Positions 1 through 64,000 of a stretch of DNA of 64,000 nucleotides are shown here, in pieces. The notes beneath the pieces are model-generated. The model saw only the letters and a program-made list of their open reading frames with translations. It was not told where the DNA came from and did no database searches. Within the stretch, counting starts at the first letter, position 1. Each line of letters starts with the position of its first letter. The position numbers were made by a program, and so were the translations under genes. This DNA is from Bacteroidota bacterium. Lineage in GTDB: Bacteria > Bacteroidota > Ignavibacteria > Kryptoniales > JAKASW01. The stretch is taken from assembly GCA_023480735.1 (NCBI GenBank), contig JAMCXB010000044.1, positions 1 through 64,000 on the forward strand, given 5' to 3'.

Positions 1-278
1 TCGCCTAATGAGGCTTCGTAACTCCGATTACTCGAAGCCACGCTCATTCGGCTACATGACCTACAGGCAATTATCATGACAAGAACCTTTCATCTTGCTA
101 GACTGTCCAAGCTTGCTTGGCGCACCGGAGAGCCACAGAGAAAAATTCAATGGCGGGACTTTTCGTCCACGTCTCTAGGGTTACTGCTCAACGGAAGCGC
201 AGAAAGCGGCCACGACCTCAGTAGGAGAGAATAGAGTTTGAACCAAACGACTCAACTCATTTTCTTAACATATCATAA

Positions 279-878
279 ATGCGGGTGGTATTAGTGCCGG
301 CTTTAGAGAACCAGGATACCCGGCCTTCCTGGTATCTCATCGGTGCGTCGCAGAATGCAGATCCCTCGGGTGGATGGTACCTGTACAAAATCAGCGCAAC
401 GTTCTCTGAGCATTACTTTGCTGATTTTCCGGGACTCGGCGTCGACGCTAGCGCAATATATGTCACATCTAATCAGTGGGTAAATGCGAGCACATTCGCG
501 TATGCTCAACTTTTTGTGTGCGACAAATCGCAGTTCTATTCTGGACAGAGCGCAAATTACAAGGTCTTCCGAGGCAACGATTTTGCAAATGCGGACGGCA
601 CGTGTGCCTTCACAGTGAAGCCCGCGCACAAACCCTCTCTTGTCGACGCTTTCACGGCGAAAGGGAAGCGAATTACCGGGGGCGGCCCGAGAAGATTACT
701 TGTAAGAATGAATGGCATTGTTCGGGATCGATTATATCCTCGTCCATCCTTGATCCAGTTTAACAGGGCTTCACTGTCAATGATAAGTGGTGGGAATTTC
801 GGAGCGGAATCACTGTTCCCGTTGGATACACTCCTTCATAAAAGAAAATTAATCTCAAGATTATGCGGGAGCTATTGA
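279..878 (+). pseudogene. Degenerate fragment of a secreted protein domain
   Basis: The first 125 or so codons read like an internal piece of a large secreted protein: a WYLIGASQNADPSGGWYLYK stretch, then DFPGLGVDASAIYVTSNQW and a FAYAQLFV segment. From memory this resembles a repeat in hypothetical secreted bacterial proteins. No signal peptide is visible, the reading frame has no convincing start, and the pattern ends abruptly near base 640, after which the translation looks random. I read it as a truncated gene remnant. Family assignment is by eye only, and the remaining codons may be non-coding. Confidence 0.4.
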
Positions 879-1159
879 CATACTCGTTCTTTTTTTAGAA
901 TATTTCTTTGTCGATAGGATGACCTGAAGGCTCACATCTCGAACAGAGTGCGGGCCGCGGTGAGACGGAATGTGTTCCTCGCATGGTGAAGGAGAACGAA
1001 CTTGGTGCGGTGAGTGGATTCGCGCTGTACCACTTTGACCAAGAAAGGGAGAGGAGAGCGATGGACCAGTTGATACAGAGAAGACCGCAGAGGGGCTCGG
1101 ACGGAAAGAACTGCGGGTGGATTACGCAAGCGGTTCAACACGCGCGCTGGTACGCGCGA

Positions 1160-1708
1160 GGGTTTACGGAATTATATTGCGGGGTAATCGTTGCGTTGCT
1201 TTTGGTTGTGGCTTCTTTCTCTGGAATTAAGTTCGGCATGAAGCAACGCGCCGGAAATCTTGTAGCGAATCCAACATTTCAAGTAAATGGGAAGCCGTCA
1301 CTAATCTCCTGGGTAACTGACACAGTCCTCACTAAGATAGTCAACGACGCTCCGATCGGGGAAAAGCCATGATCTCTCCAGCTATCTCCAGGATGGATTC
1401 CTCGTGAGGGAATTGCTCGAACATACGTCAGCGGGGAATCAGGTAAGCGAGTGTACAGACTGACCGTGTGGGTCAAGTGTGTTAATCGTTGGCATGGTAG
1501 CGTCTCACTCGGCATCTGGTCGCAAAATAGGTGGTTCAGCCGAAAGACGGCTTCAAGTAATTTATCACGGTGGTCGGCCATTTCTTTGGTCGATACGCTG
1601 TTACTTTCAACTGCTGACACTATCGCAGTGCAACTTTCTGCTGGTTCGACTGAATTGTCCGGCGGCAGGGTCTTATTCAACGATATTACTTTGGAACTGA
1701 TTCGATGA
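1160..1708 (+). pseudogene. Carbohydrate-binding-like lipoprotein split by an in-frame stop
   Basis: A hydrophobic segment (VIVALLLVVASFSG) is followed by a domain starting NLVANPTFQVNGKPSLISW. The same frame continues past a TGA at 1370-1372 with SLQLSPGWIPREGIARTY, then YRLTVWVK and a closing ADTIAVQLSAGSTEL segment. The pattern (N-terminal NPTF motif, W-rich beta-sandwich strands) resembles galactose-binding-fold domains of secreted proteins. The TGA sits where a Trp codon (TGG) would fit, so one substitution may have split the gene. The expected lipobox Cys after the hydrophobic stretch is replaced by IK. Its stop overlaps the ATG of the next gene (ATGA at 1705-1708), suggesting a former operon. 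Function is inferred. Confidence 0.5.
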
Positions 1709-3537
1709 GTGTACTTAGAGCAAAAATGAGAATGGGCTTCGTTGCAATTTTTCTTCTGATTATCGAAAATATGGCTCATGCGCAGGGTTGGGACGTCACC
1801 AATGGGACTTTTGGTGATTATATCTCAGCAATAACGATGTATCAGTCAGATCCCGATACCATGTATGCGCTAGGGGGCGGACATCAATTGGGCCCAAGTC
1901 TCTTCAGGAGTGTAGATGGAGGTGCGAGTTGGGATACCATTGGCGCTCAAGCGCCAGGAGGATTCGGAAGCGATGTCGGTGCTTTAAAGGTTGACCCTAA
2001 CGATTCACATATTCTATACGCTTCGGTGTTTGGCTATGATCTAGCGAAGCTTCGCCTCAGACCGCCGAGCAAAAAGCTCGAACTCGGGACGGTTACAAAA
2101 CCGCAATAACATAGGACGGCCTGAGAAAAAATGGCGTTAAGAAAATTTCGGAGCGGAGCGTTAAGAAACGAATATTTGTCTCCACTATTGTTTGATGATG
2201 TCTGTCCATTTTCCTTTGCTCGCCCAAAGGAAAATGGACGAAAAGGAAAGGGCGCCCTGCGAAAATGGTTCCGCTTCGCCAAAGGTGAATCGGAACCGTC
2301 CCGTCCCCCTGCACGTGAGGCGATTTTAATATACGGTGGTTCGTGTGTCTCTGAGGAGATTCCCAAAATCGCCTCTTCAGGTAACTTGAGAGCTTCCGTG
2401 GAGGGGGGACGGGACTCCATTTTCGCAAGGGGATTTCCTCCCGTCGTAAATTGCAACAAAACTTGTCTCATTTGTCTGAGTTTTGATATATGAAGGTACC
2501 TAGAGAGTAACAACATTGAGATGTCTACAGATGGCGGTCTAACGTGGAAGGTGATTTTTATTGGTCACTTGGGTCCTGCTCCTGTAGTTGAGATAGATCC
2601 AATGCACAACAGAATAGTCTATGTTGGAGTTGGGCCGGGTCTAATAGAGCGTTCAACCGACGGTGGAGACACTTGGGATACTATCCCAGAGCCACCTGCC
2701 GCAGGCCAACAGGGTGTCCTGCTGGCTTCGCTCGCGATCGCTCCATCCAACGACAGCATTCTTTATGCGGGTTACACAACAGGAATTTACAAGAGCACTG
2801 ATAAGGGCACTACTTGGCACCTTGTGGACTTAGGACCGACGGTGATCTCCGGAGGCGGTGTCGTGTTGGATCCTAAATCTGCTGACACTGCCTACGCCGC
2901 AGTTGAAGTAGCAGGCAATCTGAATGCAATATTCAAGTCAACAGATGGAGGGGTAGCCTGGCTCGAGAGCGACAGCGGTATGAATACAGAGGGTCGCACG
3001 ATAATGTCTGTGGCGATTAATCCTGCAAATCCCAGCCAAGTGATTGTCGGGCTGCGGTCAGATAGCGTCGCTGGCCCGCTGTGTTTCGAATCGACCAACG
3101 CAGGCGATAGTTGGATTTCATTTACAGATGGTTTGCCTTCTACCGGAGTCGTAAACTGTATCGTCGTCGACACATCAAACAATAGAATCTACTGTGGCTT
3201 TGGTGGTGATAGTAGTGGAGGGATATATGTCAGAAGTACCGTCACTGGAATAAAAGGTAACGGGACAAATCTACTTCGTTTCAACCGTGCTCAGAATTAC
3301 CCCAACCCGTTCAATCCGACAACCAAGATTCATTATCAACTCCCTAAAGACGCCCGCGTGACCATCAGGATCTACGATGTCCTCGGGCGTGAAGTGGCTA
3401 CCCTTGTTGATGGGGAGAAACCGGCCGGATACCACGAAGTAAGCTTCAATGGTTCACAATTGGCCAGTGGTGTGTACTTCTACAGATTCACAGCGCCTGG
3501 TGTGGATGTAGTCAAGAAGATGCTGCTTTTGAAGTAA
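1705..3537 (+). pseudogene. BNR/sortilin-repeat T9SS-secreted protein, interrupted by an insertion
   Basis: The N-terminal part (1705-2044) has a signal peptide ending AHAQ and BNR-type repeats (RSVDGGASWDTI). The C-terminal part (2504-3537) continues with STDGGLTW, STDGGDTWDTI and STDKGTTWHL repeats. It ends in a complete T9SS type A sorting domain (YPNPFNPTTKI, VLGREVATLV, GVYFYR, final KMLLLK). The two halves share a frame: removing 2045-2503 rejoins GAT-CTA with GAG-AGT and gives one 457-residue protein (signal peptide, beta-propeller repeats, sorting domain). In its present form translation of the first half runs into the insertion and stops at 2109, so the gene is broken unless the insert is excised. 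The native protein would be a cell-surface or secreted beta-propeller; its ligand is unknown. Confidence 0.75.
2045..2503. mobile_element. 459-bp non-autonomous insertion flanked by CTAG
   Basis: CTAG occurs at 2041-2044 and again at 2500-2503, and deleting one copy plus the intervening DNA restores the host reading frame exactly. The insert encodes no transposase. It is packed with inverted repeats. The left end lies in the palindrome GCGAAGCTTCGC (2044-2055). A 15-bp hairpin, GTCCATTTTCCTTTG, spans 2204-2239 with a 6-nt loop. A nested stem runs from 2258 to 2427, with arms at 2258-2268/2417-2427 (11 bp), 2298-2309/2404-2415 (12 bp) and 2317-2327/2365-2375 (11 bp). No matching terminal inverted repeats were found. 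It resembles the structured, CCTTTG/CAAAGG-bearing repeats seen in many Bacteroidota genomes. A 4-bp YTAR-type duplication would fit IS5-like mobilisation, but that is inference. Confidence 0.75.
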
Positions 3538-3548
3538 GGTTTCACACA

Positions 3549-3574
3549 GTGGAGCCCTTTATCGCGGGCTCCAC
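3549..3574 (+). terminator. Hairpin downstream of the BNR/T9SS gene
   Basis: A perfect 9-bp stem GTGGAGCCC / GGGCTCCAC with an 8-nt loop lies 12 nt after the stop codon. No T-run follows, so it is either a weak terminator or a 3'-end stabilising structure. Confidence 0.5.
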
Positions 3575-3678
3575 CTCTCCATTCGCCGCCCAAATTGTTC
3601 AGATCAAGAAATTGATTGGCACTTCGCAGGGTGCTCTTGACGCAGACCGAACTTTTCATCTCCTCTCTTCCGGCGACC

Positions 3679-3870
3679 TCATTTCGATGGATACGCCAGA
3701 CCATTTTCTTCTTGAGGTGCAGTGATTCGCTCTTTAATGTCGCTGCGGCCCGCTGCCATGTACCACACCAGAAAGAACATCGGTGTGAAAAAAAGAATGG
3801 CAGCCGTACCATCACCCCAAAGGATAAGGACCGTGAAGAGCAGTCCTGACACAAGGTAACCTAATCCAAA
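3679..3870 (-). pseudogene. Remnant of a DUF347 (COG4705-like) membrane protein
   Basis: The translation GLGYLVSGLLFTVLIL runs directly into WGDGTAAILFFTPMFFLVWY and ends GLAYPSK. Both parts match the intact membrane protein at 16116-16955 (GYFLSGIMFTVLI at its residues 164-176, WGDGTVSFLLF at 234-244, and the ELAYPAK terminus). About 57 residues between them are missing, and everything N-terminal is gone. The remnant begins within a few bases of the point where the PepSY protein loses its family resemblance, so a deletion probably joined the two genes out of frame. It cannot make a functional protein. Confidence 0.65.
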
Positions 3871-4117
3871 TGATGACCTTCCCGGAAGTCGGATCGACCC
3901 ACACCTCCTTTGTCTGGTCTCCCACTCTGACATCGACCGACCAAATGTATTTACCGGACTCGTGTTCGTACTCACCGCTCAGCACTTTTCCTCCCTTTAC
4001 CCGGGCAAGTGCGGCTTTTTCCGCCTGTGACCTTATGATCTTCGGCTTAGGCTGAGCTTCAGCAAGAATGGGCAGACTCAATGCCATGGCAACCACTACT
4101 AGACTTCTGAATTTCAT
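3812..4117 (-). CDS. Small secreted PepSY-domain protein with a foreign C-terminus
   Basis: A GGAGGA ribosome-binding site sits just upstream of the ATG at 4117. The protein opens with a signal peptide (MKFRSLVVVAMALSLPILAEA) and then a PepSY-like module: AEKAALARVKGGKVLSGEYE, GKYIWSVDV, EVWVDPTSGKV. PepSY domains are periplasmic or extracellular modules often linked to protease inhibition or metal/redox proteins. The normal ending after GKV is replaced by about 20 residues (IWIRLPCV onwards) read out of frame through the neighbouring DUF347 remnant. The core domain is essentially complete, so the product could still fold. A longer upstream start at 4177 has no ribosome-binding site and is rejected. 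Confidence 0.7.
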   Translation of the reverse strand: MKFRSLVVVAMALSLPILAEAQPKPKIIRSQAEKAALARVKGGKVLSGEYEHESGKYIWSVDVRVGDQTKEVWVDPTSGKVIIWIRLPCVRTALHGPYPLG

Positions 4118-4216
4118 AAATCCTCCATTTTTTTCACTATAAGTTAGGGGAAGAGAATGAAACTGACGTGAGACCAAGCTTGTACCACGAAAAGTTGTCT
4201 CCGGTGTTCCATCCAG

Positions 4217-6106
4217 TTAGTTAGAGATCACGATCAACTGGCCTGGCCTGAGCTCCGTGGGGTTACCATTCCACACTCGAAGGTCCGTCATCGACACGCC
4301 AAATTTCTTTGCGATTTCCCACAGGGAGTCGCCTCTTTTCACTCTGTATACCGCTTTTGAACCAGAACCTTCCGCATACACATCGGCACGTTTTCCTTCA
4401 TCAGATCGTGGCGGAGCGACGCGCAAGCTTTGGCCGGCTCGAATAAAACTGCCGGGTATTCCATTCCATACTCTAAGGTCGTGCACTGTCACTCCGTAGG
4501 CCAGTGCAATCTGCCCAAGGGTTTCCCCCATCCTAACCCGATGGAAACCAACTGATGGCCGGCCTGTCCGTCCCGCGGTTTCCCCGCGATATCTCGCGTA
4601 ACTATAGACCACATATAGCCTCATGCCGGGCCTTATCAGAGACCCTCGGAGATGGTTTAGCCCCATCAGCCGTCCCAGCGACATGCCGTAGTGCGAGGCA
4701 ATACCGCTCAATGTCTCCCCTCGCCGAACCGTGTGATACATCCACACCGGCCTCTCTGAAGCTGCAAACCTGGAGTAATTTTCGGCGAACAGTCTGGCTG
4801 TTCCTATCGGAACCTTGAGGAAAAAGCCATCACGAAAATTCGGCGGTGTGATAGGGTGTATGAGCATCGGATTTAGAGAGATAAGCGAATCTAAGTCCAC
4901 TCCGGTCACACGGGAAAGCACGTTCAATTCGACATCGGCAGGGACTGTTACCGTGTCGTATGCAATCGGAGTAGTTGTCACTTTGCCGTCGAAACCAAAC
5001 TTCTTCGGGCTCATTGCTATCAATGTTACAGCTATATATTGGGGTACGTAATTTCTGGTCTCCCACGGAAGATACCGCATGATCTTCCAAAAATTTCTCG
5101 AGCCATGGGCACGACGTATTGCCCAGTTGACAGCGATGTCTCCGCAGTCGTAAGCTGCTATTGCAAGGTACCAGTTGCCCAATTGATCATGAAGATTTTT
5201 CAAGAGCCTACCGGCTGCTTCTGTCGACAAAACCGGGTCCCTGCGTTCATCGTACCACCAGTTCGATCTGAGCCCATAGCGTGCGCCCGTTGATCGAATA
5301 AACTGCCACAGCCCTACTGCGTTTGCCCACGAGCGTGCCTTCGGATTGAGCCCACTCTCGGGAAGGGACAGATACGCCAGCTCAGGGGGCACGTGCTCTT
5401 TCCTGAATATAGTTTTCATCATCGGTATATATTTGCCCGAGCGGTAGATCCAGTTCTGCATGTACGATCGACCGCGAGTCTGGAAGAAGCGAAGATTCTC
5501 TCTGACGTACCGGTTCATGACAAGTGGTATCGTCGTCTTCAATACAGTTTCTGATTTAGGCCAGTTGCCCTTAACATGTATGGTATCGACTATCTGTGCC
5601 AGTTTCTCGCGTAAAGCAAAGACCGATGAGGCTGGCGCAAGATTTTGGGAAGCGCGGATATATTTCTTGTAATCTCTAATGATTTCCTTGCTTAACTTTA
5701 CAAACTTCCGGTTTCCCAGAACATCTGGGCAGTAACTTAGATCGTTCAACACCTCTATTGCTCGTTCGAATTCAACGGCTGATGAGTCCTCCATGCCAAG
5801 TTTCTGCAGTTTCAGTGCAGTCTCGTAGCGTTCCTTCGCGAGCTTTAGAAGATCATGGACACCATGTTTACCAATGAACGCCGAGTCGATCCCGTAAAGA
5901 GTGCTGAGTTTTGCTTGCTGCTCGATTGCATCCCTTTTCAGTACATTAGAATTTAGACTGCTCGCGCTGCTAAGTACAGTATCCCTCTCTATTTTCGTTT
6001 CCTCAACGGTGCGGGATTCTTGGAGGATCCTGCTCGATGAGCAGGAAGAAGCGATCATTGGAAGTAAAATCCCACAAAGCAGTAAACAAAGATCTCTTGT
6101 ACTCAT
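4217..6106 (-). CDS. MltD-like lytic transglycosylase with three LysM domains
   Basis: Cleaves peptidoglycan glycan strands in the periplasm. The N-terminus is a lipoprotein-type signal (ASSC near residue 22). After a helical region comes an SLT/transglycosylase domain at about residues 215-370, with the catalytic Glu in YLSLPESGLNPKARS (about residue 250), VGLWQF and the AIAAYDCG motif. Three LysM peptidoglycan-binding repeats follow at about 457-500 (TVRRGETLSGIASHYG), 521-564 (RVRMGETLGQIALAYG) and 586-629 (RVKRGDSLWEIAKKFG), the last reaching the C-terminus. Two ATGs are possible (6112 and 6106). The AGGGG just upstream is correctly spaced only for 6106. The gene lies 12-18 bp behind the YncE-like gene and is probably co-transcribed with it. 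Confidence 0.9.
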   Translation of the reverse strand: MSTRDLCLLLCGILLPMIASSCSSSRILQESRTVEETKIERDTVLSSASSLNSNVLKRDAIEQQAKLSTLYGIDSAFIGKHGVHDLLKLAKERYETALKLQKLGMEDSSAVEFERAIEVLNDLSYCPDVLGNRKFVKLSKEIIRDYKKYIRASQNLAPASSVFALREKLAQIVDTIHVKGNWPKSETVLKTTIPLVMNRYVRENLRFFQTRGRSYMQNWIYRSGKYIPMMKTIFRKEHVPPELAYLSLPESGLNPKARSWANAVGLWQFIRSTGARYGLRSNWWYDERRDPVLSTEAAGRLLKNLHDQLGNWYLAIAAYDCGDIAVNWAIRRAHGSRNFWKIMRYLPWETRNYVPQYIAVTLIAMSPKKFGFDGKVTTTPIAYDTVTVPADVELNVLSRVTGVDLDSLISLNPMLIHPITPPNFRDGFFLKVPIGTARLFAENYSRFAASERPVWMYHTVRRGETLSGIASHYGMSLGRLMGLNHLRGSLIRPGMRLYVVYSYARYRGETAGRTGRPSVGFHRVRMGETLGQIALAYGVTVHDLRVWNGIPGSFIRAGQSLRVAPPRSDEGKRADVYAEGSGSKAVYRVKRGDSLWEIAKKFGVSMTDLRVWNGNPTELRPGQLIVISN

Positions 6107-6124
6107 TTGCATCCCCTATTTTGG

Positions 6125-7231
6125 TCATCTGATAGGCTCCATCACTCGCAGGACTGCCGCCCCATCCACATCTTGCAGTGGAAAGAAAACCCGATGCGTC
6201 TTCTGATCAACGCTGACAGTGTGGGCATTCTTTGCAAAGAAACTTTTCCCGATTTTCTTCACTGCCCCTTTCTCAAGATCAAACACAGAGAGCACTCCGC
6301 TTTCCGAAGCGACGTAAAGTCGATGGAGGCTCCTGTCAAATGCAAGGACATCAGGCCCTTCCCCGACTCTTCCTCTGGCGATAATTCTCTTTGAGGACAA
6401 ATTAAAAACGACATACGTTGCATTGTCCTCACCAGTGATAAAGGCATAATGCGTCTGAGAATCGATGTAGAAGCCGTGCGGACCTTTGCAGCCGTCCAAA
6501 TGGTAGCGTGCAACAATGTGAAGTGTCTTTGGGTCAATCTCTATCAATTCTCCGTGCGTTTGATTGGTAGAATAGATCATCTTCGAGACAGCATCGAAGT
6601 GGGTGTTTCCTACATGCCCCCCCATCCGTATGTTCGTAATGACGCGATTTGTCGATGCATCGAATACTGTGACTACTCCGCCGAACTCGCATGACACGAA
6701 GGCCCTTTTCACTTCAGGATCATAAGCAATTTCATCGGGAAAAGAGCCGGTTGGAATTGTCTGTACTGCCTTGAATGAAGTTGCGTTAACGACGTAGACC
6801 TTATTCTTTGCACTCGCCGAAACATAAACCCTGTTCAATTGAGGAACGGCCACGATCCCCGTCGGCTTTGGAATGTCACTTATATTACCGACAACTCTAT
6901 TCGAAGCGAGGTCAAAAACAGTCACAAGGTCTGCCCCCATGTGGGAGATGTAGAGCCTTTGTTGAGATTCGCTGACAGTCTGATAATCGAAACGCGAAGT
7001 CCCGCCCGGCAAGGGAATGTCAGATGCCAATCTCAGGCCAAGTGTGTGAAAATTCGACGTAGTACCTTCTTCGCGATTAATGACTGAAGATGCCCTACAC
7101 TGCACACTTAGCGGATCACTTTTCGAGGAATGCTCAAGGTGATTTGAAAGCGAAGCAGTCACTGGAAAGAGCAAAGTTCCTAAGAAAAAGAGGAGAAGCC
7201 CATGCACACACAAAAATTTTCCTGGGTTCAT
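6125..7231 (-). CDS. YncE/YVTN-type beta-propeller protein, exported
   Basis: A 368-residue protein with a hydrophobic signal sequence (FLCVHGLLLFFLGTLLFPV) followed by repeated propeller blades. Each blade reads roughly RLYIS...VTVFDLASNRVVGNI, RVYVS...VYVVNATSFKAVQTI, RAFVS...VTVFDASTNRVITNI, and so on to the C-terminus. This is the YncE/YVTN seven-bladed beta-propeller fold, usually periplasmic and implicated in binding or scaffolding. No enzymatic motif is visible. A degraded relative lies at 9290-9610. It is the first gene of an apparent two-gene unit with the LysM transglycosylase, which hints at envelope work. The substrate is unknown. Confidence 0.8.
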   Translation of the reverse strand: MNPGKFLCVHGLLLFFLGTLLFPVTASLSNHLEHSSKSDPLSVQCRASSVINREEGTTSNFHTLGLRLASDIPLPGGTSRFDYQTVSESQQRLYISHMGADLVTVFDLASNRVVGNISDIPKPTGIVAVPQLNRVYVSASAKNKVYVVNATSFKAVQTIPTGSFPDEIAYDPEVKRAFVSCEFGGVVTVFDASTNRVITNIRMGGHVGNTHFDAVSKMIYSTNQTHGELIEIDPKTLHIVARYHLDGCKGPHGFYIDSQTHYAFITGEDNATYVVFNLSSKRIIARGRVGEGPDVLAFDRSLHRLYVASESGVLSVFDLEKGAVKKIGKSFFAKNAHTVSVDQKTHRVFFPLQDVDGAAVLRVMEPIR

Positions 7232-7803
7232 TTTTTAATTTAGACTGAAGACATGAAAAGAAAATGAAATACTAAGGGCTCGTGCGCTGAGGTCAAATGA
7301 CACTCCCGATTAGTACAAGACATCTGGACAAACGGCGCCATGCCATGTCTCGCAATCAAGTTGCTCAAGAGCGTGTTGCCAAAAGGCATTGATTAAACTC
7401 TACCATATAGCCCATTATTGTGGTAGGTGTCTGCTATGGATGCCGCTGCAGCGAAAATTGTTCAGGGAGTCCTCCTGGCTGAACCGACACAATATCTCTC
7501 CATTCCATTTTTCATCATAAATTCATCTGCATAAATTAACTTTTCAGTTGTATTATGGGTGTTTTGCGAATAAGTCTCTTACACAAGAATGGACATGCGA
7601 GTAATGCGCCCCAGGGTGGGAATTCCGAAGTGAAAAAATTGAACAGAGATGTCAACGAGGTGCTTATATTGCATTATGTTGTTGGCCACTAATACGCCGT
7701 TCATGGATAGCATAAGCCTGAGGCTATTTGACATATGTGTGACAATTGGTAAAAAGAGTCTGTCGGTTCTTGTTAGAAAACCTAAACACGTTCAGGCGTA
7801 AAC
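7232..7803. other. Intergenic region without recognisable genes
   Basis: This 570-bp gap separates the divergent YncE-like and DedA genes and must contain both promoters. I found no convincing coding frame, tRNA or strong terminator. A GTTCAG/CTGAAC inverted repeat near 7460-7485 is the only symmetry noted. Confidence 0.5.
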
Positions 7804-7806
7804 TTG

Positions 7807-8424
7807 ATGCCATCGGGACTGGTGCTATTCATTACAAAATATGGTTACGCGGCGATCTTCGCGCTGGTGTTCCTTCAAGAAATTGGCATCCCCGAACCAG
7901 TTCCAAATGAATTTGTGCTGCTTTTCGCCGGGTATTTGGCTTACGCGAAGGTTTTGAGGCTGACTCTCGTTCTCCTTACGGTCATAGGCGCAGATTTCCT
8001 CGGCACTTCACTACTCTTCGCGTTCTTCTACCATTTCGGTAACCGCATAACTGGTCGGAGTATGAAATGGTTTCACATCTCGCGGGAAAAGATTGAGTCT
8101 CTTCACGACAGGATCTCAAGGCATGGGCGGTGGGGAATTTATGCCGGGCGGCTCATACCTTATCTTCGGGGCTATACTTCAGTCGCTGCGGGACTCATAA
8201 AAATCCGGCCGCGATCATTCTTGAGTACGGTTTTCATTTCTGCCGTCACATGGAGTGGCTCTTACTCACTGATCGGGAATTTCATGGGAAGATACTGGCA
8301 GGGATTCGCCATCGAGTTAGGGCGATATGAAAGTCTGCTTCTATGTGTATGTGCGACACTAATAGTGGCACTTGGAACTGTTCACCTGATACATCGCAGG
8401 CAAAAGAAACTTAGGTGCGAGTGA
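7807..8424 (+). CDS. DedA/VTT-family membrane protein
   Basis: A polytopic protein of about 205 residues with the DedA/VTT (SNARE-associated) architecture. It has an N-terminal hydrophobic re-entrant segment (YAAIFALVFLQEIGIPEPVPNE), a transmembrane segment with LTLVLLTVIGADFLGTS, the basic cytosolic signature GRWGIYAGRLIPYLRGYTSV, and two C-terminal membrane helices. DedA proteins act in membrane homeostasis and lipid (undecaprenyl phosphate or phospholipid) flipping. TTG at 7804 and ATG at 7807 are adjacent in frame; the ATG is preferred. The 3' end overlaps the next gene by 10 bp, so the two are co-transcribed. Confidence 0.85.
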   Translation: MPSGLVLFITKYGYAAIFALVFLQEIGIPEPVPNEFVLLFAGYLAYAKVLRLTLVLLTVIGADFLGTSLLFAFFYHFGNRITGRSMKWFHISREKIESLHDRISRHGRWGIYAGRLIPYLRGYTSVAAGLIKIRPRSFLSTVFISAVTWSGSYSLIGNFMGRYWQGFAIELGRYESLLLCVCATLIVALGTVHLIHRRQKKLRCE

Positions 8425-9131
8425 AATTCTCGATCGTTGTTCCAGCTTATAACGCGGAAGAAAGCATTGGCTATACGGTGAGGAGTGTCGTTGAACAAAG
8501 CAAAACGATCTCCCGAAGTTCGTTTGAGGTAATCGTCGTTGACAACAACTCAACGGACAAGACCCGCGAAGTTGCTCTGGAAGCCGGAGCAGATGTAGTC
8601 GCAAAGGAAAAGCTCCAAGGAACGAACATAGCTAGAAACAGGGGGTACCTTGAATCGAGAGGTGAAATTATCGTATTTCTGGATGCAGATTCTGAAGCGC
8701 CTGAAGACTGGCTTATCAGAATCGGCGAAGCCTTTGAGGATCCGACGACACAGGCGATTTCCGGGCCATATGATTACGGGTTTACCAGAACAAAAGCCAT
8801 TGCAGAAGCTATTTATACGCGCATTGTTTTCCCATCATTGCCCAAGCTCCTTCGGTTGCTCTTCCGAAAGAAGGCCGCTATTATCATCGGTGGAAACTTC
8901 GCTGTGCGGAGATCAACCATAGAAAAGATCGGCGGTCTACCGCCCTTAACATTCTGGGGTGACGATGCGGCAATCGCGATGGCGGTCGTCCGCCGCGTCG
9001 GCAAGGTAAGATTCATATCGACATTGCGGGTGAAAAGTTCTCACAAAAGGTTTGATCGTGACGGCTTTTTGATTCTTGCTGGCAAGTACGCAAGGGCTTA
9101 CTTCAGAGTGTATTTCGGGTTGCCCAAATGA
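8415..9131 (+). CDS. Family 2 glycosyltransferase
   Basis: A 238-residue GT-A type glycosyltransferase. Visible signatures are the start VKFSIVVPAYNAEESIG, the nucleotide-binding VVDNNSTDKTREVA, the metal-binding EIIVFLDADSEAPEDW (DxD-like) at about residues 78-93, and a WGDDAAIAMAV acceptor/catalytic region at about 176-186. There is no obvious transmembrane anchor, so it is probably cytosolic or peripheral. Start codon GTG at 8415 overlaps the end of the DedA gene. Its sugar donor and acceptor cannot be read from the sequence. The pairing with DedA suggests polyprenyl-linked or lipid glycosylation (inference). Confidence 0.85.
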   Translation: MRVKFSIVVPAYNAEESIGYTVRSVVEQSKTISRSSFEVIVVDNNSTDKTREVALEAGADVVAKEKLQGTNIARNRGYLESRGEIIVFLDADSEAPEDWLIRIGEAFEDPTTQAISGPYDYGFTRTKAIAEAIYTRIVFPSLPKLLRLLFRKKAAIIIGGNFAVRRSTIEKIGGLPPLTFWGDDAAIAMAVVRRVGKVRFISTLRVKSSHKRFDRDGFLILAGKYARAYFRVYFGLPK

Positions 9132-9289
9132 ATTTGCTTGTAAGTACTAGATTGAGTAGTTGTGCCTCCGGAATTCGATTATCTCTTTCGTTTGCTCTGA
9201 GATGGAGTGGGAACTGAATTCCTTTCACGAGGATTGGAAGTGAGGCCTCCTTCAATAAGCTCGCGAAAGTGATGAGGACAAATGGAGTG

Positions 9290-9610
9290 GCGCACGAGTT
9301 TGCCCAGTCCTGGGGTCTATCACTCTGGAATTGTCGGTCCTGCCGTTGTGGGTGAAGACTCTGTAGGTAAACGGATTGTAAAGTATAGCATCGGGGATTC
9401 GTCCGGTCACCGGCATTTTTGCTATGACTTTCTGAGTCTTAAGATTGAAGACCGTGACTCAAGAGTCAGCGCCGTCGCTGATAACTCCCTTGTTCAGATC
9501 TTCAGCTAAGGTAATGCCATGCACCCCGTCGGTATTGGGAATTATCCCGACTAGCTTCCCATCGTTCATGTCGACAACATGTACCATAGTTTCGCGAGAG
9601 AAAATCAGAG
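9290..9610 (-). pseudogene. Degraded YncE-like beta-propeller fragment
   Basis: On the minus strand one frame reads MVHVVDMNDGKLVGIIPNTD, GVHGITLAEDLNKGVISDG, a stop (TGA), then VTVFNLKTQKVIAKMPVTGR, IPDAILYNPFTYRVFTHNG. These are consecutive blades of a YVTN/YncE propeller. The in-frame stop sits in ADS-stop-VTVF, where an Arg or Thr codon is usual. Both ends are missing. The fragment lies just downstream of the 12-TM protein and in the same orientation. Confidence 0.65.
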
Positions 9611-9680
9611 GGAGCAATCGACTCACCCAGTCGAGCATTCAACCCGGCGTCGGTGGTAACGGTGATTGCTCATAGAAAAG

Positions 9681-11120
9681 TTAGCATCCGGCGTCATCTT
9701 CGTGAAACGCAACGTTCCATAACCTTTGCAAGAAGAAGATGGTTGTTACAAATATGGTGAAGAGGCCGATGGTAGTGATGATGTAACCTACCCCGTGAAC
9801 AGAAGCCGGGTCAACGAAGGCATACGTGAGAATACCGACAAAAGCGACGGAGAGCCCTGTCAACAGGCTCCTGGAAATACCCTTCTCCCGGTCCTTCAAG
9901 ACAATATTCGTGATTAACATTAGAACGATGCAGCCCGGGATCAAGAAGAAGGCATAATCCTGGTGGGCAAATGTATACACAGCATCGGAGATCGCAGCAG
10001 GAGCATGCTGGGATCCAGCTCCATATACCGTTTCGTGCAGTTCAATATAGTATCCTGCTGCAACCACCGTAACAACGAGCAGCAGCCAGGAGGTCGCGAT
10101 GGAATACAGCGCAGTTTTTGCCCATGATGACTGGACATTTAAGTCCTTTCTCTTGAAGAGTAAAGTCAGCAACACCATCAGCCCGCCAATCATCACCCCA
10201 ATCCCTGTTACCAGATCGTCACTGGCGAGTCCGTTGGCTGCGTTTGGCCCAAACATGAATAATGTCGGAGGTTCAATAGAGGTAAATGCGCCCAGTACAT
10301 ACATAATGGTCATAATCACTGTCCCGGCCGTGACAAGCCATAATCCCACGCAAGCGAATGATTTTGACCCGCCTTTCAAGGATTGATAGCCAAATCTCAG
10401 GGCAACCATTGCGATGAGAAGAGACAGCATGGCTACCACAATCTCGTGGGAGTGACTGGTGGTGAGATTCCCGGAGAAATCGTTGACTGTTTCGCCTACG
10501 AGCCTCACCCAATTTCCAATGAATACCGGATGGCCCCCAAAATCCAGAATCCATCCGGCAGCGTGACCCATGAGGGCAGCAATTTCAAGGGAGAATCCGG
10601 ATACGATGGCTAACCGATAAGGCAAAGAACTGCTTGAATCTGTCTTCGCCCGCAAATCCTGAAACATTCCAATGAGGAAGGCGATGAAGATAGAATCAAG
10701 GGAAAAGAATCCGATCACATGCAACGTCAGCCAGAACCACCGGATTTGCGGTGCGGCATCAAATACGCCGCCGAGACCGACAAGGATAGTAGCGATGACA
10801 GAGGCAAAGAGAATAAATGCCCGTACCCTTCGAGAACGAACCCGAAAGATTTCGCAGGCGATTAAAACTATGACGCCCGCGAGACCGACCAAGAGGCTGT
10901 GCAAGTACATGATATGGGAATAGTCCGGTGCGGCAGAGGCGGACTTCTCCAGCCAGAAGGGGTTGGCAACGAAAAGAGTACCGAGCGCAAAAAGTGTCAG
11001 CCAGGCAATTAATAACCAGATAACATGAGTCCAGGTGAGCTTGCCAAAATTGGCCCTCGTCCAGAGCTGATCTTCCGACTTTACGGTAGCTGAGTTTTGT
11101 TTCACGAATCTAACATGCAA
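9681..11120 (-). CDS. Twelve-TM, histidine-rich inner-membrane protein of unknown family
   Basis: A 479-residue protein with about 12 predicted membrane helices (roughly residues 33-50, 68-90, 100-119, 128-152, 168-192, 222-243, 255-280, 301-322, 335-358, 382-408, 417-436, 441-465). Histidines cluster at helix edges: YLHSLLVGL (H74), TLHVIGFF (H134), MGHAAGW (H186), SHSHEIVV (H223, H225), ELHETVYG (H362), FAHQDYAFF (H386) and VHGVGY (H442). Length, helix number and histidine placement are reminiscent of heme-bearing membrane oxidoreductases, but no family motif could be confirmed. It follows the nine-heme cytochrome by 56 bp on the same strand. It may therefore pass electrons between the quinone pool and that cytochrome (inference). 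Confidence 0.7.
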   Translation of the reverse strand: MHVRFVKQNSATVKSEDQLWTRANFGKLTWTHVIWLLIAWLTLFALGTLFVANPFWLEKSASAAPDYSHIMYLHSLLVGLAGVIVLIACEIFRVRSRRVRAFILFASVIATILVGLGGVFDAAPQIRWFWLTLHVIGFFSLDSIFIAFLIGMFQDLRAKTDSSSSLPYRLAIVSGFSLEIAALMGHAAGWILDFGGHPVFIGNWVRLVGETVNDFSGNLTTSHSHEIVVAMLSLLIAMVALRFGYQSLKGGSKSFACVGLWLVTAGTVIMTIMYVLGAFTSIEPPTLFMFGPNAANGLASDDLVTGIGVMIGGLMVLLTLLFKRKDLNVQSSWAKTALYSIATSWLLLVVTVVAAGYYIELHETVYGAGSQHAPAAISDAVYTFAHQDYAFFLIPGCIVLMLITNIVLKDREKGISRSLLTGLSVAFVGILTYAFVDPASVHGVGYIITTIGLFTIFVTTIFFLQRLWNVAFHEDDAGC

Positions 11121-11176
11121 TAATGAAGGCGGACCACGTGGCCCGCCTCCTGCTTAATTGGTACAGCTGTATCCGG

Positions 11177-12916
11177 TTATTTTACCATCAACATCTTTTT
11201 CACTGACTGGAATACTTCGCCGTCCGCAGCTTTTGCTCTAATAGTGTAGAAATAAACGCCGCTTGCAAGGCGACTTCCGTCAAAGCGGATACTGTATTCA
11301 CCCGCGCTCTTCCTTTCGTTGACCAATGTCACCACTCTCTGTCCAAGGACATTGTAAACAGTGACAGTCACGTCGGCAGTCTTAGCGATCTCGTAGGCAA
11401 TTGTAGTTGTCGGGTTGAACGGGTTAGGATAGTTCTGCATAAGTGCAAATTTCAAAGGCACTTCCAGAGGACTTTGCTTAATGCCTGTGACGATGTATTG
11501 TGATTTGGCAATCGCATCATTCAAAAGGGCGACGGAATAACCGTGGTTGTGGACTCCACCGCTCTCATCGTCTTCGGCGACTGTCATGTTCTGTGTTGCC
11601 TCTGCTAAATATGTTGCCTTCAGAGAATCAGCCGGGTGATTTGTCATAAAGGTATCAGCAACTGCCACATCTGCTTCGGCGGTGGAATCGAGCTGAGTGA
11701 ACTGGCTCTTCCACGAAGCGACAATAGCCATCGCGGAGTCCGCCGACATCGTGGTGTGACATGTCGTGCAGCTTGCCGTGACAGAGCCGTCAGGTTCCTT
11801 AACGAACACCTGCCAGCTGTGTCCCTCATACATAGTCGAGTTCAGTCCATCAACGTCAGACTTATGCATGTGGCAGTCGATGCATGTAGGCTGTCCTCCC
11901 ATCGAGACCTGTGATTGCACGCCTATTCCGCCCTCACCCTTCAGGAAATTGTAGCTGATATGATCGGTCCCGGGAAAGCGGAGATTGCCGTGGCACTGTC
12001 CGCAAAGCGAATCGGGAGAACTCATGCCCTGGTACTGACCGGTTGACGAGTTGAAATATGATAACTTAGCCGGGCTGTGTGGATCATGACAAGTTGTGCA
12101 GGCTACGTTTGGATAGTCCGCTGTATCCTGTGGAACCGTTGACGAGGTAATCTTTCCTTCCGTGGTAGTGAAGAAATTGGATAGAGCCTGCCCCTCCGTG
12201 ATCAAGGACGGTCCAAGACTCGTATTGACCACAACTGATGTGGGGGCATGGCAGCCGATGCAGTCTTCGTCCTTCACAATCTGATCGGGGGTCTCCCCCG
12301 TGTCGTTTGCTGAAAGTTCTCCGGCAACATCGAACTGACCGCCATGACCATGCTTGCTCATTTTCCACGCATCATAAATGCGATGATCGGTGTTCGGAAA
12401 ATGGAGGCTTCCATGGCATTGGCCGCAAAGGACCGAAGAGCTTTGTGCTGAGTCGTATTTGGCGGTCTGCGAATTGAAAACTGAAAGCGTAGGCATCGAA
12501 ACGAAATGGTCCGCGGGCACATTGTGACATGTCACGCAATTGACATTGGGCCAGTACAGCGAGTCCTTGGCCACGGTTGAACTAGTGAAGAGCCCACCTG
12601 AAGTCGTGAAGAAAGTCGACATAACCTGTGACTCGGTCATCCCTCCGTTCAGGGCAACCGCTACCGGTCCATGACACGCGACGCAGTCTTCGTCTTGTAC
12701 AACTTCATTGGGGGTCTTGCCTATGTCATTCGTGGAAAGTTCTGACGCAACATCAGCCTGCGTGTTAGCGTGAGGACTCTTGAGCCAATTTACATATTCA
12801 CCTATGTGGCAGCGTTGGCAGTCAAGGGCTGATTGAGCGAACAGGTTGTTAGTAGATAAGATTAATAAAGAGATTACAAATGTGGGAACAAATAATCGTT
12901 GTAGTGTTTGTCTCAT
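11177..12916 (-). CDS. Nine-heme c-type cytochrome with T9SS sorting domain
   Basis: A 579-residue exported protein. A signal peptide (ISLLILSTNNLFAQ) is followed by nine CxxCH heme motifs: CQRCH, CVACH, CVTCH, CGQCH, CIGCH, CTTCH, CGQCH, CIDCH and CTTCH. The order CxxCH-GP/APT, CxxCH, CGQCH-G occurs twice (roughly residues 35-170 and 190-320), indicating an internal duplication of a three-to-four-heme module like cytochrome c554-type domains. The C-terminus is a T9SS type A sorting domain (YPNPFNPTTTIAYEI, YNVLGQRVVTLV, GVYFYTI, KKMLMVK). The product should be moved across the outer membrane and attached to the surface or released. It is the first gene of a two-gene unit with the 12-TM protein. 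Likely role: extracellular or surface electron transfer (inference). Confidence 0.92.
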   Translation of the reverse strand: MRQTLQRLFVPTFVISLLILSTNNLFAQSALDCQRCHIGEYVNWLKSPHANTQADVASELSTNDIGKTPNEVVQDEDCVACHGPVAVALNGGMTESQVMSTFFTTSGGLFTSSTVAKDSLYWPNVNCVTCHNVPADHFVSMPTLSVFNSQTAKYDSAQSSSVLCGQCHGSLHFPNTDHRIYDAWKMSKHGHGGQFDVAGELSANDTGETPDQIVKDEDCIGCHAPTSVVVNTSLGPSLITEGQALSNFFTTTEGKITSSTVPQDTADYPNVACTTCHDPHSPAKLSYFNSSTGQYQGMSSPDSLCGQCHGNLRFPGTDHISYNFLKGEGGIGVQSQVSMGGQPTCIDCHMHKSDVDGLNSTMYEGHSWQVFVKEPDGSVTASCTTCHTTMSADSAMAIVASWKSQFTQLDSTAEADVAVADTFMTNHPADSLKATYLAEATQNMTVAEDDESGGVHNHGYSVALLNDAIAKSQYIVTGIKQSPLEVPLKFALMQNYPNPFNPTTTIAYEIAKTADVTVTVYNVLGQRVVTLVNERKSAGEYSIRFDGSRLASGVYFYTIRAKAADGEVFQSVKKMLMVK

Positions 12917-13518
12917 ATTGTCACCTTTATTTTAAGATTCCGAAGACCAACTAAAGTCCGGGGTGGTCAACCATATAAAGATCAAATCTTGTGCCAGCAG
13001 ATATTCAGGTATCGATTGGTGGGAAAGTTGAAGACATCCATCTGAACTGATTTCGTTACATAGATTGGGAAATGAAGGGACTGGTTAACTTGTTTCAATT
13101 ATTATCTCTGCCGGCTAGTGTGGAATGTGCATGGAAAGTCCAATGTGGGGCGTCGTTCCACGACCCGGTTGATTCTGGAGTTCGCGTAATTCACGCGAAA
13201 AACATGAAGAACGTCATTAAAACTATTCGTGAAGGTGCATCCTGCCCCGCAATCAGAGCAATGAATCACCTTGTCATCAATCTGAGCGCTACATGACAGA
13301 ATTGGAATCTCCATGTAAGGTCATTGATGGAGGCATAAATTGATGTAGTTAATTTAGTCTTCCAATCTGCTTTTCATTCGCATTTCATTTACACGGGTTA
13401 AATTACTTTAGAAGATCATTGTTTGTTGGTGCGAGAGAGTCAGACGTGAGACTCTTTACATTCAGTTAATACTGGGACAAAATCTTGTAACCTGAAATTC
13501 CTGATCTGGAGACCTGAA
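12917..13518. other. Intergenic region between cytochrome and TonB receptor
   Basis: This 600-bp divergent spacer holds a possible zinc-ribbon remnant on the minus strand (annotated separately) and presumably promoters for both flanking genes. A small AGAGTC/GACTCT hairpin lies near 13433-13453. No intact gene was seen. Confidence 0.45.
13102..13314 (-). pseudogene. Possible zinc-ribbon protein remnant
   Basis: The minus-strand frame contains DDKVIHCSDCGAGCTFTNS, which resembles the start of the small zinc-ribbon domain (DKxxxCxxCGxxFxFT) common in bacteria. Further on comes NYANSRINRVVERR, where that domain has a YxNxPxRCxxCR second half. The second Cys pair is absent and the ends look random. 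Either a decayed gene or a chance similarity. Confidence 0.3.
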
Positions 13519-15924
13519 GTGCGGAGTGCAATTTTCGAAAAAGGGTACATTCTTTTCATCTTGTTGATTTTTACCAATCCTGTTTACGGCCGGCCGCTCC
13601 GGGCAAAGAACAGCACCGGTACGATAACCGGGAAAGTGCTGGATAAAGCCACCGGATCTCCCATAGAATTTGCAAACATCATCCTTTTAAATGAGGGGAA
13701 CGGCAAACAGATTACCGGCGCGATGACGGACAAAGCAGGGGATTTTACTCTTACCGGAATCAAGACCGGAGCGTACTATCTGCATATCCAGTTTATCGGA
13801 TACGTGACGAAGACGATTCCCAGTATCGTGCTCTCAAAATTTAACTCCGGTTTAAACCTGGGAAGAATTTATTTGAAGTCATCGGCCATAAACCTGCCTA
13901 CGGTCGTTTCGGAAGGAAAGAGATCACCGATAACCTACCAGCTAGACAAGCAGGTCATAGATGTAAATCAGATCAAAACGGCGCTGTCAGGCACTGCTGC
14001 TGATGTACTGGAATACGTTCCATCAGTAAGCGTCGACATTAACGGTAATGTCAGTCTGAGAGGGAGCACAAACTTCCAGGTACTTATCGACGGCCGCCCC
14101 TCTATCATGAACGCACAGGATGCCCTGCAGCAGATCCCGGCCAGCTCGATCCAGAATATTGAAATCATGACTAACCCCTCTGCGAAGTACGATGCCAGCG
14201 GTACCGCCGGAATTATTAACATTATTCTAAAGAAGAATTCGGACTTCGGGCTGAGCGGAATTGTAAACTCAACCGGGGGCTTGGATGATAAATATGGCGG
14301 AAATTTTCTTCTTCAATACAGGACTCATTTCATGACGTACGATTTCGGCGCCGACTTCAACCGTCGCACGTTTCCGGGAACCAACAGACAGGAGAAGGAA
14401 TTCATCATCGGAAGCAATATCTCGTACCTCAATTCAGACGGCAATGTACTCTGGCAGCGTATCTTGTCGGGAGTGAGAGGTGGGATTGGATTCAACTTAA
14501 GCCAGAATGACAACCTTTTGTTCGGAGGAAGGTACGGCGGAAGAGCGTTTCATCATTACTCAACTTTGAGCACGAAGCAATCGTCTGATGCTCAACCGCA
14601 GCAAATCAATTATATAGACAGCCATAATTACAACCACTATGGTACATACTACCAATTAAACGCGAATTACATTCACACGTTCGGCCCAGACGGCAACCAG
14701 CTTACCGGCTACCTGTCCTACGGTCACAATAATTCGAATAACGCCGGGATAAGTACAGCTACACAAAGCCGCACCACGCTTAATGGTACGCAGACTACGG
14801 AGTTAGGTCCTCAGGGTCAACTGAGGGGGAACATCGACTATACGCTGCCGGTCAACGAGTCGGAGAAATTCTCCGCGGGGTCGGAGTTTTTCAGCAGGAC
14901 TTATCAGGATATGAACAAACTATACATTTTCAATTCGACCACTGGCTTGTACGATTTTCAGGTCCCGTTCAGTCACACGAATGATTTCAACCGGACCAGG
15001 TTCGCAGCCTACTCGATGTTCTCAGATAAATGGGACAGCCTGCAAGTCCAAGTCGGATTCCGCACAGAGTATACTTACCAGCTCGTGGCGCAAGCGGATA
15101 CAAGCCAGCGCTTTGCTTTCAGCAGGTGGGATTATTTCCCTTCAATAAGTTCGTCTTACAATCTTGGCGGTGGCACTCAGCTCATGGCGAGCTACACAAG
15201 AAGAATTGAAAGACCCAACGGAGGAGACCTTGAGCCTTACTACTCTTGGTTCGATGCGAATACGGTCCACATAGGAAATCCCTCACTCAGGCCCGAGCTT
15301 ATTGACTCCTACGAAATGGGCCTCGAGACCTTTTTCGGCAAAGCCTATTTCTCGAATGATCTCTACTACCGCTTCACTCAAGACAAAATAGAAGACATTA
15401 ATTCGGTATACGCAGAAAATGTGACATTGACTTCGGTCGCAAATGTAGGAAATGACTACTCCCTTGGATACGAATTCAGCATTCTACTCAACCCGATCAA
15501 GATGTGGCAGCTTGACTTCATGGGCAGTGTCTATGACTATAAGATAAGCGGTGCGGTCAGCAACGAATCATTTGCCCGGCAGAGCTTCGATTGGAGCATT
15601 AAGTGCAACAACACTTTTACACTGACACATTCAACTGAAGTTCAACTGGACGCAAGATACCACAGTCCATCCGTAACCGCACAGGGAACGTGGGGTGGAT
15701 TCTTCACAACAGACCTTGCGTTGAAGCAGGATTTGATTGCAAAGACTCTATCGCTGACTCTACAGGCAAACGACTTGCTGAGCACAGGGAGACGGGAGTT
15801 CACGTCGCAGGGAGTCGGTTTCTACGACTACAACTACTATTACAGACGGGCTCCCATCGTCATGCTGGATATCCAATACAATTTCAATAATTACAAATCA
15901 CAAAATGAGCGGGGTAATAGCTGA
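13519..15924 (+). CDS. TonB-dependent outer-membrane receptor with CarboxypepD-like N-domain
   Basis: An 801-residue outer-membrane protein. Signal peptide (YILFILLIFTNPVYG), then a carboxypeptidase-regulatory-like beta-sandwich at about residues 35-120 (GTITGKVLDKATGSPIEFAN, GDFTLTGIKTGAYYL). The plug domain lies at about 125-240 (TAADVLEYVPSVSVDINGNV, SLRGSTNFQVLIDGRPS, IEIMTNPSAKYDASGTAGII). A large beta-barrel of the outer-membrane beta-barrel-3 type fills the rest, with alternating aromatic strands to the end. Such receptors import chelated metals, vitamins or oligosaccharides using TonB energy; the substrate is not deducible. The start is GTG at 13519. It stands alone, divergent from the cytochrome gene, and is followed by a terminator-like hairpin. 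Confidence 0.88.
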   Translation: MRSAIFEKGYILFILLIFTNPVYGRPLRAKNSTGTITGKVLDKATGSPIEFANIILLNEGNGKQITGAMTDKAGDFTLTGIKTGAYYLHIQFIGYVTKTIPSIVLSKFNSGLNLGRIYLKSSAINLPTVVSEGKRSPITYQLDKQVIDVNQIKTALSGTAADVLEYVPSVSVDINGNVSLRGSTNFQVLIDGRPSIMNAQDALQQIPASSIQNIEIMTNPSAKYDASGTAGIINIILKKNSDFGLSGIVNSTGGLDDKYGGNFLLQYRTHFMTYDFGADFNRRTFPGTNRQEKEFIIGSNISYLNSDGNVLWQRILSGVRGGIGFNLSQNDNLLFGGRYGGRAFHHYSTLSTKQSSDAQPQQINYIDSHNYNHYGTYYQLNANYIHTFGPDGNQLTGYLSYGHNNSNNAGISTATQSRTTLNGTQTTELGPQGQLRGNIDYTLPVNESEKFSAGSEFFSRTYQDMNKLYIFNSTTGLYDFQVPFSHTNDFNRTRFAAYSMFSDKWDSLQVQVGFRTEYTYQLVAQADTSQRFAFSRWDYFPSISSSYNLGGGTQLMASYTRRIERPNGGDLEPYYSWFDANTVHIGNPSLRPELIDSYEMGLETFFGKAYFSNDLYYRFTQDKIEDINSVYAENVTLTSVANVGNDYSLGYEFSILLNPIKMWQLDFMGSVYDYKISGAVSNESFARQSFDWSIKCNNTFTLTHSTEVQLDARYHSPSVTAQGTWGGFFTTDLALKQDLIAKTLSLTLQANDLLSTGRREFTSQGVGFYDYNYYYRRAPIVMLDIQYNFNNYKSQNERGNS

Positions 15925-15927
15925 GAG

Positions 15928-15960
15928 GATAGCGGCTTCTTGCCGCATCTCCGTCTTTTT
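15928..15960 (+). terminator. Hairpin plus T-run after the TonB receptor
   Basis: GCGGC (15932-15936) pairs with GCCGC (15942-15946), extended by GAT/ATC with one bulged A. A TTTTT run follows at 15956-15960. The T-run is 6-9 nt past the stem, so it is an imperfect intrinsic terminator. Confidence 0.55.
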
Positions 15961-16115
15961 CATCTGAGATTCACACAAGAAAGCGATATTGCTTCTCAAT
16001 GGATCTGATGCTAAACCAGACACGATGATAAGATTCGGGGTTCCGGATTTCCCGATCGACGAGAACATCAGGTCCCGAATAAAGTGATTCTATAACAAGC
16101 ACAAAGGTAGCGACG

Positions 16116-16955
16116 ATGGATAAGAATCTGAATGCGCAGTACGATATGACTAAGGTTCCAGAGATTACATTTTACTTTTGGATCGTCAAAATCCTGACGA
16201 CCGCAATGGGAGAAAGTACCTCTGACTACCTTGTATTTCACATCAATCCTTTTGTTGCGGTAGTGGTCGGAGGTATCGGATTTGTTGTGGCACTCGCCCT
16301 GCAATTCCGCGCACGACGGTATATTGCATGGGTCTACTGGTTCACGGTTCTCATGGTGGCGGTATTCGGGACGATGGCCGCCGATGTCTTGCACGTGGTA
16401 CTCGGCGTTCCCTACCTCATATCAACAGCTTCCTTTGCGCTCGCGCTTGCAATTATTTTTGTTGTGTGGTATGCGAGCGAGAAGACACTTTCCATTCACA
16501 GTATCTATACCGTTCGCCGCGAAATTTTTTACTGGGCCACCGTATCAGCCACATTCGCCCTCGGCACCGCGACAGGAGATTTGACTGCAACGACTCTCAG
16601 GATAGGGTATTTCTTATCGGGTATAATGTTCACCGTTCTCATTGTCGCAGTTGGCGCGTCGCACTACATCACGAGACTCAGGCCCGGCACGGCACGCAAG
16701 CACCAATCGCGCGACGAGGTACTCACATTCTGGCTCGCTTACATCCTCACACGACCTCTCGGTGCGTCGTTCGCCGACTGGATGGGCAAACCTCTAAGCT
16801 GGGGTGGTCTTGCGTGGGGTGATGGTACAGTAAGCTTTCTTCTCTTCGTACCTATATTCTGCTTCGTCTGGTACCTGGCAAGGAGTCGGAGAGATGTTCA
16901 GCCGCCGACTACTATCACGGAGAATGAAAGTGAGTTGGCCTATCCAGCAAAGTGA
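16116..16955 (+). CDS. DUF347-repeat (COG4705-like) integral membrane protein
   Basis: A 279-residue polytopic membrane protein built from four related units. Each carries a hydrophobic stretch and the hexapeptide G-x4-D: MGESTSD (about residue 31), FGTMAAD (84), LGTATGD (149) and LGASFAD (215). Units one, three and four also begin with an acidic residue and aromatic pair (PEITFYFW, REIFYW, DEVLTFW). This matches the DUF347 membrane repeat found in COG4705 proteins, whose function is unknown; membrane-embedded acidic residues would suit cation handling, but that is speculation. A truncated paralogue sits at 3679-3870. The gene is monocistronic and followed by a strong hairpin. Confidence 0.75.
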   Translation: MDKNLNAQYDMTKVPEITFYFWIVKILTTAMGESTSDYLVFHINPFVAVVVGGIGFVVALALQFRARRYIAWVYWFTVLMVAVFGTMAADVLHVVLGVPYLISTASFALALAIIFVVWYASEKTLSIHSIYTVRREIFYWATVSATFALGTATGDLTATTLRIGYFLSGIMFTVLIVAVGASHYITRLRPGTARKHQSRDEVLTFWLAYILTRPLGASFADWMGKPLSWGGLAWGDGTVSFLLFVPIFCFVWYLARSRRDVQPPTTITENESELAYPAK

Positions 16956-16957
16956 AG

Positions 16958-16982
16958 TTGCGGCTGCAACAAGCAGCTGCAA
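16958..16982 (+). terminator. Hairpin directly after the DUF347 gene
   Basis: TTGCGGCTGC (16958-16967) pairs with GCAGCTGCAA (16973-16982) over a 5-nt loop, with one G.T pair. It begins 2 nt after the stop codon. No T-run follows. Confidence 0.5.
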
Positions 16983-17001
16983 TTCCACGGGAGTGTGAAC
17001 T

Positions 17002-17198
17002 ACCACCGGCAAAGCCGGTGGCTTCTGCGAGGCATCGATTGAAATCGACGCCTTCCAAAAGCACGAAACCCGAAAGGGGTTTGTGCGTCATCTAGCCGTC
17101 CAATTCATTGGATGGCTGCCTGTAAGCGCAATTTCCGGACTATGTGGACGGAGTCTCCGGCAAAGCCGACCGGACATTACCACTGCCATAGGCAGTGG
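17002..17198. repeat. Multi-hairpin element bounded by twin 8-bp palindromes
   Basis: This stretch contains a series of stems with no coding frame. They are CCACCGGC-AAA-GCCGGTGG (17003-17021), GGCATCGAT/ATCGACGCC (17031-17052), GCACGAAACCC/GGGGTTTGTGC with one bulge (17061-17086), AGCCGTCCAAT/ATTGGATGGCT (17094-17117), TCCGG/CCGGA enclosing a smaller CGGC/GCCG stem (17134-17174), and CCACTGCC-ATA-GGCAGTGG (17180-17198). The first and last hairpins share 8-bp stems, 3-nt loops and CCAC...GTGG ends, like the subterminal hairpins of IS200/IS605-type elements or REP units. It could be a transposase-less derivative or a structured RNA such as an orphan guide-type RNA. The strand is undecided because the wobble pairs favour opposite strands in different stems. 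Confidence 0.6.
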
Positions 17199-17212
17199 GT
17201 TTCTAAGTCGCA

Positions 17213-18550
17213 CTAAACAGACTGATGGTTCACGCTGAGTACGGGCACAGCTCGTTCTGATCCGATTCTGCCGATAATTGCAGCTGCATCCTCAGCTATT
17301 CGCTCTACATCCACGAACTCAAAACACCGAAGAGTCTTGCATGTCTTTGCCATCTTATTGATGCACGTGATATTTCGGCACGGGCTCTGGGAAATGTATA
17401 TATGAGAAGGACTGTCCTGATTCGCCGCGAAAGAATTAGAGTATCGCGAGTCGTACCCATATATCCTGGAAGGGGTTGCGCCGAATATCGAGAAGACCGA
17501 TGTCCGGTTCCTGAATTCGTAGTAGCCCGACCTTGATCTTTTGCGGGCGGCAGCAATATGAAGCGGGCCGGCGTCGCCGGATATGTAAACCTGCGTAAAA
17601 TCTATCAATGCGGCGTACGCATCTATCGGCAGCGAAGGCGGAACTACAGTGATTCTCGAACGCTCGGAATGTGAGAGCGATGTCAACAGATGGTTCTCGA
17701 TTCCCGGATTTGAATGCCCCCCGCCCAGCAGCACCCTCGACGTTGAGCGAGTTAATTTCTTCAGGAGATCCACTTGTACCGCTGCAGGAATTCCGGTAAA
17801 CCTGGTCGAGGCATCGGGGTTTAGAAAGACCATGGGGCCTTCATCGAGGATTTCATTCTTCCTCAAGAATTGCTCGGCAAATCCAATGGCCTCGTCCGAC
17901 AGAGTCACGCTTACTCCACGAAAGGGAACGTTCTGTACCGGCTCCATGAATCTCAAGAAAAGTCCGTGCACGAATCTGTGTGTCTGATACACGACGTGGT
18001 TCTTCCCATTTTTCAGCCGTTCGCCCTGTACCAGCATAGACGCAAGAGTGGTAAAGTCGATAATGCTTTCGTGTTTGGGGAAATGGTTCTTAAGCTGAAA
18101 GAAAGGTGAGAATGTGAAGATTATGTCGTACGTGCGCGAAGCCGAAATTCTCCTGACCGAGTCAAAATCACCCTGATCAGGAAATGGAGCGCCATGGAAT
18201 TCCGGCATCAACCGGCTGACCTCCGGATTGCCTTCTATCAGGCTGCGTGCCGCCGCACTTATGACAAGGTCGATCTCCGCCGATGGGAAAAAATCGCGCA
18301 GAGCCGTCACGCTCGCCTGCGAGAACAGGGCATCCCCGATGTTTAAATCGCTGAACACGAGTATCCGGCGAGTCCTCTCGGCCTTGCTGAGACGCTTTAC
18401 ATCTTTCTTGAATTTGCTCCTGACCATAAGATCACTACCGAGGGTGCTTGTGAGCGACAAATCAAGAGCACTAGCCCCTCTCCGGGGAAAAAGATCAGTC
18501 AGAAGACTTGAAAGGTGGAACAGACTATTGTAAAGGTCCTTATTCTCCAT
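17213..18550 (-). CDS. Family 9 (heptosyltransferase-like) glycosyltransferase
   Basis: A 445-residue GT-B fold protein. The N-domain carries ILVFSDLNIGDALFSQASVT and LRDFFPSAEIDLVIS, the acceptor-side pattern of ADP-heptose:LPS heptosyltransferases. The C-domain has MVFLNPDAS, RVLLGGG and the diagnostic YISGDAGPLHIAAA near residue 325, equivalent to the usual TGPMHLA nucleotide-sugar loop. The protein is longer than typical (about 350). It has an extra 60 residues before the Rossmann start and a Cys-containing insertion near the end (SPCRNITCINKMAKTCKTL), which resembles the C-x-n-C-M tail found in many GT9 members. Role: LPS or other surface glycan assembly at the inner membrane. The donor sugar cannot be told. 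Confidence 0.8.
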   Translation of the reverse strand: MENKDLYNSLFHLSSLLTDLFPRRGASALDLSLTSTLGSDLMVRSKFKKDVKRLSKAERTRRILVFSDLNIGDALFSQASVTALRDFFPSAEIDLVISAAARSLIEGNPEVSRLMPEFHGAPFPDQGDFDSVRRISASRTYDIIFTFSPFFQLKNHFPKHESIIDFTTLASMLVQGERLKNGKNHVVYQTHRFVHGLFLRFMEPVQNVPFRGVSVTLSDEAIGFAEQFLRKNEILDEGPMVFLNPDASTRFTGIPAAVQVDLLKKLTRSTSRVLLGGGHSNPGIENHLLTSLSHSERSRITVVPPSLPIDAYAALIDFTQVYISGDAGPLHIAAARKRSRSGYYEFRNRTSVFSIFGATPSRIYGYDSRYSNSFAANQDSPSHIYISQSPCRNITCINKMAKTCKTLRCFEFVDVERIAEDAAAIIGRIGSERAVPVLSVNHQSV

Positions 18551-18992
18551 CTCGCTCCAGCTATCGTGGCCGTTAGTTCAACATATTTCTTAGCCTGCCA
18601 AGCTAAACTCTTCCCCCGCTGCTTAATCGTACGACTCGCCAGGTAATTTCACGCCTCTTACTGGTATGAAATATAACCAAGTTATTGTGGCAAAATGAAA
18701 CGAATGTGAAAAAATTAACGAATTCGTCAATCGCATCTAAACCGGTGTTCAGCGGAATATCTCATTTCAGACGCGTCACAGCGCGCGGTATAGGTCGATT
18801 TCAAGCTGTCCGGAATTCCAGCCTTTATGTTTGCCATTCTTTCGGCCTCGCCGTAATCTTAACTTTCCAAAGCAGGCAGTGCACCGCATGCTACTTGAAA
18901 CAATTGCTCGCGCTTTATTGTTTCCTAAAAGAAGTTGCACCGACAAAAAGTCTCCGGATTAAGCAACGCTTCAACTACATGAAAAGAGGACC
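18551..18992. other. Divergent intergenic region, nothing recognised
   Basis: This 440-bp spacer separates the GT9 gene (minus) from the SDR gene (plus). Codon usage and translations in all frames look non-coding. Promoters for both genes are expected here, but no convincing consensus pair was found. Confidence 0.4.
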
Positions 18993-19610
18993 ATGGAGAA
19001 TCTATCACAAAAAGTAATACTTATAACGGGATCGACAGACGGCCTGGGAAAATTAGTTGCACAGCGCCTGGCGGCAAAGGGGGCTACCCTACTGCTGCAC
19101 GGCCGGAGCCCCGATAAGGGCCTGGCGACTCTCGACGAGATCCACAGACTGGCCAACAACGTGAGAGCGCAATATTACAACGCGGATCTTTCTTCACTCA
19201 AGGAAGTGAGAGAGCTCGGCGAAAAAATAATCGCCGATCAAAAGAGGCTGGACGTACTCATCAACAATGCAGGAATTGGCGGCGGCCCAAGGGGCAATTC
19301 GAAGCGGGAACTGAGCAAAGACGGCATCGAGCTGAGGTTTGCCGTCAATTACCTGTCTCACTTCCTGCTGACCTACCAACTGCTGCCGCTGCTGCGGGCA
19401 TCGGCTCCGTCACGCATAATCAATGTGTCCTCAATCGGGCAATATCCGCTCGATTTCAAGAACCTCATGCTGGAGAAAAAATACGAGAGCTTCCGGGCAT
19501 ATCGACAGAGTAAACTTGCACAGATCATGTTCACTATGGATCTTTATGTACTCTTGTTTGCATGTGTGGTCTATAAAATCCCAGGGCTTCCCTATGCCGC
19601 TTTTTTCTGA
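18993..19610 (+). pseudogene. Short-chain dehydrogenase, C-terminally truncated
   Basis: The N-terminal two thirds of a classical SDR are intact: NAD(P)-binding ILITGSTDGLGK at residues 9-20, the NNAG motif in LINNAGIGGG (about 90), the active-site Ser in IINVSSIGQY (about 143) and the catalytic YRQSK (YxxxK, about 169). After SKLAQIMFTMDL the usual continuation (substrate loop and last helices, about 80 residues) is replaced by a short unrelated tail, YVLLFACVVYKIPGLPYAAF. The break lies about 50 bp before the stop of the convergent methyltransferase, so a deletion probably removed the 3' end. The catalytic residues survive but the fold is incomplete. Most of the 3' part is duplicated downstream. 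Confidence 0.75.
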
Positions 19611-19809
19611 GCGACCGCAAACGTGAAGTCGCTTTCAATCAACCGCGCGCCAAGCAGGAAATCCTCGGCCCTGAAAAGGAGGCGAAGAGCTTCCTCCTTT
19701 TCAGGCGTCATTTCGATGAAGTGATGTGAGATATCTTTCAGCAAAGGCTGAAGGATCGTTCCTCCGTAATCCCGGCGCTCAAGGACATTGAATTTGCGTT
19801 CGAGGGCCC
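19150..19809. repeat. 660-bp perfect tandem duplication, copy 1
   Basis: Every base from 19150 to 19809 recurs at 19810-20469. The unit spans the 3' part of the SDR gene and the 3' end of the convergent methyltransferase gene. The junctions show only 1 nt of microhomology (C at 19149, 19809 and 20469). Confidence 0.95.
19592..19809 (-). pseudogene. Duplicated C-terminal fragment of the methyltransferase
   Basis: Identical to the last 72 codons of the methyltransferase at 20252-21235 (KFNVLERRDYGGTILQPLL through FAVAQKKAA). It is cut at the duplication junction, with no start and no catalytic domain. A by-product of the tandem duplication. Confidence 0.85.
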
Positions 19810-20270
19810 TGGCCAACAACGTGAGAGCGCAATATTACAACGCGGATCTTTCTTCACTCAAGGAAGTGAGAGAGCTCGGCGAAAAAATAATCGCCGATCA
19901 AAAGAGGCTGGACGTACTCATCAACAATGCAGGAATTGGCGGCGGCCCAAGGGGCAATTCGAAGCGGGAACTGAGCAAAGACGGCATCGAGCTGAGGTTT
20001 GCCGTCAATTACCTGTCTCACTTCCTGCTGACCTACCAACTGCTGCCGCTGCTGCGGGCATCGGCTCCGTCACGCATAATCAATGTGTCCTCAATCGGGC
20101 AATATCCGCTCGATTTCAAGAACCTCATGCTGGAGAAAAAATACGAGAGCTTCCGGGCATATCGACAGAGTAAACTTGCACAGATCATGTTCACTATGGA
20201 TCTTTATGTACTCTTGTTTGCATGTGTGGTCTATAAAATCCCAGGGCTTCCCTATGCCGCTTTTTTCTGA
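19810..20270 (+). pseudogene. Duplicated SDR fragment lacking the N-terminus
   Basis: Copy 2 of the SDR gene starts at LANNVRAQYYNADLSS, so the Rossmann glycine-rich nucleotide-binding segment is absent. The rest is identical to copy 1, including the same truncated C-terminus. It is unlikely to be translated or functional. Confidence 0.85.
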
Positions 20271-20469
20271 GCGACCGCAAACGTGAAGTCGCTTTCAATC
20301 AACCGCGCGCCAAGCAGGAAATCCTCGGCCCTGAAAAGGAGGCGAAGAGCTTCCTCCTTTTCAGGCGTCATTTCGATGAAGTGATGTGAGATATCTTTCA
20401 GCAAAGGCTGAAGGATCGTTCCTCCGTAATCCCGGCGCTCAAGGACATTGAATTTGCGTTCGAGGGCCC
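19810..20469. repeat. 660-bp perfect tandem duplication, copy 2
   Basis: Identical to 19150-19809. This copy supplies the genuine 3' end of the intact methyltransferase gene, while copy 1 supplies the 3' end of the SDR gene. Neither flanking gene was broken by the duplication itself. Confidence 0.95.
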
Positions 20470-21235
20470 CAATAATCTTCGACGATTCTATTGCCTCCGA
20501 TGGGTCGTAGACCAGCATCGACAACGTACCCGGTCTGAACACCCTTGATTTGGTGAGAGTCGTGCCCCGATATGTCCTCAGCTCAACCGGGAGGAGCGCA
20601 AGCAAAGCATTGCAGTACCTCAATTGGTCCTCGCTCCATTGAAACCGGTCGGGTCCGACGTATTCGTTCACTATCACTATTCCGCCGGGCTTCAGTGTCC
20701 GGTGGATACTTTCCAGAGCAGTCTCAACAGGCGACAAGTGGTGAAGAATTCCTTCGGCGATAACCACGTCAAACGACTCGCTTTCAAACTGATACTGCAT
20801 CGCGTCCCCGGCGACGAACTCGACTATGTCTGCATAACGGGTTTCTGCCAGCTTCATCCTGGCGCTTTTGACCCTTTCTTCAGATACGTCGATCCCGATA
20901 ATCCGTTCGAATTTGCCCGTTTCCGCCCAGGAGATTTCCCTCGATCCCGATCCCGAACCTAATGACAGTGCAGTCAGGCGATTACCTGCAAGGAATTTCC
21001 TTGCCACATAAGCATAGGTGCATTCATCTTGATTCCCCGTGATCAACCCGTTCTGTCTCATCTCGACTTGAGGAATCTCAAACCAGTTGCGTATGGAATC
21101 CCGCTCCTGCCGCCAGGTCATCCTCACTCTCGCCTTACCTGGAGAAACGACTCGCCGGAGGAGGTGTGAGCCTTCTCTCTTTTCAAGAGCCCTCAGAAGT
21201 AAGGCAATTACATCACCGCGTGTTACAAGCGCCAT
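20252..21235 (-). CDS. Class I SAM-dependent methyltransferase
   Basis: A 327-residue cytosolic enzyme. The methyltransferase core is central: motif I TALSLGSGSGSREISWAE (about residues 88-105), the acidic loop IIGIDVSEERVKSAR (112-126), VEFVAGDAMQYQF (137-149), motif IV FDVVIAEGILHHLSP (about 154-168) and LKPGGIVIVNEYVGPDRF (182-199). This is the Methyltransf_11/UbiE-like pattern. The N-terminal 85 residues and C-terminal helical part probably bind the acceptor, which is unknown. Its last 72 codons lie in copy 2 of the tandem duplication. The GT9 gene nearby would suit a role in glycan modification, but the evidence is only proximity. Confidence 0.85.
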   Translation of the reverse strand: MALVTRGDVIALLLRALEKREGSHLLRRVVSPGKARVRMTWRQERDSIRNWFEIPQVEMRQNGLITGNQDECTYAYVARKFLAGNRLTALSLGSGSGSREISWAETGKFERIIGIDVSEERVKSARMKLAETRYADIVEFVAGDAMQYQFESESFDVVIAEGILHHLSPVETALESIHRTLKPGGIVIVNEYVGPDRFQWSEDQLRYCNALLALLPVELRTYRGTTLTKSRVFRPGTLSMLVYDPSEAIESSKIIGALERKFNVLERRDYGGTILQPLLKDISHHFIEMTPEKEEALRLLFRAEDFLLGARLIESDFTFAVAQKKAA

Positions 21236-21272
21236 TTGAATTCCTTCGGAGGAGAAGATAACGAGGGCGACG

Positions 21273-23294
21273 CTATATCTCGAACTTCATTTCTCCGTTT
21301 GGGCCGACCGTGCGAATGACTACATGGTGGTTCTCGTCCGCCTCTACCATACCCCAGTACAACGCAAACTGCTGCATCTGGTACTCGGTGGGATAACGCT
21401 CGGATGCACCGAGAAATACTTCTTCGGCTCCAATTTGGACGGTCGTGTGTGCTACCGCATATCCGGGATTATTCGTAGGAACAATGATCGGAAGGATCGT
21501 CTTACCTTCCTTCTCCGCCATTTTTATGACCTCGCTGAAAAGTTCTTCTTCAGGCAGGTCTATCGACTGCGCAACGGCCGTGCTCTGCCCCGGGATAACC
21601 TTGGCAGTCATCACTACGATATCAGACTTGTCGGGATCGTTCTCTTCCAAGCATCTCTGCAGATGATGAAGTCTGTTGGGAGCTCTGACCGCGACGAGCT
21701 TCCGCTGGGAGTGTTTGCAGCCGACCGCCTCAGCAGTGAGGTTGTTTTGAGCATATATATTGAATCTCTCGAGGTCCTTGTCTCTGGATGCGGCAAGTCG
21801 TCGGTTGGCGCGCTCCGAAAAGGCAAACAGACCGAACAAAACGATTGTGAACGTCACGCCGCCTTCCGTTGCCAAAGGCTTCGTGAAGAGATTAGTAAAG
21901 CCGAGGGAAAACAGGATTATGAAAACGACAATCAGTCCTATCGGGATCTCAAAATTCCCGATCTTAACGTTAGGAGGAACCCGCCATTCGCGCGGCGATT
22001 TGTCCTTGTAACGCAATACAAGAATCGAGAAAGTGGTCATTATGAAGGTCCATACAACACCGAACGCGTAGGCTTCACCGAGAAGGAAGACATTTCCTCC
22101 GCTCACGATGATCGCAACCAGCTGGATCATCGCAAGCATGTTTATTATCCTAAACGAGGTTCCAAACCGTTCGTGTGGTTTGCGAAACCATTCGTGCAGC
22201 ACACCATCTTCGGCGACACGGTTTAAGACGCTGTTAGCGCCGATCAGGGAAGTGTTGACCGCCCCTGCCAGGATGAGAAAACCGACAACTACCACGAATG
22301 CCTGAAGGATCAACAGAATCACGTGTGGGCCGACCAGGTTCATCGCCAGGCCGCTTAAGGCATTGTCGTTATACTTGCCGACCAGATCACCTGCCGGAAC
22401 TATCATTCCCGCGAAAAGCGAATTCATCCCCGTAAATACAAGGCTGAATATGAACATCACCAACGCCGTCTTCTTGAGGTTGGTTAGCTTCGGCGATTCT
22501 ATTTCCCTGTAGACTTGTGCGAGAGTCTCTTCACCGCTTACAGCAAGTATCGAATGTCCCATCCCGATAATTACCCCGACCAGACCGATCGTCTTCAACC
22601 AACCCAATCCCTTGAGCCAACCCATGGCGTCGCTGGAGAGATGGACATTGAACGACGGTAAGTGCACCCCCTTGAAAAAAATCGTAACGACAGACCAGAA
22701 GAAAAGGACGACTGCCAGAACCGAAGTAATCTGGAAAATCCTCAGTGCCTTTTCGCTGGATTCCTCGATCCCAATTATGTTATTTCTCCAGAAATACAGC
22801 TCGATCAAGACTGCGGCGCCGACCGCGACCCAGTTACCCGGAACCTGGTAGCTATAGCCCATTGCATGAAGGAGAGAATTGATGAGTCCCTCAAGATACT
22901 GCCCCGCCGAGACGGCGCTTATGGGAGCCGTTAGCAGGTAGTCGAAAACAAGCGCGGAAACCGCCAGCTTGGCAAAAGTGCTGCCGAGAGTCTTTCGCAC
23001 GACGCGGTAGCTTCCTCCCCGCACGAACATACTCGACGATTCCATGTAAACAGCTCTGATGCCATAGGCAAAGAGCATAACAAACAAAATGAACCAGGGC
23101 GCTGAAGGGCCGACTGCCTGCTCTGCGATTCCTAACGCGTAGAACGCGCTCGAACCGATATCGGACACTACAACCGCCGCGGCCCGCCAGTAAGAAATGA
23201 ATGACAACATCACAGTGGTAATTACTACCACCTTGACCTTCTTCATGTCAATGTTGCGGGAATCATTCGGAACGTCGATGTATTCTTGCTTCAT
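21273..23294 (-). CDS. APC-superfamily amino acid permease with C-terminal USP-like domain
   Basis: A 673-residue inner-membrane transporter. About 12 transmembrane helices occupy residues 25-490. The first helices carry the APC-type substrate loop VVSDIGSSAFYALGIAE, and later ones the conserved SGEETLAQVYREIE (about 253-266) and GANSVLNRVAEDGVLHEW. After the membrane part (about 505 onwards) a soluble domain begins KLVAVRAPNRLHHLQRCLEE and continues DIVVMTAKVIPG and ILPIIVPTNNPGYA, typical of the universal-stress-protein-like regulatory tail of some APC carriers. It presumably imports amino acids or related organic acids with H+ or Na+. It stands alone between the methyltransferase and a palindromic repeat. 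Confidence 0.85.
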   Translation of the reverse strand: MKQEYIDVPNDSRNIDMKKVKVVVITTVMLSFISYWRAAAVVVSDIGSSAFYALGIAEQAVGPSAPWFILFVMLFAYGIRAVYMESSSMFVRGGSYRVVRKTLGSTFAKLAVSALVFDYLLTAPISAVSAGQYLEGLINSLLHAMGYSYQVPGNWVAVGAAVLIELYFWRNNIIGIEESSEKALRIFQITSVLAVVLFFWSVVTIFFKGVHLPSFNVHLSSDAMGWLKGLGWLKTIGLVGVIIGMGHSILAVSGEETLAQVYREIESPKLTNLKKTALVMFIFSLVFTGMNSLFAGMIVPAGDLVGKYNDNALSGLAMNLVGPHVILLILQAFVVVVGFLILAGAVNTSLIGANSVLNRVAEDGVLHEWFRKPHERFGTSFRIINMLAMIQLVAIIVSGGNVFLLGEAYAFGVVWTFIMTTFSILVLRYKDKSPREWRVPPNVKIGNFEIPIGLIVVFIILFSLGFTNLFTKPLATEGGVTFTIVLFGLFAFSERANRRLAASRDKDLERFNIYAQNNLTAEAVGCKHSQRKLVAVRAPNRLHHLQRCLEENDPDKSDIVVMTAKVIPGQSTAVAQSIDLPEEELFSEVIKMAEKEGKTILPIIVPTNNPGYAVAHTTVQIGAEEVFLGASERYPTEYQMQQFALYWGMVEADENHHVVIRTVGPNGEMKFEI

Positions 23295-23357
23295 AATCCT
23301 TCTATTTACAAGTGGACAAGCTATGAGGTGTAAGCTGAAAAAACAAATGCGCCAGCT

Positions 23358-23492
23358 GGTTTAAACGTAATGCCTCACTGAAAGGGTTATTTCTCTCGCA
23401 AAGGCGCCAAGAACGCAAAGAAATGTTGACGAGCGGTTCACTTTGCGAGCGGCTTGGCGAGAAACCATAAGTGAGGGGTTACGGTTTAAACA
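23358..23492. repeat. 135-bp palindromic element
   Basis: The ends are inverted: GTTTAAACGTAATGCCTCACT at 23359-23379 against AGTGAGGGGTTACGGTTTAAAC at 23470-23491. The interior is also self-complementary: TTTCTCTCGCAAAGGCGCC near 23390-23408 against GGCTTGGCGAGAAACC near 23450-23466. The CGCAAAG/CTTTGCG core is of a kind met in many environmental genomes. There are no genes inside. It lies between the APC transporter promoter and the M1 peptidase terminator. Confidence 0.6.
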
Positions 23493-23616
23493 TATGGACG
23501 TTAATTACTTCGGCAACAAGGCTTTAATACCTCCCTCCATAATCATACTTCTCATCCTTTCCCGCTCTCGCCAAATGCTCGCCCGATCTCAGGAATCCTC
23601 CCTCCAGAACAAACCG

Positions 23617-25605
23617 TCACTTCTCCACAAGAATTTTCATGGTCTTGCTCCCAAAGTCAGTGTTCATCCTGACCAGATAGGCGCCGCTGGCAAGGTCTTT
23701 CCCGCTCAAGACAAATGTGTAGCTGCCGGCAAGACGATATCCCTCATCTACGGTTTTCACTTCCCTGCCCAGCACATCATACACTTTGAAATTCACCCTG
23801 CTGTCAGAGCCGACGAAATATTGAATCTGAGTCGTTCCGCTGAAGGGATTAGGGTAGTTTACGCAGCTGATTGAATGCGCTTGCGGCTCGGGCGTGATGG
23901 GCCCGCTCCATGCAACCGTTTGTTTCAGTATTTTCCCGCCGGGATCAAACACGACTGAATCAACTGGGGACCAGTATTGGAAGCGCACGGCCTGAGACTC
24001 AAGTGAGTCTACGAATTTGAACGTCGTCTCTTGAGCTCCCGAATAAACGGCAAATTCAACAGGCATCTTGAAGATCGGTGCGTTTATCTGCTCCTGCTTC
24101 AGGTAGAAATTCAGTGTGTCTCCGGATGTACGGGTAGTGGAGGCGTAAACCGGATACCCCTGCCCATAGATCCATTCGTCGAAAAACCAATTCATGTCAG
24201 TATGCGTGACCTCGTTCACGACATTAATGAAGTCGGAGGTCACTGCGTTGCTATAGGCAAACGCGGAACGGTATGACTTGAATATCGCGAAGAAAGTAGA
24301 GTCGCCGACAATGTTTCGCAGCATGTGAAGCACCCAAGCCCCCTTGTAATACTCACCCAAGCCGAAGATGTAGCCGGGCGGAGGAGCATATACAGGATAT
24401 CTTATGGTGCTATCTTCTGCAAAAAATTGATCCGCATAGAAGTTCAACTCATCTTCGAAAGAAGCCTGGCTAAGATGCTGAAGCTGCATAAGTTCCGAGT
24501 ATGTCGCAAAGCCTTCGTTTAACCATATATCCTTCCATGTCCCGAGCGTTACCATGTCACCCCACCACTGGTGTGCAAGCTCGTGGGCAACAACCCGCCG
24601 GTTGAACTCATAACTGCGCCGCAGAGTCGTAATAGTCTGATGTTCCATTCCGCCGTAATGGAACGGTTCAATTCCCGTCATGCCATATTTGTCAAACGGA
24701 TACGGGCCGTAAAGAGAGGAATAAAACTTGAGCATCGATATCACCGTATCGATGTTGCATTCGGCGTTTGAAACTGCCGCGGCTGAGTCTTCCGGATAGA
24801 CATAGTACTGAACCGGAATCGAGACTCCATCGTTTTCCACATACATGCGCTGGATTACCGCAAATTTAGCAGCTGTCGCACACATCAGATAAGTCGAAAC
24901 CGGATAGTCTTCACTCCAATTGAAAGTTGTGCTTCCATCGCCGTTGTTGACTTTGCTGATGAGTGTGCCGTTTGAGGCAGCCACAAACCCGTCCGGCACT
25001 CTTATTGAAATCTGGCAAAGAGCCTTGTCAGAAGGGTCATCATAGCATGGCATCCAATACCTCGCGTCGCTTGGCTCGCTCATGGTGTATGCGACCGTAT
25101 GAGGGACGGATTGACCCGAAACCTCCTCTCCGGGATAATAGATGTAGAACCCCCGTTGCTGATCGTTATTCGCGACACCTGGATTGTTCACATGGTAGTA
25201 CAGAGTCACTGTACCGGTATCTCCGTAAGAATATTCCCTATAGAGGGAAACTCTCACAAAACCGTCCGAGCTGCTGACTGTCACCCGCTTCGACTCTGAG
25301 AATGCAGAGTCGACAAAAAGATACTGAGGGCCGTAATCAAGCCTGATTGAACTGATCGGGCTGGAACTGTCAGCCTTGAACGTTACCTGCATTATCCCGT
25401 CGTAACTTGGTGACAGGTTCTTAAGCACACCGTACCAGTCCATAAACAACTTATAATCGAGCACATTGTACGCATGGGGTGCCGCATAATCCAATCCGGC
25501 TGGTTTCCGACCACTCACATCGGTCGGTTTGCCTTTTCCGGATTTACTCGCATATGCGGATGAAAGGAGGAAAATTAAAAGAAAAGCCGCCAGTGCAACT
25601 TTCAT
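23617..25605 (-). CDS. Secreted M1-family zinc aminopeptidase with T9SS sorting domain
   Basis: A 662-residue metallopeptidase. Signal peptide (VALAAFLLIFLLSSAYA), N-terminal beta-saddle domain, then the gluzincin core. The substrate-binding GGMEHQT stands where many M1 enzymes have GAMEN (about residues 318-324). Zinc ligands are in HELAHQWWGD (H341, H345; Glu342 catalytic), and the third ligand Glu is in WLNEGFATY about 20 residues on. A catalytic Tyr is expected further on. The C-terminus is a T9SS type A domain (NYPNPFSGTTQIQYF, YDVLGREVKTV, GAYLVRMN, MKILVEK). The enzyme should trim peptides outside the cell or at its surface. Its ATG overlaps the stop of the upstream EamA gene by 4 bp. 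Confidence 0.92.
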   Translation of the reverse strand: MKVALAAFLLIFLLSSAYASKSGKGKPTDVSGRKPAGLDYAAPHAYNVLDYKLFMDWYGVLKNLSPSYDGIMQVTFKADSSSPISSIRLDYGPQYLFVDSAFSESKRVTVSSSDGFVRVSLYREYSYGDTGTVTLYYHVNNPGVANNDQQRGFYIYYPGEEVSGQSVPHTVAYTMSEPSDARYWMPCYDDPSDKALCQISIRVPDGFVAASNGTLISKVNNGDGSTTFNWSEDYPVSTYLMCATAAKFAVIQRMYVENDGVSIPVQYYVYPEDSAAAVSNAECNIDTVISMLKFYSSLYGPYPFDKYGMTGIEPFHYGGMEHQTITTLRRSYEFNRRVVAHELAHQWWGDMVTLGTWKDIWLNEGFATYSELMQLQHLSQASFEDELNFYADQFFAEDSTIRYPVYAPPPGYIFGLGEYYKGAWVLHMLRNIVGDSTFFAIFKSYRSAFAYSNAVTSDFINVVNEVTHTDMNWFFDEWIYGQGYPVYASTTRTSGDTLNFYLKQEQINAPIFKMPVEFAVYSGAQETTFKFVDSLESQAVRFQYWSPVDSVVFDPGGKILKQTVAWSGPITPEPQAHSISCVNYPNPFSGTTQIQYFVGSDSRVNFKVYDVLGREVKTVDEGYRLAGSYTFVLSGKDLASGAYLVRMNTDFGSKTMKILVEK

Positions 25606-26546
25606 TTGGAAGGAGCTTCTCTGCTTTCGGGCGTGACTATATTCGACTTCGGCGTTCCCTCTCCATATAGATTCATGAGCAGGATCCCTCCGAGGATCAT
25701 CCCGGAACCGACGAGGGTGCCCGATGGAAACTTCTCGCTCAAAAAAACCGCGCCCGAGATTATTGCCAGCAACGGCGTTATAAACGACGTCATGGAAAGA
25801 AGCACGACGCTCATATGTTTAAGAAGATAAAAATAAATGCCGAACGCAACTGCCGAACCGAATATCGCCAGATATAGTATGGCAACTATCGTCGAGAGAT
25901 TCAATTGTAGTGCGCCCCAGTCTTCTATAAAGAAGCTCGTTGCAAGAAGGGTAACCGCACCCAGTGCCATTGGAATAAGATTGATGAAAATTGGGTCTAT
26001 GTCTCTGCCATGCTTCTTTACCGAGACTGCCACCGCAGCATTCAAGAAAGCGCTCAGAACAGTGGCAAGAATACCTTCGATTGTACCGAGCGATCCGATT
26101 CTCAAATCGTCCCAGAAAATCACAATTAATCCAAAGAAGCCGAGCAAGATCCCAAATATCTTCCAAAAGGTGAAGTTCTCATCCCGGAGAAAAATCCTCG
26201 ATAATATCGCGGCAAAAAAAGGCATGACTGCAAACGTAACGGCGGTAAGCCCCGACGTAATCCTCCCCTCAGCCCAATAGACCAGACCATAAGGGACGCT
26301 GAAAGACCCCAGGCCTACGAGGAGTAAGAATATAGTCTCCTTGAGATCGAACCGATACTTGTACTTCCTGATTCTAAGTGCAATTAAGATCACGACAGAG
26401 GCGATTACAAACCTTACACCAGCACTGAAAAACGGAGGCAGTGTAAAAATCGAGACCTTGATGGCAAGCCAGGTTGTTCCCCAAATAAGACAGATTAGGA
26501 TATAGCCAAAAAGGATCTTGAGACTACTATTCCCGAACCAAGCCAT
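25602..26546 (-). CDS. EamA/DMT-family membrane transporter
   Basis: A 314-residue protein with ten hydrophobic helices and two EamA repeats. Signatures include FGYILICLIWGTTWLAIKVS at the start, PPFFSAGVRFVIA, and the second-half equivalents LGAVTLLATSFF and TPLLAIISGAVFLSEKFP. DMT carriers of this type export amino acids, nucleobases or other small metabolites. The substrate cannot be assigned. It overlaps the M1 peptidase gene by 4 bp (coupled translation) and lies 5 bp after the PAP2 gene, so at least four genes share one transcript. Confidence 0.85.
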   Translation of the reverse strand: MAWFGNSSLKILFGYILICLIWGTTWLAIKVSIFTLPPFFSAGVRFVIASVVILIALRIRKYKYRFDLKETIFLLLVGLGSFSVPYGLVYWAEGRITSGLTAVTFAVMPFFAAILSRIFLRDENFTFWKIFGILLGFFGLIVIFWDDLRIGSLGTIEGILATVLSAFLNAAVAVSVKKHGRDIDPIFINLIPMALGAVTLLATSFFIEDWGALQLNLSTIVAILYLAIFGSAVAFGIYFYLLKHMSVVLLSMTSFITPLLAIISGAVFLSEKFPSGTLVGSGMILGGILLMNLYGEGTPKSNIVTPESREAPSK

Positions 26547-26551
26547 ATTTC

Positions 26552-27283
26552 TTAGAAATCAATCCTCAGGTTCACCAGAGTAGGGGCCATGCTGAGCCGA
26601 ATGCCTAAGTCATCACCCAGAATTTTTTCTCTCAACCTTGTGATTTCCGGACTCAAGAAATGAATTGCTACTGCCGAGGCAGTCCCGAGCATCGCTCCGG
26701 CCAAAACGTCACTGGGATAGTGAAGACCGAGGTACATCCTGCCATAACCTACAAATGCTGCCCAGGCGTAGGCGGGTATATAGACGTACGGCTTGGGATA
26801 ACGGAAAGTCAGGGCGGTAGCTATGGCGAAAGCGGCCGTCGTATGCCCGGACGGCATAGAATATTTGTCGGCACTGTCGAGATGCCCGGTATGCACGCCC
26901 GTGAGGGTGACATACGGCCTTTCTCGCTTTACTATGAAATTTTTTATCGGATAGTACAGGACATACGCCAGTGCCTCTGTCACGCCAACCATCGCGCCAG
27001 TGTCAAAGGTATAGCCTTTGTCCTGGGCTAGCCCAACGCCGGCAAAGACAATCGGCATCCCGATGGCGATAGGAAGGACCATGTTGTCGTTGGCACCTAC
27101 GGTCGCATCCATGAACGGAGACCGTGCGTCATTTATGCTTCTGAATATGCTGACATCCCACTTCGGCGGCTGGGCATGAAGCATTGCGGGAGATAACAGC
27201 AGGATCAGACAAAAAAAGGCGGCGCTCCGAAGTGACGCAAGCCTTTCGGAATGCCGCCAAGATAGACTGGATTCAGTTTTCAT
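26552..27283 (-). CDS. PAP2-family lipid phosphatase, membrane-bound
   Basis: A 243-residue protein with a signal-like N-terminus (AAFFCLILLLSPAMLHAQ) and the three-part acid phosphatase signature: KRERPY (about residue 119), PSGHTTAAFA (about 143) and GYGRMYLGLHYPSDVLAG (about 178-195). Such enzymes dephosphorylate undecaprenyl pyrophosphate, phosphatidic acid or phosphatidylglycerol phosphate on the periplasmic face. The start overlaps the end of the SLT transglycosylase gene by 4 bp. Together these suggest a cell-wall carrier-recycling function (inference). Confidence 0.88.
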   Translation of the reverse strand: MKTESSLSWRHSERLASLRSAAFFCLILLLSPAMLHAQPPKWDVSIFRSINDARSPFMDATVGANDNMVLPIAIGMPIVFAGVGLAQDKGYTFDTGAMVGVTEALAYVLYYPIKNFIVKRERPYVTLTGVHTGHLDSADKYSMPSGHTTAAFAIATALTFRYPKPYVYIPAYAWAAFVGYGRMYLGLHYPSDVLAGAMLGTASAVAIHFLSPEITRLREKILGDDLGIRLSMAPTLVNLRIDF

Positions 27284-28005
27284 TGCCTCTGGAGAACATT
27301 TCGGTAAATATTGTAATAGTGCATAACATTTTCAACGTAAGTTAACGTTTGGTGGTAATCACCGAAATATCCTCCGGTCGGTCTACCCCTCCCCCAGATG
27401 TGTCTCTGAAGAGGAGCATACCTTGACGACAGTAGCGGCAAAGTGCCCTTAACCGAAGTCCAGGCATTTGGGTTATCTCCAAGGAATTCAGCAACCGCCT
27501 GAGCGTCCTGAACGCGTGTTAGGCCGCAATTGTAGGCCGCCACTGCAAGCTCGATCCGGCTCTTACCCTCTGAATCAGTAAAATCCCTCAGCATATTCCG
27601 TAAGTGAATTACGCCGAGCTGGATATTCACGACTGGATTCGATAAGTCATTAACATTGTACAAAGATGCAAGCTGCAAACCCGTTCCGGGCATCAACTGC
27701 ATAAAGCCTTCAGCTCCCTTTTCGGAAACTGCCTCGGGATTGAAGGCCGATTCTTGCCTGAGCACCGCAAGGGCCAACCGCCAGTCGACCCCGTAAGTCG
27801 AACTCAGGCTCTGTAGTTGGCTCCCGTACTCAGTCAGGAAGATGTATGTCTGTCGGTCCAGCTTCGGTATGGAGTTTTCCGGGACTACGGTGCTGTCATA
27901 TGAGTAGCGAGCAGCGTCAGATTCACCGGTTACCACGATGATGACTCCCAGTATTACCAAAGCACTTATCCTGATAAGAAGACCGACCATATGTGGTCTC
28001 TTCAT
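27280..28005 (-). CDS. SLT-type lytic transglycosylase
   Basis: A 241-residue exported protein. One N-terminal hydrophobic segment (ISALVILGVIIVVTG) acts as signal or anchor. The SLT domain follows: VDWRLALAVLRQESAFNPEA with the catalytic Glu in RQESAFN (about residue 90), then GAEGFMQLMPGTGLQLA and VAAYNCGLTRVQDA. This is the MltF/Slt-like soluble transglycosylase fold, cleaving peptidoglycan with 1,6-anhydro product formation. It has no LysM or ABC-type solute-binding domain, unlike the larger enzyme at 4217. First gene of the SLT-PAP2-EamA-M1 run. Confidence 0.88.
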   Translation of the reverse strand: MKRPHMVGLLIRISALVILGVIIVVTGESDAARYSYDSTVVPENSIPKLDRQTYIFLTEYGSQLQSLSSTYGVDWRLALAVLRQESAFNPEAVSEKGAEGFMQLMPGTGLQLASLYNVNDLSNPVVNIQLGVIHLRNMLRDFTDSEGKSRIELAVAAYNCGLTRVQDAQAVAEFLGDNPNAWTSVKGTLPLLSSRYAPLQRHIWGRGRPTGGYFGDYHQTLTYVENVMHYYNIYRNVLQRQ

Positions 28006-28350
28006 GGTTTCTCCGTAATTGGTTTACGATGTGCAACGCTCAATGCCGGATATCTGTCCGACAAGTTTCCTTGGAAACCTCAGATGATTTCTGGAGTCCG
28101 GCTCCGAAGAAAAGCAGCCTTTCAGCCGACTGCCGAGCTTCTCCTCTCCCTGTTATGGGACTGCAATAATATTTTAAGCCGAAAAGTGGAATTCACCAAA
28201 CATTTTTTGCGCGTTGTTTGTCGAACGTCACACCTTCCCCTAAAAATCGCCCAAAATCCAGCATTCGATAGCCGGGAAATTTTAGGGCAACCTATCCCGA
28301 TGATCCAGAATCGGCCGAGTAGCAGCGTTAGCTATCGCCGTTCCTAATCG
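28006..28350. other. Intergenic region upstream of the SLT gene
   Basis: 345 bp between two minus-strand transcription units. It should contain the promoter of the SLT-PAP2-EamA-M1 unit and the terminator of the genes to its right. No coding frame or clear hairpin with T-run was recognised. Confidence 0.4.
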
Positions 28351-28533
28351 TTACTTCTTTTCCGTGTATTTCTCGAAGAGCTCTTTGAGCCTCTTCATGG
28401 ACAATGAATCCAGGTCCTCATCATCCTTATCGCGCTTCAAAAACATCTCATAATCATACTTGTCCTTGGAGAGCATCTTGGATGTCTTATACTTCAAGCC
28501 TTCGAGCAGTTTTCTCTGTTCAGCGCTTGTCAT
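28351..28533 (-). CDS. Small charged helical protein, unknown function
   Basis: A 60-residue protein beginning MTSAEQRKLLEGLKYKTSKM and ending LKELFEKYTEKK. It is highly charged (Lys, Asp and Glu make up nearly half of the residues) and predicted to be all-helical, with no signal or membrane segment. The ATG at 28533 follows the stop of the nucleotidyltransferase gene by 1 nt (TGAGATG), a typical coupled arrangement. The longer frame starting at 28578 would overlap that gene and is rejected. I do not recognise a family; it may be a partner of the upstream enzyme. Confidence 0.6.
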   Translation of the reverse strand: MTSAEQRKLLEGLKYKTSKMLSKDKYDYEMFLKRDKDDEDLDSLSMKRLKELFEKYTEKK

Positions 28534-28534
28534 C

Positions 28535-29299
28535 TCAGCTTCCAAAAACCTCACTGTTTGTTTGAAGTGCCTTCTCAACCTCCAACAGCTGAGTCATGGT
28601 GTTAACACCCCTGATTTCATCAAAATGCTTGGCCAGAACGGCGCTGACCTTCATACTCCGGTGAACAAAGTGGCCGAGGACATCCGTTAAATAGTACTCA
28701 TTTTGTGAGTTTTCCTTGCCAATATGGTGAAGAGCGTCAAAAAGCTCCTTGCGCCTGAAAACGTAGATCCCCGAATTAATCTCGTCAATTCCCTTCTGCT
28801 CAGGCGAGGCATCCTTTTCCTCGACAATCCTGTCTACCGATCCGTCAGCCAGGCGGATAATTCTTCCGTAACCTGTCGGATCATCCATACGTGCAGTCAA
28901 AACCGTCATTACCGAACCGCCCCTGTGATGCGTTTCCAGGAGCTGTCTCATGGTTTTCTCGGTCAGCAACGGTACATCCCCTGAAAGAACAAGTATGTCA
29001 CCGTCAAAATCTGCCAGTATTTCTTCTGCCTGCAATACGGCATGTCCGGTCCCAAGTTGTTGGTCTTGGACCGCAAAACCGACGTTTTCGCCAAACGCTG
29101 CAGTCAAATGGTCTATTACTATTTCTCTCTTGAAGCCAACAATGGCGACAGTCGAAATACTTCCGAGCTTGATGGCCAGCTCTACCACATGGTCAATCAT
29201 GGGCTTTCCATTGACCTTATACATCACTTTCGGCAGAGCCTGGTCAGCCATCCTTTTTCCCTTGCCAGCAGCCAGAATTAAAGTCAGGAATGGTTTCAT
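28535..29299 (-). CDS. GlmU-like sugar nucleotidyltransferase, single domain
   Basis: A 254-residue enzyme with the Rossmann-like pyrophosphorylase fold: LILAAGKGKRMADQALPKVM (nucleotide-binding loop, residues 7-26), VQDQQLGTGHAVLQAEE (QxxLGTGHA, diagnostic for UDP-GlcNAc pyrophosphorylases, about 77-93), VLSGDVPLLTEKT (metal-binding Asp, about 105), GYGRIIR and EINSGIYVF. Full GlmU is about 450 residues with a left-handed beta-helix acetyltransferase domain; that half is absent here. It therefore probably makes a UDP-sugar only, and a separate acetyltransferase must exist elsewhere if it serves murein synthesis. It precedes the 60-residue gene and follows panD by 10 bp. Confidence 0.85.
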   Translation of the reverse strand: MKPFLTLILAAGKGKRMADQALPKVMYKVNGKPMIDHVVELAIKLGSISTVAIVGFKREIVIDHLTAAFGENVGFAVQDQQLGTGHAVLQAEEILADFDGDILVLSGDVPLLTEKTMRQLLETHHRGGSVMTVLTARMDDPTGYGRIIRLADGSVDRIVEEKDASPEQKGIDEINSGIYVFRRKELFDALHHIGKENSQNEYYLTDVLGHFVHRSMKVSAVLAKHFDEIRGVNTMTQLLEVEKALQTNSEVFGS

Positions 29300-29309
29300 T
29301 TGTGCTATC

Positions 29310-29699
29310 CTATTTCGAGTTTTCCGATTCTTCCAAGTGGCCCTTTAAGATCCGTTTGATCATATTCCTTGAATCAACCAGCACCACCGTCGGCTCATAT
29401 CCCAACGCTTCTTTATCCTCAAATTCAGCATATGAGATTATTATAATCTCGTCTCCTACACTCCCCATTCTTGCAGCCGGGCCGTTCAGGCAGATTACCC
29501 CGGAATTCGGTTTCCCTGGAATAGTATATGTCTCGAATCGTGCACCATTATTAACATTGACAATCTGTACCTTTTCGTACGGCAGAATCCCAGATGCGCT
29601 GAGAAGTTCTTCATCTACAGTAATGCTTCCCTCGTAATAAAGTTCCGCCTCTGTAACCTTAACCCTATGAATTTTTGCCTTACAAAGTGTTACAAACAA
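29310..29699 (-). CDS. panD: Aspartate 1-decarboxylase
   Basis: Makes beta-alanine from aspartate for pantothenate and CoA synthesis. The 129-residue proenzyme shows the self-cleavage site YYEGSITVD (Gly24-Ser25, the Ser becoming the pyruvoyl group). The usual KIHRVKVTEAELYYEGS start, the NVNNGARFETYTI stretch, LNGPAARMGSVGDEIIIISY and the closing VVLVDSRN are all present. Length matches the family (about 115-130). Its partner panC lies 6 kb away on the same strand. It overlaps no neighbour and is 10 bp upstream of the nucleotidyltransferase gene. Confidence 0.96.
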   Translation of the reverse strand: MFVTLCKAKIHRVKVTEAELYYEGSITVDEELLSASGILPYEKVQIVNVNNGARFETYTIPGKPNSGVICLNGPAARMGSVGDEIIIISYAEFEDKEALGYEPTVVLVDSRNMIKRILKGHLEESENSK

Positions 29700-29864
29700 T
29701 TTTTTCCCTATTAATTTGTCCCAGTATGTTGCGTCGCACTCACGCTTTTCGGAAAAATCTAACTGTTGAGGGCTCCTTTTACAATACCAAAATCTGATGA
29801 TTCGTCCTAATGAGAAGTAACCAGTTGCCAGGAGGTAACTTATGAGATAAACCGACCGAACCTG

Positions 29865-30788
29865 CTATCCCAGCACCGACACCAGGAGCGCCATTCTCAC
29901 ATATATCCCGTTCTTCGTCTGTCTGAAGTAAGCCGAACGCGGATCGGAATCGACGCTTACGGCAATCTCATTCGAACGCGGAAGCGGGTGCATGATTATC
30001 GCCTTTTGGGGCAGAAGCCACATCATTGAATCATCAATGTAATACCTCGGCCTTTCCGTGATTTCCGCTCCCAAGCTCTCTGACTGAAGAGAAGAGTCGC
30101 TCCTTGTCATGTAAACCACATCGACATCCGGAAGGACTTTCGAGAGGTCACTTTCAATCGCGAACCAGACATTATGATGGGTGAGGTAATCAATAATATC
30201 CTGCCTCATCTGAAATTCGGGTGAAGCTACAAAATAGATCCTGACTCTCTCAAACTTTCCGAGAAGGTAGGCAAGCGACCGGACCGTCCTCCCCTCCGCC
30301 AGGTTCCCGACCATCGCAACCCTAACGCCGTCTATCGTCCTGATCTCCTTGTAGATCGTGTAAAGGTCAAGCAGGGCTTGTGTGGGATGCTGCCCGCCTT
30401 TTCCATCGCCCGCATTGATAACCGGTACGACAGAAACCTTTGCAGCCCGCGCCGCGCCCCCGATCTCATTGTGACGAAGAACGATAACATCACAATAATT
30501 TCCGACGACCCTTATCGTATCTTCAAGCGTCTCTCCCGAAACGTCCGACGAGAAGCTCTGAGCCCTCTCCGTCATCAGAACTTTTCCGCCGAGGCGGGAC
30601 ATTGCCGATTCAAACGAGAACCGGGTACGTGTGGAATTGGCGTAGAAGAGAGAGGCCATTATTTTATTACTGTAGTCTCTCGTTCCACCGCGTGCAACGA
30701 TCCTCTCCATTTCCTCCGAGAGCCTAAACAGCTCACCGAGCATGGGGACCGTAAACTGCTGTGATTCAATTACATGAATTAACTTCAT
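29865..30788 (-). CDS. pyrB: Aspartate carbamoyltransferase catalytic chain
   Basis: Condenses carbamoyl phosphate with aspartate in pyrimidine synthesis. The 307-residue chain carries the carbamoyl-phosphate loop YANSTRTRFSFESAMSRLGG (STRTR), the second loop GGQHPTQALLDLYTI (HPTQ) and MHPLPRSNEIA, which is diagnostic for ATCase rather than ornithine enzymes. No regulatory pyrI is adjacent. Its ATG directly abuts the stop of arcC (TAAATG), so it is the last gene of an argF-arcC-pyrB unit. This placement suggests it draws on carbamoyl phosphate formed or turned over by its neighbours (inference). Confidence 0.93.
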   Translation of the reverse strand: MKLIHVIESQQFTVPMLGELFRLSEEMERIVARGGTRDYSNKIMASLFYANSTRTRFSFESAMSRLGGKVLMTERAQSFSSDVSGETLEDTIRVVGNYCDVIVLRHNEIGGAARAAKVSVVPVINAGDGKGGQHPTQALLDLYTIYKEIRTIDGVRVAMVGNLAEGRTVRSLAYLLGKFERVRIYFVASPEFQMRQDIIDYLTHHNVWFAIESDLSKVLPDVDVVYMTRSDSSLQSESLGAEITERPRYYIDDSMMWLLPQKAIIMHPLPRSNEIAVSVDSDPRSAYFRQTKNGIYVRMALLVSVLG

Positions 30789-31745
30789 TTAGACTCTCCG
30801 TGCCGCCTCCCTCCTAATGTGGGTTCCGCAATAACCTCTGAGTCCGCCCAGAAGATGTGACGGATCAGTTATGATCACTTCGTCGCCGCCGCGTTTTAAG
30901 AAATCGACAGCCGCCTCAATCTTCGGACGCATACTTCCAGTAGGGAATTCACCTTCCGTAAGAAACTTTTCCGCGTCCTTGACTGACATCTCTGGAATTG
31001 CTTTCTGATCCTGTTTCTTGTAATTAATGTAAACAAATTCCACGTCAGTCGAAATCATCATCCGGCCCATTCCGAGCTCACTCGCAAGGAGTGCAGAGCT
31101 CCTGTCCTTGTCTATGACGGCCTCTACTCCCTTGACATCACCATTTTCGAAGACCACGGGTATCCCGCCGCCGCCTGTCGCGATGACTATTATGTTGTCT
31201 GCGACACATTTGCGGATAACATCGATCTCCATTATCTCGACCGGCATTGGCGAAGGGACGACTCTCCGGTATCCGCGCGCTGCATCCTCTACGATGTCCC
31301 ACCCCAGCTCTCTGTGTTTCTGCTCAGCTGTTTCCTTGTGATAGAACGGTCCTATCGGTTTGCTTGGGCTGCCAAAAGCGGCGTCGCTTTTCCTTACAGC
31401 AACTCGCGTAAGCACCACAGATACAGGCGTTTGAACTTTTCGCGCTCGCAATTCGGATTGCAGTGAGTTCAGCAGTATGTAGCCAATCTCACCCTGAGTC
31501 GCGGCAACACAAACGTCCAGCGGCTGTGAATAGGTCTGCATTGAAGCTGCTTCGGAACGCAAAAGCTGCGAACCAACTTGGGGACCGTTGCCGTGGGTTA
31601 TGACGATCCGGTAACCAAGTGCGGCTATTTCTGCGATGTTCGATGCTGTCATCCGGGCGTTTTCAAATTGCTCTGAAATCGTTCCCCGCTGTCCGGATCT
31701 TATGAGCGAGTTACCGCCGACGGCTACCAACACCGCACGATGCAT
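30789..31745 (-). CDS. arcC: Carbamate kinase
   Basis: Interconverts carbamoyl phosphate + ADP and carbamate + ATP. The 318-residue protein has the amino-acid-kinase fold signature AVLVAVGGNSLI at the start and ITHGNGPQVGSQLLR (about residues 49-63). It also has the large-domain PLDVCVAATQGEIGYIL, KPIGPFYHKETAEQ, IATGGGGIPVV (about 191-201), KDRSSALLASELG and the C-terminal TGSMRPKIEAAVDFL. All are typical of carbamate kinases. It sits 1 bp behind argF and abuts pyrB. There is no arginine deiminase gene in the window, so an ordinary arginine-deiminase pathway is not supported. Confidence 0.94.
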   Translation of the reverse strand: MHRAVLVAVGGNSLIRSGQRGTISEQFENARMTASNIAEIAALGYRIVITHGNGPQVGSQLLRSEAASMQTYSQPLDVCVAATQGEIGYILLNSLQSELRARKVQTPVSVVLTRVAVRKSDAAFGSPSKPIGPFYHKETAEQKHRELGWDIVEDAARGYRRVVPSPMPVEIMEIDVIRKCVADNIIVIATGGGGIPVVFENGDVKGVEAVIDKDRSSALLASELGMGRMMISTDVEFVYINYKKQDQKAIPEMSVKDAEKFLTEGEFPTGSMRPKIEAAVDFLKRGGDEVIITDPSHLLGGLRGYCGTHIRREAARRV

Positions 31746-31746
31746 G

Positions 31747-32685
31747 TCATCTTCCCATGATATCTTCCGGAGCTGCGATCAACGCGTAGATGATTGCCTT
31801 CTGGGAGTGCAGCCGGTTCTCCGATTCGTCCCAGACAACCGATTGTTTCGAGTCGATCACGTCGTCCGTGACCTCCTCTCCGCGATGAGCCGGCAGACAG
31901 TGCATGAAGAGCGCCGACTTCTTTGCAAGACTCATCAGCTGCCGATTAACCTGAAAGTCACGGAACACTCTGAGTCGCTCTTCCCTTTCGCCTTCCTGGC
32001 CCATGCTCACCCAGACATCAGTGTAAATCACATCCGCATCCCGGGCAGCTGATTTGGGGTCGTGATCGACTTTAATGACAGCGCCGGTTTCTTTCGACGC
32101 TTCCGCTGCGAGCTTAAGGACTTCTTTGGGTGGTTCGTAACCCTGTGGTGTCGCCGCCACAAAATCTGTACCCATCTTCGCCGCCATTAACATCAGAGAA
32201 TTGCATACGTTGTTGCCGTCGCCTACGAATACAAATTTCTTCTTCTCAAGATCGCCAAGGTGTTCTTTCACAGTCAGAAAGTCGCCGACAGCCTGACAAG
32301 GGTGTTCATAGTCCGTGAGCGCATTAACCACAGGAATTTTCATGTTCGCAGCCATATCGACGCAGCTTTGATGTGCGTACGTTCTCAAGACTACTCCTGA
32401 CATCCACCTCTCAAGATTCTTCGCTACGTCATGTATGCTTTCCCGCTTACCGAGGCTTATGTCGGACTGAGAAAGGTAGACCGAATGGCCGCCGAGCTGA
32501 TAAATGCCGACATCAAATGTGACATGGGTTCTCAGGGACTGTTTTTCAAATATCAGAGCAACCGATTTCCCTTTGAGCGAATTGCTGTATTTTTCCGGTT
32601 GAGTCTTCATTTTCATCGAAAGGTCGACAAACTGTTTCATCTCCTGGGACGACCAATCCGCGATACTTAGAAAGTCTTTCTTCAT
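31747..32685 (-). CDS. argF: Ornithine carbamoyltransferase
   Basis: Transfers a carbamoyl group between carbamoyl phosphate and ornithine to make or break citrulline. In 312 residues the carbamoyl-phosphate loop reads FEKQSLRTHVTFDVGIYQLG, i.e. SLRTH in place of the usual STRTR. HPCQAVGDFLTV (HPCQ) and the ornithine-type signatures DVWVSMGQE and FMHCLPAHRGEEV with the catalytic Cys are intact, which argues for ornithine rather than aspartate or acetylornithine as acceptor. The second motif Arg is His here, a point worth checking. Neighbours arcC and pyrB use the same metabolite. The start at 32685 has a GGAGAAG-like site just upstream. Confidence 0.9.
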   Translation of the reverse strand: MKKDFLSIADWSSQEMKQFVDLSMKMKTQPEKYSNSLKGKSVALIFEKQSLRTHVTFDVGIYQLGGHSVYLSQSDISLGKRESIHDVAKNLERWMSGVVLRTYAHQSCVDMAANMKIPVVNALTDYEHPCQAVGDFLTVKEHLGDLEKKKFVFVGDGNNVCNSLMLMAAKMGTDFVAATPQGYEPPKEVLKLAAEASKETGAVIKVDHDPKSAARDADVIYTDVWVSMGQEGEREERLRVFRDFQVNRQLMSLAKKSALFMHCLPAHRGEEVTDDVIDSKQSVVWDESENRLHSQKAIIYALIAAPEDIMGR

Positions 32686-32851
32686 TCAATCTTCTCCTTT
32701 GCTGGAAAAACAAATTACCAAGGATGCAAAATGCCTGGCAATCGTCGACATCCATGTAGAGGACGGCAGAGCAGCAGCTTGAGCCGCAATTCTGACGTCC
32801 GAATATTGTTCGGGTGCCGTCATAAGTCGCAGTAGATTGCCATGCAAAAGC

Positions 32852-34183
32852 TTAGGGTAATTTATGTTTTGACAAAAAATCATCCAAGATTTCTTTGACT
32901 CCCGGCTTGGTTATTTCAGCTAGCTCATAACGAACCCTTACTGATGGTCTTTTGATCTTCACTACACGCCGCAGATCGATCGGAGTGCCTATTATCACCG
33001 TGTCGCAATCCGACCTGTTGATCGTCGCTTCAAGATCTTTCACCTGTTTATCTCCATACCCCATCGCGGGGAGCAGCGTACCCGTCTTCGGATACTTCCT
33101 GAAGGTCTCGGAAATCGACCCAACTGCCCACTTCCTCGGATCGACGAGCTCGCTTGCGCCGAACTTTTGCGCGGCGATGACACCTGCTCCGTAAGACATT
33201 CCTCCGTGCGTCAATGTAGGACCATCCTCGACAACGAGTACCCGCTTTCCCCGAATGAGCGACTCATCCTCGACAGTCACAGGCGATGCAGCTTCGATGA
33301 TCTTCGCAGTCGGATTGACACCAAGCACGTTGCTCCTCACGGTATCGACATTCTGGCGCAGGGCAGACTCGACTTTGTTTATTACAACCACATCCGCAAG
33401 CAGAATATTGGCCATACCTGCATAGTAGGATAGCTCGTCGCCCGGCCGGTGAGGGTCGGCCACCGTTATCGTCAAATCCGGCTTATAGAATGAGGTATCG
33501 TTGTTGCCTCCGTCCCAGACAATGACATCGGCCTCCTTTTCGGCTTCCCGAAGGATCGCTTCGTAGTCTACACCGGCGTAGATGATCGTCCCGTTCATAA
33601 TGTGAGGCTCATATTCCTCCATCTCCTCGATGGTACACTCGTTTTTCTTCAAGTCCTCTATGCACGCATACCGCTGCACCTTTTGCCTGACGAGGTCCCC
33701 ATACGGCATCGGATGCCTGACAGCTACGACCCGAAGACCTTTTTCCCTGAGTATATTGCAGACCGCCCTGGATGTCTGGCTTTTGCCAGACCCCGTTCTG
33801 ACTGCGACGACCGCAATGACAGGCACTTTACTTTTCAGCATCGTCTTATCGACTCCGAGCAGCTTGAAGTCGGCCCCGAATGACATCAGCTCCGATGCCT
33901 TTTTCATCACATAGTTGAACGAAACGTCGGAGTAGGCAAAGATCGCCTGTTCAATGCCATTCTCTCTTATTAAGTTTGGAAGTTGTGACTCAGAATAGAT
34001 TGGAATCCCTTTGGGGTAGAGGGTGCCCGCCAGCTCGGCAGGATATCTGCGCCCGTCAATATTCGGGATCTGTGTCGCCGTAAAGGCGACTACCTCGTAT
34101 TCTTCGTTGCCTCTGAATACTGTGTTGAAGTTATGGAAGTCTCTGCCCGCAGCGCCCAGAATAACCACTTTTTTCCGTTTCAT
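32852..34183 (-). CDS. COG2403-type P-loop protein (cyclic 2,3-DPG synthetase-like)
   Basis: A 443-residue cytosolic protein. The first 135 residues form a Rossmann-like domain (KVVILGAAGRDFHNFNTVFR, YEVVAFTATQIPNIDGRRYP). A P-loop domain follows with VIAVVAVRTGSGKSQTSRAV (GSGKS, about residues 138-152), VIVWDGGNNDTSFYKPDL, DVVVINKVES and VLVVEDGPTLTHGGMSYGAG. This pattern matches the COG2403 family, to which cyclic 2,3-diphosphoglycerate synthetase of thermophilic methanogens belongs. In bacteria the substrate is not established. From memory, homologues often neighbour carbamate kinase and carbamoyltransferase genes, as here, 166 bp upstream of argF. A role in carbamoyl-phosphate or arginine metabolism is inference. 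Confidence 0.75.
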   Translation of the reverse strand: MKRKKVVILGAAGRDFHNFNTVFRGNEEYEVVAFTATQIPNIDGRRYPAELAGTLYPKGIPIYSESQLPNLIRENGIEQAIFAYSDVSFNYVMKKASELMSFGADFKLLGVDKTMLKSKVPVIAVVAVRTGSGKSQTSRAVCNILREKGLRVVAVRHPMPYGDLVRQKVQRYACIEDLKKNECTIEEMEEYEPHIMNGTIIYAGVDYEAILREAEKEADVIVWDGGNNDTSFYKPDLTITVADPHRPGDELSYYAGMANILLADVVVINKVESALRQNVDTVRSNVLGVNPTAKIIEAASPVTVEDESLIRGKRVLVVEDGPTLTHGGMSYGAGVIAAQKFGASELVDPRKWAVGSISETFRKYPKTGTLLPAMGYGDKQVKDLEATINRSDCDTVIIGTPIDLRRVVKIKRPSVRVRYELAEITKPGVKEILDDFLSKHKLP

Positions 34184-34486
34184 TAAGAATCCCTTTCAAT
34201 GTTTTTGAGAAGAGATGGAAGTTAGGTGTCAGAAATGATGTGTGGACTACGTATGTGAATGGTTGGAATTGAGTATTTGGGAAAGTGATAGTTCGGATGG
34301 TTCAGATTTCGGTACTATGAAAACCGTCCTTCGATGCATACCGCTAATATGTTATCACGGGGAATTGAGAATTTCAAGCCTGAAAACCCGGAGAGAATAG
34401 CCCCGCCGCGATTGTTTTGAGAGGGAAATCCCAGACTCGCACAGGATTTCTTGTCACTGAACCGCGTGCTCCAGCAACAAGAGGGT
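34184..34486. other. Intergenic region, nothing recognised
   Basis: About 300 bp upstream of the P-loop gene and downstream of the Nudix gene (both minus strand). It should contain the promoter for the argF cluster. No clear hairpin/T-run or small gene was found. Confidence 0.4.
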
Positions 34487-35146
34487 TCAATGATACAGAT
34501 ATTTCAGGAATTCCCGGATAATCCTGGCAGTGATCCCCCAGATCGCACCTTCAGGAGTCTGATAAACAAACACCTTGTGTGTGAATCCGCCCCATGTCTT
34601 CCAGTATCTGTCCGGCAAGCCCAGTTCCTTTGATGGCAGGAGCACCACATTCTCCCCAGTCTTCTTGTCTATGTATGAAGGATGGACTTCGACCATCACC
34701 TTGTACTCTTCGGGCTCGTATTCTTTAAAATATGAGACAGGAAGAGCAAACGCCTTCTCAACCTCATCCGGATTAGGCTTAAGTTCATCCAAACTGACAT
34801 CGGAGACTCCTACAAAGACGTCAACCATCGCACCCATTGGAGCGAAGATGGAATCGAGCCGCCCTACGATTTCTATTCTTCCCTTAGGTATCCCGAGCTC
34901 CTCGACCGTCTCGCGAATCGCAGTCGCTTCACCGGATACATCTTCGTCGTCGTATTGTCCGCCTGGCAGGGAGATCTCTCCACCCTGCCTTATCCCCGAT
35001 GCCCTTTTCTCAAACAGGATTTGATATCTCTCACAGATTGGGACAAGCAAAAGCAGTACGACTGACCTGAAATACTCTTCACGCCCCTCCAAACAAGGAG
35101 TCGTGGGGAGTTTCCCCTTCAGTGATTCAAACTCTTTTATTCTCAT
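34487..35146 (-). CDS. Nudix hydrolase, CoA-pyrophosphatase type (NudL-like)
   Basis: A 219-residue hydrolase with a full Nudix box: GGQYDDEDVSGEATAIRETV followed directly by EELGI (Gx5Ex7REUxEExGU) at about residues 71-95. In front of it lies the LLLVPICERYQILFEKRASG...GEISLPGG pattern that marks the CoA diphosphatase (UPF0035/NudL) subgroup. It hydrolyses CoA or related nucleoside diphosphates to 4'-phosphopantetheine and 3',5'-ADP. Its position close to panC on the same strand fits CoA turnover. Specificity is inferred from the subgroup pattern. Confidence 0.82.
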   Translation of the reverse strand: MRIKEFESLKGKLPTTPCLEGREEYFRSVVLLLLVPICERYQILFEKRASGIRQGGEISLPGGQYDDEDVSGEATAIRETVEELGIPKGRIEIVGRLDSIFAPMGAMVDVFVGVSDVSLDELKPNPDEVEKAFALPVSYFKEYEPEEYKVMVEVHPSYIDKKTGENVVLLPSKELGLPDRYWKTWGGFTHKVFVYQTPEGAIWGITARIIREFLKYLYH

Positions 35147-35351
35147 TTTGGGTCAATTAAGATAGTCGCGGTGTTTAGACTGTGCAAGCTAAATCTTCGG
35201 CAGTGTCTCAGTCTAATCCCACTTTGAAGAATGTGTATCCGGGAGAGTTCCAAGAAACGAGGAGCAAGCAAGCTCCGGATCAAACCACGCGTTCCCAGAT
35301 GCCGTTGGATCTCTTACTCGAACCTTCGAGGTCCCCAGTCGGTACCCGTCC

Positions 35352-36215
35352 TCAAGTCTCGTCCCGGACTCTTAGCAACATATTGTCTATCAGCCTGGTT
35401 CGGCCGAACCTTACAGCCACCAATGCAAGCACTTCCGTAAGTGAGCCGGTTTCCTCGATTTTTCCAAAGCAAGCCGGGTCAACGAAGCTGATGTAATCCA
35501 TCTTGCCGTCTGATTCGCTTGAGATAAGTTGGATCATACCTGAGCGGACTTTGGAAAGTGCCGTCTCTCCCCCGGCGACCATCGATTCGGCCAGTTTGAG
35601 AGACCGAAACAAGACTGTCGCCTGATTCCTCTCTTCCGGAGAAAGATACACATTCCTCGAACTCAGAGCCAAACCATCCTCTTCCCGGACAATCGGCGCA
35701 ACGACAATCTCGACATCGAAGTTCAAATCTCTCGCCATCTTGCGAATAATAAAAGCCTGCTGTGCGTCCTTCTGACCGAAGACGGCAACGTGGGGTTTCA
35801 CAATATTAAACAGTTTTGCCACGATGGTCGCGACCCCTTTGAAGTGTGTCGGCCTGAATTCCCCTTCCAGGACGTGAGACACATTGTCCAGTTCGACAAA
35901 GGATAAGTGCTCCTCAGGATACATCTCCTTGTCGGTCGGGACAAACAAGTAGTCTACACCCCGTTCCGCCGCTTTCTTTTCGTCCCGTGAAATATCTCTG
36001 GGGTATTTGTCGAGGTCTTCACCTCGTCCGAATTGAGTCGGATTGACATAGACCGACATGATTACGATGTCTGAACGCTTCCTTGCCTCATCGACCAGGC
36101 TGAGGTGCCCTTCATGGAGGTATCCCATCGTCGGGACAAAGCCGATTTTTTTCCCGCGAAGACGCAAGTCATCGGCGGTATCCTGCATTTCTCTGACTGT
36201 TGGAACTATTTTCAT
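35352..36215 (-). CDS. panC: Pantoate--beta-alanine ligase (pantothenate synthetase)
   Basis: Joins pantoate and beta-alanine with ATP to give pantothenate. The 287-residue enzyme shows IGFVPTMGYLHEGHLSLVDE (HIGH-like nucleotide motif, residues 24-43), VYVNPTQFGRGEDLDKYPRD, LEGEFRPTHFKGVATIVAKL, VFGQKDAQQAFIIRKM, IVREEDGLALSSRNVYLSPE (KMSKS-equivalent region with SSRN) and a regular C-terminal dimer domain. Length is normal. It lies 3 bp after the arginase gene on the same strand. panB was not seen in this window. Confidence 0.96.
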   Translation of the reverse strand: MKIVPTVREMQDTADDLRLRGKKIGFVPTMGYLHEGHLSLVDEARKRSDIVIMSVYVNPTQFGRGEDLDKYPRDISRDEKKAAERGVDYLFVPTDKEMYPEEHLSFVELDNVSHVLEGEFRPTHFKGVATIVAKLFNIVKPHVAVFGQKDAQQAFIIRKMARDLNFDVEIVVAPIVREEDGLALSSRNVYLSPEERNQATVLFRSLKLAESMVAGGETALSKVRSGMIQLISSESDGKMDYISFVDPACFGKIEETGSLTEVLALVAVRFGRTRLIDNMLLRVRDET

Positions 36216-36218
36216 CTT

Positions 36219-37124
36219 TCAGATAATTCTCTTCCCAAGGGCGGAAGCTACGACTTCGGCAGCAAACTCCGCGGATTCGTTCTTTATGTCAAAAATTGGA
36301 TTGACCTCGGTCACCTCGAGTGAGCTCATGCATTCGCAGTCCGCAATAGTCTCCATTATCAAATGCGCCTCACGGTAACTCAGTCCACCCGGGGATGGAG
36401 TTCCGACTCCTGCGGCAACGGACGGATCAACCGAATCGATGTCGAAGCTGACGTGAAGCAGATCTACTTTCTCCTTCATCTCCTTCAATAATCTGCCGAT
36501 GATCCGGTGAGCCCCGTATTTGTCGATGTCTGACATCGTATAGTGAGCGATCCCCGTTCTTTTTACAATTTCTTTTTCCGCCTTATCTATATTCCTAACG
36601 CCGATGAGTGCGGCATTCATCGGGTCAACCTTCCTGAAATCTCCGCCTATTGTCGTCAACTCGCGGGCACCCTCTCCCAGGACCGCGGCAAGCGGCATCC
36701 CATGGATGTTTCCCGACGGAGTAGTCTCTTGGGTATTCATGTCTGCATGAGCATCGATCCATATAACGCCCAACCGCAGGTTGTTCTTGCGGGCATAATT
36801 GGATAAACCGGAAATTGTTCCCATAGCAATCGAGTGGTCGCCGCCGAGTACGAGCGGGAACTCCCCGCGATCCATAATCCCCTCGACTTTGTGCGTAAGT
36901 ATGGTGGCGACGCGGACTATCTCCGGAAGATACTTGAGTTTTGGGTTGTCTATCTCCTGGCTCTCGGGGACCTTGACCGGAATATCCCCGTCATCAAAAA
37001 CCGTGTGTCCGATCTCCCTGAGCCGTTCGGCGACCCTGGCAATCCGCAGTGCCGAAGGTCCCATATCTACCCCGCGCCTGCCCGCGCCAAGATCCATCGG
37101 TACCCCGATCATTCTGATTTTCAC
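36219..37124 (-). CDS. rocF: Arginase
   Basis: Hydrolyses arginine to ornithine and urea using a binuclear Mn centre. Over 301 residues the ureohydrolase motifs are clear: GGDHSIAMGTISG (about residues 96-108, metal-binding His), WIDAHADMNTQETTPSGNIH (DAHxD, about 123-142), the arginase-specific GNIHGMPLA, and VSFDIDSVDPSVAAGVGTPS (DxD). The start RMIGVPMDLGAGRRGVDMGP is typical of arginases rather than agmatinases. It overlaps no gene but is only 3 bp from panC. With ornithine carbamoyltransferase and carbamate kinase nearby it could feed or drain the ornithine pool. Confidence 0.93.
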   Translation of the reverse strand: MKIRMIGVPMDLGAGRRGVDMGPSALRIARVAERLREIGHTVFDDGDIPVKVPESQEIDNPKLKYLPEIVRVATILTHKVEGIMDRGEFPLVLGGDHSIAMGTISGLSNYARKNNLRLGVIWIDAHADMNTQETTPSGNIHGMPLAAVLGEGARELTTIGGDFRKVDPMNAALIGVRNIDKAEKEIVKRTGIAHYTMSDIDKYGAHRIIGRLLKEMKEKVDLLHVSFDIDSVDPSVAAGVGTPSPGGLSYREAHLIMETIADCECMSSLEVTEVNPIFDIKNESAEFAAEVVASALGKRII

Positions 37125-37298
37125 TGAAGCCTCAAACTGTTATTAGCCGCTGACTGTTGAGAAAAGGCGATGATTAGGAGACGAACTCCAAAGAGGTCCG
37201 GTTTTCCGATTAAAGCACAGGCACCCGTTTCTTACTCTTTCAGACCTGAAGTTCATTTTTCGGAGCTTAACTTCCGGACTTTGGCATATAAATGTGGT

Positions 37299-38138
37299 TT
37301 AGTTTTCCAGCAGCTCAAGGAGCTGGGTCACTTTCCCTTTCAAATCTTTCCTATGAACGATGAAGTCTACAAACCCCTTGTCAAGCAGGAACTCCGAGCG
37401 CTGAAAACCGTCGGGAAGGTCTTTACCAACAGCCTGCTTTATTACTCGTGGCCCGGCAAAGCCGATCAGTGCGCCCGGCTCTGCCACATTGAAGTCGCCC
37501 AGCATGGCAAAACTTGCAGTCACTCCCCCGGTTGTGGGATCGACGAGAATGGAGATGTAAGGTAATCCTGCTTTGTGAAGCTTCGTTAACCTTGCGCTCG
37601 TCTTTGCAAGCTGCATGAGGGATATGGCAGCCTCCATCATCCTGGCGCCTCCGCTCTGGGACACAATTATGAGGGGTTTTCTGTATCTCACCGCCCTGTC
37701 TATGGAACGGGCGACCTTCTCACCGACAACCGACCCCATACTTCCCCCAATGAACTGAAAATCCATGCAGCCGAACACGACCTTGTGCCCGTTGATTTCG
37801 CCAGTACCGGTTCTGATAGCATCCACGAGTCCCGTCTTCTTCTGCGCCTCCGTGAGCCTGGTCCTGTAGGACTTAGTGTCCACGAAATCCAAAGGGTCAT
37901 TTGACTTCAGGTTCTTATCTGTCTCCTTGAACGTTTTCCTGTCAAGAAGGACCTGGATGTATTCCTTGCTTCCGATTCGAAAATGGAAATTGCACTTATT
38001 GCATGTCCACAGGTTGTCTTCAAGTTGTGATTTGTGGAGTATCTCTCCGCATTTCTCACACTTGACCCACGACCCTTCTGGTAGATCCTTCTTCTCGGCC
38101 GAGATTATGTTTTGTTTGGAACGTTTGAACCAAGACAT
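37299..38138 (-). CDS. accD: Acetyl-CoA carboxylase carboxyltransferase subunit beta
   Basis: Part of the enzyme that makes malonyl-CoA for fatty acid synthesis. The 279-residue chain has the N-terminal zinc ribbon WVKCEKCGEILHKSQ with WTCNKC (two CxxC pairs, about residues 26-51). The crotonase-type carboxyltransferase core follows: VVFGCMDFQFIGGSMGSVVG, IIVSQSGGARMMEAAISLMQ and ILVDPTTGGVTASFAMLGD. The ATG at 38138 shares one base with the tsaB stop (TGATG); the TTG at 38141 is rejected. The partner accA is not in the window. Confidence 0.96.
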   Translation of the reverse strand: MSWFKRSKQNIISAEKKDLPEGSWVKCEKCGEILHKSQLEDNLWTCNKCNFHFRIGSKEYIQVLLDRKTFKETDKNLKSNDPLDFVDTKSYRTRLTEAQKKTGLVDAIRTGTGEINGHKVVFGCMDFQFIGGSMGSVVGEKVARSIDRAVRYRKPLIIVSQSGGARMMEAAISLMQLAKTSARLTKLHKAGLPYISILVDPTTGGVTASFAMLGDFNVAEPGALIGFAGPRVIKQAVGKDLPDGFQRSEFLLDKGFVDFIVHRKDLKGKVTQLLELLEN

Positions 38139-38872
38139 CAAGTTTTCTCCACAAGTTTGTTGAGGGGATTTCCCTTCACAGCAACGAAGTCTTTTATATA
38201 TAATGGGACTGCAGACCTCAGGTCCGCAAAATCGCCTCTTTCATATCTCTCCATCGCCAGGAGCGCAACATGTCTCGCCGACGCCTGTACATTCCCGAAG
38301 GATTTCTCATCGAACTTCTTCCGCACAACTTCATACTTTTCAAACCTGGATACGCCTTCTCCGACAAAGAGTGAGTCGTTGTTGAATTCATCAACGATAT
38401 TTTCCACCCGCGCGGCCCGGCAACGACCTGCCGTATCCAGCCCTGATTCGGACTGTATGAACGAAGCATAATAGAACTCATCGCCTCGCGCGTGGAGAAG
38501 AGGAACGATAACCCTGCCGTGGGCAAAGCCGGCGCCCCCCCGGGCAATCGCGTCAAGTGTCGGGACACCAATGATCTTCTTATTCAACGCAAACGTGATA
38601 CCTTTTGCCACGCTTAGTCCTATCCGCAGGCCCGTAAAGCTTCCCGGTCCCATCGAGACCCCAATTGCATCCAGGTCTGCCTGTTTCAACCGAAGATCGG
38701 AAAGCAGATTGTTTATCATGATGACAAGCCGCTCAACGTGCACCTGTGGAATGAACAGCGAGGTTTCTCCAAGGATCTCGTGCCCTTGCATCAGAGCGAT
38801 CGAACACGACTTAGTGGCAGTCTCAATCGCAAGTAATTTGGTTTCCGAAGGATCCATACGAGACATGCTCAA
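38138..38872 (-). CDS. tsaB: tRNA threonylcarbamoyladenosine biosynthesis protein TsaB
   Basis: Scaffold partner of TsaD in making the t6A37 modification of ANN-decoding tRNAs. The 244-residue ASKHA-fold protein has LLAIETATKSCSIALMQG at the start, HVERLVIMINNLLSD, the conserved AIGVSMGPGSFTGLRIGLSV (about residues 67-86) and AKGITFALNKKIIGVPTLDA. Its ATG overlaps the tsaE stop as ATGA (38869-38872), which supports the chosen start. Its stop overlaps accD. Genes tsaE-tsaB-accD thus form a translationally coupled set. Confidence 0.93.
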   Translation of the reverse strand: MSMSRMDPSETKLLAIETATKSCSIALMQGHEILGETSLFIPQVHVERLVIMINNLLSDLRLKQADLDAIGVSMGPGSFTGLRIGLSVAKGITFALNKKIIGVPTLDAIARGGAGFAHGRVIVPLLHARGDEFYYASFIQSESGLDTAGRCRAARVENIVDEFNNDSLFVGEGVSRFEKYEVVRKKFDEKSFGNVQASARHVALLAMERYERGDFADLRSAVPLYIKDFVAVKGNPLNKLVEKT

Positions 38873-39297
38873 TTCTGACCGTTTATGAAGGCGATGGCAA
38901 TTTCCCGTGTAGAGTCGTCGACGACACTCATCCTTACTTCGTATCGGTTATCAGGGATAATGCCGTCGAGTTTCTCCGCCCATTCCACCAGACATATCCC
39001 ACCCGAATCCATGTATTCATCAAAACCGATCCCGAAAATTTCGTCAATGTCCTTTATCCTGTATAGGTCTATGTGGAAAATCGGGACTGTACCATGATAT
39101 TCGTTCACGATAGTGAATGTCGGGCTGTTAACCGTTTCCTTGACTTCGAAAGTCCGGCAAACGCCTTTGACAAACTGGGTCTTTCCGGCACCGAGGTCCC
39201 CGTAAAGAGCTACAAGACTTCCGGGCTGAAGTTGTTTCGCAAATTCCTTTCCCTTTTCGATCGTCTCTTCTTCACTCTTAGATATGAAGATCTCCAT
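38869..39297 (-). CDS. tsaE: tRNA threonylcarbamoyladenosine biosynthesis ATPase TsaE
   Basis: The 142-residue P-loop ATPase of the t6A complex. Signatures are the Walker A LYGDLGAGKTQFVKGVCR (residues 32-49), SPTFTIVNEYHGTVPIFHID (about 59-78), LYRIKD and ICLVEWAEKLDGIIPDN. Size and order are standard. It overlaps tsaB by 4 bp and lies 13 bp behind porX. The remaining t6A genes tsaC and tsaD were not seen here. Confidence 0.95.
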   Translation of the reverse strand: MEIFISKSEEETIEKGKEFAKQLQPGSLVALYGDLGAGKTQFVKGVCRTFEVKETVNSPTFTIVNEYHGTVPIFHIDLYRIKDIDEIFGIGFDEYMDSGGICLVEWAEKLDGIIPDNRYEVRMSVVDDSTREIAIAFINGQN

Positions 39298-39310
39298 TGG
39301 GCAGCCAGAC

Positions 39311-40882
39311 CTATCTAGGCTCGAGATACACGACGGGCAATATCATTTCTTCGAGCGAAATCCCGCCGTGTTGGAAGCTGTCATGGTATTGCTCCAGGTA
39401 TTTATGATAATCGGTCGGATACACAAAATAGAAATCCTCCTTCGCGATGATGTAATTTATGGTCACGCCCCGTCTCGGCAGCATGAATTCTTCAGGATTC
39501 TTCACAAAGATCGCCTGCCTGTTGTCACATTTCAAGTTTCGGCCGAATTTATAGCGCAGGTTTGTTGAGGCTTCCCTGTCCCCTAGAACCTTTGATCCCC
39601 TGAGACTTCTGACACTCCCGTGGTCAGTCGTTACAATTACGGTCGCATCAGTCTGCGCGAGAGCCGCAAAAAGGTCAAGGAGATACGAATGCTGAAACCA
39701 CGACCTTGTCAGCGAACGATAGGCGCTCTCATCGGGGGCAATTTCCTTGAGAATATCGGAGTCCGAACGAGAATGCGCGAGAATATCTACAAAGTTTACC
39801 ACTATGGCAGTCAGCGGTGAACGGGCAAAGCTCGGGACATTTGATACCACGTTCTTTCCAAAATCAGGATCTATGATCTTAATGTACTTCGGATCGATTC
39901 TCAGCCTCTTCCTCTGCAGCAGGTCGGTTAAGAGTTCTTTCTCGAAACGATTCCTGCTGGAATCGTCGTCCGAATTTCCCTTGTCCCATATTTCTGGAAA
40001 ACGCTTCTCCATCTCCAGCGGCAGCATCCCGCTGAATATCGCATTCCGGGAATATGGGGTTGCGGTAGGAAGTATCGAATAGTAGAAATCCTTGCTGACG
40101 GCATAATAATCCCTCAGGAATTCCTCCATGATGAGCCATTGATCCAGCCTCATACAATCGATGACTATGAGGACCACCGGCTTCTGGGAAGTCATTCTAG
40201 GCATCACGTAAGTCTCGAAGACTTCATGAGATAGTTTCGGACGATCAGTCTTCTTACCCACCCACTCTCTGTATACGCCATCGATGTATTTCCCGAATGC
40301 CGCATTAGCGGCACGTCGTTGGTCTGTCAGAGGTTCCTTCAAGCCCGTCTCGGGATGTTCATCCACCTGCAATTCCCAGTAGGTTAGCTTCTGGTGGATG
40401 TCTATCCAATCGGGGTAATCAAGGTTACTCTCCAGGCGTGAGGAGATTTCGCGAAAATCCGATACGTAATCCTTTGAGACCCGCTCGCCTGCAATTCTGT
40501 GACCGTCCATGATCTTCTTTGCAGTAAGGAGTATCTGACTTGGATTTACGGGTTTAGTCAGGTAATCGCTGATCTTCTGCCCAATGGCTTCCTCCATCAA
40601 CGATTCTGCTTCATTTTTGGTTATCATGACAACCGGTATCTCAGGGGCAATCCCTTTTATCACCTCAAGAGTACTCAGCCCTCCCATCCCGGCCATCATT
40701 TCATCGAGCAATATCAGGTCGTAATTCTCATAGTGAAAGTTCTGTTTGACCAGCTCAATAGCATCCTGGCCGTTTGTCGCTGTATCGACTTGAAACCCTT
40801 TGTCTTCAAGGAAGATAACATGAGGTTTTAGCAGTTCAATTTCGTCATCAACCCATAGTATTTTTCGTTTTTCCCCGTACAT
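39311..40882 (-). CDS. porX: PorX: response regulator with PglZ phosphatase domain (T9SS regulator)
   Basis: A 523-residue two-domain protein. Residues 1-125 are a receiver domain: KILWVDDEIELLKPHVIFLE (acidic pocket), DLILLDEMMAGMGG (phosphoacceptor Asp), VVMITKNEAE and ISDYLTKPVNPSQIL (Lys). The large remaining part is an alkaline-phosphatase-type PglZ domain: VVLIVIDCMRLDQWLIMEEF, ATPYSRNAIFSGMLP (nucleophile Thr region), VVNFVDILAHSRSD and VTTDHGSV. This architecture is the PorX regulator required for T9SS gene expression and secretion in Bacteroidota. An AGGAG box stands 6-7 bp before ATG 40882. The extra 36 codons up to 40990 lack a ribosome-binding site. The partner kinase PorY is not in the window. 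Confidence 0.9.
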   Translation of the reverse strand: MYGEKRKILWVDDEIELLKPHVIFLEDKGFQVDTATNGQDAIELVKQNFHYENYDLILLDEMMAGMGGLSTLEVIKGIAPEIPVVMITKNEAESLMEEAIGQKISDYLTKPVNPSQILLTAKKIMDGHRIAGERVSKDYVSDFREISSRLESNLDYPDWIDIHQKLTYWELQVDEHPETGLKEPLTDQRRAANAAFGKYIDGVYREWVGKKTDRPKLSHEVFETYVMPRMTSQKPVVLIVIDCMRLDQWLIMEEFLRDYYAVSKDFYYSILPTATPYSRNAIFSGMLPLEMEKRFPEIWDKGNSDDDSSRNRFEKELLTDLLQRKRLRIDPKYIKIIDPDFGKNVVSNVPSFARSPLTAIVVNFVDILAHSRSDSDILKEIAPDESAYRSLTRSWFQHSYLLDLFAALAQTDATVIVTTDHGSVRSLRGSKVLGDREASTNLRYKFGRNLKCDNRQAIFVKNPEEFMLPRRGVTINYIIAKEDFYFVYPTDYHKYLEQYHDSFQHGGISLEEMILPVVYLEPR

Positions 40883-41077
40883 ATCATCTCCTGTTCTATT
40901 TGTAGTCCTCAATAAAAAAGTTATCCAAGCATGGGCTAAGAAACAAACCGCCCTTTTTGCCCATCGTGATATTAGACGCAGGGAACCCAAAGCCGGTAAA
41001 AGGCCGACTTCGAACGATTCGCCTCCGCTTCCCGCTTTTATAACTGAAGTTTTACAAAAATATTTCCGATGAAAGTG

Positions 41078-41106
41078 TTGACAAGCTTGTTGTAGTTTCT
41101 TATTAT
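41078..41106 (+). promoter_or_regulatory. Sigma-70-type promoter of the ilv-leu operon
   Basis: TTGACA (41078-41083) and TATTAT (41101-41106) are separated by exactly 17 bp. The start site would fall near 41112-41114, only 7-9 nt before the leader-peptide ATG. This is a near-perfect housekeeping promoter and not the TTTG/TAnnTTTG type used by Bacteroides. Confidence 0.75.
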
Positions 41107-41120
41107 TAACCTAAGAAGAA

Positions 41121-41285
41121 ATGAACGAAACTAGTTCGACATATAGTTCACACACACAAGCGACAAGGGCAATTTCGTTCTCCGAAGTAGTCAGTCCAGA
41201 TCTTCTCGGCCTCGTTTCCCTTATATCCATTCTTATTCTCCTCCTCCTTAGCGAGGGGAATATCCTCCTCGGCATTATTAGCTAA
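41121..41285 (+). CDS. 54-residue Leu/Ile/Val-rich leader peptide (attenuator peptide)
   Basis: A short gene starting ATG-AAC-GAA at 41121 behind an AAGAAGAA stretch and ending at TAA 41283-41285. The first half is Ser/Thr-rich. The second half, from PDLLGLVSLISILILLLLSE through GNILLGIIS, holds 18 branched-chain residues among its last 27 (11 Leu, 6 Ile, 1 Val), including four consecutive Leu codons at 41238-41249. Such peptides sense charged Leu/Ile/Val tRNA by ribosome stalling and control downstream ilv/leu genes. The position right after a consensus promoter and 230 bp before ilvB fits that role exactly. Alternative RNA stems overlap its 3' end. A membrane micropeptide is the less likely alternative. 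Confidence 0.85.
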   Translation: MNETSSTYSSHTQATRAISFSEVVSPDLLGLVSLISILILLLLSEGNILLGIIS

Positions 41286-41386
41286 ATAGCCGAAGGTTAT
41301 TCCCCGAGTCAACGAACCTAACACAAATTCACATCAACTCAGCGGAATAACCCGAAGCGAAAAGCTATAGCCGGGCGGCCCTTTTC
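41255..41386 (+). promoter_or_regulatory. Attenuator: alternative RNA stems after the leader peptide
   Basis: Segment 1 (GGGGAATA, 41255-41262, just after the Leu codon run) pairs with segment 2 (TATTCCCC, 41298-41305), with an inner CCTCGGC/GCCGAAGG stem. Segment 2 (GGTTATTCC, 41295-41303) can instead pair with segment 3 (GGAATAACC, 41344-41352). The two stems exclude each other, and a ribosome stalled at the Leu codons would cover segment 1 and favour 2:3. The best terminator candidate is GAAAAG...CTTTTC (41359-41386) enclosing GCC-GGGC-GGC and containing a T4 run; a classical segment 4 paired to segment 3 was not found. Mechanism is inferred from layout. Confidence 0.65.
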
Positions 41387-41456
41387 AGGGAATGGTCCTG
41401 TCGGGAAATGTCGCACGTAATGTTTGTTCGCAACGATGAGAAGTTCCGTACGATTG

Positions 41457-41475
41457 CAACTCCTTAGAGGAGTTG
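41457..41475 (+). promoter_or_regulatory. Hairpin just upstream of the ilvB ribosome-binding site
   Basis: CAACTCCT-TAG-AGGAGTTG is a perfect 8-bp stem. It contains an AGGAG sequence and ends 25 nt before the GGAG used by ilvB. It could modulate translation or be the last part of the attenuator. No T-run follows. Confidence 0.5.
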
Positions 41476-41512
41476 TCGGATTCAAAAATAAAAAGAAATG
41501 GAGACTCGCATA

Positions 41513-43246
41513 ATGAGTACCAACGAAATGACAGGCGCGGAAATTTTCGTAAAATGCCTGATGGAAGAGAACGTGGAGTACATTTTCGGTTATCCTGGAG
41601 GCGCAGTAATCGGAGTGTATGACGCCATGCACGACATGTCTGACATAAAGCACATCTTGACACGGCATGAGCAGGGTGCCGTTCACGCTGCGGAGGGATA
41701 TGCAAAGGCTACGGGAAAAGTGGGGGTCGTTATAGTCACCTCGGGACCCGGTGCAACCAACACAGTCACCGGCATCGCCGATGCTCATATGGATTCCGTT
41801 CCGCTCGTTGTGTTCACAGGACAAGTTGCGACTAACCTCATCGGCAACGATGCCTTTCAGGAAGCTGATATCATTGGCATAACCCGTTCTATTACGAAGC
41901 ACAACTTCCTGGTGAAGGATGTACGCGATCTCGCCTGGACGATAAAGGCCGCCTTCTACATCGCGTCGACCGGTCGTCCCGGCCCGGTGGTTGTCGACAT
42001 GCCTAAAGACGTTATGGCTTCGGCCACTTCGTTTTCCTATCCTAAAGAGATAAAACTGCGTGGTTACCGTCCTTTCTACTTCGGGCACATGGGTCAAATA
42101 AACAAGGCCGTCGAAATCATAAATTCTTCGAAGAAACCCGTATTGTATGTCGGCGGCGGCGTAATCAACTCCAATGCCTCAAAAGAGGTTTATAATCTGG
42201 CGAAGAAACTGAACGCTCCCGTTGCCATGACGCTAATGGGTTTGGGTTCAATGCCTGGAGACGACAGACTCTCGCTCGGCATGCTGGGCATGCACGGAAC
42301 TTGGTATTCAAATACGGCAGTCGATCAGTGTGACTGCCTTATCGCAATCGGGGCGCGATTCGACGACCGTGTGACCGGTAACCCTCAGACGTTTTCGCCT
42401 AACTCAAGGAAAGTACATATCGACATTGATCCTTCTCAAATAAGCAAGAACGTGAAGGTGGATGTTCCGATAGTGGGGGACGTACGACATGTGCTGGAGA
42501 GATTAACTCCTCTGGTACACTCTCTCGAGACGACAGACTGGCTCGAGCAGATCGACCGATGGAAGAATGAACATCCGCTTCGATATGAAAGCGGGCCCGA
42601 AATTCGTGCACAATACATCATCGAGAAGATCTATGAGCTCACCGATGGAGAGGCGGTTGTGACTGCGGATGTCGGCCAGAATCAGATGTGGGCAGCGCAG
42701 TTCTACAAATTCAAGAATCCGAGATCGTTTCTCACATCCGGCGGACTGGGGACGATGGGATTCTCCTTCCCCGCTTCGATAGGTGCTGCGTTCGGTGTGA
42801 CTGACCGGCCCGTGTTCAGTATAAACGGAGACGGCGGGATTCAAATGAACATTCAAGAACTTACTACGGCAGTCGGAAACAAATTGCCGATAAAAATCAT
42901 AGTGCTGGACAACGGTTACCTCGGAATGGTGCGGCAGTGGCAGGATCTTTTCTACAAGAAGCGTTACAGCCATGTATCGCTTGGAAGCAATCCAGACTTT
43001 GCCAAAATCGCCGAGGCATTCGGCGCAAAAGGATTCGTTGCCGATAAGACAGAAGAAGTCGTCCCCATCCTCAAGGAAGCATTGAAGATAAACGACCGAC
43101 CCGTCATGATAGATTTCAAGACTACAAACGAAGACAACGTTTTCCCGATGATTCCCAGCGGCCGGGCTGTCGCACAAATGATAGACTACCCAAAATCAGT
43201 TGAGGAGCTAAAAATGTCCAATTCCCGTGTGGAGGCCGCCAAGTGA
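41513..43246 (+). CDS. ilvB: Acetolactate synthase large (catalytic) subunit
   Basis: ThDP/FAD enzyme that condenses pyruvate (or pyruvate with 2-oxobutyrate) in valine, leucine and isoleucine synthesis. It has the N-terminal ThDP domain (VEYIFGYPGGAVIGVYDAM with the activating Glu in RHEQGAVHAAEGYA), the central FAD-binding domain (ARFDDRVTG) and the C-terminal ThDP domain (GDGGIQMNIQELTTA followed by DNGYLGMVRQWQ). The ATG at 41513 has GGAG 9 bp upstream; the alternative ATG at 41498 has none, so it is rejected. The stop overlaps ilvN. First enzyme gene of the operon, directly downstream of the attenuator. Confidence 0.96.
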   Translation: MSTNEMTGAEIFVKCLMEENVEYIFGYPGGAVIGVYDAMHDMSDIKHILTRHEQGAVHAAEGYAKATGKVGVVIVTSGPGATNTVTGIADAHMDSVPLVVFTGQVATNLIGNDAFQEADIIGITRSITKHNFLVKDVRDLAWTIKAAFYIASTGRPGPVVVDMPKDVMASATSFSYPKEIKLRGYRPFYFGHMGQINKAVEIINSSKKPVLYVGGGVINSNASKEVYNLAKKLNAPVAMTLMGLGSMPGDDRLSLGMLGMHGTWYSNTAVDQCDCLIAIGARFDDRVTGNPQTFSPNSRKVHIDIDPSQISKNVKVDVPIVGDVRHVLERLTPLVHSLETTDWLEQIDRWKNEHPLRYESGPEIRAQYIIEKIYELTDGEAVVTADVGQNQMWAAQFYKFKNPRSFLTSGGLGTMGFSFPASIGAAFGVTDRPVFSINGDGGIQMNIQELTTAVGNKLPIKIIVLDNGYLGMVRQWQDLFYKKRYSHVSLGSNPDFAKIAEAFGAKGFVADKTEEVVPILKEALKINDRPVMIDFKTTNEDNVFPMIPSGRAVAQMIDYPKSVEELKMSNSRVEAAK

Positions 43247-43734
43247 AGAAGCACACCATCTCTATACTTGTTGAAAACAAATTCGGTGCTTTAAACAGAA
43301 TCGTAGGGCTTTTCAGCGCCCGTGGTTACAACATCGACAGTATTTCGGTCGGGACAAGCGAGGATGATTCCGTTGCCCGTGTCACTATCGTCTCTAAAGG
43401 AGATGACGATATCATCGAACAAATCATCAAGCAGTTGAATAAGCTTGTTGATGTAACCAAAGTAGTCGACCTGACCTATGACAGTTTCGTCGAGAGAGAG
43501 CTGGTCCTCGTAAAAGTATCGGCGAATAGAAATACCAGACCCGAGTTAATGCAAATTTCTGAGATCTTCCGGTCGAAAATTATCGACATAAGCCAGCGAT
43601 CCATTACTATCGAAGCCACGGGAAGCGAGCAAAAAGTAGATGCTATGATAAAGATGCTAGCGCCTTTCGGCATCAAGGAGATTGCACGTACCGGACGTGT
43701 CGCCCTGAAACGCGAATTCGAAGGAGCGGTCTAG
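43243..43734 (+). CDS. ilvN: Acetolactate synthase small (regulatory) subunit
   Basis: A 163-residue ACT-domain protein that activates IlvB and gives valine feedback inhibition. It shows HTISILVENKFGALNRIVGL, FSARGYNIDSISVGTSED (the ligand-binding ACT loop), VEREL at the domain border and the C-terminal EATGSEQKVDAMIKMLAPFG. The GTG start at 43243 overlaps the ilvB stop (GTGA), so the two chains are translationally coupled. Length equals the usual IlvH/IlvN size. Confidence 0.95.
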   Translation: MKKHTISILVENKFGALNRIVGLFSARGYNIDSISVGTSEDDSVARVTIVSKGDDDIIEQIIKQLNKLVDVTKVVDLTYDSFVERELVLVKVSANRNTRPELMQISEIFRSKIIDISQRSITIEATGSEQKVDAMIKMLAPFGIKEIARTGRVALKREFEGAV

Positions 43735-43737
43735 ATA

Positions 43738-43935
43738 ATGGTGGAACAATGGAATGATGGAATAATGGATTGTTCGCGTGTTGGGAGATCAGCACTCTCC
43801 GTACCCGTGTATCCAAAAGATACCCGGAAATTACCGGCCGGTTCACCGAAAGAAATCGGGACGGCCTACCGGAAGAAGCGGAAGGCAGGGCCCACCCTTC
43901 ATTCCATCCTTCCTCAATTCCAATATTCCCAAAGA
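43738..43935. repeat. Imperfect inverted repeat between ilvN and ilvC
   Basis: The left arm consists of short TGGAA-type iterations (ATGGTGGAACAATGGAATGA, then GGAATAATGG). The right arm near 43895-43932 carries the complementary TTCCATCCTTCC and ATTCCAATATTCCC. Between them is a low-complexity spacer without a gene. It separates ilvN from ilvC inside the operon and looks like an intergenic repeat element. Confidence 0.45.
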
Positions 43936-43987
43936 AACTCTTCATCCCTTTTTACAAAACTCTAAAAACCAGAATTAAAGGAAATAG

Positions 43988-44983
<996 letters not shown>

Positions 44984-45008
44984 CCACCACCCGGAAGGAC
45001 CTTTGCTA

Positions 45009-46649
45009 ATGGAACGCAAAATATACATATACGACACGACGCTACGAGATGGCACTCAAGGAGAAGAGATTTCTTTCAGCGTCGAGGACAAGATCAAGAT
45101 AGCATATCACCTTGATGCTTTCGGTGTCGACTACATCGAAGGCGGATGGCCCGGTTCGAATCCGAAAGACATGGAATTCTTCGAACGGATGAAGCATGCC
45201 GATCTCAAACACGCGAAACTCGCCGCTTTTGGAAGCACATGCCGCGCGTCTTTAAAACCGCAGTCGGACGGCAACATAGGCGAGCTTCTAAGAGCCGAGA
45301 CTCCTGTCGTGACAATTTTCGGCAAGTCCTGGGACATGCATGTTACTGAGGCGCTCGGTACCACACTGGAAAGAAATGTCGAGATTATATACGAAACCGT
45401 GAAGTACCTGAAGGACAACGGCAAGGAAGTGGTTTACGACGCCGAACACTACTTCGACGGTTTCAAGTCTAACTCCGATTATGCCGTGAAAACGATTCGT
45501 GCGGCGGAAGCTGCGGGAGCAGACTTCATAGTGCTGTGCGATACTAACGGCGGCAGCATGCCGCATGAGGTTGAAGCGATCACCGAGGTGGCGAGAAAGT
45601 CGGTGAGCACCCGTCTCGGGATCCATGCCCATAACGATTCAGAGCTGGCGGTTGCCAATTCACTCGCTGCAGTACGTACGGGCTGCGTTCAGGTCCAGGG
45701 CACGGTCAACGGATTCGGCGAGCGATGCGGAAACGCCAACCTTTGTTCGATAGTACCTAACCTTCAGTTGAAAATGGGACTTCCGGTCGTCCCCGCTCCA
45801 AAGCTAAAGACCCTCACTGAGCTGTCCAGATTCGTGAGCGAAGTCGCCAATCTTCAGCCGAGGAAGAACCTGGCTTACGTGGGCCAAAGCGCATTCGCTC
45901 ATAAGGGCGGAGTTCACGTGAGTGCGGTCATGAAATCGGCGCGTACTTACGAGCACATCAGTCCCGAGCTGGTGGGAAATTCGCGACGCGTGCTTGTCAG
46001 CGACCTGTCCGGAAAAAGCAACGTTCTCTACAAAGTCGAAGAACTCGGCATACATCTGTCGGGCAACAACGGCCAGGCGACTTCCATAGTGAACAAGCTC
46101 AAGTCTCTCGAAAACGAAGGCTACGTCTATGAAGATGCCGATGCATCTCTGGAAATCCTGATAAGGAAAGACATCGGCGAAGTGACAACACCATTTGAGC
46201 TGGAGGCACTGCGCATAATTATCGAGAAAAATGATAATGACGGTGTTTCACACACTGAAGCGGTGATCAAACTGAGGGTGGGTGACAAGATCGAACATAC
46301 AGCCGCCGAAGGCAACGGGCCGGTGAATGCACTCGATAACGCGCTGCGCAAGGCGCTCCTGCAGTTCTATCCGCAGCTTGCGGAGTCAAAACTGACGGAC
46401 TATAAAGTCAGAGTCGTCGATGGAAGTGACGGAACGAGTGCAAAAGTGAGAGTCTTAATCGAGACCACGGATCATGATTCCAGCTGGAATACCGTCGGCG
46501 TATCGGAGAATATAATAGAAGCGAGCTGGAAGGCGCTGGTCGATTCAATAGTATTCAAAATGATGAAGGATAACGACAACTATAATAATAAGAGTGCCGC
46601 TGTGCGGCATCCCGCTTCGACTCTATCAGGATCCCGGCCAAATGAATGA
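45009..46649 (+). CDS. cimA: (R)-citramalate synthase
   Basis: Condenses pyruvate and acetyl-CoA to citramalate, the threonine-independent entry to isoleucine. The HMGL-type TIM barrel begins [20 protein letters not shown] and contains [14 protein letters not shown], a pattern of citramalate synthases (plain isopropylmalate synthases have VIEAGFP, as in the downstream leuA). It also has [45 protein letters not shown] (HxH metal site) and [16 protein letters not shown] regulatory C-domain spans about 370-525. The ATG at 45009 has GGAAGGA 9 bp upstream; the in-frame TTG at 45003 is rejected. The last 20 residues ([15 protein letters not shown] onward) are non-conserved. Confidence 0.93.
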
Positions 46650-46712
46650 GCTAGGGAAGACATATCCGGCTATTGAGGATAAGCGGGATAAAAGACATTT
46701 GGAGGCAGTAAA

Positions 46713-46943
46713 ATGAAACCCCAGACACGAATCGAGCTGCTTGAGAAAGCCTTGAGCAGCGAAATGGAGACGATCAAACGATATAATGATCATGCCGAGA
46801 CATCAGATGACGCAGAGACCAAGAGACTCTTCCGCTCTCTGGCAAGTCAGAAGTACGAGCACTATCTCCAGATCGAAAAGCATCTCCGTCAGTTGAAGGC
46901 AAACAACGACATTACCGACGCAATTAACAGCATGTTTCAGTAG
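46713..46943 (+). CDS. Small ferritin/rubrerythrin-like helical hairpin protein
   Basis: A 76-residue all-helical protein with a clear ribosome-binding site (TTTGGAGGCAG before the ATG). Two amphipathic helices are visible: LLEKALSSEMETIKRYNDHA and LFRSLASQKYEHYLQIEKHL. The spacing E-x-x-x-x-x-Y in the first and a KYEHYLQIE in the second resemble one half of a ferritin-like four-helix bundle (the second is like the ExxH helix of rubrerythrins). A dimer would complete the bundle. It lies between cimA and leuA with 63 and 24 bp spacing, so it is part of the operon. Metal binding and any link to the Fe-S enzyme LeuCD are inference. Confidence 0.7.
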   Translation: MKPQTRIELLEKALSSEMETIKRYNDHAETSDDAETKRLFRSLASQKYEHYLQIEKHLRQLKANNDITDAINSMFQ

Positions 46944-46967
46944 AACAGAACTCGGGTGAGGAGAGAT

Positions 46968-48527
46968 ATGAAGGACAAAATCTTTATTTTCGACACGACT
47001 CTGCGCGATGGCGAACAATCGCCGGGATGCAGCATGAATACACAGGAAAAGCTGAAGATGGCGAGACAGCTGGAGGCTTTGAATGTGGACGTAATAGAGG
47101 CAGGCTTCCCAATGGCTTCGGAGGGCGATTTTGAAGCCGTCAGGGAGGTAGCCAAAACCATAAAGGGCTGCACTATCGCCGCGCTCTCCAGGGCGACTAC
47201 GGCGGACATAGACCGCGCCTTCGAGGCTCTTCAATATGCCGCAAAACCGCGCATCCACGTCTTCATTGCCACGAGCGATATTCACCTCAAACATAAACTG
47301 AAGAGGACCAGGCAGCAGGTCCTGGAACAGTCCGTGAACACAGTGGCCTACGCGAAGAAGCTTTCCGAAGACGTCGAGTTCAGTTGCGAAGACGCAAGCC
47401 GAAGTGACATCGACTACTTGTGCCAGATCATAGAAGCGGTCATCAATTCCGGCGCTAATGTGGTAAATCTGCCGGATACGGTCGGGTACTCCATTCCGCA
47501 GGATTACGGCTCCATGATCAAGACTATCCGCGAGAGAGTGAAGAACATCGACAAAGCAATCCTGAGCGTGCATTGCCATAACGACCTTGGCCTCGCCGTG
47601 GCGAACTCTATAGCGGCAGTCATGAACGGCGCACGACAAGTCGAATGCACGGTCAACGGGATAGGCGAACGGGCGGGCAATGCATCACTCGAGGAATTCG
47701 TGATGGCACTGAGGACCAGGCCCGACGTTCTTCCCTTCGAGGTCGATGTGAACACGGAGGAGATTTTCAAGTCCAGCAGGCTCCTCTCTACGATGACCGG
47801 GATGATGGTACAACGCAACAAGGCCATCGTGGGGGCGAATGCGTTCTCGCACGAAGCGGGTATTCACCAGGACGGGATCATAAAGAGCAGGATGACTTAC
47901 GAGATTATGACCCCCGAATCCGTAGGCATCAAACACTCCACTCTCGTTCTCGGCAAGCACTCAGGCAGACACGCTCTCAGGCAAAGGTTCGAAGAGCTCG
48001 GATATTCGCTGACCACCGAAGAACTGGACAATGTCTACGTCGAGTTTACCCGGCTCGCCGACAAGAAGAAGGAAATTCTTGACGAAGACTTGATGGCAAT
48101 ATTGAACAACAAATTCGAAAGTGACGAAACCAAATATGTGCTCTCCAGCCTTCAGGTTATGACGGGAACCGGAGTCAAATCAACTGCCGTGCTGGAACTT
48201 AACGACGGAAAGGAGACATACGTCGACTCTGCGACCGGAGACGGGCCGGTCGATGCCGCATATAACGCGATTGAAAGAATCACGAAAATGAACGGGCAGC
48301 TGGTTGATTACACTATAAAATCGGTAACCTGGGGAGGCGACGCAGTTGGAGAAGTCTTCGTCAAAGTCATCTTCAACAATATTGTCTTTACAGGACACGC
48401 AGCCAGCACCGACATCGTTACCGGAAGTGTTGAGGCATATTTGCAGGCAGTCAATCGTGCGCTTTCGGCGAAGTCATCCAGGTCGGCCGAAGAAACTATG
48501 ATTAAGAACCAGGCGAACGCCGTGTAA
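46968..48527 (+). CDS. leuA: 2-Isopropylmalate synthase
   Basis: Commits 2-oxoisovalerate and acetyl-CoA to leucine synthesis. The 519-residue enzyme has [58 protein letters not shown] (HxH), GTVNG-type segment [36 protein letters not shown] and the C-terminal LeuA regulatory dimer domain (about 390-510; [30 protein letters not shown]). GAGGAGAG stands 2-9 nt before ATG 46968; the upstream GTG at 46956 overlaps that site and is rejected. Leucine feedback through the C-domain is expected. Confidence 0.96.
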
Positions 48528-48605
48528 TTCAACGGTCGTTTGACCAAATTCCTGCAGTTAACACTTAAAACTGAAGAAGCACAAAAGTAGAAAGAGATCT
48601 CCAAA

Positions 48606-49901
48606 ATGGGAATGACAATCACTGAGAAGATACTTGCAAATCATTCGGGCCGCGACAGGATCACGCCAGGCGAGAATGTGTGGATTGACGTCGACATTCT
48701 TTTGACTCATGATGTTACCGGACCCGGCACGATTTCAATCTTCAAGAAAGAATTCGGAGAGAAGGCAAAAATCTGGGACAACGATAAGGTCGTCGTAATT
48801 CCGGACCACTATATATTCACGGCAGACCAGCACGCAAAACGTAATGTAGAGTTCTTGCGCAGCTTTGCACAGGAACAAGAGATAGAAAATTTCTATGACG
48901 TCGGCACCCCCCGCTACAAAGGCGTTTGCCACGTCGCTCTTCCCGAGGAAGGTTTTGCGAGACCGGGTGAGGTACTCTTCGGCACAGATTCACATACCTG
49001 CACCGCAGGAGCTTTCGGAGAGTTCGCCACCGGCATCGGAAATACAGACGCCGCGTTCATCCTCGGTACGGGGAAATTATGGGTCAAAGTCCCGTCGACT
49101 GCGCGCTTCGTGTTCGACGGCGAAATGCCCGATTACCTGATGGCAAAGGACCTGATTCTGAAGATCATCGGAGACATCGGAGTCGACGGCGCATCGTACC
49201 AGGCGATGGAATTCGCAGGGGATGCCGTTCACAGTCTGAATATTGAAGAACGTATGACGCTCTGCAATATGGTGATCGAGGCAGGCGGAAAGAACGGCGT
49301 AATTTCCCCGGATGAAAAGACCATGGATTATGTGAAAGCGAAAAGCAACAAATCCTTTTCACCCGTGGTAAATGACTCTGATGCCATTTTCGCTTCCGAA
49401 AGGAAATACGATGTGAGTGAGCTTCCTCCGCTTGTCGCGAAGCCACACTCGCCCGAAAACGTTGAACCTGCAGAGAATCTGTCTTACGTGAAAGTGGACA
49501 GGGTTTACATTGGATCGTGTACGGGCGGCAAGCTCACAGACTTCATCGCGGCGGCAAGAATACTCAACGGCAGAAAGACGGCAGTGGACACCTTCATCGT
49601 TCCCGCAACGACTGACGTTGCGAAAGGCCTGCTTGAAAGGAAGATAGACGGCAAGCCGCTGCGCGCAATTTTCGAGGAGGCAGGCTGCAGAATTGGAAAT
49701 GCAAGCTGTGGAGCATGCCTGGGCGGCCCGGAAGACACTTTCGGACGTCTGAACAGCGAGGAAATCTGCGTCTCGACAACGAACCGCAATTTCCCCGGCA
49801 GAATGGGATCAAAGAAGTCGCAGGTATTTCTGGCTTCACCGCTCACCGCTGCTGCAACTGCGGTCACCGGGAAGATTACCGATCCCAGAAAGTATCTGTG
49901 A
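48606..49901 (+). CDS. leuC: 3-Isopropylmalate dehydratase large subunit
   Basis: [4Fe-4S] hydro-lyase that, with LeuD, isomerises isopropylmalate; with citramalate it can also serve the isoleucine route. The 431-residue chain is the short (homoaconitase/archaeal-like) type. Signatures are DVLLTHDVTGPG-like start DILLTHDVTGPGTISIFKKE, LFGTDSHTCTAGAFGEFATG, YIGSCTGGKLTDFIAAARIL (first Fe-S Cys) and GNASCGACLGGPEDTF (second and third Cys, CxxC). The start at 48606 follows AGAGATCTCCAAA. It is separated from leuD by a 218-bp repeat-bearing spacer. Confidence 0.95.
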   Translation: MGMTITEKILANHSGRDRITPGENVWIDVDILLTHDVTGPGTISIFKKEFGEKAKIWDNDKVVVIPDHYIFTADQHAKRNVEFLRSFAQEQEIENFYDVGTPRYKGVCHVALPEEGFARPGEVLFGTDSHTCTAGAFGEFATGIGNTDAAFILGTGKLWVKVPSTARFVFDGEMPDYLMAKDLILKIIGDIGVDGASYQAMEFAGDAVHSLNIEERMTLCNMVIEAGGKNGVISPDEKTMDYVKAKSNKSFSPVVNDSDAIFASERKYDVSELPPLVAKPHSPENVEPAENLSYVKVDRVYIGSCTGGKLTDFIAAARILNGRKTAVDTFIVPATTDVAKGLLERKIDGKPLRAIFEEAGCRIGNASCGACLGGPEDTFGRLNSEEICVSTTNRNFPGRMGSKKSQVFLASPLTAAATAVTGKITDPRKYL

Positions 49902-49948
49902 TAGTATTTGCTATTATGAGAAACCTGTTCGTGAGTCAAACAAATTTT

Positions 49949-50083
49949 AAATCCTAAGTTCTAAACTCTAAGCAATGCTCACAATTAGAAATCCAAAACT
50001 CTGGAATGGACACAATGGTGTTTTGAATTTTGGTAATTCGAATTCGTTTAGGATTTCGGATTTAGTGCTTAGCATTTGCTGCA
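49949..50083. repeat. MITE-like inverted repeat between leuC and leuD
   Basis: AAATCCTAAGTTCTAAACTC with CTAAGCAATG (49949-49977) is inversely repeated as GATTTAGTGCTTAGCATTT (50059-50077). The interior is AT-rich (GAATTTTGGTAATTCGAATTCG) and non-coding. Similar AAATCC/CTAAGC arms are familiar from intergenic repeats of several environmental phyla. It splits the operon between the two dehydratase subunits. Confidence 0.5.
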
Positions 50084-50119
50084 AACCAGACAAAGTATAA
50101 TAGAGGAGACAGACAAATA

Positions 50120-50704
50120 GTGTCACAGAATAAAATCACAGGAAAAGTCTTTGTCGTTGGCGACAACGTCGATACAGACCAGATCATCCCCGCCAAGCAC
50201 CTTGTCTATAACACACATTCGCCGGAAGAGAGAAAGTTGTACGGCAGATACGCCATGAGCGGGGTACCCGACGAAGAGTCCGGCTTGCCGAAAGGCGGCG
50301 TGAAGTTCGTCAACGGGGATGGTTTTGAATCAGAGTTCAAGATCATCGTCGGCGGAAAGAATTTTGGGTGCGGTTCATCGAGGGAACATGCTCCACTTGC
50401 CCTTCAAGTTGCCGGAGTAAAGGCAGTCATCGCACAAACCTACGCGCGTATTTTCTACCGGAATTCGGTCGATGGAGGTTTCCTGATGCCGCTCGAATCG
50501 GTAGATAATATTTACAAATCATTTTCAACAGGGGATCAGGCGTTGATTGATCTGGAGAAAAACACAATCACAAACTCTACAACTGGTAAGTCCTTTACCC
50601 TGCGATCGCTTGGTGATGCGGCGGATATCATCAATGCAGGCGGCATATTCTCCTATGCCCGCAAAATCGGCATGATACAGACGGTCGCGAGCGCCAATGT
50701 TTAA
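50120..50704 (+). CDS. leuD: 3-Isopropylmalate dehydratase small subunit
   Basis: Swivel-domain partner of LeuC. Over 194 residues it shows [20 protein letters not shown] (start of the aconitase swivel domain), [20 protein letters not shown] (GCGSSREHA, substrate-binding loop, about residues 81-93) and [19 protein letters not shown]. The long form (with [19 protein letters not shown] insertion) is usual for the homoaconitase-like type and matches the LeuC subtype here. The start is GTG at 50120 with GAGGAGAC about 10 bp upstream. It overlaps leuB by 8 bp. Confidence 0.95.
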
Positions 50705-51764
50705 AATAGCAGTAATCCCAGGAGATGGCATTGGTCCAGAAGTTACTTCACAGGCAGTCCGGATACTCAAGAAGGCTTCACATATCTTAAATGAGAAATT
50801 TGAATTCGTGGAATTGAAGGCGGGAGGAATCGCCTTCGAAGCGTTTGGCAAACCACTTCCTGAAGAAACTTTGAAGGCAGCTCTATCAAGCGACGCCGTT
50901 CTGCTTGGAGCAGTCGGCGGCCCACAATGGGATTCCCTTCCCTATGAGTCGAAGCCGGAACAGGCTCTTCTCGGCTTGCGCAAGTCTCTCGAATTATATG
51001 CGAACATTCGGCCCGCAATATTGTTCGATTCGCTACTAGATGCATCTTCCGTGAAGCCCGACATTGTCAAAGGCATAGACATAATCGTGGTGCGCGAATT
51101 GACCGGAGGTATTTATTTCGGCCGTCCGGCGGGTATTCTCGATGAGAACGGAGTTCGCCGCGGGATCAACACTATGACTTACACCGAACCAGAAATCGAA
51201 CGCATAACTCACACGGCTTTCAAGCTCGCGAAGACCAGGAGCAAGCACGTCACTTCCGTTGACAAGGCAAACATCCTGCATACCTCGATGCTCTGGCGCG
51301 AAGTGGTCAACAGAATTCATAAGTCACATTATGCAGATATTCAGCTGGATCACATGTACGTCGACAACGCCTCCATGCAGCTCATCAGAAGGCCGAAACA
51401 ATTCGACGTAATACTGACGGAAAATATGTTCGGCGATATTCTCAGCGACGAGGCATCCATGCTCACCGGATCGATCGGAATGCTTCCTTCGGCGAGTCTC
51501 GGTGAGAAGCACGCACTTTACGAGCCCATTCACGGAAGCGCACCGGATATAGCCGGAAAGGGATTGGCTAACCCGATAGCGAGCATACTCTCTGTTGCGA
51601 TGCTGCTTGAGTATTCCCTTAAGCAGAAGGAGATTGCGAAGAAGATTTTCCGCGCCGTCGAATCTGTCCTGAATGCAGGCTACAGAACCGCGGACATTTC
51701 CTCTTCCAAAGACAATGTCCTATCGACCGAAGAGATGGGTGCGAAGATCGAAAGCGCAATATAG
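50697..51764 (+). CDS. leuB: 3-Isopropylmalate dehydrogenase
   Basis: NAD-dependent oxidative decarboxylation of 3-isopropylmalate (and of the methylmalate analogue in the citramalate route). The 355-residue chain has [106 protein letters not shown] (metal Asp/Asn), [20 protein letters not shown] and [20 protein letters not shown]. All active-site motifs are present. The ATG lies inside the end of leuD. Last enzyme of the operon; a long palindrome follows. Confidence 0.96.
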
Positions 51765-51788
51765 CGAGGGGGTCAGCCGAAAAGCGTA

Positions 51789-51844
51789 AACACATAGGCA
51801 CATGGTATCATAGGGCTATGTGTCCTCCTGTGCCTATGTGTTTC
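51789..51844. repeat. 15-bp perfect inverted repeat after leuB
   Basis: AAACACATAGGCACA (51789-51803) pairs perfectly with TGTGCCTATGTGTTT (51830-51844) around a 26-nt loop that itself contains a related CTATGTGTCCTCC. It begins 25 nt after the leuB stop. It may act as terminator or mRNA 3'-end stabiliser. The ACACATAGGCACA unit looks like a dispersed repeat. Confidence 0.6.
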
Positions 51845-51996
51845 AATCTCCCTGGTGCAGGAGTTCTCTTCCGTCTTTGCAATAAGCTCACTTCTTTATG
51901 TCACCTCATACGTGATAAATTCCTCAAAATCCTTCAAAAAGGTTGAAAAGCATCGCTTCAAGCCTTTATATTTAACCTAATCAACTTGGCTTACTG

Positions 51997-54228
51997 ATGA
52001 AAAAGCTCTTTGCAGACGGATTACTCCGACTGATGTTTGTTTTCGCTGCGTCTCTTTCATTCTGGAGATGCGCCCCGTCAGTTTATTACGTGAAACCATC
52101 CGACTGGGATAAGCCTGAAAAACAAGACTCTACGATTTCTTACTATTCCCAATATCTGAGAGGGTGGAAAATATTTATCGACCCGGGACACGGCGGTGCG
52201 GACAGATTCGGTCATGGACCTACGGGTGAAACAGAGGCCGATATTAATCTTCGGGTCGGACTCGCGTTGCGGGATTACCTGACACGCGCAGGGGCAATCG
52301 TCTTCATGTCTCGCACGATAGACACAACCGTTAGTCTCCTCGACAGGCCAAAGCTGGCGGCAGAAGACGGAGCAGATATTTATATCTCGATACATCATAA
52401 CGCTACTGGAGGGGCCGATAAATATCCTCCTCTCAATTACACTTCGACGTGGTATCACGCATTCAAAGGCGACAGCGCTTACACGCCCGCCGACCACGAT
52501 CTGGCAAAATATGTCGAGCGAGATCTTGCCTACGCGATGGGAAATCCCGAACCCGACTTCTTTTCGTTTGACGGTACATTATCAGACTACCTTGTCTATC
52601 CGCTCGCGGGTTTTGCGGTCCTGAGACACTCTAAGATGCCTGCCATTCTGACCGAATGTTCATTTTTTTCCAGCCCGTACGAGGAGCAGCGCCTAAAACG
52701 GGAGACGTTCAACGAAATAGAAGCCTGGGGAATCTTCAAAGGACTCGCTAAATACATTAAAGCGGGAATACCTCGGCTTTCCTACACGGGCGATACGTTG
52801 TTCTCTCAGATGCCAATCAATTTCAACGTCGACTATTCGGAGGGAAAATTCTTCGGCGGCAAGTACGCGATTGACAAGAAATATTTGAATGTGGAAATAG
52901 ATGGCAAAGCGGTGCCAGCAGTCTTCGATAACGATTCTGACAGGATCCACTTCGCTACTGCCGACCTGCTCCCCGGACGGCACTACTTTACGGTCGTCAT
53001 AAAGAACGAAGAAGGAAATCACTCATTTCCATTCTTGAAATTTTTCTACTACGTGCCGCCTCCCGCACAGATCTCCGCTTCGGTGTGCCCGGATACACTC
53101 CCCGTAGGTCCCTCACGGTTTTTCACGCGGGCTGTAGTGACTTCGACGAACGGGAACGATGTTTCGGATTATGTCAATCCGGTGGTGACGGCGACAAATG
53201 CAGCAGCGGACACGACTTTTCACAGCAACGGAGCAATCTACACCGTCTTCAGCAAACCTTACTCTGATTTCGTCACAATCCAATTCCTCCTCGATACACT
53301 TGAAACAGTTCTCTCGCCGCCGGTCAGCGATAAGATCTCGGTGGCTTCCCTCACCGTTTCGTCAGGCAGCGGTGCTCCCGTCGGAGGTGCGGCCATCTGT
53401 TCCAATGGAAAAGAAATTGCGTCCTCCCTGTCTAACGGATTCGCCTCTTTCAAGTACGACGGTGGACCGCTGAGCGTCCGCCTCCCCGGTTATTATATCA
53501 GGACAATTGACACGCTGCCCAAAGGTCCTGCCAGATTGACACCGATCGCAGACAGTCTAGTCATAGGAAAAACGATTCTTATCGACCCTGCCTTTGGGGG
53601 AGATGAAAGCGGACCGGCCTCCGGTTCATTGAGCGCGGCAAACGTGGATTTATTGGTGGCAAGGGAGCTGAATAACTTGCTACGGAGCTTTGGTGCGAAT
53701 TCACACCTCGTGCGCAGCATCGACACGACACTGACTATCGAGCAGCGTGCCGACTTTTCAAAGAAGTACTCAAGAGGATTTTATATCTCCATATCGGCGT
53801 CAAATCCGGTCCCAGAATTCTCCGTGACAATTTACCCAAGCATAATCAACCGGAAACTGGCCTCAGCTTTGCAAGAGGCGCTGGGCGTCGAATTTGACAC
53901 GATGGGTACGGCAATTTCCCACAGCGGCATCTTCGAACTCGCGGCGGTAAGTACGGTCGGAGTCGGACTTCCCTCCCCAAGAACCACTTTCTACTCGGAA
54001 GAGGATCTGCAGCAACAGACGACCGAAATTGCGTGGAGAATCCTCGACGGCATACTCGGCTACTATGGATACCTCAAAGCATTCAGCAGGAGCGACTACA
54101 CAAAACCGGACGAGGTTCTCAGTTTGCCGATGAGCAAAGGGCAAATCCTGTCCATTAATCCGTCCCAGCTTAGATTAATAAATAGATATCTTCTTCAGGA
54201 CTATAAAAAAGGAAACGAGGACAAATGA
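51997..54228 (+). CDS. N-acetylmuramoyl-L-alanine amidase with a second, degenerate amidase domain
   Basis: A 743-residue exported protein. The N-terminal signal (LRLMFVFAASLSFWRC) is followed by an Amidase_3 domain at about residues 57-255 with all zinc/catalytic residues in place: IDPGHGG (H65), PTGETEADIN (Glu 78 or 80), ISIHHNAT (H133) and AILTECSF (E220). A beta-rich linker (about 260-520) follows. Then a second Amidase_3-like domain at about 525-715 reads TILIDPAFGGDESGP, VDLLVARELNNLLRSFGANS, HLVRSIDTTLTIEQRADF and GFYISISASN. There the His of DPGHGG is Phe, the second His of SIHHN is Ala, and no Glu equivalent is visible, so this half should be catalytically dead. It is coupled to spmA (TGAGATG). 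Confidence 0.88.
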   Translation: MKKLFADGLLRLMFVFAASLSFWRCAPSVYYVKPSDWDKPEKQDSTISYYSQYLRGWKIFIDPGHGGADRFGHGPTGETEADINLRVGLALRDYLTRAGAIVFMSRTIDTTVSLLDRPKLAAEDGADIYISIHHNATGGADKYPPLNYTSTWYHAFKGDSAYTPADHDLAKYVERDLAYAMGNPEPDFFSFDGTLSDYLVYPLAGFAVLRHSKMPAILTECSFFSSPYEEQRLKRETFNEIEAWGIFKGLAKYIKAGIPRLSYTGDTLFSQMPINFNVDYSEGKFFGGKYAIDKKYLNVEIDGKAVPAVFDNDSDRIHFATADLLPGRHYFTVVIKNEEGNHSFPFLKFFYYVPPPAQISASVCPDTLPVGPSRFFTRAVVTSTNGNDVSDYVNPVVTATNAAADTTFHSNGAIYTVFSKPYSDFVTIQFLLDTLETVLSPPVSDKISVASLTVSSGSGAPVGGAAICSNGKEIASSLSNGFASFKYDGGPLSVRLPGYYIRTIDTLPKGPARLTPIADSLVIGKTILIDPAFGGDESGPASGSLSAANVDLLVARELNNLLRSFGANSHLVRSIDTTLTIEQRADFSKKYSRGFYISISASNPVPEFSVTIYPSIINRKLASALQEALGVEFDTMGTAISHSGIFELAAVSTVGVGLPSPRTTFYSEEDLQQQTTEIAWRILDGILGYYGYLKAFSRSDYTKPDEVLSLPMSKGQILSINPSQLRLINRYLLQDYKKGNEDK

Positions 54229-54229
54229 G

Positions 54230-55180
54230 ATGCTGAATTACGTTTGGCTCGGATTAATAGTGATCGGGGTTCTCGCGGCTGCAGGCAGCGATATTTATGA
54301 CGCTTCAACGAATCGTTATCGCAACGGGGAACAGTTCGAACTTCAATACGACAGCACTTCGGCAACCGCGGCTGTCGTGAGCTACAGCAAGCAATACTAC
54401 GACAGGTTTTACGGGGTTCATATCGAAGCGAAAGACACACTAAGCTTCCCGGCAACGATTACTCGCAACTCGATGCAAATCAAGTTGGGCGACACAACGC
54501 CGGAACTATGGCAGACTGTCGCCAAGACCGCAGATGACTCCAAAGAAATTACTGCAACCGTTGTGAAGAGAAGCGGAAACAACATTCTTATCCTTCTTCC
54601 TGTCACTAATCTCGTCAGAACGAAGGCAGTATTAGATGCGGTAATAAGCTACAGTACAATGGCAGTAGAAATTGCAATCGGATTAATCGGAGTCATGGCA
54701 TTCTGGCTTGGAATGATGAAACTTGCCGAAGACAGCGGCCTCATAAGAATCATTGCCCGAATGATGAGACCGATAATGACGAGGATTTTTCCTGAAATCC
54801 CGCCTGACCACCCGGCCATCGGCGCAATGATAATGAACATTGCAGCTAACATGCTCGGGCTCAGCAACGCGGCGACTCCGTTCGGATTGAGGGCAATGGA
54901 AGAACTAAACAGCCTGAACCCTCAGAAAGGGACGGCAACGAACGCTATGGTGACCTTTCTTGCCATCAACACAGCAGGCCTCACACTAATCCCTGCAACG
55001 GCGATAGCGGTGCGGGCAGCCATCGGTTCGAAGGACCCGACTATTATACTCCTCACGTCTTTCTTCGGGGCCGGGCTCGCGACCATTGCTGGAATAGCCG
55101 CCGCAAAAATACTACAAAGGTTGAAGGTATATCGATTCGACAAGACAAGTCCGGAGAATCCGGGGGTGGCAGAGAAATGA
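54230..55180 (+). CDS. SpmA-like membrane protein (nucleoside-recognition Gate domain)
   Basis: A 316-residue polytopic protein. One N-terminal helix (YVWLGLIVIGVLAAAGSDI), an exported domain of about 110 residues, then the Gate domain: IAIGLIGVMAFWLGMMKLAE, HPAIGAMIMNIAANMLGLSN, AATPFGLRAMEELNSLNP and VTFLAINTAGLTLIPATAIA. The GxxNAATPxGLKAM pattern is the hallmark of spore maturation protein A homologues, which also occur in non-sporing Bacteroidota. The extra N-terminal soluble domain is common to that branch. SpmA and SpmB act together and their cargo is unknown. The ATG follows the amidase stop by 1 nt and the 3' end overlaps spmB. Confidence 0.83.
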   Translation: MLNYVWLGLIVIGVLAAAGSDIYDASTNRYRNGEQFELQYDSTSATAAVVSYSKQYYDRFYGVHIEAKDTLSFPATITRNSMQIKLGDTTPELWQTVAKTADDSKEITATVVKRSGNNILILLPVTNLVRTKAVLDAVISYSTMAVEIAIGLIGVMAFWLGMMKLAEDSGLIRIIARMMRPIMTRIFPEIPPDHPAIGAMIMNIAANMLGLSNAATPFGLRAMEELNSLNPQKGTATNAMVTFLAINTAGLTLIPATAIAVRAAIGSKDPTIILLTSFFGAGLATIAGIAAAKILQRLKVYRFDKTSPENPGVAEK

Positions 55181-55716
55181 TTAAGGATATCCTTCAGTCC
55201 CTTTCGATAATTGCCATCCCCCTGATAATTGCCGTCTTCGTGATTTATGCGGCGAGGAAGAAAGTCCCTGTTTACGAGAGCTTCGTTGTCGGCGCAAAAG
55301 GCGGATTTGACGTTGCCATAAAGATCATTCCATACCTGGTTGCAATGCTCGTTGCAATCGGTATTTTCCGCGCAAGCGGAGCGATGAGTATTTTCGTCGG
55401 CGCGCTTTCACCTTTAGCACATCTGATAGGAATGCCACCGGAAGCTTTGCCCATGGCTATCCTGAGACCGCTGAGCGGCAGCGGATCGCTTGGCCTCATG
55501 ACAGACATAATGAAGCGGTATGGACCCGATTCGTTTATCGGTGTGTTGGTATCAACAATGTATGGAAGCAGCGAAACTACTTTCTATGTAATTGCTGTTT
55601 ATTTCGGTGCAGTCAATATTTATCGTACCCGTCACGCGGTAGCGGCGGGACTTATTGCAGATGCCGTCGGGATGCTTGGCGCTTTGCTGATTTGCAGGAT
55701 CCTGTTCGGGAGTTGA
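55177..55716 (+). CDS. SpmB-like membrane protein
   Basis: A 179-residue partner of the preceding SpmA-like protein, with four or five membrane helices. Motifs: VPVYESFVVGAKGGFDVAIK, IIPYLVAMLVAIGIFRASGA, MAILRPLSGSGSLGLMTDIM (the conserved RPLSGSG element of SpmB) and GVLVSTMYGSSETTFYVIAV (GSSETTFY). These define the spore maturation protein B family. The ATGA overlap with spmA indicates a fixed pair. The pairing with an upstream amidase suggests cell-envelope maturation (inference). Confidence 0.87.
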   Translation: MIKDILQSLSIIAIPLIIAVFVIYAARKKVPVYESFVVGAKGGFDVAIKIIPYLVAMLVAIGIFRASGAMSIFVGALSPLAHLIGMPPEALPMAILRPLSGSGSLGLMTDIMKRYGPDSFIGVLVSTMYGSSETTFYVIAVYFGAVNIYRTRHAVAAGLIADAVGMLGALLICRILFGS

Positions 55717-55738
55717 TAATCAAGTTACTGGGAAGTTG

Positions 55739-57070
55739 ATGAAACTGTTTGTTGCCTTAAGTATATCTATTCTTGTGCTGGTATCCGACTCTTTTGCACA
55801 AAACTACAATGGATCCATTCTCCCCACGGATCAGAACGAGATATCCGGCGGTCTTGGAATAACCTGGATAACCGACAATGGAGGAGAACCTGTACCTTAT
55901 TACTCTATAGGAGTCCTTCCAGACCTATCGTTCGGGAAGATAGGAGTAGGCCTCGATTTTACCCTCCTTGTATCGAGCAAGGATGGAACAATCCGCAAAG
56001 TAGATTGGTCGAACGGAGCCTACCGCAGAATAATCCGGTACATCAGATGGGGACAAAAACACGACCCTGTGTATGCTCAGGTCGGACAACTCTACGCGGC
56101 GACTCTCGGCTATGGGCTTATCGTGGATAATTACGACAACAGTCCCAGTTATGACGATCGAAGGATCGGTGGGGAGTTTGACGTTGACCTGTCGAAGTTC
56201 GGCTTCGAAACAATGTACGGCGACTTCCAGCGGCCGGGTGTGATGGGAGGAAGACTTTACCTGCGTCCTCTTAAGTTCACCAATCTTGCAGATTTTCCGG
56301 TGCTCGGTGGCCTGGAACTCGGAGCAACTTTCGTCACCGATCAGAATTCCAACTCAGGCGTAATCGGCGCGACATATAACCAGACCACTCAGCGCGACAG
56401 CGTCTTCAAAGACAAAGGAGAGATCGCGGAATTCGGGCTTGATGCAGGATTCCCGGTTCTGAGATCCCCGTTTGTCGATCTTGATGCCTACTACGCCTTT
56501 GCCCAGTTCAAGCATTTCGGTCACGGTTCTGCTCTTGGTGTGATGGGAACATTCCGCGGACTGGGACTCGCAACCGCTTCCGTAAAGATCGAACGGCAAT
56601 TCATAGGAAACCAATTCATACCAGAATACTTCGACCAGTTCTATGAACTGACACGCTTCACTCCAAACGACAGCATAATCAGCAAGGCTTCGCAGCTTGA
56701 GAATATGAAGAGTTCGGCCGGCTGGTACGGCCAGGTAACGGTCTCCTTGATGCAGAACTTCAAGATCCTCGGAGGATACCGCGGGATAGACCATGACCCA
56801 ATCGGAGGGCTGCTCAACCTGGAGACAAGATTTCCGAATGTGATCCCGATGATAGTGTTCAATGCAGGGTATGACAGATGGGGAGTGAGGGGGATCAAGG
56901 ATCTATTCAGGCTCGACAACAGATCTCTCTTATATGTTTTCGTAGGTTATGAGCCCTATCCGTTCATGACAGTAGGCCTGAATTACTACTGGACATTCAT
57001 CCCGGAAAACGGCACATACGTTGTCCAAAGAAGGGTTTCCCCGGGCGTGATGCTCAACTTTACCTTCTAA
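55739..57070 (+). CDS. Outer-membrane beta-barrel protein, unknown function
   Basis: A 443-residue protein with signal peptide (LFVALSISILVLVSDSFAQ) and, throughout, amphipathic strands rich in aromatic residues (LDFTLLVSS, YAQVGQLYAATLGYGLIVDN, LDAYYAFAQFKHFGHG, ending VSPGVMLNFTF with a terminal Phe typical of BAM substrates). No TonB plug, peptidoglycan-binding or CxxCH motif is seen. The ATG at 55739 has GGAAG just upstream; TTG 55736 is rejected. It stands 56 bp before the diheme cytochrome gene on the same strand, so it may form an outer-membrane complex with the next two products (inference). Confidence 0.75.
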   Translation: MKLFVALSISILVLVSDSFAQNYNGSILPTDQNEISGGLGITWITDNGGEPVPYYSIGVLPDLSFGKIGVGLDFTLLVSSKDGTIRKVDWSNGAYRRIIRYIRWGQKHDPVYAQVGQLYAATLGYGLIVDNYDNSPSYDDRRIGGEFDVDLSKFGFETMYGDFQRPGVMGGRLYLRPLKFTNLADFPVLGGLELGATFVTDQNSNSGVIGATYNQTTQRDSVFKDKGEIAEFGLDAGFPVLRSPFVDLDAYYAFAQFKHFGHGSALGVMGTFRGLGLATASVKIERQFIGNQFIPEYFDQFYELTRFTPNDSIISKASQLENMKSSAGWYGQVTVSLMQNFKILGGYRGIDHDPIGGLLNLETRFPNVIPMIVFNAGYDRWGVRGIKDLFRLDNRSLLYVFVGYEPYPFMTVGLNYYWTFIPENGTYVVQRRVSPGVMLNFTF

Positions 57071-57126
57071 GGTAGGAACCTTTCCGGTTGTCTTCTCTGT
57101 TAAAAAAATAAAATGGAGAAGCACCT

Positions 57127-57534
57127 GTGAAAAGAACCTGGATTGTTGTTACTGCCTTAATTCTAATCGTACTTGGCAGCCTATTTTCCCACGACCTGGT
57201 TTTTGCCAAACAGAAACCCGAGCCATCCTTCGCAAAGAACCTGCAGGTGCTCACCTTCGTGAAGTCAAAGAAGGAATTGAAGAGCTGGATGAACATGATG
57301 AAGAAAAGCCTCGGCGTCAATTGCAGCTACTGTCATAATACGCAGAACTATGCCAGCGACGCGAAGGTGGCAAAACGCAGGGCTCGGATGATGCTGAAGA
57401 TGCTGGTTCAGATCAGGCAAGAGTATTTCGCCTTTCCAAACGCAAAGAAACCGACCTGCTATACCTGCCATCAGGGACATAAAAGGCCCGTCAACATACC
57501 CCCGGGTGGATTCAAGAACTTCAGCGACAATTGA
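57127..57534 (+). CDS. Diheme c-type cytochrome of the reaction-centre-cytochrome type
   Basis: A 135-residue exported protein. N-terminal signal (WIVVTALILIVLGSLF), then VLTFVKSKKELKSWMNMMKK, a first heme motif SLGVNCSYCHNTQNY (CxxCH at about residues 66-70) and a second KKPTCYTCHQGHKRP (about 111-115). A helix with Met residues placed before each CxxCH is the layout of the photosynthetic reaction-centre cytochrome c domain, here in a small two-heme version used by non-phototrophs. It should shuttle electrons in the periplasm. Between a barrel gene and a heme-barrel gene it is the natural candidate to pass electrons to the outer membrane (inference). Confidence 0.87.
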   Translation: MKRTWIVVTALILIVLGSLFSHDLVFAKQKPEPSFAKNLQVLTFVKSKKELKSWMNMMKKSLGVNCSYCHNTQNYASDAKVAKRRARMMLKMLVQIRQEYFAFPNAKKPTCYTCHQGHKRPVNIPPGGFKNFSDN

Positions 57535-57588
57535 GAAGTCACGAACAGTCGAAGGGTTTCCGCCTTCCCCAGAAGTAGCGGAGGTAAT

Positions 57589-58674
57589 ATGCGCCTGACA
57601 CTATTAATTTTCTTAGCTGCCGTAAATGCGGCTTTTGCACTCCCCCGATTTGCAATCCTGGAAGGGATGCAGTGCATAAACTGTCACATTAACCCGACAG
57701 GCGGCGAACTCAGAAGTCCGGAAGAAGCCTCAGACTTCATGGACCACCATCTCAGCTTCATACCCGCGCATGGCCACGAATTCAAGTTCGATCCAAACCT
57801 TGGAAAAGACATTCTTATCGGCGGAGATGTAAGGTTCCAATATCTTTACGACGGTCAAATGAAGAAGACGACATTCCAGTCAATGGAAGGAGCCATCTAC
57901 TCTGCGATCCACCTCTACTCTTCGACTAGACTCTATGTAAAATACGATTTCGTGAATTCGGCCTACGAAGCATACGGAATGTATAATTTCAATGAAGACA
58001 ACTCCTACGTGAAGGTTGGCGCTTTTTCACCTTCTTACGGAATCAGGCTCGACGACCACACTGCCTACACACGCGGAGGAAACTTCGGCCTTCTGCAGGG
58101 CATTCCCCTCTTGGGGTTGATCTTTTCCCCCGATTACCGTGACCTCGGTGTAGAACTCGGCTCGAAGTTCGGCAGGTTTTTTATCACGGCAGACGCTACA
58201 AACGGAAACGGCCTGACCAATTACGATTTCAATTCGCAGAAGGCGTTCATCGGCAGGGTGGAGTATATGACCCATGGTTTTGTGAATCTTATGATGGGAG
58301 CTTCGGGTTATTTTAGCGGAGGTACCAAGATGTGGGGGGCGCACGCCGGGATTGGAATCGGAAGACGGCTTTCAATCCTCGTGGAGTACGACTGGGCAAG
58401 GTCGCTGCCGACAGTCCTGCCGGTCCATTCGTTGTCCAACGCATCGTTCGTGGAAGCAAGCTATTATTTCACAAGCGGCCTGTTTGGAGTCGCAAGGTTC
58501 GACTATTTCAAACAGTACCCCGGCGGACCGACTTACTACAGGTATATAATCGGGGCGGACGTGTTCCCGATTCCACACATCGACTTCATACCACAGGTCC
58601 GATTCAACACAACGAATGTCGTCGGGGCTCCGCAGCCCGTAGAGGCTCTGATCCAGTCACACATTTACTTCTGA
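57589..58674 (+). CDS. Outer-membrane beta-barrel with an N-terminal heme c motif
   Basis: A 361-residue protein: signal peptide (LTLLIFLAAVNAAFALP), immediately a single heme-binding site LEGMQCINCHINPTGGELR (CxxCH at residues 29-33), then a porin-like barrel. Strands include GGDVRFQYLYDGQ, SSTRLYVKYDFVNS, SFVEASYYFTSGLFGVARFD, and the C-terminus ends LIQSHIYF with a final Phe. The motif sits right after the signal cleavage site, so the heme would lie at the periplasmic mouth of the barrel. Known porin-cytochrome conduits use separate polypeptides; a one-chain version is unusual. It follows the diheme cytochrome by 54 bp. Electron transfer across the outer membrane is inferred. Confidence 0.85.
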   Translation: MRLTLLIFLAAVNAAFALPRFAILEGMQCINCHINPTGGELRSPEEASDFMDHHLSFIPAHGHEFKFDPNLGKDILIGGDVRFQYLYDGQMKKTTFQSMEGAIYSAIHLYSSTRLYVKYDFVNSAYEAYGMYNFNEDNSYVKVGAFSPSYGIRLDDHTAYTRGGNFGLLQGIPLLGLIFSPDYRDLGVELGSKFGRFFITADATNGNGLTNYDFNSQKAFIGRVEYMTHGFVNLMMGASGYFSGGTKMWGAHAGIGIGRRLSILVEYDWARSLPTVLPVHSLSNASFVEASYYFTSGLFGVARFDYFKQYPGGPTYYRYIIGADVFPIPHIDFIPQVRFNTTNVVGAPQPVEALIQSHIYF

Positions 58675-58797
58675 AACCGAACCCATGTTGTGAGAGAAAC
58701 CAGAAAGCGTGCTCTTTGACTCGTTCAGTCCCTTACATGATTAATTAGACCACAAGAGACACGCAGAAGAAGTTATCCCCTGTTCGCTTTGTGATCC

Positions 58798-58850
58798 AGT
58801 GTCTCTGTGGCCGGATTTGTTTTGTTTCACTCTTTCCACAGAGACACTGA
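58798..58850. repeat. 14-bp inverted repeat between convergent genes
   Basis: CAGTGTCTCTGTGG (58798-58811) pairs perfectly with CCACAGAGACACTG (58837-58850) over a 25-nt loop that includes TTTGTTTTGTTT. A partial third copy (CCACAAGAGACACGCAG) lies at 58751. It can serve as a bidirectional terminator for the heme-barrel and C1 peptidase genes. Confidence 0.55.
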
Positions 58851-58938
58851 GACCTTGCAGACAGCTGCTATAGAAGGCCGCGCGTTGCGGCTTACCCATG
58901 GTCAACGTCCCGAAGAACGCGACCGAGTTGTCGAATGT

Positions 58939-60174
58939 TTACATCCCCATTTTCTTTGCGATCTCTGGTATCGCGCTCTTAGGAAGCATTATACCCAGCA
59001 TTTTCAGCTTAACATAATCTTCGCTGTAAAAGAAGTACCCGGGGTGAATCTTGTTGTTTCTTATCCCTGACGCCGAATCCTTAATCAAATACCAATCCTT
59101 GCCGTCCTTATGAGTATATCCTATTAGATGAATGCCATGATCGTCGCCTGTAGTACCGTTGTAAAACCTGAAGATGCGTGCGCTGGCGTCGATATACTGA
59201 GAAGGGATGTCGTAGCTCGGAATCACGGCTATGCCCGCCTGTCCGTTAATACCAGGTTCAGAGACATCGCCCCAGATCGCCATTGTGTAACCGGAACGCA
59301 CCGCATGCTTAATTGTGTCCATGAAGACGTGCAAGGGAACGTTTATATAAGCCTTGCTGTGCCACCAGTTATCCGGGACGTTGTACTCGGTCCAGGTATA
59401 ATACGGGCGGTCGGAGAATGAAACGAGCGATACATAATCGTCCAGGTTGAGCTTCACCACGTTATCAAGATATTGTTTCGGTGTCATCATCTGCCCGTCA
59501 ACCTCGATCTTATCGGGCGGCGTGCCCATATAGTGGTCAAGGATAGACTTGACGGTGTTCACAACCGTCGTTTCATCCCATGCGTTTGCTTTCTTGACGG
59601 AATTCAGGTATGAAACGAGTTCCGCGATAAGCTTTGAATGATCATAAAAAGGTTGACCTTTCAGAAGTCCTGTATAGTCTTTCTCAGGAACGATGCCGTG
59701 CTCCTTCCACACCCGCAGCACTGCATTCGCCTCCGAGCCTTCGGCGAATCTGGAGGTCCCTCTCGACTCTACATATCCGCGTGCCTTATCCACGTATTCC
59801 CAGTAAACAGTATACATCTCCGAGAACTTCATTTTCCTATGGGTCAGACGATAGACCTCCGATTCAAGAAAAGATGTTGTGGAGAAACACCAGCACGTGC
59901 CGGTATTTCCCTGCGAAATGGATGGATTGGCCCAGTACCGGGTAAAGTCATCAATCGACTTCGGCGCATCAAACTTACTGAAATCAACACTGATCGCCTT
60001 CCTGACAGTGGTGTCCTTCGGGTGATAAAATTCCTGAAGTGAAGTCTCGATGGAGTCAAAGAATTCGTTCTTTGGTTGAATGAATATTGCTGAGTCGCGT
60101 TGCGCGACCTGCGAAAAAGAGGTCCCACACAATGAAGCTAGAAACACTGCCGAGACAAGAATCAACTTCTTCAT
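58939..60174 (-). CDS. Exported C1-family cysteine peptidase (bleomycin hydrolase-like)
   Basis: A 411-residue papain-fold protein with a signal peptide (LILVSAVFLASLCGTSFSQ), unlike cytosolic bleomycin hydrolases. The oxyanion Gln and catalytic Cys are in NPSISQGNTGTCWCFSTTSF (Cys at about residue 95). The catalytic His is in DDHGIHLIGYTHKDG (about 350). The third position reads WYLIKDSASG, Asp instead of the usual Asn (ENSWG). From memory the Asp is common in the Bacteroidota branch. It ends YFFYSEDYVKLKMLGIMLPK. It is monocistronic and convergent with the heme-barrel gene. Likely an extracytoplasmic peptidase or aminopeptidase C. Confidence 0.85.
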   Translation of the reverse strand: MKKLILVSAVFLASLCGTSFSQVAQRDSAIFIQPKNEFFDSIETSLQEFYHPKDTTVRKAISVDFSKFDAPKSIDDFTRYWANPSISQGNTGTCWCFSTTSFLESEVYRLTHRKMKFSEMYTVYWEYVDKARGYVESRGTSRFAEGSEANAVLRVWKEHGIVPEKDYTGLLKGQPFYDHSKLIAELVSYLNSVKKANAWDETTVVNTVKSILDHYMGTPPDKIEVDGQMMTPKQYLDNVVKLNLDDYVSLVSFSDRPYYTWTEYNVPDNWWHSKAYINVPLHVFMDTIKHAVRSGYTMAIWGDVSEPGINGQAGIAVIPSYDIPSQYIDASARIFRFYNGTTGDDHGIHLIGYTHKDGKDWYLIKDSASGIRNNKIHPGYFFYSEDYVKLKMLGIMLPKSAIPEIAKKMGM

Positions 60175-60324
60175 AATTTGTCCTCAGATAATTGATTGGT
60201 TATAAGTTTGACAATATTACTTAATCAAACGAGTGAAAGCAAACTCAAGGAGGCGGAATAGGCACCTTTTCGTTTTGGCAAGTCGTAATCATTGAGACGT
60301 TCATGCTGCCTTATGAGAGTCTCT

Positions 60325-61749
60325 CTACAGTATTCTCTCAATCCTCAATGTATTTGTCGTCCCGCGGGCAAGGAGCGGCGTGCCGGCAGTCAGGACGTAT
60401 GTATCCCCCGGTGATGCGAGCGACTTCGATTTCAGGATAGAGCTCACCTGGGCTAGCATCGCATCCGTATCGGCCAGTGAGGACACTTCAACGGGAACGA
60501 CACCCCAGATCAACAGAAGCTTCCTCACAACATCTACACTCTCGGTCAGAGCGAAAATCGGCACCTGGGGTCTGTACTTGGACAGGGCACGTGCGGTGGT
60601 TCCGGTGTTTGTTATCGGAATGATGAAAGCAGCATCCACAAAGTTCGCCAGCGAGCAGGCGACCTCCGCTATCGCATCCGTGAAATCATCGCGTACCGCT
60701 TTGTAATTCAGTTTCCGCTCGATCAGACTCAGCTGCGATTCAGCCATCTTCACAATTGAGACCATGGTCCTGACCGCTTCGACAGGAAAGTTGCCCGCCG
60801 ACGTTTCGCCGCTCAGCATGACCGCGTCCGTCCCGTCGAACACGGCATTAGCCACATCTGTCGCCTCTGCTCTTGTCGGACGCGGCTCCCGGATCATCGA
60901 ATCGAGCATCTGGGTTGCCGTGATTACCGGTTTACCGTATTCGTTGCACTTTCTAATGATTATCTTCTGCAATATCGGCACTTTTTCAATCGGCACCTCG
61001 ACACCCAGATCACCTCTGGCAACCATTATCGCATCGCTTGCATCTATGATCGAATCGATCTCGTCCACCGCCTCCGGTTTTTCAATCTTTGCTATTATTC
61101 CCTGTCCGCCTCCAAGCCGCTCAAGCAGTGCTCTGAGTTCAAGCACGTCGGCAGCATGCCGGACAAATGACAGTGCTATGAAATCAACTGAGTTCTCAAT
61201 CCCAAACCGCAGGTCGTCCTTGTCCTTCTCGGTCAGCGATGGAATACTGACGTTGACACCGGGAAGATTGATTCCCTTGTGCGAACCCAGCGGGCCTCCG
61301 TTTACTACCACACATTCTACTGAGGCAACCGACACAGCCTTTGCCTTCAGCTCAAGGAGGCCATCGTCCATCAGTATCCTGTCTCCCGGAACCACATCCT
61401 TGACAAGTCCTTCATAGGTTACAGGGATTACACCCGCGCTATGGGAAGAATCGCCAACCGCAAGCGTGACCGTTTCTCCGTTCTTCAGCTCGATAACATT
61501 GTCCAGTTTCCCGACTCTTATCTTTGGCCCCTGAAGGTCCTGGATTATTGCAAATCGCTGCTGAGTTTCCACTTCAAGCCGCCGTATAATGTCTATGTGC
61601 CTGGCATGCTCTTCATGCGTTCCATGCGAGAAATTCAGTCGGAAAACATCTGCTCCTGCGTCGACAAGCTCTCTTATTCTTTCGGCTGAATCCGAGGAAG
61701 GCCCCAGCGTACAAATTATCTTCGTTTTTCTATGTTCATTTCTTTGCAT
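60325..61749 (-). CDS. pyk: Pyruvate kinase
   Basis: Last step of glycolysis: phosphoenolpyruvate + ADP to pyruvate + ATP. The 474-residue chain has KTKIICTLGPSSDSAERIRE, VFRLNFSHGTHEEH, IIQDLQGPKIRVGKL, the signature IIAKIEKPEAVDEIDSIIDA with the catalytic Lys, VARGDLGVEVP, ATQMLDSMIREPRPTRAEAT and VMLSGETSAGNFPVEAV. The C-terminal alpha/beta domain follows without a PEP-utiliser extension. The ATG at 61749 gives the usual start and has GGAG 9 bp upstream, inside the end of the sirtuin gene (14-bp overlap). The 24 extra upstream codons are rejected. Confidence 0.95.
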   Translation of the reverse strand: MQRNEHRKTKIICTLGPSSDSAERIRELVDAGADVFRLNFSHGTHEEHARHIDIIRRLEVETQQRFAIIQDLQGPKIRVGKLDNVIELKNGETVTLAVGDSSHSAGVIPVTYEGLVKDVVPGDRILMDDGLLELKAKAVSVASVECVVVNGGPLGSHKGINLPGVNVSIPSLTEKDKDDLRFGIENSVDFIALSFVRHAADVLELRALLERLGGGQGIIAKIEKPEAVDEIDSIIDASDAIMVARGDLGVEVPIEKVPILQKIIIRKCNEYGKPVITATQMLDSMIREPRPTRAEATDVANAVFDGTDAVMLSGETSAGNFPVEAVRTMVSIVKMAESQLSLIERKLNYKAVRDDFTDAIAEVACSLANFVDAAFIIPITNTGTTARALSKYRPQVPIFALTESVDVVRKLLLIWGVVPVEVSSLADTDAMLAQVSSILKSKSLASPGDTYVLTAGTPLLARGTTNTLRIERIL

Positions 61750-62488
61750 CTCTTCGGAACTCCTTGATTCCATTGACGATTTCTGATAACACTTCTGATG
61801 CCGGGCCCTGAATCGAAACATCGGCGAATTCTGAGAGCGGCGTTTCCTCCGTATTGATTTCGACTATCTTGCCGCTGTTTCTCTTGACAGTCATCGGCAG
61901 ATTCGCCGCCGGGTAAACCACTGCCGACGTACCGACCACAAACATGATGTCCGCCTCGGATGCAGCCGCTTCGGCGGCGTTCCATTGATCGGTCGGCAAC
62001 ATCTCCCCGAACCATACGATATCGGGCCTTATTAATCCACCGCATTCGTTACACTTGAAAGAACCGTTCTTGTCGAATTCTTCTCCGTCGTATCTTTTGC
62101 CGCAGCCGAGACAGTAGTTCCTCTCGATGTTTCCGTGAAGCTCTATCACGGTCTCAGATCCTGCACGTTCGTGAAGGTTGTCGATATTCTGAGTGATGAC
62201 AGCAAATATCGGAAAGAGAGTCGCCATCTCAACCAGTGCGAGATGCGCGCCGTTTGGTTTTGCAACTCGAGTCACCTGCCTGCGGTGCTTGTACCATTCC
62301 GATACGAGCTCAGGATTCCTAAGAAATGCTCCGAAGTCCGCAAGCTCCTCCGGCTTCAACTTGTTCCAAATGCCGTCCGTCCCCCTGAAAGTCGGGATCC
62401 CGCTCTCTGCGGAAATCCCCGCTCCGGTGAGCGCCACTACATTCCGTGCCGTCGAGATTTCAGGCAAAATATCAGTTGGTACTTTCAA
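61736..62488 (-). CDS. cobB: NAD-dependent protein deacylase (sirtuin)
   Basis: A 250-residue Sir2-family enzyme that removes acyl groups from lysines using NAD. Motifs: VVALTGAGISAESGIPTFRG (NAD-binding, residues 18-37), ITQNIDNLHERAGSETVIEL (QNID and the catalytic-His segment ELHGN, about 98-120), a four-Cys zinc module (CLGCGKRY ... CNECGG), PDIVWFGEMLP and VVGTSAVVYPAANLP. The pattern is that of bacterial class U/III desuccinylase-deacetylases; the Y/R acyl-selective pair (YxxR) is seen as WYKHRRQ near residue 66. It overlaps pyk by 14 bp, which suggests co-expression and possibly control of central metabolism by acylation. Confidence 0.93.
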   Translation of the reverse strand: MKVPTDILPEISTARNVVALTGAGISAESGIPTFRGTDGIWNKLKPEELADFGAFLRNPELVSEWYKHRRQVTRVAKPNGAHLALVEMATLFPIFAVITQNIDNLHERAGSETVIELHGNIERNYCLGCGKRYDGEEFDKNGSFKCNECGGLIRPDIVWFGEMLPTDQWNAAEAAASEADIMFVVGTSAVVYPAANLPMTVKRNSGKIVEINTEETPLSEFADVSIQGPASEVLSEIVNGIKEFRRDAKK

Positions 62489-62494
62489 AGCAGA

Positions 62495-64000
62495 TCACTC
62501 TTCGGGGGTCAATTTCAGTTCATGCGCGGCTTTCTTCGCGGACAACTGCATCGGAAAAAACTCTTCCCTTCCTTGCAGATAGTCGGGTAGAAAATCTGAA
62601 TAGTGTGGGCTCAATAGCTGACCACATTCTCCGCCGGGGAGACTGAAGTACATGCCTTCCTTCCCCATATCGACGATCATCCTCATTGAAGGACCGATCA
62701 GCATATCGAAAGGCTTATTGAGAGAATATTCGCCATTGTTAACGGTCGTGTTATTGCCGCCGCGCTCGAACGGCCCCAGGTCATATAGCCTTCGGAGCAG
62801 CGGATTTGCACTCAGAGGATGCTTCAATTCAAGCTCGTGCAGCCTTCCCCACATCCAGTTGATCGGCCTCGGCCCGAATTTCGCCCTCAACATTTCCAGC
62901 GACTCTTTCAGACTTTCGACAAGCTTAACGTTCATCAAACTGTCTCCGTTGGCCACGTCGTAGAGCCGAGCGGCCTCACCTGGATCCTTAAGCATACCGC
63001 CGAGTATTCTCGTAGGCACGTTGCTTATCACGACATATCTTCTAAAAAGCGAACTGCCGAGCACCGGTTCAAATAAATTCTTCACTAGTTGAACAAAGGT
63101 TACGTTCAATATCGCGGCGGCTGTGCTCTTCTCACCAACTATTCCGTTGAAATTGGCAAGATAGACAAGTTCCTTCGGGGAATAATTCTCGCTGTCACAT
63201 GCGGCTACAAGCCGATCGTTCAGAACCTTCATGTAATCGGAATAGTAGTCAAGCTGCAACTCTCTGCACAGTTCGACGCTCATTGTATCATGAGTGGAGA
63301 TGAACGAATTGATTCGATTTATTCGTGAAGAAGGCTCGTAGAGATTTGTAACGTAATAAGGATAATTCGCCGGGGTCGTCCTGTTGTTTGCAGTAGCAAG
63401 AAATTCTGAGGATGGATTGTAGCTCTCGGGGAGTGCGTCGAACGGTATGAAACTTTGCCATACATATTTACTCGAATTCCCCGATTGAGGGAGGAAAGGC
63501 ATCGAATAATTCCGCAGCGGAAGATTGCCTGCCGCCTTATACCCGATATTCCCTTTCACGTCTGCGTAAACAAAATTTTGCGCCGGGCTTCCGAAGTACT
63601 TCAGTGCATTGACAAATTCATCGAAGTCCCGGGCTGTGTTCAAGAGAAAAATCGATTTAGTCTCATCGCTCGGCCAGTATGCCGCCCAACGGAGCGCCAC
63701 GACGCCCCGCTGCTCTATATGAGCCGCCTTTAAAGGGCTGAGACCGTAGGATTTCGATAAGACATCACTGACAACTGGACCCTGAACCGTCATGCGCCTC
63801 GTAAACACATAAGGAGAGCTTCCCTTGATCTCGATTGTATCTTGCGTAGTTTGAAAGGAAAGCAGTTTACCGTCATACCAATACATGCTCGAATCGGAGG
63901 AATCCGGCACCATCGTATAGAAATCCGAATCGTCGCCCATTACGTTCGTCATTCCCCAGGCAATGTTCCGGTCCCTTCCTATCACAATTCCTGGAGTACC
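62495..64000 (-). CDS. Penicillin acylase-family (S45) protein, 5' end beyond the window
   Basis: The visible 500 codons are the C-terminal part of an Ntn-hydrolase of the penicillin/aculeacin amidase type. They contain GTPGIVIGRDRNIAWGMTNV near the right edge (the start of the beta chain after the autocatalytic Ser, which must lie just outside), RWAAYWPSDE, FVYADVKGNIGYKAAGNLPL (G..G.R/NIGY motif), FLATANNRT and GPSMRMIVDMG. Such enzymes cleave amides, acyl-homoserine lactones or beta-lactams in the periplasm; specificity cannot be read. Stop at 62495. The signal peptide and alpha chain are missing because of the window boundary, not because of a lesion. It lies 6 bp before the sirtuin gene. 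Confidence 0.88.
   Translation of the reverse strand, partial: GTPGIVIGRDRNIAWGMTNVMGDDSDFYTMVPDSSDSSMYWYDGKLLSFQTTQDTIEIKGSSPYVFTRRMTVQGPVVSDVLSKSYGLSPLKAAHIEQRGVVALRWAAYWPSDETKSIFLLNTARDFDEFVNALKYFGSPAQNFVYADVKGNIGYKAAGNLPLRNYSMPFLPQSGNSSKYVWQSFIPFDALPESYNPSSEFLATANNRTTPANYPYYVTNLYEPSSRINRINSFISTHDTMSVELCRELQLDYYSDYMKVLNDRLVAACDSENYSPKELVYLANFNGIVGEKSTAAAILNVTFVQLVKNLFEPVLGSSLFRRYVVISNVPTRILGGMLKDPGEAARLYDVANGDSLMNVKLVESLKESLEMLRAKFGPRPINWMWGRLHELELKHPLSANPLLRRLYDLGPFERGGNNTTVNNGEYSLNKPFDMLIGPSMRMIVDMGKEGMYFSLPGGECGQLLSPHYSDFLPDYLQGREEFFPMQLSAKKAAHELKLTPEE

Follow-up and report, generated by a model that had tools for sequence, protein, structure and literature searches.

The locus upstream of ilvB in a Kryptoniales bacterium (Bacteroidota, Ignavibacteria; assembly GCA_023480735.1) raises the question whether a short reading frame rich in Leu and Ile codons is the leader peptide gene of an attenuator and, if so, by which step this attenuator would act on the ilv-leu operon behind it. 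We analysed positions 1 to 64,000 of contig JAMCXB010000044.1, here called the window; the attenuator and operon features given below lie on its plus strand. The sequence evidence, i.e. a promoter, a 54-codon Leu/Ile leader and an RNA segment 2 capable of pairing either with a segment 1 or with a segment 3, makes it very probable that the region is a ribosome-mediated attenuator of the ilv-leu operon sensing charged tRNA-Leu and tRNA-Ile.

A sigma-70-type promoter at 41078..41106 is composed of the boxes TTGACA (41078-41083) and TATTAT (41101-41106) with a 17-base spacer, matching 11 of the 12 consensus positions. The -10 box is separated by 14 bases from the ATG (41121) of the leader peptide gene, and for a transcription start at the usual distance from this box a leader 5' UTR of only about 8 nt is predicted. 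The leader gene (41121..41285; MNETSS...LLGLVSLISILILLLLSEGNILLGIIS) has 54 codons, ends with a TAA stop at 41283-41285 and contains 18 Leu/Ile/Val codons among its final 27, including four Leu codons in series (CTC CTC CTC CTT, 41238..41249), the putative main sensor codons. A preliminary description of this DNA had reported promoter, leader, codon count and four-Leu run, all of which match base for base. Of the 296 ATG frames with 27-80 codons that the window holds, no other contains at least 16 Leu/Ile/Val in the last 27 codons, and an ATG frame with at least 18 was obtained in 0 of 5000 base shuffles of 41107-41512. The peptide matched no NCBIfam family.

The first gene of the operon, ilvB (41513..43246), encodes the acetolactate synthase large subunit (TIGR00118, above cut-off). 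Its longest frame begins at 41498; we place the start most likely at 41513, because three relatives (G006, G007, G010) have an in-frame stop ahead of the conserved MSTNE, and GGAGA at 41500-41504 is the likely ribosome binding site. The N-terminus is conserved in the relatives as MSTNE, MSSNE or MSTND. The NCBIfam assignments downstream comprise ilvN (start at 43243), ilvC (43991), a citramalate synthase gene (45003), leuA (46956), a leuC-type gene (48606) and leuB (50697), which form the remainder (43243..51764) of what is likely one operon from ilvB to leuB. The gene at 50120, ahead of leuB, matched no NCBIfam family at E 1e-60 and looks like leuD; ilvD is absent from the genes identified in this operon.

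Segment 1 (41255..41275) is located within the leader gene and consists of GGGGAATA (41255-41262) and CTCGGCAT (41268-41275). Segment 2 (41289..41305; GCCGAAG / GGTTATTCCCC, the latter at 41295-41305) is the alternative partner of segment 1 or of segment 3 (GGAATAACCC, 41344..41353), which contains GGAATAACC at 41344-41352; the three pairing stretches proposed earlier were confirmed at these positions. The spacer between segments 2 and 3 (41306..41343) is A/C-rich, G-poor and unstructured, as judged from composition and folding across 60 loci. Folding identified an additional pyrimidine strand, segment 0 (41234..41245), carrying the first Leu codons of the run and able to pair with segment 1; this hairpin 0:1 is predicted in all 11 genus leaders folded, at energies of -11.8 to -14.3 kcal/mol. 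A candidate segment 4 (CTTTTCAGGG, 41381..41390), drawn by eye and of low confidence, could pair with 41351-41364, a pairing that differs from the predicted fold of this stretch. After the attenuator and before the ribosome binding site follows a hairpin without a U-tract, CAACTCC-TTAG-AGGAGTTG (41457..41475).

Relatives lacking the short frame or its Leu codons had been named beforehand as the outcome contradicting a leader; instead, the leader is kept in 12 of the 13 genomes of the genus, each with one strong match to the core 41200-41360 and with the next matches at chance level, so that none of them showed the element twice. In the remaining genome, G012 (84% complete), all matches are at chance level and a close ilvB is lacking as well. 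The leader lies directly upstream of ilvB in all 11 genomes whose contig reaches this gene, the leader stop and ilvB being 189-229 nt apart in the 11 loci showing both; the contig of G008 carries the leader, stops short of ilvB and is therefore left out of the 11 f1 loci in the family count below. All 12 leader frames, 53-62 codons long, finish in the same Leu/Ile-rich ending, LLLLS(E/G)GN(I/L)LLGII(S/R), and their front half is poorly conserved and differs in length by whole codons. Read by eye, TTGACA together with a TATTAT, TATACT or TATAAT box precedes the leader in 12 of 12 loci. By script, TTGACA was found 31-44 bases upstream of the chosen ATG in 11 of 12; in G005 the script picked a TTGAC match 7 bases further upstream, and in G009 it chose a start 12 bases ahead of the ATG matching the other genus leaders in the alignment.

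In the genus, the median dN/dS is 0.48 for the leader front (46 of 55 pairs usable) versus 0.26 for the last 27 codons (54 of 55). Among the 116 Leu codons in the last 27 codons of the 11 f1 leaders, 102 are CTC or CTT and one is CTG; in six operon genes CTG is the commonest Leu codon (62 of 186). Across the genus, the DNA of segment 1, of the stop region and of segment 2 hardly varies. In the 2:3 stem eight of 11 pairs are constant and two change from U-A to U-G, each in two of 12 sequences; three of 12 have lost the end pair. The stem covariation that the preliminary description proposed to look for was not seen inside the genus, no compensatory change being present in the almost invariant 1:2 stem or in the 2:3 stem; support comes from the comparison between families. 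As segments 1 and 2 vary too little inside the genus, the case rests on swaps between families. On the 3' side of segment 3 the genus sequences keep only few recognisable short motifs.

For these swaps we searched 391 genomes of the class, 123 of which had an ilvB match at E 1e-150. The leader test covered 74 of the 123 loci, mostly those whose DNA reached the operon start, with the other 49 left out; G015 and G317 were dropped, ilvB not lying in the stretch, and 72 loci were examined. In 60 of 63 loci from eight families, the genus included, a leader of 43-73 codons stands ahead of whichever ilv gene opens the operon, ilvB or ilvD (f1 11/11, f4 3/3, f10 11/12, f13 3/4, f17 16/17, f18 1/1, f22 12/12, f26 3/3), a score also reached by 94 of 1440 shuffled 450-base upstream stretches. 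The three loci of these families without a leader by score are G031 (f13), G152 (f10) and G161 (f17; 482 nt available). In f2, belonging to the same order as the genus, a leader was found in none of five loci, a point against the attenuator reading. Two of four f24 loci pass the score; both leaders are unlike those of the other families and were counted as chance. The length range holds for script-chosen starts (ATG in 43 of 62) and for the whole class bar one f24 match of 79 codons, so the remark that the leader is longer than usual is true and extends to other families.

The leader is placed directly before ilvB in the genus and in f17. In f4, f10, f13, f18, f26 and part of f22 the operon opens with ilvD, whose identity was confirmed in six of six genes scanned (one from each of these families), and the leader stands before ilvD; a search of about 600-700 nt around ilvB misses these families, and reading further upstream recovers their leaders. 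In the last 27 codons the f1 leaders are Leu-rich (10.5 Leu, 6.3 Ile) and those of f22 and f10 Ile-rich (9.1-9.2 Ile). Judged by eye, leader peptides of different families resemble each other in their richness in branched-chain amino acids (BCAA) and not in sequence. The leader being an oddity of one genus is ruled out by the leaders in other families, and its occurrence in eight families suggests BCAA attenuator control to be old in the group.

The pairing test was performed on 60 leaders, the two f24 matches being removed. In these, no more than about 20 bases lie between the leader stop and segment 2, and the spacer from there to segment 3 is G-poor and either A/C-rich or A-rich. The sequences of segments 2 and 3 are GGTTATTCC/GGAATAACC in f1, GGTTACTCCC/GGGCGTAACC in f17, GGTCAATCCC/GGGATTGACC in f10 and CGCCAGAGG/CCTCTGGCG in f13. 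The 2:3 duplex has a mean of -22.9 kcal/mol with a family's own partner compared to -13.8 kcal/mol with the partner from other families, 20 of 3000 base shuffles being as good; pairing has therefore been kept while the sequence changed. For the 1:2 duplex the means are -18.7 (own) and -12.3 kcal/mol (swapped), with 222 of 3000 shuffles as good. Little or no advantage of the own 1:2 partner is present in f10 (-12.7 own, -11.4 swapped), f22 (-11.6, -12.1) and f26 (-13.7, -12.4), partly because these families have common sequence.

These findings support a model according to which the position of the ribosome selects between two pairings that folding predicts to be mutually exclusive, 1:2 and 2:3, the former being weak in f10, f22 and f26. 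Under shortage of Leu or Ile, a ribosome that halts on the third codon of the Leu run or beyond it would cover segment 1, leaving segment 2 to pair with segment 3 and transcription to continue into ilvB; slowing on the third or fourth codon of the run, or on the Ile/Leu codons after it, would thus favour 2:3. With good supply, the ribosome would finish the leader and depart, 1:2 would form, and segment 3 would be free for a downstream 3:4 hairpin that would cause premature termination, whether by itself with a poor U-tail or together with Rho.

We modelled stalled ribosomes by folding RNA masked by a ribosome assumed to reach 12 nt ahead of the A site, a procedure run with no shuffled control. 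In the window, predicted stalls at codon 42 onward leave segment 2 free for segment 3. Stalls at codons 37-41, i.e. the start of the Leu run and just before, would leave segment 2 with segment 1, which counts against the simple model. With the ribosome at codons 27-36, the Leu run and segment 1 are free to fold into hairpin 0:1, and 2:3 is once more the favoured pairing. Across the families, likewise with no shuffled control, 52 of 60 leaders have half or more of segment 2 paired upstream before segment 3 is made, and at least three BCAA codons release segment 2 in 60 of 60. The best fold of the untranslated whole leader RNA is 0:1 plus 2:3, so that the switch would be ON without translation, unlike in trp, where superattenuation is the reverse of such a default. 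The predicted folding is compatible with 0:1 either re-forming or staying open behind a ribosome that has passed.

The output step is where the locus departs from the classical picture. We found no canonical U-tract terminator in 40900-41600, hence not the 3:4 hairpin followed by a U-tract that characterises the classical trp and ilv cases. Of the ribosome-mediated attenuation claimed by the preliminary description, the leader, its regulatory codons and the exclusive 1:2 and 2:3 pairings stand, being kept in the genus and in other families, whereas attenuation of transcription through an intrinsic terminator is a putative step in the window. Most genus sequences allow a 3:4 hairpin (ACCU...AGGU around a variable stem) to be drawn by eye, but folding predicts it in only some of them. 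Compared with dinucleotide shuffles, the region gains little stability (f1 median z -0.63, 4 of 11 below -1; over the 60 loci, a mean z of -0.69 and 45 values below zero), lending weak support to this hairpin in the window. A relaxed hairpin-plus-U test, run with no shuffled control, was passed by 4/11 loci in f1, 0/3 in f4, 4/11 in f10, 1/3 in f13, 15/16 in f17, 1/1 in f18, 3/12 in f22 and 1/3 in f26, and not all passing sites overlap segment 3; several of those in f17 have a stem built from segment 3 followed by a T-rich stretch.

The same leader and switch might instead end in Rho-dependent termination, a sub-case of the attenuator explanation that we consider possible but not the probable one. 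Once the ribosome has left and 1:2 has formed, Rho would have access to the spacer, and a stalled ribosome or the 2:3 hairpin would block this access; the spacer at 41306..41343 is a possible Rho loading site, which is speculative. Besides the missing U-tract terminator, this output is favoured by terminator-like sites not exceeding shuffles in two 20-kb parts of the window (22 versus 20.3 and 17 versus 20.6), according to which the lineage may terminate otherwise and use canonical terminators little, and by the spacer being unstructured with a G content of 9% in f1 and 2-13% in the other families. The genome also encodes Rho: of two rho-like genes, G000:C21:50011-51294 (435 aa) and G000:C38:21237-22301 (386 aa), the first alone exceeds the TIGR00767 cut-off. 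Against Rho speak the hairpin-plus-U sites in f17 and f18 and a spacer C content of just 11-13% in f10 and f22.

Alternatively, the switch could act on translation, the alternative structures or the 41457-41475 hairpin governing access to the ilvB ribosome binding site and not transcription. A hairpin does precede this binding site in the window, and inspection by eye shows one in several relatives, but that of the window stops 24 nt short of GGAGA without including it, the leader stop is far from ilvB in the genus loci, and the whole-region fold leaves segments 1-3 unpaired with the ribosome binding site; we regard a translational output as unlikely for this operon. In some loci of f10, f22 and f26 (L206, L211, L216, L220, L224), read by eye, a UCUGAA...UUCAGA hairpin abuts a GAGG ribosome binding site before the next start codon, that of ilvD or of the second ORF described below, which is possibly a translational element and adds to the points in favour of such an output.

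That the frame encodes a small membrane protein with one hydrophobic helix and a function of its own, the RNA pairings being incidental, is very improbable. Such a protein would be in keeping with the hydrophobicity of the last 27 residues and with the purifying selection on them, as given by their low dN/dS, although an overlapping RNA constraint could also lower both rates. The position of the frame tracks the start of the operon, be it ilvB or ilvD, in eight families, what these families share is BCAA richness rather than a peptide sequence, and the 2:3 pairing is maintained by co-change outside the gene. A chance frame in a conserved promoter region, a tRNA-binding T-box or a metabolite riboswitch can practically be discarded: the RNA 41112-41512 folds somewhat better than shuffles (z -2.26), but no shuffle matched the leader's Leu/Ile/Val count, the open frame is conserved in 12 genomes, and Rfam 15 (4227 models) gave no match in the window at gathering score and, at E up to 10, a single sub-threshold match (E 2.7, other strand) in 41050-41540.

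Returning to the attenuator, a joint reading combines a BCAA attenuator of eight families having long leaders and segments rewritten between families with pairing kept, termination in the genus without a U-tract, by Rho or otherwise, and a hairpin 0:1 made from the Leu codons that would set the untranslated default to ON; as a whole, it is possible but less likely than not. The control type itself is known, and the locus is a clear further example and not a new principle; what might set it apart as a variant is the lack of a U-tract terminator together with the default-ON fold. Its 2:3 stem provides co-variation of natural origin, and the element allows a clean test of whether leader attenuators work without U-tract terminators.

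The attenuator leaders of the enteric ilvGMEDA, ilvBN and leu operons have about 28-32 codons and a U-tailed terminator. The element described here shares with them the BCAA-rich leader, the overlapping alternative stems and the position ahead of ilv/leu genes, and it differs by its 54 codons, the range of its class and the U-tail missing in the window. The enteric attenuators are mentioned in the accessible sections of PMC5794164, which give genetic evidence for Leu-dependent attenuation in Staphylococcus aureus, where a Leu-rich peptide likewise precedes the ilv-leu operon, there before ilvD; as described in these sections, the S. aureus attenuator differs in having a terminator with a poly-U tail and in belonging to another phylum. 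Attenuation by a BCAA-rich upstream frame was proposed as a probably common mechanism for ilvB in the portion available of PMC10272879, covering the ilvB-II motif of Corynebacterium, the ilvB-OMG motif of various phyla and the Leptospira ilvB motif. As far as presented there, these motifs resemble our case in the BCAA-rich frame before ilvB and in the attenuation proposed, and they differ in coming from other lineages, the leader of the window being long.

The view that such control is little described in the FCB group is overstated, since leader-peptide attenuation was already suspected in Bacteroidetes. Bacteroid-trp (RF01692) is an attenuator by nature, and attenuators in Bacteroidetes/Chlorobi are reportedly mentioned by Vitreschak et al. 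2004. In the passages accessible, the transcriptome of Flavobacterium psychrophilum yields strong clues for leader-peptide attenuation before amino-acid operons (PMC9723704), Bacteroides thetaiotaomicron has sORFs in long 5' UTRs (PMC7366714), and Bacteroid-trp is listed as a cis-regulatory RNA of Bacteroidetes (PMC2864571). These candidates are like our element in having leader frames ahead of biosynthesis genes in the FCB group, and the accessible passages contain no ilv/leu case with comparative structure. Our literature searches, from whose coverage subscription journals are largely excluded and which are thus weak evidence of absence, gave, among the titles and abstract openings listed, none that describes an ilv attenuator from Kryptoniota or Ignavibacteria, and no such case stands in the available parts of PMC6429828, PMC4833913 and PMC8632094, the last of which names a Veillonella ilvD motif.

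Two minor observations concern other upstream frames. In the f22 loci with ilvD not adjoining ilvB (L193, L195, L219, L220, L222, L224), a second small ORF follows the first leader, and in most of these six it starts like IlvD (L193: MRSD... RS.L..T..KS; L222: only MRS); judged from its sequence, it looks like the stub of a relocated ilvD. In L193 and L219 this second ORF ends in an Ile-rich run of its own, as if made into a second leader. Outside the genus, a loose test run with no shuffled control, some of whose matches are surely chance, found a BCAA-rich short ORF before ilv genes in 24 of 70 loci. Such ORFs are present in L038, L041, L042, L045 and L055, and in L074, L078, L091, L096, L101, L102, L106, L107 and L109, which we take to be Chloroflexi and several of which have an LVLVE- or LVLIES-like core.
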